Source of the DNA: Coriobacteriia bacterium
GTDB taxonomy: Bacteria; Actinomycetota; Coriobacteriia; Anaerosomatales; PHET01
NCBI GenBank assembly: GCA_009779675.1
Contig: WRDS01000009.1
Span: forward strand, 1-35,202
DNA length: 35,202 nt
Reading direction: 5' to 3'
Below, piece by piece: positions 1 to 35,202 of this stretch; position 1 is the stretch's first letter; the number at the start of each line of letters is the position of its first letter. A program made the translations under genes and the position numbers. The notes beneath the pieces are model-generated. The model was given only the letters and a program-made list of their open reading frames with translations. It did no database searches and was not told where the DNA came from.

Positions 1-442
1 CAAAGCGCGGGGTTGCCACCGAGAAGACCGTAACGCCCGCATCAAGGGCCCGGATCGCCTCGCTGTAGGCACCCGATCCGATCGTTGCGTCAGTCCCTAT
101 CACGCCCACTCGGCGGTTCCGGGTCGCCATAACGGACGCACGGGCACCCGGCTCCACCACACCGACCACCGGCACATCAAAGATGCGCTGGGCGAGCGCA
201 AGCCCTGCAGCCGTACCGCTGTTGCACGCGATGACGATGAGCTTGACACCGCACTCCTGTAGCCATGCGCAGATCTCGATGACGAAACGCCGGACCTCGG
301 GAAGGGCGCGGGGGCCGTAGGGACAACGGGCGGTGTCCCCAAAGTAGATGAGCGACTCATTTGGAAGCGCACGGGCGATCTCGCGGGCCACCGTGAGCCC
401 GCCGATACCCGAATCAAAGATGCCGATAGGTTTTGATCTCAT
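1..442 (-). CDS. murI: Glutamate racemase, 5' part only (runs off the window start)
   Basis: Manual translation of the reverse complement from ATG at 442: MRSKPIGIFDSGIGGLTVAREIARALPNESLIYFGDTARCPYGPR...LIVIACNSGTA...; GIFDSGxGGL, GDTARxPYG and ACNxxTA are Asp/Glu racemase signatures. No stop before the edge, so it is missing from the ORF track. Confidence 0.95.
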   Translation of the reverse strand, partial: MRSKPIGIFDSGIGGLTVAREIARALPNESLIYFGDTARCPYGPRALPEVRRFVIEICAWLQECGVKLIVIACNSGTAAGLALAQRIFDVPVVGVVEPGARASVMATRNRRVGVIGTDATIGSGAYSEAIRALDAGVTVFSVATPRF

Positions 443-443
443 C

Positions 444-473
444 GTATGAGTATAGCGCGTATGAGTATAGCGC
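444..473. repeat. Perfect 15-bp tandem duplication (gtatgagtatagcgc x2) immediately 5' of murI
   Basis: Read directly: 444-458 and 459-473 are identical. Confidence 0.95.
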
Positions 474-509
474 CTGGGGTGTAGGCACGTAGCTGGCCCA
501 CAGCTGCCC

Positions 510-1565
510 TCAGCCCAGCACCGCTTTCGTAATAGCATCGGCTACGCAGTGGACGGGGAGCACATCCATCGCCGCTCCAATATCAACGGCGGCCTTGGGC
601 ATGCCGTAGACAACAGACGTAGCCTCATCCTGGGCAATGGTATAGGCTCCCTCATTGCGCATGAGTTTAAGCCCCTCAGCGCCATCCGCCCCCATTCCCG
701 TAAGAAGCACCCCTACGGTATTCGCTCCATGCATCAAGGCAACCGAGTCAAAAAGCGTGTCGATGTTAGGCACATAGACCTGGCCCGGGGATGACGCGAC
801 AACGCGCATAGCCGAGCCCTCGAACCTCAGGTTGGCCCCGGTGGGAGCAAGATAGGCGACCCCCGGTTCTGGGACCACCCCGTTCTCGGCAACAGTCACC
901 TTGATCGCACAACCCGAGTCAAGCCAACTCGCAAGGCCGGAGACGAACCCGTCGGCGATATGCTGCGCGACCACTACGGGGACAGGAAGGTCTGCCGAGA
1001 GCCGACCAAGGACCTCGAGCAGCGCCGACGGCCCGCCCGTCGAAGAGCCAATAGCCACCAGCGAACGCTTCGCCATGGAACCGACCTTGGCCAAACGGGC
1101 AGGCCGGACCGTCCGTTTGCCCCGGACATGGGTGACGACCTTCACGTTTGCGAGGACCTTCACCTTTTGGATGATCGCCTCGCCGATCTCGCCGAGCGTT
1201 GTCCAATCCCTTGCTTCCGGCTTCTTCACTACGTCAAGCGCCCCTAAATCGAGCGCCTCAAAAGCACTGCCCATCCCTTGTCCGTAAACAGATGTCGAGA
1301 CCACAAGGATCGGCGTGGGGGCAAAAGCCATGATCTGCTCGGTGGCATCAAGACCGTCAAGCACCGGCATATGGATGTCCATCGTCACGATATCGGGGCG
1401 CAAGGCGGCTACCCTCTCAACCGCCTCGGCACCGTTTTTTGCTTGACCCACTACCTCTATATCAGGATCGCTTTGCAGTATCTGCACAAGTAGCTCGCGT
1501 GCTACAAACGAATCGTCAACCACTACCGCCCTGATTTTTTTGCGTATCCTGCCCACTGCACTCAT
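510..1565 (-). CDS. cheB: Chemotaxis protein-glutamate methylesterase CheB (REC + methylesterase)
   Basis: REC with PDIVTMDIHMP; catalytic-region motifs GSSTGGP, AQHI and GMGADGAEG. Start chosen at the internal Met (MSAVGRIRKK); the ORF track starts at 1595. Confidence 0.95.
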   Translation of the reverse strand: MSAVGRIRKKIRAVVVDDSFVARELLVQILQSDPDIEVVGQAKNGAEAVERVAALRPDIVTMDIHMPVLDGLDATEQIMAFAPTPILVVSTSVYGQGMGSAFEALDLGALDVVKKPEARDWTTLGEIGEAIIQKVKVLANVKVVTHVRGKRTVRPARLAKVGSMAKRSLVAIGSSTGGPSALLEVLGRLSADLPVPVVVAQHIADGFVSGLASWLDSGCAIKVTVAENGVVPEPGVAYLAPTGANLRFEGSAMRVVASSPGQVYVPNIDTLFDSVALMHGANTVGVLLTGMGADGAEGLKLMRNEGAYTIAQDEATSVVYGMPKAAVDIGAAMDVLPVHCVADAITKAVLG

Positions 1566-1606
1566 AGGCCCGCCCTGCCACCGCGCATCCGCCACATCCC
1601 TGCTCT

Positions 1607-3946
1607 CTACCTTGTCAGATGCTCAACAGTGTCAAGCAACGTCCCCTGATTGAACACAGACTTGGTGATATACGCATCTGCCCCCGCTTCGATGCCGAGC
1701 GCTTTTTCCTCATCGCGCTCCAATGATGTGACGATCACGACCGGCAGATGGGCGAACTCGGGGTCGCTTTTTATGGCTTTTGCCAACTCAAAGCCGGTCA
1801 TGTTGGGCATCTGCACGTCACTCACTATGATGTCGACTTTCAGCCCTTCCCGTAATTTTGTGAGCCCTGCCAAGGCATCGTTTGCAGTCTCAACATAGTA
1901 CCCTGCTGCCTCAAAGATCGACCGCTCGAGCTCCCGGGTCGTGAACGAGTCCTCACATATGAGCACCCGTCGCTGCCGAGGGCCCGCCGACTGCCCACGG
2001 GTCGCAGACCGGGACCGACCCGTTCGGTTATGGGCCCCTACGATCATGTCGGGCACGTGCAGGATCGGCACGATCTCGCCTTCCTCGGCCACGGTCACCC
2101 CAGCGATATTAGACACCTTGCCAAAATGCTTGCCGAGGGGCTTGATCACGATCTGCTGCTCGCTCTCAAACTCATCGACGACAAAACCGAACCGATAGCC
2201 CGTGTGCCCGATCGAGACAATGGGGACCTTGCCTTCGGGGTGCCCGTGCTCTCTGATGCCGAGAAGATCGGCAAGGTGCACCAATGGAACCGCCCTGCGT
2301 CCCCGCCGGATGACCTCTCGCCCATCGAAGCGCTGGATCTCCGATGGATCCAGCAAGAGTGTCTCTTCGACAGATGCCGTCGGCAGCGCAAAATACCGGT
2401 TCCCTACTCTAAGCACAAAGGCGCGGATGATCGCGAGCGTGAGCGGAACGGTAAGTCTAAACTGCGTTCCCTCGCCCAGTTTTGAGTACACATCGAGCGA
2501 GCCTTTTAGCTTCTCGACGATGAGTTCCCGCACAACATCCATTCCAACACCGCGACCGGACAGCTCGGTGATGATCGTCGATGTCGAAAAGCCCGCCTCA
2601 AAGATCAGGTACATCGCCTCGCGGTCGGAGAGCGCCTCTGCATTGGACTCGGCGATATACCCGCGGCGAACCGCGGCGGCTTTGATGGCCTCTGGGTCGA
2701 TGCCAGCACCGTCATCCGACACCTCGATAACAATCCTGTCGCCCTCCTGGTGCATGGCGACACGCACCTTGCCCTTTGCGGGCTTGCCCCGTTTTATCCG
2801 AGTCAGAGGGTCTTCTATCCCATGGCCTACGGCATTACGCATGAGGTGTACAAGCGGGTCATTGATCTGCTCCAAGACCTTTTTGTCAACCTCGGTCTCC
2901 CCTCCCTCGATCTCAAACTCAATCTCCTTGCCAACATCTTTGGCAAGGTTGCGCATCGTGCGAGGATACGCCTGAAAGACCGTATTGGCGGGCAGCATAC
3001 GCATGCGCATACTCTGCTGTTGCAGATCGGAAATGACCGCGGAAGCACGCGAGGTGTCCTCGTTCTGGGTTTTCACAAACTGGGCAATGCCGCACTCGTG
3101 GTCGACAAGAAGGCGGTCAAACTGCTCGACATCCTCGGTGCCGACACTCCACCCTTGCAGATCGACCTTGCTCAAGGCAGCCCTGAGACAACTCCATTCC
3201 CTATGGATCTCCATAGCCTGCAGATGCAAAGACCGCAGGTGACTGACTTGTTTTGCCCCTTTGACCTGACCGATGACGACTTCGCCGACCATGTTTAAGA
3301 GTGAGTCCAGCTCATTTGTGCGCACACGGACCGTTGACTGCGCTTTGGCAGAAGACCCAGAGGAGGCCGCCGACCCGCTCGAACCGCCTGTGGGAGCCAC
3401 ATCAGAAATGGACGCGGCATCCGCCTCGGCAGGAGGGCCAGGATGCCCATCGCCGACAGATGTGCGGCCATCCTCATCGGCATCACTGGCGATACCAGCA
3501 GGATCGCTGCAGGAAAAACCCGCTTCCTCTAAAGCGCTATCCTCGCTATCCTCGCGCACCAGGCAAGAAGCGAGCCGCTTTTGTAGCTTATCCAGGTCAA
3601 GTTCTCCGGCAACGTTCGTGCCTCCCTTCGCCGTGAGGAACATGACGGCATCGAACGCCTCAAAAAAGCAGTCGCTCACCGCAGAGGAGTAGACGAGCTT
3701 CCCATCGCGGATCTGCACCATGATGTCCTCAAGATGATGCGCAAGGTCGGATATCTCGATAAGCCCGACCATCCTTGCCGAGCCTTTGAGCGTGTGCGCA
3801 TCGCGCAGCATGCCCTCAATGAGTTTTTTTTCATCCGGGACAGCCTCAAGCCGGATCGCACTCTCGTTGAGGCGCTGGAGCAGATCCTGGGCTTCCTCTT
3901 GGAACTTTTCAATAAATGCAGTCCGGTCGAAGTCGACCATAGCCAC
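1607..3946 (-). CDS. cheA: Hybrid histidine kinase CheA with Hpt, dimerisation, HATPase, CheW-like and C-terminal receiver domains
   Basis: Hpt DAHTLKGSARMVGL; HATPase HLMRNAVGHGIED, VSDDGAGID, GRGVGMDVV; C-terminal REC VLICEDSFTTRELERSIF...DIIVSDVQMPNMTG. Confidence 0.95.
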   Translation of the reverse strand: MAMVDFDRTAFIEKFQEEAQDLLQRLNESAIRLEAVPDEKKLIEGMLRDAHTLKGSARMVGLIEISDLAHHLEDIMVQIRDGKLVYSSAVSDCFFEAFDAVMFLTAKGGTNVAGELDLDKLQKRLASCLVREDSEDSALEEAGFSCSDPAGIASDADEDGRTSVGDGHPGPPAEADAASISDVAPTGGSSGSAASSGSSAKAQSTVRVRTNELDSLLNMVGEVVIGQVKGAKQVSHLRSLHLQAMEIHREWSCLRAALSKVDLQGWSVGTEDVEQFDRLLVDHECGIAQFVKTQNEDTSRASAVISDLQQQSMRMRMLPANTVFQAYPRTMRNLAKDVGKEIEFEIEGGETEVDKKVLEQINDPLVHLMRNAVGHGIEDPLTRIKRGKPAKGKVRVAMHQEGDRIVIEVSDDGAGIDPEAIKAAAVRRGYIAESNAEALSDREAMYLIFEAGFSTSTIITELSGRGVGMDVVRELIVEKLKGSLDVYSKLGEGTQFRLTVPLTLAIIRAFVLRVGNRYFALPTASVEETLLLDPSEIQRFDGREVIRRGRRAVPLVHLADLLGIREHGHPEGKVPIVSIGHTGYRFGFVVDEFESEQQIVIKPLGKHFGKVSNIAGVTVAEEGEIVPILHVPDMIVGAHNRTGRSRSATRGQSAGPRQRRVLICEDSFTTRELERSIFEAAGYYVETANDALAGLTKLREGLKVDIIVSDVQMPNMTGFELAKAIKSDPEFAHLPVVIVTSLERDEEKALGIEAGADAYITKSVFNQGTLLDTVEHLTR

Positions 3947-3970
3947 CCGTTCCTTTTCAACAAAGTGGCG

Positions 3971-5200
3971 CTATGCACCCTCAATGATAACCAGGTCACC
4001 AGCAAGCTGGTTCAGGCCGCTTTCAATCGATGAGAGCGCGTCGACTGAAGATGCCACTTGCCGCGACCCGGCAGCCGATTGCTGCGCAACGGCAGCGACC
4101 TCGCGCATAGCTTTGACCACTTGGTCTGTCGCTGATTTTTGCTGTTGCGTCGCCGCAGAGATCTCTTTGGCCGAAATCGCCGTATGCTCGACCATCTCCA
4201 CAATCTGATTAAGCGAGTCCCTGGTGCTCTGAGCAAGATCGACACTGGATTGAACCTGCTTCATCTCCTGCTCGGTAGACATGACAAGCTCGGTTGATGC
4301 CGACTGGATCTCACCGATGATCGCCGAGATCTCAGAGGTTGACTCGACTACCGACTCTGCCAACTTGCGGATCTCGACAGCTACAACCGAGAAACCCTTG
4401 CCGGTCTCACCTGCACGTGCCGCCTCGATGGCAGCGTTAAGGGCAAGTATCTTTGTCTGGTCGGCGATCGAGTTGATGATGGTGAGCACTTGCCCGATCT
4501 GCTGGCTGCGTGCGCTCAACGCAAGAATACGGCTTGCGCTCGATTGTGTGCGTGCCTTGATGTCCTCTATCGCAGAAAGCGTGCTGCCAACAGCAGCCTG
4601 CCCTGACTCAACGGAATGCAGCGATGCCTCAGCCATACTTACAACCTGGTTGGCATTCTCGGCGATCTGGCGGTACGTGCTCGCAAGCTCTTCCATCGTC
4701 GCAGTGGTCTGCGCAATCGACGCTGCCTGCTCGGCAGCTCCCGAAGCCTGCTGCTCAGTAGCGCTTAGGATCTCGTTGGAAAACCGCTGGAGCTGGTCTG
4801 AGACCGACTCTTTCTGGCTGACAAGCTGCACCAAGATCTCAGTCGTCTTGTTATGGGCATCAGCCAAAGCACCTACTTCGTTTTCTGCATCGACCGGCAC
4901 CTTTTGTCCGATCTTTCCAGCAGACATCATGCGAACCGCGTCTAAGAGCCGGTAAAACGGCTGGAGAAGGCGATCTCCTACCAGCACATTGGCATATAGC
5001 CACAGAGAAAGGCCGACGAGCGATACCCCCGATATAATAAGGAATTGGACCCAGAACCCCATTTGGTACTGTTCCATGAACTTGTATCTGAGCAGGAACA
5101 CAACCGCAAGCAACAGGCTCTGATAGATCAGCTGCCAAACAAAACATGCGGCAAGGATCTGATAGAGGATCCGGTGTTTGATACGATTAGTTAACCCCAT
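3971..5200 (-). CDS. Methyl-accepting chemotaxis protein: two TM segments with a minimal extracytoplasmic loop, HAMP-like region, signalling domain
   Basis: Hairpin tip [41 protein letters not shown]; only about 10 residues (KFMEQYQMG) between the hydrophobic segments. Confidence 0.93.
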
Positions 5201-5211
5201 CCTGATGCTCC

Positions 5212-5772
5212 CTAATGTGTGATGCCATCGCTACTGACGGGTCTGAGTACCATATCCACATCCAAAACACTCATCAGACGGCCCTCAACCTCAAGGATCG
5301 CCGAGACACACTCCGTGGCAGCCGTCCCCGACGTGTTTATTATCGGCTCAAAGTCGCCCTCGCTTACATCGATGATGTCTCCGATCTCATCAACCACAAA
5401 AGCGGTTGCAACGTCCCCTTTAGCAAGGACGATCGCAACGTCCATGATGCCCTCGTCCAAAGGCCTTTCCGAGCACCTGGACCCCAGCATCTCCGCTGCC
5501 CCGCACACCGAAAGGATCTCGCCACGTAAATTGGTCACTCCGAGCACATACTCGGGCACACACGGCAGCGAAACGACCGTGAAGCCATGGATGATCTCCC
5601 GAACAGGCGACACCTTCACGGCATACCATTCATTTCCGGCACAGAAAGACAGCACCGCCTCAAGCAGAGGCTTGTCCTGTTGTTCTTTGACGTGGGCAAG
5701 TGACTCGGCGCGCTGGCGCAGCACCTCATCGTCAGATGGGGTCGTGGGAAGCGCACGCGTCGGCTCACCCAT
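5212..5772 (-). CDS. cheW: CheW-like adaptor (first copy)
   Basis: [39 protein letters not shown]...[12 protein letters not shown]. Start taken at MGEPTRALP (5772), giving ATGA overlap with the upstream cheW stop. Confidence 0.93.
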
Positions 5773-6287
5773 CACGCCACCACGCTCAAACACCTGAACA
5801 GCTGCTCTGCCGAAAGCATATAGACCAGGTTCTTATCGAGACGCGCAACCGATTCCATCAGTGCGCTCAACGGATAGGAGTGTGGCACCTCGCGCACCTG
5901 TGCCGCAGAGAGGTCGAATACGTCCTCGACCGCATCGACCACGAGTGCGATGACCTCACCACAAAACGTCGCAAACACCATCGGGGTGTCAAGGGTCTTC
6001 TCGGCAGAAGGAACGCCGAGCAAGACCGCAAGATCGACCGCTGGCACAATCTCCCCGCGCAGATCAACAATGCCTATGACACCTGTTGCCGCCCCTGTGG
6101 CAGCAGACATACCAACAATCGGTTGGACCTCAAGCACATGCTCGAGGCGCAGCCCGAAATGTTGGTCGGCGACCGAGAATACGACGTACTGCACATTGGC
6201 ACCCCTGGCAGCCTGCTCCTCCGAGCCGAGGGCAGCAGACTTCTCTTTGCCCAGATGCACATTGAGGTCATTTGCCCGACCGCTCAC
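5772..6287 (-). CDS. cheW: CheW-like adaptor (second copy)
   Basis: YVVFSVADQHFGLRLEHVLEVQPIVGM...GVIGIVDLRGEIVPAVDLAVLLG...LVVDAVEDVFDL. Confidence 0.93.
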   Translation of the reverse strand: MSGRANDLNVHLGKEKSAALGSEEQAARGANVQYVVFSVADQHFGLRLEHVLEVQPIVGMSAATGAATGVIGIVDLRGEIVPAVDLAVLLGVPSAEKTLDTPMVFATFCGEVIALVVDAVEDVFDLSAAQVREVPHSYPLSALMESVARLDKNLVYMLSAEQLFRCLSVVA

Positions 6288-8359
6288 TTCGCAAACCTCA
6301 AGACCCGATTCAGCTCATTAGGGCTGATGATGCCTTTTTCGACTTTCGACAGGCCTGAGGAGACCATTGAGCGCATGCCGGCCTTGGTCGCCGCAATGCG
6401 GATGTTGTTAACACTCTCATCGCCCACGATGACCGTGCGGACAGGCTCGGTGAACGGCAGCACCTCAAAGATCCCGGTCGCACCAGAGTATCCGGTCCCC
6501 GAACACGCAGGGCACCCTTTGCCCTCGTGCGGCACAATGCCCATGCGGGCACCAGGGATCTTTGACACGATTGAGCTCTGGGTCGGTTCTGCGCATGTGG
6601 TGCAGTTCGTCCGGAGAATGCGCTGACCCACCCCAAGCGTAAGCGAGTTCGCAAGCGAGACCGGCTCAACGCCCATATCAAGGAGCCTTCTTACGCCAGA
6701 AACAATATCCCCGCTCACGAAGGTCACAATCACAAGCTTGCCCATCCCCGCCGCTTTGATAGCAAGGTTGGCCTCATCGACAGCCTGGATGGAGTCAAGC
6801 GCGAGCACATCGGTGTCCTGCTCGAATCCGGCGGAAAAATACCCTGCAGCCGGTATCGGAGTGCCAGGGCTGACTTGGACTTGGGCTGCTGCGGGAATCT
6901 CATAGTCTATTGAGCGCTCCACCGAGTACACGGTTTTGCCCACCTGCGCCGCATGCTGCAGGAGCGCGTAGTACGTCGCCGAGCAGCCACCGCCCACCGG
7001 AGCAGCGATCAACAGCAGCCCGCGCCCACGTTCGACCATCGCATGAAGCGCTTTTTGCTCAGCATCCGACATTCCAAGGGCAGCAAGGTCTTTTGGACGC
7101 GGCGGATTCGTCACTGCCGAGATGACAAGCCGTTGCCCGGCGATTGTTGGAACCGCTGAGATCGAGAACACGACGTCCTTACCAGCGATCTCTGTACGCA
7201 CCCGGCCAAGCGCCGGACGGCTGTCCGGGATGTCGCCCAACCGTGCAAAGTTTATAAAACCCTTGATGAGCTGTTTTTCCATAGACAGCGGGGCGCTTGC
7301 TATCTTCTCAAGCCTGCCCCGGATCCTGAACACCAAGAAGAAGTCCGACTTGTAGGGCAGTAGGTGTATCTTGCTCGCACCGCGGCGCACTGCAGCCTCA
7401 AGGATGTCTGTAACCAAAATAGCGACCGCACGCTCATCGGCAACCGCTAAGACATCAAGGTCTATCGATGGGCTATCCTCGCCGATCTCACTTCCCATGA
7501 CCTGCTCAACGGTCAACGCCGCAGAAACATCTGCGATGTCGCTGTCAGCTGCCACACTGGGACCCGAGTCGAGCTCGCCGACCGCAAACCCCTCTGCACT
7601 TGAAGAAGCGTGCTCGACTCCAAACGCTGCTGCCTCTACCTCATCAGGCGCTGAAAGCGGTTCGGGGGTCCACTGTGTATCTTCGGAAATATCAGGATCG
7701 GGGACCTCTTCAGATACGGAGGACTCAGAAGAAGCAACGTCGGGGGCCACTCCCGCCTGGGACACCAGGCCGTCCATCGTAAACTCATTTGCCCCGCTCG
7801 TGTCGGCAGGTGCTGCCGAAGCCGCCTCTAGCGCGCTGTCCGCCGCCCCTGACCCACTCGCCCCCGGCCTGCTGTCCGCCCCTGACCCGCTGTCCGCCGC
7901 CCCTGGTCTGCTGTAATACTCCAGCAGCGCCTCTTCCACCGCCGACCTCTCGCCGATGACAGCGTTAAGCTCAATCCCGTTCGCGGCACCGATCTCTTCA
8001 AAAGCAAACACCGAGGCAAGGTCGCCGAGGGCCACGGTAAGCACCCCGTCGATATCAAACAACGGCAATAACCGATAGGCGTTGGCAACATCTGCCGGTA
8101 TAAGCCGCAGCGCATCCTCGTCGGGCGCGTAACTCTTCAAGTCGATTTGCGGGTAACCAAGATCCCGCTCGAGTACAAGTGCGAGCTGCGCTTCGGTGAT
8201 GACACCTTCTGCAAGGAGCCGTCTCCCCATCTCGCCATCGGTAGCCGAATCGACACGGATAGCCTCAACCTGCCCAGGCAGGATGTACTTCGAACTGACA
8301 AGCGAGTTTATTACCTGATCTGCTGTGGATTTTGCTGTGATATCTGGCATCGTGATCAC
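6284..8359 (-). CDS. GspE/PilB-family protein with MshEN N-terminal domain and apparently degenerate ATPase motifs
   Basis: N-terminus GRRLLAEGVITEAQLALVLERDLGYPQIDL...LRLIPADVANAYRLLPLF; C-terminal CTTC...CPACSGTGYSGATGIFEVLPFTEPVR as in PilB/GspE; P-loop position reads APVGGGCSATYYALLQ. Confidence 0.85.
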   Translation of the reverse strand: MITMPDITAKSTADQVINSLVSSKYILPGQVEAIRVDSATDGEMGRRLLAEGVITEAQLALVLERDLGYPQIDLKSYAPDEDALRLIPADVANAYRLLPLFDIDGVLTVALGDLASVFAFEEIGAANGIELNAVIGERSAVEEALLEYYSRPGAADSGSGADSRPGASGSGAADSALEAASAAPADTSGANEFTMDGLVSQAGVAPDVASSESSVSEEVPDPDISEDTQWTPEPLSAPDEVEAAAFGVEHASSSAEGFAVGELDSGPSVAADSDIADVSAALTVEQVMGSEIGEDSPSIDLDVLAVADERAVAILVTDILEAAVRRGASKIHLLPYKSDFFLVFRIRGRLEKIASAPLSMEKQLIKGFINFARLGDIPDSRPALGRVRTEIAGKDVVFSISAVPTIAGQRLVISAVTNPPRPKDLAALGMSDAEQKALHAMVERGRGLLLIAAPVGGGCSATYYALLQHAAQVGKTVYSVERSIDYEIPAAAQVQVSPGTPIPAAGYFSAGFEQDTDVLALDSIQAVDEANLAIKAAGMGKLVIVTFVSGDIVSGVRRLLDMGVEPVSLANSLTLGVGQRILRTNCTTCAEPTQSSIVSKIPGARMGIVPHEGKGCPACSGTGYSGATGIFEVLPFTEPVRTVIVGDESVNNIRIAATKAGMRSMVSSGLSKVEKGIISPNELNRVLRFAK

Positions 8360-8373
8360 TGCCGCCTTTTACT

Positions 8374-8754
8374 TTAAGCCTGCACTTTGGCAAGTTCTTC
8401 TGCAACAACTGCGAGGAGACGCTCTGGCTCGACTGGTTTGGTCAGGTATTGGTCGGCACCGGTCCGGATACCCGTGGCCATAGACTGCTCTTCTGCCTTT
8501 GCCGTCAACATAATGATCGGGATCTTCTGGTAGTTCTTGTCAAATTTAAGCAGTCGACATACACGATAACCATCGAGTTTGGGCAACATGACATCAAGCA
8601 AGATCAGGTCAGGCGACTCACTTTTTGCAGCATCGAGCGCTTCAGCTCCATCCGAGGCCTCTATGACCTCGTACCCGGCGGAAATCAGAAGCGACTTAAT
8701 CATCTCCCGGATGGTCAGACTGTCATCGACTAGCAGTATCCGTGTTGTAGACAT
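8374..8754 (-). CDS. Single-domain response regulator (CheY/PilH-like)
   Basis: ILLVDDSLTIREMIKSLLISAGYEV...LILLDVMLPKLDGYRVCRLLK...IIMLTAKAEEQ...YLTKPVEPERLL. Confidence 0.95.
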   Translation of the reverse strand: MSTTRILLVDDSLTIREMIKSLLISAGYEVIEASDGAEALDAAKSESPDLILLDVMLPKLDGYRVCRLLKFDKNYQKIPIIMLTAKAEEQSMATGIRTGADQYLTKPVEPERLLAVVAEELAKVQA

Positions 8755-8811
8755 GGGAGTCTGCTCCCCTCTCGGCTATTAACCACAACAATCACTTTGC
8801 CTAACACCGGG

Positions 8812-10323
8812 TCATCCGGCATCAGCAATGGCTCTTCGAGACTCTTCGATTCCACGCTCACTCGCTTCGGCGATCATTTCAGGCGAAAAATCGCCGAGGA
8901 ACACCGACCACGTCCCCTGCCTTTCCTTCCCCAAAGTCCTAAGGGTCCGCTCGTACTCGCAGATCGCTTCTTCTGCGTCCCCGTTTTGCCGAGCAATCCC
9001 CGCAAGTGCGAAATGCGCAAGGGAGAAGTCCGGATCGCTATAAAGCGTGCGGCGGAACTCGCGCGCTGCCGCCCCCAACTCCCCCTGCCCGCGCTTAAGC
9101 ATCCCAAGCAGGTAACGCGCCTGGGCACAAAGCGGCTGCTCCTCAAGGATGGCATCGGTTTCTGCAATGGCTCCCGCCACATCGCCGACATCCGCCCGCT
9201 TGTACGCTGAGACCAAAGCCAATTGTATTTCATCCAAGGCCGCCGCGTCTTGTGTTACCGGCTCTGTTTTGCGCACCTCATCTACATCTTCATGAGCCCT
9301 TGCAGCCTCGGCAGCCCCTGCAACCCCGCGAGGAAAGGCCCTGACAGGGATCCCTTTCCCTTCGAAGCCATTAGAGGGCCCGGATTCCGCTCCACCTTTT
9401 GCCTGAGGCATTAAAAACGCAGTCTGCCTGGCTTGAGAAGGCCGGCTGGGCTTCCTGTAGAAGAACACGCCGTTCACCTCCGCCGTCTCAAAACAGTCTT
9501 TCGCCAGTGGAAGCATCTCAGAGTGCCCGAGGAACAGGTACCCGCCCGGATTAAGCGCATCGTACAGGCACGCGATAGTCGATTTTGCAATGGTCGGCTC
9601 GAAATAGATCATCACATTGCGGCAAAAGATCACGTCCCAGCCCATGGGCTGCAGGTGCGTCTGTTGCTGCTGCGCCAGATTGTGGTACCTGAAATTGCAC
9701 ACGTCTCGCACTTGCTTGACCGGGCGCCAGTAATCGCCATTGGGCTCAAACCAGCGGGCGACAACATCACTTTGCAGATCCCTGATCGCCCGCTTTGAAT
9801 ACCTGGCCACACGGGCGAAATCGAGCACGACCGACGATATATCCGTGCCGAGCACCTCGATCGGGACCCCCTGCAACCCTACGAGCGAATCAAACAGCGT
9901 CATAGCGATCGTATACGGCTCTTCCCCCGTCGAACATCCGGCAGACCAGACCCTGAACGGAGAGGTGTTATCCTGACGCTCGCGCAGGATACGCGGTGCG
10001 GCATGATAACGCAGCGCATCAAACTGCCCTGGAAAACGATAGAAGCTCGTCTCGTTTATCGTGAGGAGGTTCATCAGCTCCTTGAACTCGTCCTCTTCAC
10101 TGCCGAGCGCCTCAAAGTACTCGGCAAAGGTGCTCAGCCCAAGCGAGACCGCACGCGAATGCAGTGCTGTTTGCAAAAAGTCTGTCTTGGATGCCTCAAA
10201 AAACACCCCTGATTGCTGTTGGATCCAGTCGCGGAAAAGCTCGAATTCTTTTGCGGCCAGTATTTGCTGCGTCACGATCATTTTGGGCGCAACTTGCCTA
10301 AATGCCCGCAGAAGTACTGGCAA
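8812..10323 (-). CDS. cheR: CheR-type MCP methyltransferase with C-terminal TPR-like extension
   Basis: TINETSFYRFPGQFDALR, FRVWSAGCSTGEEPYTIAM, WDVIFCRNVMIYF, GGYLFLGHSE; TPR-like ARYLLGMLKRGQGELGAAAREFRRTLYSDPDFSLAHFALAGIARQNGDAEEAICEYERTL. The true start may be the internal Met at about 10281. Confidence 0.93.
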   Translation of the reverse strand: MPVLLRAFRQVAPKMIVTQQILAAKEFELFRDWIQQQSGVFFEASKTDFLQTALHSRAVSLGLSTFAEYFEALGSEEDEFKELMNLLTINETSFYRFPGQFDALRYHAAPRILRERQDNTSPFRVWSAGCSTGEEPYTIAMTLFDSLVGLQGVPIEVLGTDISSVVLDFARVARYSKRAIRDLQSDVVARWFEPNGDYWRPVKQVRDVCNFRYHNLAQQQQTHLQPMGWDVIFCRNVMIYFEPTIAKSTIACLYDALNPGGYLFLGHSEMLPLAKDCFETAEVNGVFFYRKPSRPSQARQTAFLMPQAKGGAESGPSNGFEGKGIPVRAFPRGVAGAAEAARAHEDVDEVRKTEPVTQDAAALDEIQLALVSAYKRADVGDVAGAIAETDAILEEQPLCAQARYLLGMLKRGQGELGAAAREFRRTLYSDPDFSLAHFALAGIARQNGDAEEAICEYERTLRTLGKERQGTWSVFLGDFSPEMIAEASERGIEESRRAIADAG

Positions 10324-11080
10324 CCGCTACCTCGTTGCGCTCAACCAGCCCAGATGCCTGCAGCTCAAGCAGAAGGCGTGCGATCTCAAGGTCACCATAA
10401 CCGGTGAGGTTGACGAGTTCGCGCAAGCTCCGACCACCATGCAGATGACATAAAAGACCCCACTCGCGGGCGGTCAGGTGAATATCCCCCGCATTCCCTC
10501 CGGCAGTCGATGCCATGAAAAAATTGGTTCCGTCGTCAGGGACATTCTTTGAGAGGCGGTTCCACTCCTCTAGCCTTGTGGCGAGCTTTGCCGCAATATC
10601 GCCAACGGCTATTGCAACACCGAGGTCGGCCGCCTGATGAGAGTCATTCGGCTCGAAACGAAGGGTCCCGCTCTCCCATCTGAGCAGATCGAACAGCACA
10701 TCCTCGACGGACTGCGCTACAAACTGTTCGAGTTTGTGCCGAGAGACATATCCCTCTTCGATAAGCACTTGGGCCAGGCTGCGTTTTGCCTTATCGCCCT
10801 GCTGTATCTTCACCAGGCCTTTGGCCTGCCGATACTCGGTCTCTGTGATCAGGCCGCTTGCATACATGCGCTCTCCAGGATCGCCAGCAGAGGCCATGCC
10901 CACCTCGGCATGGTAGATCATGCCTTTGCTAAAGCACACCTGGCCACGCGTAGCGACCCTTTCCGCCTCGGTTTTCTCAAGATATAAAATGCCGTCTTTC
11001 TTGCCGCTCTGCAGAAGGCGGAACATGTCATTAAGCGAAAAATCTGAGAGGCTGCCCTCAAGAGCCACTTCATCCTCCAA
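10298..11080 (-). CDS. DUF4388 (PATAN-like) domain protein
   Basis: LEGSLSDFSLNDMFRLLQSGKKDGILYLE...GQVCFSKGMIYHAEVG is characteristic of DUF4388; overlaps the cheR ORF. Confidence 0.8.
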   Translation of the reverse strand: MEDEVALEGSLSDFSLNDMFRLLQSGKKDGILYLEKTEAERVATRGQVCFSKGMIYHAEVGMASAGDPGERMYASGLITETEYRQAKGLVKIQQGDKAKRSLAQVLIEEGYVSRHKLEQFVAQSVEDVLFDLLRWESGTLRFEPNDSHQAADLGVAIAVGDIAAKLATRLEEWNRLSKNVPDDGTNFFMASTAGGNAGDIHLTAREWGLLCHLHGGRSLRELVNLTGYGDLEIARLLLELQASGLVERNEVAVASTSAGI

Positions 11081-11210
11081 GCATCCGGAACCAAGCTGGC
11101 GTATGTATACCAGCGCGCTAGATAATTATCGGCATGATCCCATCTGCTCAAAAGTGCCTATCCAGCCAAAATGGATGTAGCCGAGCCGCTTTATCTCAAA
11201 GTGGTACCGG

Positions 11211-12071
11211 TCAGAGTGACCCGCGCCGGACACTCTCAATAGCCGAGCCAAAAAGAGCAAGCTCCTCGGCGGTGGTTATCGCACCATCGTCAGCGATAAC
11301 CGCAGACTCAAAATCAGTGAGATCCGCGAGGCTCTCCGCCTGATAACCTGCTTGCTGGACATCGCTGACAGCAAGATTGCGGATCTCAACGCCGCCCATG
11401 GGGACAAGCCCAGCCGAGCAAGCCGCTGTGAATGCCTTGCGCAAGGACACCCGTTGGCCGCCCGCGATATGCACCGCCGAGAAACCCGCTGCCGCAAGCG
11501 CCGAATAAACCACCCTGATGTCGCCGTCAGAGTGGAATACGGCTGGTCGCCCCTTCCCCCACACTTTTGCAATCGCGCAGTAGCAGGGCATGAGTGTCTC
11601 AAGGACAAAATCGGGCGCAAGAAGCCAACCTGCGGATCCAGCAAGGTCATCGCCGCAGAGCAGCACGTCGGCTTCGGCTAAATGCCCGCGGCGCACATCG
11701 AAAAGACAGCTGCGCATAGCGTCACGGAGCGCAACCGCTAGGTTCTGCGGCGAGCGTGCTGACTCGGCAATCGTGGGAAACCACCCGCGTTCAAGGGCAA
11801 CACGCGACACGACCCCTTCCACAATCCACCCTGCGGCAATACCCGCAGATTTAAGCGCCTTTACCGCATCGGTACCCCACGGCTCAGATGCTGGAACAAA
11901 TGCGAGATCAACGTCGAATGCCTGGGCGACAAGGGCGAGCGTCTCCGGGCCGCTTTCGGCGCTCGGGCCACCGGCGAGCGCATGCGCTGCCTCAAGGGGG
12001 ACCCACGTCATCGCAGTCGCACGACCAACCGCATCGCCTAAAAGCAAACTGACCAGTTCACTTTTGCCCAT
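11211..12071 (-). CDS. Uroporphyrinogen decarboxylase (UroD)-like protein
   Basis: LLCGDDLAGSAGWLLAPDFVLETLMPCYCAIAKVWGKGRPAVFHSDGDI resembles UroD/MtaA-type folds. Start placed at MGKSELVSLLLGD (12071), not the ORF-track 12230. Confidence 0.65.
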   Translation of the reverse strand: MGKSELVSLLLGDAVGRATAMTWVPLEAAHALAGGPSAESGPETLALVAQAFDVDLAFVPASEPWGTDAVKALKSAGIAAGWIVEGVVSRVALERGWFPTIAESARSPQNLAVALRDAMRSCLFDVRRGHLAEADVLLCGDDLAGSAGWLLAPDFVLETLMPCYCAIAKVWGKGRPAVFHSDGDIRVVYSALAAAGFSAVHIAGGQRVSLRKAFTAACSAGLVPMGGVEIRNLAVSDVQQAGYQAESLADLTDFESAVIADDGAITTAEELALFGSAIESVRRGSL

Positions 12072-12426
12072 AAGCCACCCACACCTTCTCGGCTTCCTCG
12101 CACCATGCGGTTCTCGGGTCGGAGATGTCGCGACCAAACCGATCAGCAATGAAGTGAAAATACCCGATACCGGGAATGCCGCTATCCGCACGGACCACAA
12201 GCGAAGCGATGATAACACCCTTTTCTGCATGGACTTGCTCGTCGACTTCCGTGAGCAGGTCCATGATCAACCTTGAGCGAGCTGGCACCGTACCGCCAAA
12301 CACATGCACTGCAACATCTTTATAGGCAACCGTCTCACGCCGTCGGGCGGCATCGACAAGCATTTCATAAAGACGCGCACGTGCGCACTCCCAGTCTTTT
12401 GCGGTTCGACGGGCGCGTGCCGCCAT
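12058..12426 (-). CDS. Conserved-looking small protein of unknown function, overlapping the UroD-like gene start
   Basis: Start MAARARRTAKDWECARARLYEMLVDAARRRETVAYKDVAVHVFGG at 12426; the ORF-track start (12492) lies inside the tmRNA gene. Stop overlaps the next start by about 14 bp. Confidence 0.65.
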   Translation of the reverse strand: MAARARRTAKDWECARARLYEMLVDAARRRETVAYKDVAVHVFGGTVPARSRLIMDLLTEVDEQVHAEKGVIIASLVVRADSGIPGIGYFHFIADRFGRDISDPRTAWCEEAEKVWVAYGQK

Positions 12427-12458
12427 GCCGCTCCTCCTTGGCCCTATATAGCTGGTTA

Positions 12459-12812
12459 TGGTGGAGGTGGCGAGACTCGAACTCGCGTCCATGGTACGCC
12501 CCTAGGAAGCATCTCCAGGCTCAGTCATCAGATAGATCTCGAGCCAGCTGCCGCCTGATGACTCGCTGCAACTGCCTCATAGCGGTCCCATCTTTCACAA
12601 CTGCATGCCGCCCGCGTCAGTTGTGGCAGTCTCCTAAAATGACACCTAGCCGATGGCGGAGACATCCACCGGATCGGCGTCGCTGCTCTATTCTAGGCAG
12701 CGAGAGCATAGTTGTTGTCGACGCTTGAGCGTCTGCGCCCCTGTTTTACGAGGTAAGGCGACCTCGACCTGCTTCTTCCCTCAAACGTATCATGTCGAAA
12801 CCGGTCACCCCC
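12459..12812 (-). ncRNA. ssrA: Transfer-messenger RNA (tmRNA)
   Basis: Minus strand starts GGGGGTGACCGGTTTCGACATGATACG and ends GCGAGTTCGAGTCTCGCCACCTCCACCA; the 5' GGGGGUG pairs with 3' CACCUCC; tag ORF ends ...GAC AAC AAC TAT GCT CTC GCT GCC TAG (DNNYALAA*). Lies next to smpB. Confidence 0.95.
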
Positions 12813-13009
12813 ATATCCGAGATGTGTTCGACGTTGTCAAAGTGCCTTTTGCGGCATGCCTTTTGCAAAGCACTCCGCCGCAGCGCATGCCCCCTGTAAG
12901 GCACCCGCCACAGCAATAGTGTACACGATCCCTCTGACAGCACCCGACCAGCTGCCCGGCTGGGTCGTTGCCTGTCACCGAGATGAGCCGTCCGCCGACA
13001 GCTACGCGG

Positions 13010-13486
13010 CTACCCGCCTTTCTGCCGCTCCCGCAAGGCCCGTTCCATATCGCGCTTCTGGTCCCTCTCGGCAATCGAATCGCGCTTGTCATGCAGTTTC
13101 TTGCCACGCGCCAGCGCTAACTCTACTTTTGCCTTGTTGGAAGGCGAGAAATACATCGAGAGCGGGATGAGCGTGAACCCGCGCTCCTTGGTCTTGCCGA
13201 TGAGATAGCGGATCTCCTTTTTGTGCAGCAAAAGCCGGCGCTTTCGGTCGGGCTCGACATTCGCACGATTGCCATGGCTGTAAGGTGCGATATGCACCCC
13301 ATGCATCCAAACCTCTCCACCGGCGATGGTGGCAAACGACTCCCGCAAAGACGCTCGGTTCTCGCGCAACGATTTTACCTCGGTGCCCGTGAGTTCGATA
13401 CCGGCCTCAAAGACCTCCTCGATAAAATAATCGTGCCGCGCCTTTTTGTTCGACGCAATCAGCCGCTCGTTTTTCGCCTTCGCCAT
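13010..13486 (-). CDS. smpB: SsrA-binding protein SmpB
   Basis: NKKARHDYFIEEVFEAGIELTGTEVKSLRENRASLRESFATI...RANVEPDRKRRLLLHKKEI. Confidence 0.97.
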   Translation of the reverse strand: MAKAKNERLIASNKKARHDYFIEEVFEAGIELTGTEVKSLRENRASLRESFATIAGGEVWMHGVHIAPYSHGNRANVEPDRKRRLLLHKKEIRYLIGKTKERGFTLIPLSMYFSPSNKAKVELALARGKKLHDKRDSIAERDQKRDMERALRERQKGG

Positions 13487-13494
13487 GCAACCTC

Positions 13495-14559
13495 CTAAGG
13501 AGTGAAGTCGGTTCCTGGCGCAAGGTCTAGCACAAAATGCGTAAGCAGTCTGACGGAGGCATCGATGTCGGAGAGCGCGAGGGCCTCAACAGGCGTGTGC
13601 ATATAGCGCAGCGGTACCGAGACAAGCGCCGCCGCCCTGCCGCCGCGTGATAGCTGGATGGGGTTGGCATCAGTGCCTGTCCCGCGTGGCTCGGCACCCA
13701 CCTGATAGTCGACTTTTGCCTTGTCTGCCGCCTTCACCAGCAGATCGAACACAACGGGATTGATGTTGGGGCCACGTGCGATCACCGGGCCCTTGCCACA
13801 CTCGAAGTCGCCGTGCTTGCGCTTGTCAATGTCGGGATAGTCGGTGGCGTGGCAAACCTCGACTGCGATGCCGACATCCGGGCAGATGCCGTATGCGCTC
13901 GTAATACCACCCCTAAGGCCTATCTCCTCCTGCACCGTTGCAGCGGCAACGCACGCACCCGATGCCCCGCCCGCCGCCTTGACCTCTTCGAGCACTCGCG
14001 CAGCAATGAACGCGCCCATCTTGTCGTCAAACGCACGGGAGACGGCCATGCCATCCCCAAACTCTTCCATGCCTACATCAAAGGTTATCGGATCGCCAAC
14101 GCTCACCCGCCTTTTCGCGTCATCAGCGCTAAGGCCGATGTCAATAAAGAGCTTCTCTATCTTAGTGACGGCTTTACGCTCTTCGGACTCGATAAGGTGG
14201 ATCGGTTTGCGCCCCATCACACCAAGAATCGACCCGTCGTCTGTATGCACACGCACACGCATGCCCGGCAGGATTGCCGCATCAACCCCACCGATCGCGG
14301 AGAACGCCACGTACCCCTCGGGCGTGATGAAGTTGACCATCAACCCGATCTCATCGATGTGCCCTGCAAACATGACCGAGACCCCATCAGGTCTCATGCC
14401 CTCAAGCAACGCATGAACAGAACCTAAGACATCCGTCTCAACACTATCAGCACTGAGCGCCAGCCGCTCCCGAAAAACGCGGGCTGCTGGCTGCTCGTAA
14501 CCCGACGGCGATGGGGCTTCGACAAGGTCTTTCAGAAATCGAAGGTCTTTCTTCTGCAT
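13495..14559 (-). CDS. M42-family metallo-aminopeptidase
   Basis: LVEAPSPSGYEQPAARVFRE, VMFAGHIDEIGLMV, SRAFDDKMGAFIAARVLEE, AATVQEEIGLRGG. Start at MQKKDLRFLKD (14559). Confidence 0.92.
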   Translation of the reverse strand: MQKKDLRFLKDLVEAPSPSGYEQPAARVFRERLALSADSVETDVLGSVHALLEGMRPDGVSVMFAGHIDEIGLMVNFITPEGYVAFSAIGGVDAAILPGMRVRVHTDDGSILGVMGRKPIHLIESEERKAVTKIEKLFIDIGLSADDAKRRVSVGDPITFDVGMEEFGDGMAVSRAFDDKMGAFIAARVLEEVKAAGGASGACVAAATVQEEIGLRGGITSAYGICPDVGIAVEVCHATDYPDIDKRKHGDFECGKGPVIARGPNINPVVFDLLVKAADKAKVDYQVGAEPRGTGTDANPIQLSRGGRAAALVSVPLRYMHTPVEALALSDIDASVRLLTHFVLDLAPGTDFTP

Positions 14560-14590
14560 TAAGGTATGCTCCTCATGGATCAGATACCAA

Positions 14591-14644
14591 ACACATATCA
14601 AACGCCGGACACATGTCAAACGCCGGACACATATCAGATGCCGA
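14591..14644. repeat. Three 18-bp tandem repeats (ACACATATCAAACGCCGG-like) between rnr and the M42 peptidase gene
   Basis: Units 14591-14608 acacatatcaaacgccgg, 14609-14626 acacatgtcaaacgccgg, 14627-14644 acacatatcagatgccga; partial copies flank. Confidence 0.93.
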
Positions 14645-14686
14645 ACATATTAGTATACCGCAGGTAAGATAGCGCGGCACCAAACG

Positions 14687-16747
14687 TCAAACAACCCTCA
14701 TATCGATGCGCGCATCGCTTGGCACCACATTCTCTATCCGCACGCGCACAGGTTGCCCTAAGCGAAAGCCTTTTCCCGTCTCCTCTCCGCGCAAAAAAAA
14801 CCGTTTGGCATCATGGGTATAGTAATCATCCGGCAGGCTCCTTGTATGCACAAACCCTTCGACCGTATTCTCTAGCTGCACAAAGAACCCGAATCCCACT
14901 ACTCCGGTCACAACGCCGTCGAAGACCTCGCCGACATGGCCGACCATGAGTTCGCAAAGCTTGAGGCGCACCGACTCCTCCTCGGCAAGCGCAGCCTCCC
15001 GCTCCATCGCCGAGGAATGCGCAGCAAGCGCGGAAAGCTCGGGGACCATGCCCGCGACCGCGAGTGCGGCCTCCGCGCCGACGGCCCCTCCCCCGCCGCC
15101 CTTCGGCATCCCCACTGGCCCCTTGCCGGCCCCTGGCATCGCTGCTGATGTCCCCGCTGGCTTCTTGCCGATCCCTGACGCTTCTGCCAGCTGCGCACGA
15201 AGCAGCCGATGCACGATGAGATCGGGATAACGGCGGATCGGCGAGGTGAAGTGCGTGTAGGCCGCACTCGCCAACCCGAAATGCCGCGCCAGGTAATCGA
15301 CATAGCGCGCCCGCTTGAGCGCACGCAGGAGCAGTGCGTTAATGAGCCGCTTTTCCGGTCGGTCATGCGCGTAGGCAATGATGCGCTGGAGGGTAGCCGA
15401 TGACGTGTTGCGTACATCCTTGACCAGGTAGCCAAACTCCTTTAACACCGCCGCAACGCGCTCAAGCGCATCCGAGTCAGGATCCTCATGGATGCGATAG
15501 AGCATCGGCACCGCCGCATCACGCATATGTGCGGCCACAACCTCATTGGCAAGGATCATCGCCTCCTCGATCATAGCCGTGGCCTGGGTGCGCTCGCGCA
15601 GTATGACCTCAAGCGGTGCCCCATCATCGGCAAGCCGCACCTTGGCCTCCACCGTCTCGAAATCAAGGCCCCCACGCGCCACACGCCGTGCGCCGAGCCG
15701 TGCGGCCACCCGAGCAAAGCTGCGCAAGGCCTGCTCGGCCTGCGCATCCGGAAACGCCGCCCTCCCCTCAAGCATCGCCTGCACATCCTCATAGGCAAAA
15801 CGCGCATTAGAGCGGATTGCCGCCGAGTACAGCTCATAGCGCTGCACGACCCCATGCTTGTCCAGCCAGATATCCGCCGAGAAAGTCAGGCGATCCGACC
15901 CTGGGTTGAGCGAGCAGATGTCGTTGCTGAGCTTTTCGGGAAGCATGGGAAGCACCCGATCGACGAGGTAGACGCTCGTTGCTCGGCATCGCGCCTCCAC
16001 ATCAATCGCCGAGCCCCAGGGCACATAGTGACCCACATCGGCTATGTGGACACCAAGCCGTGTTAGGCCGTCGATATGCTCGATTGAGACCGCATCATCA
16101 AAGTCACGGGCATCAACAGGGTCGATGGTAAAGACAAAACGATCGCGGATGTCTCGGCGTGTGGGATCCGAATCAAGCGCCGCAGTAACATCCAGCTCGA
16201 TCCCTGCTGCCTGGGCAAGTGCATCGGCGCTGAACCCGGTCTCAAGCCCATGCTCGCGAATGATGACCTCGACTCCAATGCCAGGGTCATCCTCTCGGCC
16301 AATGACCTCTTCGACTGACCCTTGCGCAGGGCTGTGCCGCGTGGGAAAGCCAGTGAGCCGCGCCACAACGTAATCACCGCTTTTCGCGCCGGATGCCCCC
16401 TGCTCACTAATAAACACCTCGGCACAGAAACGCTTGTCGGCCGGTACCACGATGCCGACGGTCCCAAGCTGCTCAAAACGCCCTACTATGTGCGTGTTTG
16501 CCCGTTCGGCCACACGCATGACCCTCGCACTGCGGCTCGCGCCCTGGCATTTGGCATCTGGCCGGATAAGGACCGCGTCTCCGTGCATTGCGCCGCCGAT
16601 GTCACGGGCACCAACGTAGTAATCGCCCTCGGAAGCGCCCACAAAGCCGTATCCATGCCGAGTCATCGAGAGCCGGCCGGCAATAAGCCCGCTGTCTGTG
16701 CGCCGTACGGCACGCTTTGCGTTTCCGCCTCGCCTTTGTCTGCCCAT
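14687..16747 (-). CDS. rnr: Ribonuclease R / VacB family exoribonuclease (RNB + S1)
   Basis: RDIRDRFVFTIDPVDARDFDDAVSIE, LGVHIADVGHYV, SVYLVDRVLPMLPEKLSNDICSLNPGSDRL, YTHFTSPIRRYPDLIVHRLL, S1 GEVFDGVVTGVVGFGFFVQLENTVEGFVH. Confidence 0.95.
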   Translation of the reverse strand: MGRQRRGGNAKRAVRRTDSGLIAGRLSMTRHGYGFVGASEGDYYVGARDIGGAMHGDAVLIRPDAKCQGASRSARVMRVAERANTHIVGRFEQLGTVGIVVPADKRFCAEVFISEQGASGAKSGDYVVARLTGFPTRHSPAQGSVEEVIGREDDPGIGVEVIIREHGLETGFSADALAQAAGIELDVTAALDSDPTRRDIRDRFVFTIDPVDARDFDDAVSIEHIDGLTRLGVHIADVGHYVPWGSAIDVEARCRATSVYLVDRVLPMLPEKLSNDICSLNPGSDRLTFSADIWLDKHGVVQRYELYSAAIRSNARFAYEDVQAMLEGRAAFPDAQAEQALRSFARVAARLGARRVARGGLDFETVEAKVRLADDGAPLEVILRERTQATAMIEEAMILANEVVAAHMRDAAVPMLYRIHEDPDSDALERVAAVLKEFGYLVKDVRNTSSATLQRIIAYAHDRPEKRLINALLLRALKRARYVDYLARHFGLASAAYTHFTSPIRRYPDLIVHRLLRAQLAEASGIGKKPAGTSAAMPGAGKGPVGMPKGGGGGAVGAEAALAVAGMVPELSALAAHSSAMEREAALAEEESVRLKLCELMVGHVGEVFDGVVTGVVGFGFFVQLENTVEGFVHTRSLPDDYYTHDAKRFFLRGEETGKGFRLGQPVRVRIENVVPSDARIDMRVV

Positions 16748-16800
16748 GCAAACCCGTCCGCCCTTTACGCGTCTAAGCCCTTACCGCCCCTACGCCATTG

Positions 16801-16824
16801 CGCTCTTGCGCTCCTGCGCTCCTG
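16801..16824. repeat. Three 8-bp tandem units (cgctcttg, cgctcctg, cgctcctg) upstream of rnr
   Basis: Read directly in the gap between rnr and the plus-strand ORF. Confidence 0.85.
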
Positions 16825-17053
16825 CGCCACCCTTTGCGCGCAACCGCTCTGCATATCGCTCGCCCGACACACCAACCACTCTGCGTGCTATCTCCATGCA
16901 TGTTATCTTCACGCATGTGTAATTTTTGTATTCAGTTTTACCACTGAACCCACCCAAGCAGATGGAGATGATAAAATTTATCGAGTCGCGGTACTTCTTT
17001 ACACTGTTTAAAACCTCGGCTTTTGATTTGCCTTAATTGATTTTGGAGCGCCG

Positions 17054-17479
17054 ATGGATCAGAAACGCTCACTTGCACCAGTGATGATTGGTACAGGCAC
17101 GCTATCAAGCGCGCCTGACATGCTTCGCGCACTTGAGACTTTGGAGAACCTGGAATACTGTTACGAGGCCCATGGCGACCTGATTGAAAAGGGGACTGCC
17201 GTACTGGTCAAGCTGATGGCTGACTCGGACTCGGCCACAATGATCGTCAACGGCTGCCTATTCCTTAATATTGCGTCCTATCGTTATCTCGATTTCTGCC
17301 AGATCGAGAACGGGCGCTGGAAACTCGTGTTGCATGGGGATGTCTCCAGTCTCACGCTGATTTCCATCCCTGAGATGAACAGTGAATCCGGTGAGCAGCG
17401 GTGCCGCCTTCTTTTAGAGCCTGAAGAGTGCGGTTTTGAAAGCCCGATACTCTTAGACGATGACGACGAGGAGGATTAG
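17054..17479 (+). CDS. Acidic orphan protein, 141 aa; the only convincing plus-strand gene in the window
   Basis: ATG preceded by TTTTGGAGCGCCG (GGAG spacing plausible); no competing minus-strand gene; not recognised as any family. Acidic tail LLDDDDEED. Confidence 0.65.
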   Translation: MDQKRSLAPVMIGTGTLSSAPDMLRALETLENLEYCYEAHGDLIEKGTAVLVKLMADSDSATMIVNGCLFLNIASYRYLDFCQIENGRWKLVLHGDVSSLTLISIPEMNSESGEQRCRLLLEPEECGFESPILLDDDDEED

Positions 17480-17488
17480 CGCTAAGAC

Positions 17489-18169
17489 CTACGTCCGCCC
17501 TTTCTCGGCCACGATTATAGCTGTGCCGTTTTTGCGCCACACCTCTTCTGCACTCGTAAAACCTGCTTGCAAAAGCAGTTCGACCTGGTTTTTAATCGTA
17601 AGCGGCGTGTCATAGTGATAAGGCTCGCCGACGGGAACACCTTGCGCGGCACGGATCCTGCAGCTCTCGGCAGCCCACTGGTTCTCCTCGTCCTGAGTAT
17701 CCACCATGTAGTCGCACTCGATATATCTGCTGCCAGGTTTTAGCGCCTTACAGATGTTTACGTACAGCCCACGCTTCTCACTGTGCGTCAGATGGTGCAT
17801 CGTCTCAAAGGAGACGGCATCATCATACTCGGCTTCGCCGAGATCGTACCTGAGGTAATCCGCGCAGATCAGCGTGATATCCCTGCCCACATATTTCCGA
17901 TGCAACTCGTCAAGCATCGCCTGTGTCAGGTCAATTCCAACCACCCTGATGCTTGGACATGCCTTAAAAATCCACCTAAGCTCCAGACCTGTGCCACAAC
18001 CCAAATCCAACAAGACCCGAGTGGTTGCTGGAACAAGTTGCGCGACTCTCTCATACGCTTCCGGCAGTTCCTCGATGTTGCACAGCATGTGCTCATCGCA
18101 CTCATCAAGCCGAGCAGCAAAAAACCTATCCATTCGCTCAAGCTTATTGCTCACTGCACGCACGCTCAC
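17489..18169 (-). CDS. Class I SAM-dependent methyltransferase
   Basis: TRVLLDLGCGTGLELRWIFKACPSIRVVGIDLTQAMLDEL, LICADYLRYDL. Confidence 0.88.
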   Translation of the reverse strand: MSVRAVSNKLERMDRFFAARLDECDEHMLCNIEELPEAYERVAQLVPATTRVLLDLGCGTGLELRWIFKACPSIRVVGIDLTQAMLDELHRKYVGRDITLICADYLRYDLGEAEYDDAVSFETMHHLTHSEKRGLYVNICKALKPGSRYIECDYMVDTQDEENQWAAESCRIRAAQGVPVGEPYHYDTPLTIKNQVELLLQAGFTSAEEVWRKNGTAIIVAEKGRT

Positions 18170-18299
18170 CGCACACGCCCTTTTGGAGCGAAATGGATCG
18201 TCAATGTTATTTCTCTTATGCCAGGAAAACGCATCGCCAAAGCGCCCATCATCCGCCCGGATGCCAAAACGCGAGCCTTACCTTGCACGCCGATGTGCG

Positions 18300-19505
18300 C
18301 TACTGCTGCGCCTTGCGCGCCTCGGCAAGCGCCCGCTGAAGCTGGGTGTCGGTTTTGGGATCAGCCTGCTTCTCAGGATCCATTTCCACGACAATATCCG
18401 GAGTGAGGCCCTTTCCGTCGATCACACGCCCGTTAGGTGTAAGGTAATGGGCAATCGTAAATTTCACACCTCCGCCTCCGTGGAGCGGCTCAACCGTCTG
18501 CACGCTCCCCTTGCCAAAGGAGTTCTCACCCACGAGCGTCGCACGCTTATGATCCTGCAAGGCACCGGCAACAATCTCACTTGCCGAGGCACTGTTTCCG
18601 TTTATAAGCAACACGACCGGAGCCTTAGTGATCTGTTTGTACCTGGAAGACACCGAGCGCTTCTCGGGCTTTTTGTCACGCTCCTCAACCTGGACTACAA
18701 CGCCGCTTTCTAAAAAGAGCGAGGACACACCCTCGGCCTGGTTAAGTAACCCACCTGGGTTATCGCGCAGGTCGAGTACGAACGATTTTGCACCCTTTTT
18801 CTCAAGGTCGGTTATGGCCTCTGCCACTTTATCTACAGCCTTTTCGTTAAACTGGCTGAGGCGGATATACCCGACTGAACCCTCAAGCTCGCTTTTAATG
18901 TTGGGCAGCTCGATCATGGCACGTGTGAGGGTGACAGAGACCTCCTTGTCACTCGCACCATCCGTTCCCAACCGTTTGAATACGATGCTTACCTTGGTCC
19001 CCTCTTTGCCGCGAACCCGCTTGACCACCTCTTCGCTCGGCCATTTGTCCCGACGGGTACCGTCGATATCCACAAAGATATCGCCGCTCCTTACTCCAGC
19101 GTTTGCGGCAGGGGTGTCCGGATAGACCTCAACGACGTAAGTAGCCCCGTCCTTTTCGCCCAACACAACGCCGACCCCACCAAACTCACCATGGCTCTCT
19201 TCATTAAAGTATTCGAAATGCCGTGGGTCGAAATAGACCGCGTACTTGTCACCCGTGCTCTCAAGCAGCCCTTGGATCGCACCGGCGGTTGCCGAGGTCT
19301 CATTGACTGGATCCAAAGCGCGCCCGGCAAGCAGGTCAACTACCTCGTTGACCGCGTCGCCCACGCTCCTGTCGCGAGCACCGCCCGACCAAAACATCTC
19401 GCCAAAACGATCGTGAACAGCGAAAAGATACCCTCCGGCAAACCCTCCGGCAAACATGGCTGCAGCCAGGAGCGTGCATAAAACGACCTTGATCCACCTG
19501 TTCAT
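18300..19505 (-). CDS. S41 family C-terminal processing protease (CtpA-like), membrane-anchored with PDZ
   Basis: N-terminal TM; PDZ VYPDTPAANAGVRSGDIFVDIDG; SFVLDLRDNPGGLLNQAEGVSSLF; LINGNSASASEIVAGALQDHKRATLVGENSFGKGSVQ. Confidence 0.95.
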   Translation of the reverse strand: MNRWIKVVLCTLLAAAMFAGGFAGGYLFAVHDRFGEMFWSGGARDRSVGDAVNEVVDLLAGRALDPVNETSATAGAIQGLLESTGDKYAVYFDPRHFEYFNEESHGEFGGVGVVLGEKDGATYVVEVYPDTPAANAGVRSGDIFVDIDGTRRDKWPSEEVVKRVRGKEGTKVSIVFKRLGTDGASDKEVSVTLTRAMIELPNIKSELEGSVGYIRLSQFNEKAVDKVAEAITDLEKKGAKSFVLDLRDNPGGLLNQAEGVSSLFLESGVVVQVEERDKKPEKRSVSSRYKQITKAPVVLLINGNSASASEIVAGALQDHKRATLVGENSFGKGSVQTVEPLHGGGGVKFTIAHYLTPNGRVIDGKGLTPDIVVEMDPEKQADPKTDTQLQRALAEARKAQQ

Positions 19506-19553
19506 ATGTTCAGCCGCATCCTCAGTGGACGTTAGTGTTAGTAGAACCAGTAT

Positions 19554-19583
19554 GCAGGACTCGCATGTGCAGGACTCGCGTGT
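19554..19583. repeat. 15-bp tandem duplication with one mismatch (gcaggactcgcatgt / gcaggactcgcgtgt)
   Basis: Read directly in the gap between ftsX and ctpA. Confidence 0.9.
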
Positions 19584-19612
19584 ATAAGTAAGGCATCAAC
19601 GGTGTCCAAGTC

Positions 19613-20527
19613 TTACACTTTGAGATACCGGCGCATGGCAAACGCTGAGCCGACCAGCCCAATGAATATCCCGGAGAAGACAAGGATCGCCGATATCTGG
19701 ATAAACGTGCCCGTTCCCAGATCGATTGCAAGAAAGCGAACTGCGTCTTTTAGTCGAGGAAACACGGTCACCTGCACGATCACCAGCGTTGCAATGGCAA
19801 GTGCAGCCCCGGCAAGCGCCTGCAACATCCCCTCAAGCAGGAACGGGGTGCGGATAAACCAGTTGCTTGCGCCCACAAGACGCATAATGCCGATCTCCTT
19901 GCGTCGGGCATAGATGGCAAGCCGGATAGTATTGCTGATAAAGATAAGGCTCACCGTTGCAAGCATGGACACAAACGCAATCTCTACGATGCGGATAACC
20001 CGGGTAAACGCAAACAACTTGTCAACTATCTGCTGGCCGTACTTGAGCGACCTCTCCGGATCTTCGGGACGGTCGCAAACCGACAAGAACGTCTCGTTTT
20101 TTAGAATGCTATCCGCCATCTCCCTGACCGTGCGTGGATCCTTCAGGTCAATGTCAAGCGAAGCAGGCAGCGGGTTTCCCGCCATCTGCTCAAGGATCCC
20201 GGGACTGCCCTCCATTTGCCCACTGAAGATCTCGAGTGCCTTCTCCTTGCTCGTGTAGCGCACCGATTTGACAAGCGGATCAGCAAGGATATCTTTCTGG
20301 AGGGCATCCACGTCCTCAGGGCTTATGCCATCCCTGAGAAACACCTGGATAGTGACTTTTTCCTCCACGTCTTTAACGATCCGGTTCACGACAATGCCAG
20401 TGACCAAGAACACGCCAACGAGCAAGAGCGACAAATAGATAGTGATCACAGCGCCAAAGGTCATGACCCAGTTTCGCCGGAAGTTCTGCCAAGATTCCCC
20501 TGCAAAGTACTGAATATTAATCGACAT
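19613..20527 (-). CDS. ftsX: Cell-division permease FtsX
   Basis: [38 protein letters not shown]...[31 protein letters not shown]. Start at the internal Met (20527); the ORF-track start at 20665 lies inside ftsE. Confidence 0.95.
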
Positions 20528-21275
20528 ACCCGTACACTCCCCGATCCTGATCGCGGATGACATGCCCGCTTTCCAAGGCAATGACCCGGCGACGCATGCT
20601 GTCCACCATATCTCGGTCATGCGTTGCAACGAGCACGGTCGTGCCCGTCTTGTTGATACGCTCAAGCAACTTCATGATGCCAAGCGAAGTCTGCGGGTCG
20701 AGGTTCCCTGTCGGCTCATCACATAAAAGCAGCGGAGGGCGGTTCACAAACGCCCGAGCGATTGAGACCCTCTGCTGCTCGCCCCCAGAGAGCTCATCGG
20801 GATAGCTCTGCACCTTGTCCTCAAGACCTACAAGGCGGAGCACTTCGGGAACCTGCGTGCGTATCACGTGCTTGCTCTTGCCGATGACCTGCAGGGCAAA
20901 GGCCACGTTTTCAAATGCCGTCTTGTTTGGCAGCAGCTTGAAGTCCTGGAACACACAACCGATGTTCCGGCGCAGATACGGCACCTTCCAGCTTTTCATC
21001 TTCACAAGATCCTGCCCGGCAACCACAATCTGGCCGCTTGACGGGATCAACTCCCGGAGCAGCAGCCGGATAAAGGTGGACTTGCCAGATCCCGAGTGAC
21101 CGACCAGGAACACAAACTCGCCTGCCCCGATCATCACGTTGCAGTCCTGTAAAGCGGCCTTCCCAGGCGTGTAATACTTATTGACACCCCGCATGAGGAG
21201 CATCGCAGCGGTGCTCCGTGATGCTCCTTCAGCTCCAGATGCCGGTTCAGGTGTTACTGAGGGCGTGTCGCTCAT
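20517..21275 (-). CDS. ftsE: Cell-division ATP-binding protein FtsE
   Basis: Walker [12 protein letters not shown], signature [15 protein letters not shown], Walker [13 protein letters not shown]; overlaps ftsX. Confidence 0.95.
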
Positions 21276-21419
21276 AAAAGGACTCCGTTTCGATAATTAC
21301 CGCGATCCTCGCACGCAAGTCTAGCAAAACAGACGCGTGTGACCTGCGCTCTCCATAACAACATCGTATGTTGATTTTATGAAGCCCAGCGCAGCCGCAC
21401 GCGCCTCTGTCTGCTTCAT

Positions 21420-22346
21420 TTATAAAAGCTCTTTTGCAGCTGCAGCGATGTCGTCTGCTGTCAACCCGAAGTACACCATGAGTTCGTCGGGGTTTCCTGA
21501 TGTCCCAAAGGTATCAGCCACTCCCACACGCCTTGTTGGGACCGGACACACCTCGGACAAGACCTCAGAGACGGCAGAACCCATGCCGCCGAGCACCGAG
21601 TGCTCTTCTGCAGTCACGACCCTTCCCGTCTTTGCTGCCGAGGCTGCAAGCGTTTCAACGTCGATAGGCTTTATGGTAGCGACATCTATGACTTCAGCAG
21701 AGATGCCCTCGTTCGCAAGTGCCTCGGCTGCCAAGAGCGCCTGGGCGACCTCGACACCACATGCGGCGATAGTCACATCCGATCCTTCGCGCAGCACATG
21801 GGCACGACCTACCTCCCATTCGTGCCCTTCGGAATAGATCTCAGGAAGCGCCGAGCGACCCAGTCGGATGTAGAACGGGCCTGGGGTAGAGGCTGCCGCC
21901 CGGATCGCCGCCTTGGCAGAGCGATAGTCGGCTGGGACAAGCACGCGCATCCCCGGCAGTACGCGCATGAGCGCGATGTCCTCGATCATCTGATGGCTGC
22001 CGCCGTCAGGCCCCACGGTGATACCGGCGTGCGTGGGCGTAAGCTTCACATCAAGGCCGGAGTAACACACAGTGTTGCGCACCTGGTCGTAAGTCCTGCC
22101 GGTCGCAAACACCGCAAATGAGCCCGTGAAGGCCACCTGCCCCCCAACCGCAAGGCCTGCTGCAACACCGATCATGTCCTGCTCGGCGATACCGACATTA
22201 AAAAACCGCTCCGGATAAGCATCGGCAAACTTGGCAGTCGTCGTTGACTTTGAGAGGTCGGCCTCGACAACAGCGATGTCCACTCCCCCTTCCACGAGCG
22301 TCACAAGGGTCTCGCCAAGAGCCTCGCGAGTGGCCTTTGCGGTCAT
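21420..22346 (-). CDS. Transketolase, C-terminal subunit
   Basis: VVEADLSKSTTTAKFADAYPERFFNVGIAEQDMIGVAAGLAVGGQVAFTGSFAVFATGRTYDQVRNTVCY. Confidence 0.93.
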   Translation of the reverse strand: MTAKATREALGETLVTLVEGGVDIAVVEADLSKSTTTAKFADAYPERFFNVGIAEQDMIGVAAGLAVGGQVAFTGSFAVFATGRTYDQVRNTVCYSGLDVKLTPTHAGITVGPDGGSHQMIEDIALMRVLPGMRVLVPADYRSAKAAIRAAASTPGPFYIRLGRSALPEIYSEGHEWEVGRAHVLREGSDVTIAACGVEVAQALLAAEALANEGISAEVIDVATIKPIDVETLAASAAKTGRVVTAEEHSVLGGMGSAVSEVLSEVCPVPTRRVGVADTFGTSGNPDELMVYFGLTADDIAAAAKELL

Positions 22347-23239
22347 TGGATCCCCTTCTCCTCGGCAATAGGGAGTTCGCGTAAAGCCTCTGCCACCTGG
22401 GCATCAGAAGGTGCCTTACCGTGCCAGCCGGCCTCGTTTTCCATGAATGAGACGCCCTTCCCCTTGACCGTGTGGGCAAGCACAGCAACCGGCCCTGCGG
22501 TGTGCGCACGTGCCCTGGCAAGCACAGCATACAGAGACTCGACATCATGGCCATCGACCTCGATGACCTCCCACCCGAACGCAGTGAACTTGTCTGCGAG
22601 CGAACCCAGGCTCATCACGTCGTTGCAAGCGCCATCGATCTGCAGGCCATTGTTGTCAACAATGGCAACAAGGTTACCAAGCCCCTGATGCGCGGCGAAC
22701 ATCGCCGCCTCCCACACCTGCCCCTCCTGTAGCTCACCATCGCCGAGCAGCACGAACACCGTGCGCGTATTGTACGCGGCAGGTCTGACATCTTGGGCAC
22801 GGGCGAGCCCCGCTGCGAGACCAGCTGCCACCGAGAGCCCCTGCCCAAGCGAGCCTGTGGAGACCTCGACCCCGGGCGTTTTCTTGCAGTCGGGGTGTCC
22901 CTGCAAGATCGAGCCGAGCTTGCGCAGCGTCTTTAGATGCGTGCGCTCGAAGTAGCCGGCCTCGGCAAGCGCCGCATAAAGCACCGGTGCCGCATGCCCC
23001 TTTGACAGGATGAAACGATCGCGCTCCGGCCACGACGGGTCATCGGGCTTGTGGCGCAGGATGCCGCCGAGGTACAGGGTAGCAACGATATCGACCGCCG
23101 AGAGCGAGCCACCAGGGTGCCCAGAGCCGGCAGCCCCGATCATCTCGACGATGTCGCGACGCATCCGCAGGGCCCCCGCACGCACGCGGGTAGCAACGGA
23201 TGCCTGCATCCGAGCGGTGTCTGACAGTCCTTCTGTCAT
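22343..23239 (-). CDS. Transketolase, N-terminal (TPP-binding) subunit
   Basis: GSGHPGGSLSAVDIVATLY, RDRFILSKGHAAPVLYAALAE, GSLGQGLSVAAGLA, GDGELQEGQVWEAAMFAAHQGLGNLVAIVDNNGLQIDG. Start at MTEGLSDTAR (23239). ATGA overlap with the C-terminal subunit. Confidence 0.94.
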   Translation of the reverse strand: MTEGLSDTARMQASVATRVRAGALRMRRDIVEMIGAAGSGHPGGSLSAVDIVATLYLGGILRHKPDDPSWPERDRFILSKGHAAPVLYAALAEAGYFERTHLKTLRKLGSILQGHPDCKKTPGVEVSTGSLGQGLSVAAGLAAGLARAQDVRPAAYNTRTVFVLLGDGELQEGQVWEAAMFAAHQGLGNLVAIVDNNGLQIDGACNDVMSLGSLADKFTAFGWEVIEVDGHDVESLYAVLARARAHTAGPVAVLAHTVKGKGVSFMENEAGWHGKAPSDAQVAEALRELPIAEEKGIQ

Positions 23240-23310
23240 AGTGTCACCCTCATCTTCACCCTCGTTTCCTTGAGCACTTCGCCTGACCATGCCTCATCAA
23301 TGTCCTGCCG

Positions 23311-24084
23311 TCATGCCCCGCCCAGCTCCCAAGAGCCGCCGTGGTCGAGGAACGGCCGTTTGCGCTTGGCACCCAAAAAGCCAAGCACGCTTTCGGCATC
23401 CCTGTTCACCACGCACCCCTCATCAATACCGAGTTCCTCGGCAACGTGCTCGGCATGCGTAAAGTGTCCCACATGTAGCGCATAGTGCGCATCGCTCCCG
23501 ATCGCAATTGGGGCTTTCGCCTCCGCCGCCGCACGGGCGAACTCGCGTTCCTTTGATTGATCGTTGGAGCGCATGCTCGAAGGGTTGAAAGAGTGGTTGT
23601 TGAGCTCAAGGATCACCTGATAACGTGCAGCAGCCTCGGCGATCCGATCCATATGAAGCGGGAAATCCCTCTCATTCCCTGGGTGGACGACCTGATCCAC
23701 GTACGGGCTTTCCATCGCCCTTAGAAGCGCCTCGGTGTTCCGGCAACGATCATGGTCGTCAAAGCCGATCAGCGGGTGAAAGCCCACCGAGACAAAGTCA
23801 AGCGCTTCTAACACCTCGTCGGGCAGGTCTATGCCGTTCTCGGACGATTCCGAGAGGTTCGCTTCACATCCTTTTAAGATCCGAACTCCGCCGAGGATGC
23901 TCGGCAGGTTCTTGAGGTTTAAAAAGTACCAAGGGTGTGCGCCCTGTGGCACTAGTGGCCCGTGGTCGGTGATGGCGAAAAGCTCAAGTCCGTACCTGGC
24001 AGCTACGGTCGCGATCTCGGTGACCGTGGAAAAAGCATGGCCGGACGCAACCGTATGGGTATGAAGATCTGCCTTGAGGCGCAC
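23311..24084 (-). CDS. PHP-domain phosphoesterase (YcdX-like)
   Basis: KADLHTHTVASGHAFSTVTEIATVAARYGLELFAITDHGP...ILKGCEANLSE...AIGSDAHYALHVG. Candidate GTG start at 24084; the ORF track extends to an ATG at 24234 inside prfB. Confidence 0.88.
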   Translation of the reverse strand: MRLKADLHTHTVASGHAFSTVTEIATVAARYGLELFAITDHGPLVPQGAHPWYFLNLKNLPSILGGVRILKGCEANLSESSENGIDLPDEVLEALDFVSVGFHPLIGFDDHDRCRNTEALLRAMESPYVDQVVHPGNERDFPLHMDRIAEAAARYQVILELNNHSFNPSSMRSNDQSKEREFARAAAEAKAPIAIGSDAHYALHVGHFTHAEHVAEELGIDEGCVVNRDAESVLGFLGAKRKRPFLDHGGSWELGGA

Positions 24085-24088
24085 CTGC

Positions 24089-25318
24089 CTATACCGCCCC
24101 CGGACCTTGGGCCTGCGCTTGCGTTTGGGTCTGTGCCGACGCTTGAGCCTGCGCTCGCGCTTGCTCCTGCGCCTGCGCTTGCGCTTGGGTCTGCGTTTGC
24201 CCTTGCGCCTGCGCTGACTCGTCGCCGCCGACACGCCAGCGAAGGAACGCGATCAGGAATGCCTCGATATCCCCGCCCAGGACCGCCTCGACGTTCCCGG
24301 TCTCATGCCCAGTACGCAGATCCTTTACCAGCTGGTAGGGATAGAGCACATAGTTGCGGATCTGACTACCAAAGGTGATCTCTTTACGTGGCCCCCTAAG
24401 CTCCTCAAGCTCGGCCTCACGCTTTTCTTTCTCGAGTTCGTAAAGACGCGAGCGCAGGATCTTCATCGCTGCCTCTTTGTTCTTGTGTTGCGACTTCTCG
24501 TTTTGCACGGTGACAACGATACCGCTTAGAAGGTGCGTGATCCGGACCGCCGAATCAGTCGTGTTCACCGATTGGCCGCCCGGGCCGCTTGACCGGTACA
24601 CATCGATCCTCAGGTCCTCATCGCGAACATCGACCTCTATCTCATCAGGAAGGACCGGGAGGACCTCCACACCGGCAAACGTCGTCTGCCGACGTTTTTT
24701 TTCGTCGGTCGGACTGATCCGCACCAAGCGGTGGACGCCCATCTCGGACCGAAGCATGCCGTACGCGTTGCGCCCATGCACCGTGAACACCGCACGGTCA
24801 AGCCCAAGCTCAACGCCGACCGGGGCATCATGGAGATCGATCTTCCATTTTTTGCGCTCGGCGTATTTTGAATACATCTTGAGGAGCATCTCGGTCCAGT
24901 CCTGCGCCTCAAGACCGCCCTGGCCAGGCGTAATGGTAATAATGGCATCCCCGGGATCGAGCTCCTCGGTGAACCAGGATGCGACCTCGAGCTCCGTTAT
25001 GCGCCCCACCAGGCTCGAAAGCCCACCTGCAAGCTCTGCGGCAAGCTCCTCGTCCTCCTCGGCCATAGCAAGCTCGTTTGCAGCCTCGACATCCTCAAGC
25101 GCAGCAATCATCGCCTCGTAGGACTCGATCTCATCTCGGAACGCGGCCGCCTGCGCCATTGCCCGCTGCGCAGCACCCTGGTCATCCCAGAAACCGGGCT
25201 CCGAGGCCCGCTCGTCAAGCGCGGCAAGCTCCAAGCGCTTCGCGTCCATGCGCAAGTAGCCGGCCATTGCCAAGACCCGGTCCCTTAAAGCAGCTATATC
25301 TGAGTCGCGATTCTCCAC
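24089..25318 (-). CDS. prfB: Peptide chain release factor 2, with an Ala/Gln-rich repeat tail
   Basis: VHRLVRISPTDEKKRRQTTFAGVEV, VYRSSGPGGQSVNTTDSAVRITH (GGQ), QNEKSQHKNKEAAMKILRSRLYELE; C-terminal AQAQGQTQTQAQAQAQEQARAQAQASAQTQTQAQAQGPGAV. GTG (GTG GAG AAT CGC) at 25318 is the likely start just after the secA stop. Confidence 0.93.
   Translation of the reverse strand: MENRDSDIAALRDRVLAMAGYLRMDAKRLELAALDERASEPGFWDDQGAAQRAMAQAAAFRDEIESYEAMIAALEDVEAANELAMAEEDEELAAELAGGLSSLVGRITELEVASWFTEELDPGDAIITITPGQGGLEAQDWTEMLLKMYSKYAERKKWKIDLHDAPVGVELGLDRAVFTVHGRNAYGMLRSEMGVHRLVRISPTDEKKRRQTTFAGVEVLPVLPDEIEVDVRDEDLRIDVYRSSGPGGQSVNTTDSAVRITHLLSGIVVTVQNEKSQHKNKEAAMKILRSRLYELEKEKREAELEELRGPRKEITFGSQIRNYVLYPYQLVKDLRTGHETGNVEAVLGGDIEAFLIAFLRWRVGGDESAQAQGQTQTQAQAQAQEQARAQAQASAQTQTQAQAQGPGAV
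24092..24214. repeat. Degenerate hexanucleotide repeat (minus strand CAGGCG/CAAGCG-like) at the 3' end of prfB
   Basis: Repeated gcttgcg/cctgcg units on plus; encodes QAQAQ in the prfB frame and KRKRR in the frame of the extended PHP ORF. Confidence 0.85.
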
Positions 25319-25325
25319 CTTGTGC

Positions 25326-28106
25326 CTAAGCGCCCGCTTTCCCGTGGCATTTCTTGTATTTTTTGCCGCTGCCGCATGGACAAGGATCGTTGCGCCCGAC
25401 GTTCGCCCAAGGGTCGTCCTTGTCCTTGACCACTGTTGCGGCCTTCTGCCTCCCCCCTGCCGAGGCAGAGGCGGCCGCGATCTGCTCCTGCGAGGGTCCG
25501 CTGACACCGACGGCAGCTGCCTGCGCAACCTGGGCCGCCGCCGTGGCCTGGGCGACCCCGCCGATGCTTGACTCATCCGCCGAGGTATAGCGCACATTGC
25601 GCAAAGGCCGCTCGGGTTCTGCCTCTGCCTTGAGCAGCTGAATATGCATTACCGTGCGCAGGAAGTCCTCGCTGATCGATTCGACCAGGCCGGAGAACAT
25701 GTCATACGCCTCATTCTTGTACTCAACCAGAGGATCGCGTTGCCCCATCGCCCTCAGACCGATGCCCTCCTTAAGATAATCCATCTCCTGCAGATGGTTC
25801 ATCCAGCGCGTGTCGAGGATGCGTAACATGACCTGGCGCTCTAATTCCCGGAGCCCATCAGCGCCGAGAAGCTGCTCTTTTTCGACGTAAACGCCGAGAG
25901 CCTTTTCAACAAGCTCCTGGGCAAGCCCGTGCGCATCATCGATGCTGTCCTGCGCAGATTTGACCGCGCCTTCCACCCCAGTGAGATCGCGATACCATAG
26001 TGCAAGTCCATCCCAATCCCACTCCTCCGAATACGAACGCTCGGGGCAGAGGACCAGCACATTTGAAACGACCGTGTCCCGCATCATGTCATGCACGCGG
26101 CCATGGATGTCCTTGCCGTCGAGCACCTCCTGACGCTCGCTATAGATCACCTCACGCTGCTTGTTCATGACATCGTCGTATTCCAGCACGTGTTTCCTGG
26201 AGCCGAAGTTCATCGCCTCGATCTGGCGCTGGGCCCCCTCAACGGCTTTGGAGACCAGGCTGGCCTGGATCGGCATATCGTCAGGGACCTCGCTTTTTGC
26301 CATAAACGCGGCAACACGATCCATCCTGTCCCCGCCAAAAAGCCGCATCAGATCATCTTCGAGCGAGAGGTAGAACTGGCTCACCCCCGGGTCGCCCTGG
26401 CGCCCGGAACGACCTCGGAGCTGATTGTCGATCCGCCTCGACTCATGGCGCTCGGTGCCAAGGACCGCGAGCCCACCAGCGCCGACAACCTTATCGTGCT
26501 CCTCGGCGCAGACCTGCTCGGCCTCTTTAAGCGCCTCCGCCTTCAGGGCCTCATCGGCATCCTCAGGCGAGACCCCCTGCCCGCGGACGATGTCCTCCCA
26601 CAAAAGCTCAGGATTCCCGCCGAGGAGAATGTCTGTCCCACGACCCGCCATGTTTGTAGCGATCGTGACCGCACCGGCACGTCCGGCCTGCGCGATGATC
26701 ATCGCCTCCTGCTCGTGGAACTTGGCATTGAGGACATTGTGCTTGATGCCACGCTTGGTAAGCTGCCTGCTCAACCGCTCGGAGTTCTCGATCGAGATCG
26801 TTCCGACCAGGCACGGCTGGCCTTTTGCATGCCGCTCCTTGATATCTTCAGATACCGCATTGAACTTCGCATCGACCGAGCGGTAGACGAGATCGTTGCG
26901 GTCGTCCCGCACCATGGGCATGTTGGTCGGGATAGCCATGACCGGAAGGTTATATATCTCTCGGAACTCCTTGTCCTCGGTAATGGCGGTACCCGTCATG
27001 CCCGAAAGCTTGTCATACATCCGGAAGTAGTTTTGCAGGGTGATCGTTGCAAGCGTCTGGTTCTCCTCGCGGACATGCACCCGCTCTTTTGCCTCAATCG
27101 CCTGGTGCAGCCCTTCCGAATAGCGACGGCCATACATCAACCGACCGGTGAACTCGTCAACGATCATGACTTCGCCGTCTTTCACGACGTAGTCGACATC
27201 ACGCTTGAAGAGGAACTGTGCTTTCAGCGCCTGCTGCAGATGATTGACGAGCTGCCCTGAAGGATCGAGGTAGATATCGTCGATGCCCAGTGCCTTCTCT
27301 ACTTTTGCGATGCCCTCTTCCGTAGGCGCAATGGTGTTTTTCGCCTCATCGAGGTCGAAGTCCCTCTCCTCTTTTAGCCGAGGCACAATGCGCGCAAAGT
27401 CTTTGTACGTCTCTGCAGATTTAGAGCCCGCCCCGCTGATAATGAGCGGCGTGCGTGCCTCGTCGATCAGGATCGAGTCAACCTCGTCAACGATCGCATA
27501 GGCATGCCCGCGCTGCACCTGCTCGGCAGATCGAACCTCCATGTTGTCGCGCAAGTAATCAAAACCGAACTCCGAATTAGTGCCATATGTAATGTCCGCC
27601 TGGTACGCCTTGACACGAAGGGCAGGATCCATCCGAGCCTGCAAAAGACCTACTTCCATGCCGAGGAAGCGATATATGCGCCCCATCCACTCGCTGTCGC
27701 GTTTGGCAAGATAGTCATTGACCGTGACGATATGGACACCATTGCCAGACAGCGCGTTTAAGTACGCCGTGAGCGTCGCTACGAGCGTTTTGCCTTCACC
27801 GGTCTTCATCTCGGCGATCATGCCATCGTTGAGCACCATGGCACCGATCATTTGAACGTCAAAGTGGCGCATGCCGAGAACACGGCGTGATGCTTCGCGG
27901 GTTACAGCGAATGCTTCTGGGAGCAGCGAGTCGAGATCGTCTCCGCGATCCAAGCGTGCGCGGAACTCAACGGTCTTTCCGGGGAGCTCTTTATCGGTAA
28001 GGCTTTTGAACTCCGGCTCAAGGTCGTTGATTTTTGCAACAATGGACTCGTAGGCACGAAGCTGTCTGCCCTCTCCAAGCGTGAGGAGCTTCTGTAAGAT
28101 ATTCAT
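25326..28106 (-). CDS. secA: Preprotein translocase ATPase SecA with C-terminal SEC-C zinc motif
   Basis: [87 protein letters not shown]-terminal [17 protein letters not shown]. Confidence 0.97.
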
Positions 28107-28240
28107 AGGTAAAAAGACACCTCTCTGAGGCGAATAACCGAGCCAAACAGCGCGATTCTAGCATAGGGCAGCGCTTTTCTGAGGCTCCTCCCGCCTATCC
28201 ACACAGCCTCTACACACAGCTTGCGCACATAGCCTATCCG

Positions 28241-28279
28241 CACAGCCTTTGTGCACAGCCCTTGTGCACAGTCTTTGCG
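28241..28279. repeat. Three 13-bp degenerate tandem repeats (CACAGCCTTTGTG-like), with further diverged copies towards 28200
   Basis: 28241 cacagcctttgtg, 28254 cacagcccttgtg, 28267 cacagtctttgcg. Confidence 0.88.
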
Positions 28280-28366
28280 CACAACAGAATCATACCCGCA
28301 AGTCCCATCGTAAACGAGACATCCGGGCAGCGGGAAGCGCTTCGGAAGACGTTTTGTGTTTCTTCT

Positions 28367-28426
28367 TGCCCTAAAGCTGCCTGCGCTACAACCGTCTGCC
28401 CTAAAGCTGCCTGCGCTACAACCGTC
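28367..28426. repeat. Perfect 30-bp tandem duplication (TGCCCTAAAGCTGCCTGCGCTACAACCGTC x2)
   Basis: 28367-28396 and 28397-28426 identical. Confidence 0.96.
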
Positions 28427-28625
28427 TGCGCAAAAACCGCCCACACGGAACCCGCCGAGCCCGAACGGAGTCGGTGCCGACCCGTCGGCGCCCCTCAGGA
28501 ACTCCCGCTCCTCGCCAATCCTTGGTCGCGCCCCGCCCGCAAAGTCCTTTCCAGGAGGCCCGACAAGTTCCGTGTGGCGCCGACAAACCCGCTTCGCTAA
28601 GAACCAACGCCGGCGCAAAGCCACC

Positions 28626-31600
28626 TTATCGAGAACTCCTTACCGAAACCTTACCAATTCTCGAACTCAAGAAACTATTTCCGGGAAAGGTGCTCGATTC
28701 GTACCGGGGGCGTTCTTCCATTGCAAGGACTTCCTGGTAGATATTCATCGTCTCAGCAGACGGATCGAGTCCAAGCTCCTCGGAAAGCTCCGTCTTGCAA
28801 TGAATGAAAGTCTCAATCGCTGCACCCCGTTGACCAGCGGCGATGTGGCATTTGAGCGCCATCTGGTAAAGATCCTCTCGGCACCGGTCAACCTGAATGG
28901 CGCGGCGCACAAAAATGAGGGCCTCGCAAGGGTCGCCTTTTCCAAACAGTAGCTCCGCAGCACGCATCATCGCCTCAATAAAGTCAAAACGGTATTTATC
29001 CCGAATCGGCGCAAACCAGTCATCATAAATGTCGCCGGGCAGAAGCTCGCCACGGTAGACTCCCATGAGATCCTGGAGTGCTGCCACCGCTTCATCGATC
29101 TTGTTTTCAGCTTCAGCCTGTCGAGCCTTCGCCATAAGCTCCTCAAACTCATCGATATCAGAGCGAAGCGCATCACGGACAATCCGACACCGGCCACGTG
29201 GGTTCTCGACATACGGACAGCGAGCAGCCCGCTCCCCAGGCGGCAGAAGCGCTGATTTCATCGTGCTCCATACAACATAAAAATTATTGCGGGCATTTTG
29301 CTCAGGCAGGTCTGGCCAGAGATGATCAAGTATCTGATCCCTCGGTATATCCTGCCCCCGCATAAGGACCAGCATCGCAAAGAGCAATCGGGCCTTGCGC
29401 TTTTTCCAGTCGCGGTCCGTGACCTGTTTCTCCCCAGCAAGCACCTCTAGCCCGCCGAACAGGTGGACGCGGCAGATCGGACGTCCCTTACGCTGCAGAT
29501 AGGCTTCGAACTGATCCTCGCCGAGCGCCCGCTGACCAAGAGCCAGCCACTCTTCCCTCGGCATCAAGTCAACCGCGATCCGCAATCCCCGCTCCACGTT
29601 CTCAGGCAGCACCATGCGAAGCATGTGCACCGGCAACTGTTCTGAGCCCACCGCCATAGCAAGCATGCCGAGCAACTCGGGGTGCACGCGGCAGTACATC
29701 GCCATGCGCCAGTTGGCACTGTCCGATTTGATGTAATCAGCCAACGGAGCAAGTTTTGTAAGCGCACCTTCAATATCATCATCTCGGTAATCAGCAACAG
29801 CAAGCACCATGGCACCGCTCAAAGCGTGATAGCAATTGACGGTGGAGAGGCTCTCTCTATAGATGTCTGCAGATTTTATCCACTTCCTTGCCGCCCTATG
29901 ATCCTCTAAAGCCAACAGACCAGCAGCGATCTCTGTTTGCGCAAGAGTTGAGTAACTGAAAAAATCGCAGTGGCTTAGCTCTTCAAAAGATCTCTCCGCA
30001 GAAGCAAGCGCTTGTTCAGTGGCACCAAAAGCTCTTTCAACGACCGCCTGGTAGAGAAGATTGACATGTATGTCTGCCTCATCGCCACACTCAACAGCTG
30101 CGGAGCGCGCTTCAGAAAATGCTGCTGTTGCCCTCTCGTAGTTTCCTTTTGCGGCCTGAACAAGAGCAACCGCCGGAAGGTATGCGGCATCGAGTAACAC
30201 ATTGCCCTGCTTGCAAACAAGATTTAGCAAAGATTCACCCCTTGCTAGCCGTCCTGTTTCTACAAGACCTAAAGCAAGATTCCCGCAGAGCATCTGCCTG
30301 GCCATAAAAGGCTCTGAACAATCATTCAGCATCGGCCCCAAGCGGCGAACCAAATTGGACCAATCGCCTGTCCATAACGAATCCAGCAGAACCCGAAACC
30401 TTTTCAGGCGCTGAATCGAAACATTTAGATGATCGTTTTCAAAAGTCGCAACTCTTTCCGCATGATTTAGCACGTGATTTGAAGCCTCGCGCTTCCTATC
30501 AGCCGCTAACGCTCCTGCATATGCAAGCAACAATTCGCAATGTATTGAGGCCGATATATCCTCTTGCACTTTAGCCAAATGCTGTTCTGCACAAACAACC
30601 GCTTCTGCTGCTTTTCCTTGATCAACCAGCCAAAGAGTTTTGCAAGCTGCTGCCATGCAAAGCGTTTCATATTTCTGGTCATGACCCGCAAGCGTGATTG
30701 CAGCATTCAGTTTCGCCATTGCTTCGTCGATTTTGCCGATTTCATAAAGACCTTGTGCCCAATATAGAAGGATTTTTGAATCTTTCATGATGTCCTGCAG
30801 CGCCACAAGAGAGACTAGTTTTAAAAGCTCGTCAGCGTGGTGGTCTTTAAGCATTTCCTCACCAAATCGATTAATAAAGCGCGCTGCTATCTCTCCTTTA
30901 TCAAACAACTCACAAATTGCCCAGGCTTTTGACCACTGTTTTCCTGAGCCAAGAAGAAGGAGCGCTTTATCAATCGACGGGCACTCTACTTCAAGCGTTT
31001 TTAGCCGAACCCTATGAAGCACGCAGCCGGAAACCAAGTCATGCACCCGCACGATAGTTTCACCTTGATGTCCAGACCTATCAAGCTGCACAAGAGGCAG
31101 CTCCCGAGCAATCTGGTTCAGCTGTTCATGCAGCTCATTGCCAAAAAACATCTCGGCATCTCGTAGTGAAAATTCACCAAGTAGAGAGGCTATTTCTAGC
31201 GCTGCCAAAAGCTGCGAGGGTAACCCCTGCAGCAAGTGCTCTAACATTCCCAAAGCGGTGAGACTGGGCTCGCCTGGCTCCAGTGACAACTTCGCGCCAA
31301 CAGCACGCAGCAACACTGCGTATAAAGCAGCATGCCCTCGGGATGCCTCTAATAGGCGCCCAACGTCATCTGAACACAAGCTCACGCCCATAGAATCAGC
31401 CAGCATCTGTGCTTCAGAGGAATCTATGCGTAAATTGTGGCGATCAATTATTGTCACCTGATCTGCAGTGGGAATGCTTAGTTTGTCTAGTGACTTCGCC
31501 GTGATAACAATTTGATCAATAAAGGGCTTTAGTTCATTGGTAACCGTGTTAAGCACATGCAACAAAGGATCGTCAAGAGTGAGACCGCCGTCATCAAGTA

Positions 31601-31964
31601 TTAAAATTACGCCTGCAGAGGAGTGTGTGGCTAGCGCATGCCGCGCAGCTTCTTTTAAATCAGCATCTGTAAACGATCTGTCTGGCATTATTTTCGCAAC
31701 AAATTGTGACTTTTGGGAAAATAAACGTAAAAGTTCTTCAAAAACCAGAGGCGCTGAAATCGGTCTGCTCTGCAGGCAAAGCCATACAGCATCTCGGGAA
31801 CTTTGCATCGCGTATTGCGCAGCAGAAACAGTTTTTCCGTACCCAGATGGAGCAACAAATAAGATTGGCTTGGTTTCGCTTCCCCGGGTGCACTGTAGTA
31901 CCTTAGTTCGCTGAATTAGACTTGGGAAACTTGGTACTCCCCACTTGCATGCCGCAATTGTCAT
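28626..31964 (-). CDS. Large transcriptional regulator: STAND-type ATPase, helical-repeat middle, C-terminal BTAD/SARP-like region
   Basis: Walker A ILFVAPSGYGKTVSAAQYA, Walker B-like VILILDDGG; C-terminal CRVHLFGGLEVLAGEKQVTDRDWKKRKARLLFAMLVLMRGQDIPRDQILDHLWPDLPEQNARNNFYVVWSTMKSAL...YRGELLPGD...CREDLYQMALKCHIAAGQRGAAIETFIHCKTELSEELGLDPSAET. Confidence 0.88.
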   Translation of the reverse strand: MTIAACKWGVPSFPSLIQRTKVLQCTRGSETKPILFVAPSGYGKTVSAAQYAMQSSRDAVWLCLQSRPISAPLVFEELLRLFSQKSQFVAKIMPDRSFTDADLKEAARHALATHSSAGVILILDDGGLTLDDPLLHVLNTVTNELKPFIDQIVITAKSLDKLSIPTADQVTIIDRHNLRIDSSEAQMLADSMGVSLCSDDVGRLLEASRGHAALYAVLLRAVGAKLSLEPGEPSLTALGMLEHLLQGLPSQLLAALEIASLLGEFSLRDAEMFFGNELHEQLNQIARELPLVQLDRSGHQGETIVRVHDLVSGCVLHRVRLKTLEVECPSIDKALLLLGSGKQWSKAWAICELFDKGEIAARFINRFGEEMLKDHHADELLKLVSLVALQDIMKDSKILLYWAQGLYEIGKIDEAMAKLNAAITLAGHDQKYETLCMAAACKTLWLVDQGKAAEAVVCAEQHLAKVQEDISASIHCELLLAYAGALAADRKREASNHVLNHAERVATFENDHLNVSIQRLKRFRVLLDSLWTGDWSNLVRRLGPMLNDCSEPFMARQMLCGNLALGLVETGRLARGESLLNLVCKQGNVLLDAAYLPAVALVQAAKGNYERATAAFSEARSAAVECGDEADIHVNLLYQAVVERAFGATEQALASAERSFEELSHCDFFSYSTLAQTEIAAGLLALEDHRAARKWIKSADIYRESLSTVNCYHALSGAMVLAVADYRDDDIEGALTKLAPLADYIKSDSANWRMAMYCRVHPELLGMLAMAVGSEQLPVHMLRMVLPENVERGLRIAVDLMPREEWLALGQRALGEDQFEAYLQRKGRPICRVHLFGGLEVLAGEKQVTDRDWKKRKARLLFAMLVLMRGQDIPRDQILDHLWPDLPEQNARNNFYVVWSTMKSALLPPGERAARCPYVENPRGRCRIVRDALRSDIDEFEELMAKARQAEAENKIDEAVAALQDLMGVYRGELLPGDIYDDWFAPIRDKYRFDFIEAMMRAAELLFGKGDPCEALIFVRRAIQVDRCREDLYQMALKCHIAAGQRGAAIETFIHCKTELSEELGLDPSAETMNIYQEVLAMEERPRYESSTFPGNSFLSSRIGKVSVRSSR

Positions 31965-32068
31965 AAATGACCTCCATATGAGCGCGGCGAGGGGAGCCGA
32001 TTTATTCTTAAAAGCTACACCTCATTGGCGGCGCAAGCAATCAATACATTGCATTTCAAGTCATTTCA

Positions 32069-32584
32069 TCAGTGTTGCTCGCACATTGCGTTTATGATCA
32101 GTACGGCAACTCCTATTACCAGTAATACATCGCCCAAACTTGCCATTCCGTTTCCAGCCGGTAGCACATCGCCCAAAAATGGCAGTGCTGTCCTCTGATT
32201 TGCAAGTTGATAAAACCCGCTACTTGCTGCAAGTGCAGCCTCAAATTCTTTGCTCAGTTGTTCGGTTGGAGAAACCACGGGCATACTCCGATTGAGTAGA
32301 ATAACAAGGGTATTTGCGGCAACCCCCACACCGGCAATGCTCATCCCAACTATCTCATGGTTGAGAACGACCAAAATTAAAAGCAGCAGTGCGCAACTGA
32401 TCCAGATTGATATTGCGCGGGAGCCGAAAGCGGAAAAACGGCTACGCACAACCGCTTGTCCCAGAAACAGAACTGCAATACCAGCTCCACCTCGAATGCG
32501 AACATTACGAAGAGCAGTGAGGGATCCGCCTACTGCAAGCCCCAGCCCTAACCCAAAAACAATTGCAGACGCAGCAAGCATCAA
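32069..32584 (-). CDS. DUF5317-like membrane protein
   Basis: Hydrophobic segments; GGSLTALRNVRIRGG near the N-terminus and LPFLGDVLPAGNGMASLGDVLLVIGVAVLI near the C-terminus resemble DUF5317; family recognised from memory. Confidence 0.65.
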   Translation of the reverse strand: MMLAASAIVFGLGLGLAVGGSLTALRNVRIRGGAGIAVLFLGQAVVRSRFSAFGSRAISIWISCALLLLILVVLNHEIVGMSIAGVGVAANTLVILLNRSMPVVSPTEQLSKEFEAALAASSGFYQLANQRTALPFLGDVLPAGNGMASLGDVLLVIGVAVLIINAMCEQH

Positions 32585-33672
32585 TCAATCCTTGGAAGCG
32601 GATAGCCAAGTACAGCAGCGGCATTAACTACTCGAGCCGAAATATTTTGTGGAACAATCTGGCCGGCTCGCTCCGTATCTCGACCCGCATGTGCCTCACG
32701 CACCTCAGGTCGCATAACTGAATCTATATCAGACGCAAGCGCAACAATATACCCACAGATAAGCTCAGGCTCCGAAAAGGATTCCGATCTTAAGCCGTCA
32801 ACTACCTCCAGAACGGGAACAACTTTCTTCAGAAAATCAACGCCCGAAATGATTTGGCTAGCAAGCCCATACGACTCTACCGGTGCCCTCGTTTCTGCAA
32901 TTCTATCTACATCATGAAGAAGAGCTGCAAAATTTAACCGCTCTAGCTCATCCCCGCTTAATCCGCATCTTGAGCCAATAGCCTCTGCAATAGCTGCAAC
33001 TCTATCAGAGTGCCCAACCCGACCTGAATTCGGCATCTCAGCAAAGTCGACTAGCACGGAGATCGTAGTACGATACATTTTCCGAACTTCAATCAGCATT
33101 AAATAGGACTGGCGAATTAGCCAGAGTAGGGCGGCAACTGGAACCAGCGCCCATGCCCCCATGGAGCCATATAAAACTACGGTCAGCGCAGCGATAGACG
33201 CTTTGGCCATCAATAACAAGGCTTGGTGCCCATCCATTATTCGAACAATAGAATGCCAGGCATACTGCGTATCAGACGCATTTAGCAGGCTCTGCATCCC
33301 TGTTTCAAAAACAAGAAATACTAACGGGATCGCAATGGTTGCAACAGGAACTCCCGCAGACATCATAGGATCCGCGACTGCTATTAATCCAACTGTTATC
33401 ACGCTTGCAACGGCACGCGTGATTATTTCAGTAACGGCTATTCCGCCCGGTGCACTCAACCCCCGCACACTCCACACCAATGCTAAACTAGCGATCCCTA
33501 TTATTAGCGCCCACAAAGGATCCGTGCATAAAAGCATCGCCGCAATAATTGCACCCGCCACATAAATGCAATCCCCATGAGGTGAGCGCACATCGGTGAA
33601 ATCGAAAAATACAGCTGCCAAACCAAAAAACATGGCTTGGACAGGAAAGGCGGCTAGTGTTTGCTCAGGCAT
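32581..33672 (-). CDS. Polytopic membrane protein with C-terminal degenerate HD domain
   Basis: VGHSDRVAAIAEAIGSRCGLSGDELERLNFAALLHDVDRI aligns with HD-GYP N-terminal motifs, but no HHExxDGxGYP follows. ATGA-type overlap with the DUF5317-like gene. Confidence 0.8.
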   Translation of the reverse strand: MPEQTLAAFPVQAMFFGLAAVFFDFTDVRSPHGDCIYVAGAIIAAMLLCTDPLWALIIGIASLALVWSVRGLSAPGGIAVTEIITRAVASVITVGLIAVADPMMSAGVPVATIAIPLVFLVFETGMQSLLNASDTQYAWHSIVRIMDGHQALLLMAKASIAALTVVLYGSMGAWALVPVAALLWLIRQSYLMLIEVRKMYRTTISVLVDFAEMPNSGRVGHSDRVAAIAEAIGSRCGLSGDELERLNFAALLHDVDRIAETRAPVESYGLASQIISGVDFLKKVVPVLEVVDGLRSESFSEPELICGYIVALASDIDSVMRPEVREAHAGRDTERAGQIVPQNISARVVNAAAVLGYPLPRID

Positions 33673-33677
33673 GAGGT

Positions 33678-34991
33678 CTAAGACCCACGACGTTTAGTTT
33701 CAGAAGCAATTTGCTCAGTAAAATTCATTCCTTTATCTCCTTGACTCAAAAGGGTGTTAATAAATAATTCCACAAGGGCAGGATCAAATTGAGCACCGGC
33801 GCACCGGCGAAGCTCCTCTGCCGCAACGGTTGAGCTCAAAGCAGGCCTGTATGGACGATCAGATGTCATTGCATCATAGGAATCTGCAATGGCTAATATA
33901 CGTACATTTAATCCTAGTTCAGAGCTTTTGGATCCCGAAGGATATCCAGAGCCATCAAAGCGTTCATGGTGATACCGAATTGGATCAATGAACCTATTCA
34001 ATGACGGGATCTTTGAGAGCATAGTCGCTCCTGTTTCAGGGTGCCGTCGCACTGCTTCCCATTCATTAAAATTAAGCTGGCTCTTTTTCCGCAGCAGCTC
34101 ACCTGGTAACGCAAGTTTCCCGAGGTCATGCAGCAAGGCAATCTGTTCTAGGTCATTAAGAGCTTTGGACTCCAAGCCAAGCGCAAGACCTAAAGCAACC
34201 GCATATTCAGCAACCCGCTCGGAATGTCCTCGAGTGTACGGATCTTTTGCCTCAAGTGCACCAATCAATGAGCGCAGTGTGTCAGTAAACGCAAAGTGCA
34301 AAAGCATGAATCGTTGATGGAATTGCCTTGCAATAAACAAAGGAAAGACAAAGAATACAAACGCGTAAATATTGATTGCCATGGCCTGAGCAATAGTGAA
34401 ACCGACAACACCAAGAATTAACTGCCCTAATGGCAGCCACCCAACAGATCTTAAAACCACGCTTATTTTTTCGCCCGATTTTACAGACACTCCAAGTGAA
34501 GCGAGGGTAATATTGCCCATGGAACCAACAACTGCCGTTGCTAATAATGGAACAAACCCCGTTGGAAAATCTGCCGCGCTAAAAGCGCCACTTCCAGATG
34601 CAAGAAGAACTTTGCCTCCAAGGGCTGCGTAAGTTCCAGCAGCCAACTCACTTGCAACTAATAGTTGTCCAACATTAAATAGCGAAACAGACCAGTGCAA
34701 CTTTTTCGCATCAACAATGCTCACGGATGTAGCAATGGATAAAATCAATGCCGCAGTTGGGCCGCAGAGAACAAGTGCCGCCAAAACTAAGGGATACGCA
34801 ATCGAAAAGCTGTACTCCCCCATTTCAACAGCATAATTTTCTGAAACAAAGCCTGCGATTAATAAAAAAAAGAACTCTTGGGAAAATGTTGGCGGAAAAA
34901 TAGTCCACATGCGCCACAGCACAACAACGCCAGAGCAAAAAATAAAGAGGGCAAGCATTAAAAAGGAGCGACGAACGCCATTATTCGCCAT
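33678..34991 (-). CDS. Membrane HD-GYP protein (putative cyclic-di-GMP phosphodiesterase)
   Basis: GHSERVAEYAVALGLALGLESKALNDLEQIALLHDLGKLALPGELL...IRYHHERFDGSGYPSG...ILAIADSYDAMTSDRPYRPAL. Start at MANNGVRRSF (34991). Confidence 0.93.
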   Translation of the reverse strand: MANNGVRRSFLMLALFIFCSGVVVLWRMWTIFPPTFSQEFFFLLIAGFVSENYAVEMGEYSFSIAYPLVLAALVLCGPTAALILSIATSVSIVDAKKLHWSVSLFNVGQLLVASELAAGTYAALGGKVLLASGSGAFSAADFPTGFVPLLATAVVGSMGNITLASLGVSVKSGEKISVVLRSVGWLPLGQLILGVVGFTIAQAMAINIYAFVFFVFPLFIARQFHQRFMLLHFAFTDTLRSLIGALEAKDPYTRGHSERVAEYAVALGLALGLESKALNDLEQIALLHDLGKLALPGELLRKKSQLNFNEWEAVRRHPETGATMLSKIPSLNRFIDPIRYHHERFDGSGYPSGSKSSELGLNVRILAIADSYDAMTSDRPYRPALSSTVAAEELRRCAGAQFDPALVELFINTLLSQGDKGMNFTEQIASETKRRGS

Positions 34992-35033
34992 GGTTTCCGT
35001 CGCTCCTCCGTTGTGTTTGGTCAACACAATTTA

Positions 35034-35111
35034 CTAACGGACTCGCATCCATGCTCCACTTGAAAGGACAAGCGCGGAAAGCGAAGCTAGTAACAAAATA
35101 ACGCGCTTCAT
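35034..35111 (-). CDS. Candidate 25-aa hydrophobic micro-ORF (MKRVILLLASLSALVLSSGAWMRVR)
   Basis: Manual translation; ATG at 35111, GGGAGG about 10 nt upstream; TAG at 35034-35036. Below the ORF-track cutoff. Confidence 0.45.
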   Translation of the reverse strand: MKRVILLLASLSALVLSSGAWMRVR

Positions 35112-35134
35112 AATGAGAAGACCTCCCGGTATTA

Positions 35135-35202
35135 GTCACTGGTCTGGTTCCTTCTCATCCCGCTGGCGATGGAAGAACTCGCTCGCTCCGCTCGGCAGTG
35201 AC
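35135..35202 (-). promoter_or_regulatory. Candidate structured RNA leader upstream of the micro-ORF/HD-GYP genes (may continue beyond the window)
   Basis: Minus-strand GTCACTG (35202-35196) is exactly complementary to CAGTGAC (35141-35135); internal GTTCTTC can pair with GAAGGAAC with one bulge. Confidence 0.4.

Follow-up and report, generated by a model that had tools for sequence, protein, structure and literature searches.

The window (the whole stretch of DNA that was analysed, 35,202 nucleotides) carries on its minus strand a run of nine genes in the order DUF4388, CheR-TPR, CheY, PPB, CheW, CheW, MCP, CheA and CheB, with neighbours overlapping or lying no more than 57 bases apart (Table 1). 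PPB is the name used here for the fourth gene, which encodes a pseudo-PilB/GspE. A reading made from the letters of the DNA (the sequence-only reading) had described it as a frame open for 691 codons and overlapped by cheW. Both statements hold: the frame, at 6284-8359 on the minus strand, contains no internal stop, and the overlap with cheW measures 4 bases. The first codon is GTG; an ATG three codons later agrees better with the starts of relatives.

The Che enzymes of the operon have kept their signature residues, for example the phospho-acceptor box AHTLKG of CheA. PPB has a fixed place in an operon with intact CheA, CheW, CheY, CheR and CheB and an MCP, and the che locus contains no pilus gene other than PPB. 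The first gene encodes a DUF4388 protein, DUF4388 being taken here as the PATAN domain. The MCP has two putative transmembrane helices, read from the sequence, with hardly any loop between them, so that an extracellular sensor domain seems to be missing. It is encoded by the single MCP gene found in the genome (the assembly is 94% complete), whereas most relatives across the order have three to five MCP genes, and most have a second type of CheA. The other chemosensory system has therefore seemingly been lost from the window genome.

Some further features were seen around these genes. Inside the cheR frame, on the same strand, ARAGORN called a tRNA-Ser (tga; window 9690-9781, minus strand) that is probably a false positive. 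An ORF without a Pfam match lies directly upstream of the DUF4388 gene (window 11211-12230, minus strand) and recurs, with weak conservation (67-163 bits), as a neighbour in most relatives. Close to where the operon has its upstream end, smpB is closely followed downstream by a tmRNA gene (tag VDNNYALAA; the pair at window 12459-12812 and 13010-13486, both minus strand). Transketolase is divided over two adjacent ORFs at 21420-23290 of the window (minus strand).

Table 1. Genes of the chemosensory operon and features of PPB, in window coordinates
Feature	Coordinates	Strand	Evidence or remark
CheB	510..1595	-	Domain searches (Pfam, NCBIfam)
CheA with C-terminal receiver domain; Hpt His box AHTLKG present	1607..3946	-	
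MCP, only one found in genome	3971..5200	-	
CheW, first copy by coordinate	5212..5793	-	
CheW, second copy, 4-base overlap with PPB	5772..6287	-	
PPB, pseudo-PilB/GspE, 691 aa	6284..8359	-	T2SSE 3e-56, MshEN 3e-14; 47 orthologues aligned
PPB T2SSE (N2D + CTD) domain, residues 307-685	6305..7441	-	Pfam; fold match to EpsE, PilF, PilB
PPB second CxxC, tetracysteine zinc motif	6503..6514	-	Kept; C616, C619 invariant
PPB first CxxC, tetracysteine zinc motif	6593..6604	-	Kept; C586, C589 invariant
PPB His-box position VTFVSGD	6707..6727	-	His lost; 0/48
PPB Walker B position DTDVLALDSIQAVDE	6773..6817	-	Glu to Ser; Glu 0/48 (G22 S16 P6 A3 T1)
PPB catalytic loop ('Asp box') SVERSIDYE	6899..6925	-	Catalytic Glu (E481) kept, 48/48
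PPB Walker A position APVGGGCSATYY	6968..7003	-	Lys to Cys, Ser kept; Lys 0/48 (R27 A12 S5 G3 C1)
PPB variable linker, residues 155-280, probably disordered	7520..7897	-	pLDDT <50; length varies among relatives
PPB MshEN (T2SSE_N) domain, residues 67-154	7898..8161	-	Pfam match
PPB N-terminal four-helix part, residues 12-66	8162..8326	-	Degenerate c-di-GMP half-motifs; helices pLDDT >90
CheY-like single-domain response regulator	8374..8754	-	14 bases upstream of PPB
CheR with C-terminal TPR	8812..10323	-	Pfam
DUF4388 protein	10298..11080	-	Pfam

Fold and active site of PPB

The T2SSE profile of Pfam matched residues 307-685 of PPB with 191 bits (3e-56, cut-off 24.9), and the MshEN profile PF05157 matched residues 67-154 with 53 bits (3e-14, cut-off 23.1), in agreement with the MshEN-like N-terminus of the sequence-only reading. 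The NCBIfam model of PilB (TIGR02538) gave 1.4e-82 and yet missed its equivalog cut-off, scoring 278 bits against 676. Judged by these profiles, homology to PilB is far above chance. An AlphaFold2 model had a mean pLDDT of 73, with values above 90 in the N-terminal and N2D parts, low values in the zinc region and in the linker of about 125 residues, for which disorder is predicted, and values below 50 at the P-loop residues 456-458, too low for the model to bear on nucleotide binding. The best Foldseek matches of this model in the PDB were EpsE (E 6e-22), PilF and PilB (1e-20), EpsE being the top single match; full-chain TM-scores were low (0.3-0.5) because domain placement differs and the linker is disordered. 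HMM search, alignment and fold comparison identify PPB as a bona fide protein of the PilB/GspE fold.

The active site was inspected in 48 sequences, namely the window PPB and 47 orthologues from 47 other genomes of the order. At the Walker A position APVGGGCSATYY, the Walker B position DTDVLALDSIQAVDE and the VTFVSGD that replaces the His box STLHTND, the departures from PilB described in the sequence-only reading turned out to be those of a whole family: the Walker A Lys, the Walker B Glu and the His of the His box are present in 0 of the 48 PPB sequences and in all 47 canonical PilBs of the phylum. The Thr of the P-loop had also been reported lost along with the Lys; it is in fact replaced, the hydroxyl residue after the Lys position being Ser in 47 of the 48 sequences and Thr in one. 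The window PPB itself has Cys at the Lys position. Two Arg residues of N2D, R175 and R212 in the numbering of L085, are lost and two, R177 and R218, are kept, and the N2D face is strongly changed (IHIEP to IHLLP, RxRxDG to LVYRVKG). In place of the lost motifs the family has new invariant ones, QDTDVxAID, SVE, LLPYKxDFF and AMVERGRG, and its Walker B Asp is a new invariant D522. The catalytic-loop Glu, whose role in catalysis is known (PMC9765406), is kept. So is the CxxC...CxxC zinc region, as had been claimed, with four Cys that are invariant in an alignment of 30 rows. Intact Walker motifs elsewhere in the protein, which the sequence-only reading had named as an argument against itself, are excluded by the collinear T2SSE match. 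The combination of fold and losses supports PPB as a PilB/GspE-fold protein with a dead active site, and we infer that it lacks ATPase activity.

Occurrence and conservation of PPB

When 60 related genomes were searched, one class of matches stood out at about 450-650 bits, against about 165 bits for canonical PilBs. PPB was found in 58 of the 69 genomes of the order Anaerosomatales (formerly OPB41) and in none of the 231 other Coriobacteriia genomes sampled; other phyla were covered by one scan with family-specific probes. The gene order DUF4388-CheR-CheY-PPB-CheW-CheW-MCP-CheA-CheB is the same in 47 other loci, up to the ends of their contigs. The homologues thus share the chemosensory neighbourhood as well as the losses (Lys and Walker B Glu are missing from 48 of 48), and none of these 48 sequences of the order is a same-locus relative with canonical motifs of the kind that was expected to betray recent decay.

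Genome completeness is uneven, so that absence from a single genome is weak evidence. Of the 11 genomes of the order without PPB, ten also lack the operon-type CheA. In the eleventh, G012, the operon-type CheA and CheB lie at the very start of a contig, and PPB probably falls in an assembly gap. PilB-type matches persist in several genomes without PPB, for example as two canonical PilBs in G017. Since PPB is absent together with the operon CheA while PilBs persist, it tracks the chemosensory system and not pili.

Codon comparisons show PPB to be under purifying selection: dN/dS of the core domain was 0.03, 0.04 and 0.11 in the three closest same-genus pairs, the other pairs being saturated. 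Intact frames, low dN/dS and retention across the order bear out the earlier view that the gene is not a pseudogene.

PPB as a proposed link between chemosensory array and type IV pilus

Type IV pili and chemosensory arrays communicate. The physical link between them is, to our knowledge, mostly obscure beyond a few models. The window genome has the genes of a pilus: contig C17 carries a canonical PilB beside PilC, prepilin peptidase, pilin-like genes and PilM, contig C25 carries a second canonical PilB beside a 750-aa DUF4388 protein (L086 2294-4546 and 4801-6504), and PilT-type ATPases are encoded on C44 and C26. The one on C44 (L087) is a 653-aa ORF with an N-terminal receiver-like region. 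The linkage of DUF4388 and PilB on C25 recurs in G017 (L201), there in the order PilB-DUF4388-PilB. The two cultured species of the order have been described as non-motile and as bearing pili-like appendages (PMC9686372).

PilB (TIGR02538; PDB 5TSG, 5TSH, 5ZFR) and PPB have in common the order MshEN-N2D-CTD, the tetracysteine zinc motif and the fold. PPB differs from PilB in lacking the Walker A Lys, the Walker B Glu, the His box and N2D Arg residues, in its long disordered linker and in belonging to a che operon instead of a pil operon. Similarly GspE/EpsE, the type II secretion ATPase (PDB 1P9W), is the top fold match but does not have the active-site losses of PPB, whose operon is devoid of type II secretion genes. 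A closer functional parallel comes from Myxococcus xanthus, in which PilB acts upstream of the Dif chemosensory pathway. Its K327A mutant, changed in the Walker A Lys, does not hydrolyse ATP and nevertheless signals strongly upstream of Dif, turning on EPS production without pili, and the nucleotide-free form of PilB has been proposed as the signalling state (PMC5544727). As in our reading of PPB, a PilB without the Walker A Lys signals to a chemosensory pathway; in M. xanthus, however, a single active PilB has both functions and the variant is a laboratory mutant, whereas PPB is a dedicated, naturally inactive paralogue in a che operon. In Synechocystis, PilB1 and PilC are binding partners of PATAN regulators that belong to chemotaxis-like systems (PMC12288463), and PixG and PixE bring a PATAN-type protein, CheY and a PilB-family protein together, as is the case here (PMC12288463, PMC7690835). 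There PilB1 is an active motor and PATAN is fused to CheY, while the PPB locus has separate genes and an inactive PilB. A non-exhaustive literature search found no published report of a pseudo-PilB or a PPB-like system.

On balance, and with moderate confidence, we favour the explanation that PPB is a PilB/GspE-type pseudo-ATPase which has become a fixed chemosensory part and ties the array to the type IV pilus. We infer such a coupling between the genome's only chemosensory system and the pilus from synteny, from the DUF4388 (PATAN) partner and from the Myxococcus precedent. PPB keeps the shape of PilB (N1D, N2D, CTD and zinc motif); locked out of the ATP cycle, as we suppose, it would act through binding. 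It could then serve as a nucleotide-independent platform joining the CheA/CheW/MCP array to the pilus base, contacting both. The array side might be reached through CheW, the overlapping neighbour, or through CheY and the DUF4388/PATAN protein. PPB would set or report pilus activity, with the signal running from array to pilus or in reverse. A role as an adaptor between array and pilus motor, close to the non-hydrolysing adaptor suggested in the sequence-only reading, is plausible. The arguments for this explanation are the fold, the order-wide catalytic losses, purifying selection, the fixed operon and the co-occurrence with CheA, together with the coexistence of canonical PilB, PilC, PilM and PilT-type genes and a single MCP without extracellular sensor. 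Against it, the kept catalytic-loop Glu and two of the four N2D Arg make residual nucleotide binding possible. In BfpD activity was still measurable with both active-site Glu mutated, the Lys being intact there (PMC9765406). The non-motility of the cultured species (PMC9686372) and a che locus in which PPB is the sole pilus gene also count against it.

That a genome with one MCP keeps, within a che operon, a motor fold without motor function suggests a motor protein turned into a signalling part. Signalling by PilB has so far been visible only in mutants of M. xanthus; PPB would separate it from the motor role and would offer a clean protein for binding tests.

It is possible, though rather doubtful, that PPB is instead an input device. 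It would mimic PilB in its nucleotide-free signalling form and inform CheA of the status of the pilus or of a cytoplasmic signal. The signal would then run in the same direction as from PilB to Dif in M. xanthus, where K327A signals without pili (PMC5544727), and the overlap with cheW as well as a sole MCP without an extracellular sensor domain would fit such a role. However, the CheY and the PATAN-type protein of the operon fit an output route, and in M. xanthus PilB works from outside any che operon and, in wild-type cells, is catalytically active. We think it unlikely that PPB is a poison or tuning subunit which, once released by the chemosensory system, lowers pilus extension by forming mixed hexamers with PilB or by competing for PilC or PilM. 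The kept PilB fold and zinc domain and the canonical PilBs of the same genome would allow this, but the altered N2D face argues against mixed assemblies with PilB.

It is quite improbable that PPB is an ATPase or nucleotide switch whose active site has been re-invented, with Arg or another residue doing the work of the P-loop Lys. Arg does stand at the Lys position in 27 of the 48 sequences, and the P-loop Ser, the Walker B Asp (D522) and the catalytic-loop Glu are kept. However, R, A, S, G and C all occur as the replacing residue, a variation that a functioning catalytic site would not tolerate. The window copy has Cys, and the His box and N2D Arg residues are gone as well.

PPB is very improbable as a c-di-GMP sensor of the array through MshEN, even with an MshEN match above the Pfam cut-off and, in the same genome, six GGDEF genes, of which five are strong and one is weaker. 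The c-di-GMP receptor motif of MshEN consists of two copies of RLGxx..G..LxxxLxxQ, in which both Gln contact the ligand and the Arg of the second copy also has a role (PMC5013675). In nearly all PPB sequences half-motif I is without Gly3, where Leu stands, and Gln24, and half-motif II is without Arg1 and Gln24; both Gln and one Arg of the tandem motif are thus replaced family-wide. The NCBIfam model of the motif scored 23.9 bits (cut-off 38). Degenerate half-motifs and a score below cut-off make c-di-GMP binding by PPB unlikely, although weak binding may occur. Of the c-di-GMP input proposed in the sequence-only reading the MshEN fold stands and the binding motif does not, and PPB as a simple MshEN/c-di-GMP sensor was rejected on this motif test. 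Finally, a gene in decay is hardly credible: the gene is broken in one draft genome (G114) and the window copy is the longest branch among the sampled PPBs (0.70), but the other frames are intact, dN/dS is low, the losses are family-wide, the gene is retained across the order and the new motifs QDTDV and LLPYK are invariant, so that recent decay was rejected.

Che-linked PilB relatives in other classes

Four relatives of PPB in a second actinobacterial class (L195, L196, L234 and L279) adjoin the same Che genes, although at L279, a short contig, these are only CheY, CheW and MCP. The first scan of the phylum scored three candidates per genome; G465 and G619 were found with a second profile. 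The four relatives have the operon type of PPB and belong to its clade. In all four the Walker A Lys and the Walker B Glu are present and the catalytic-loop Glu is gone, which is the opposite of the PPB pattern for these three residues; they have also lost the His box and N2D Arg175. In the tree PPB and the four relatives fall on one side of a branch with support of 100/100, which stayed at 99-100 after single long-branch members or PPB were omitted. From the tree alone the grouping may be due to long-branch attraction, but it is independently supported because the operon is shared.

In a fifth genome, from another class, a che operon contains a PilB that is canonical throughout (L197). It shares the CheR-CheY-PilB gene order with the PPB locus and has CheA, MCP, CheB, CheR and CheY alongside. 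Unlike PPB it has all catalytic motifs intact, so that che linkage with an active motor occurs too. This nearest canonical che-linked PilB lies outside the PPB clade and joins the che clade only when PPB is omitted from the tree. It was considered as a direct active ancestor of the che clade and rejected, since the tree groups it with canonical PilBs, near the junction and without support.

We see about even chances that a che-linked PilB lineage became a pseudo-ATPase at least twice, by losing different residues. If so, a signalling subunit with the shape of PilB but no ATP cycle would have been favoured by selection, and it would amount to a chemosensory component of a new kind. For comparison there are now two lineages whose active-site losses complement each other, and a canonical PilB linked to che genes. 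A separate observation concerns genome G301, in which a canonical PilB (L280 6825-8953) has a CheY-like gene directly upstream and lies outside any visible che operon.
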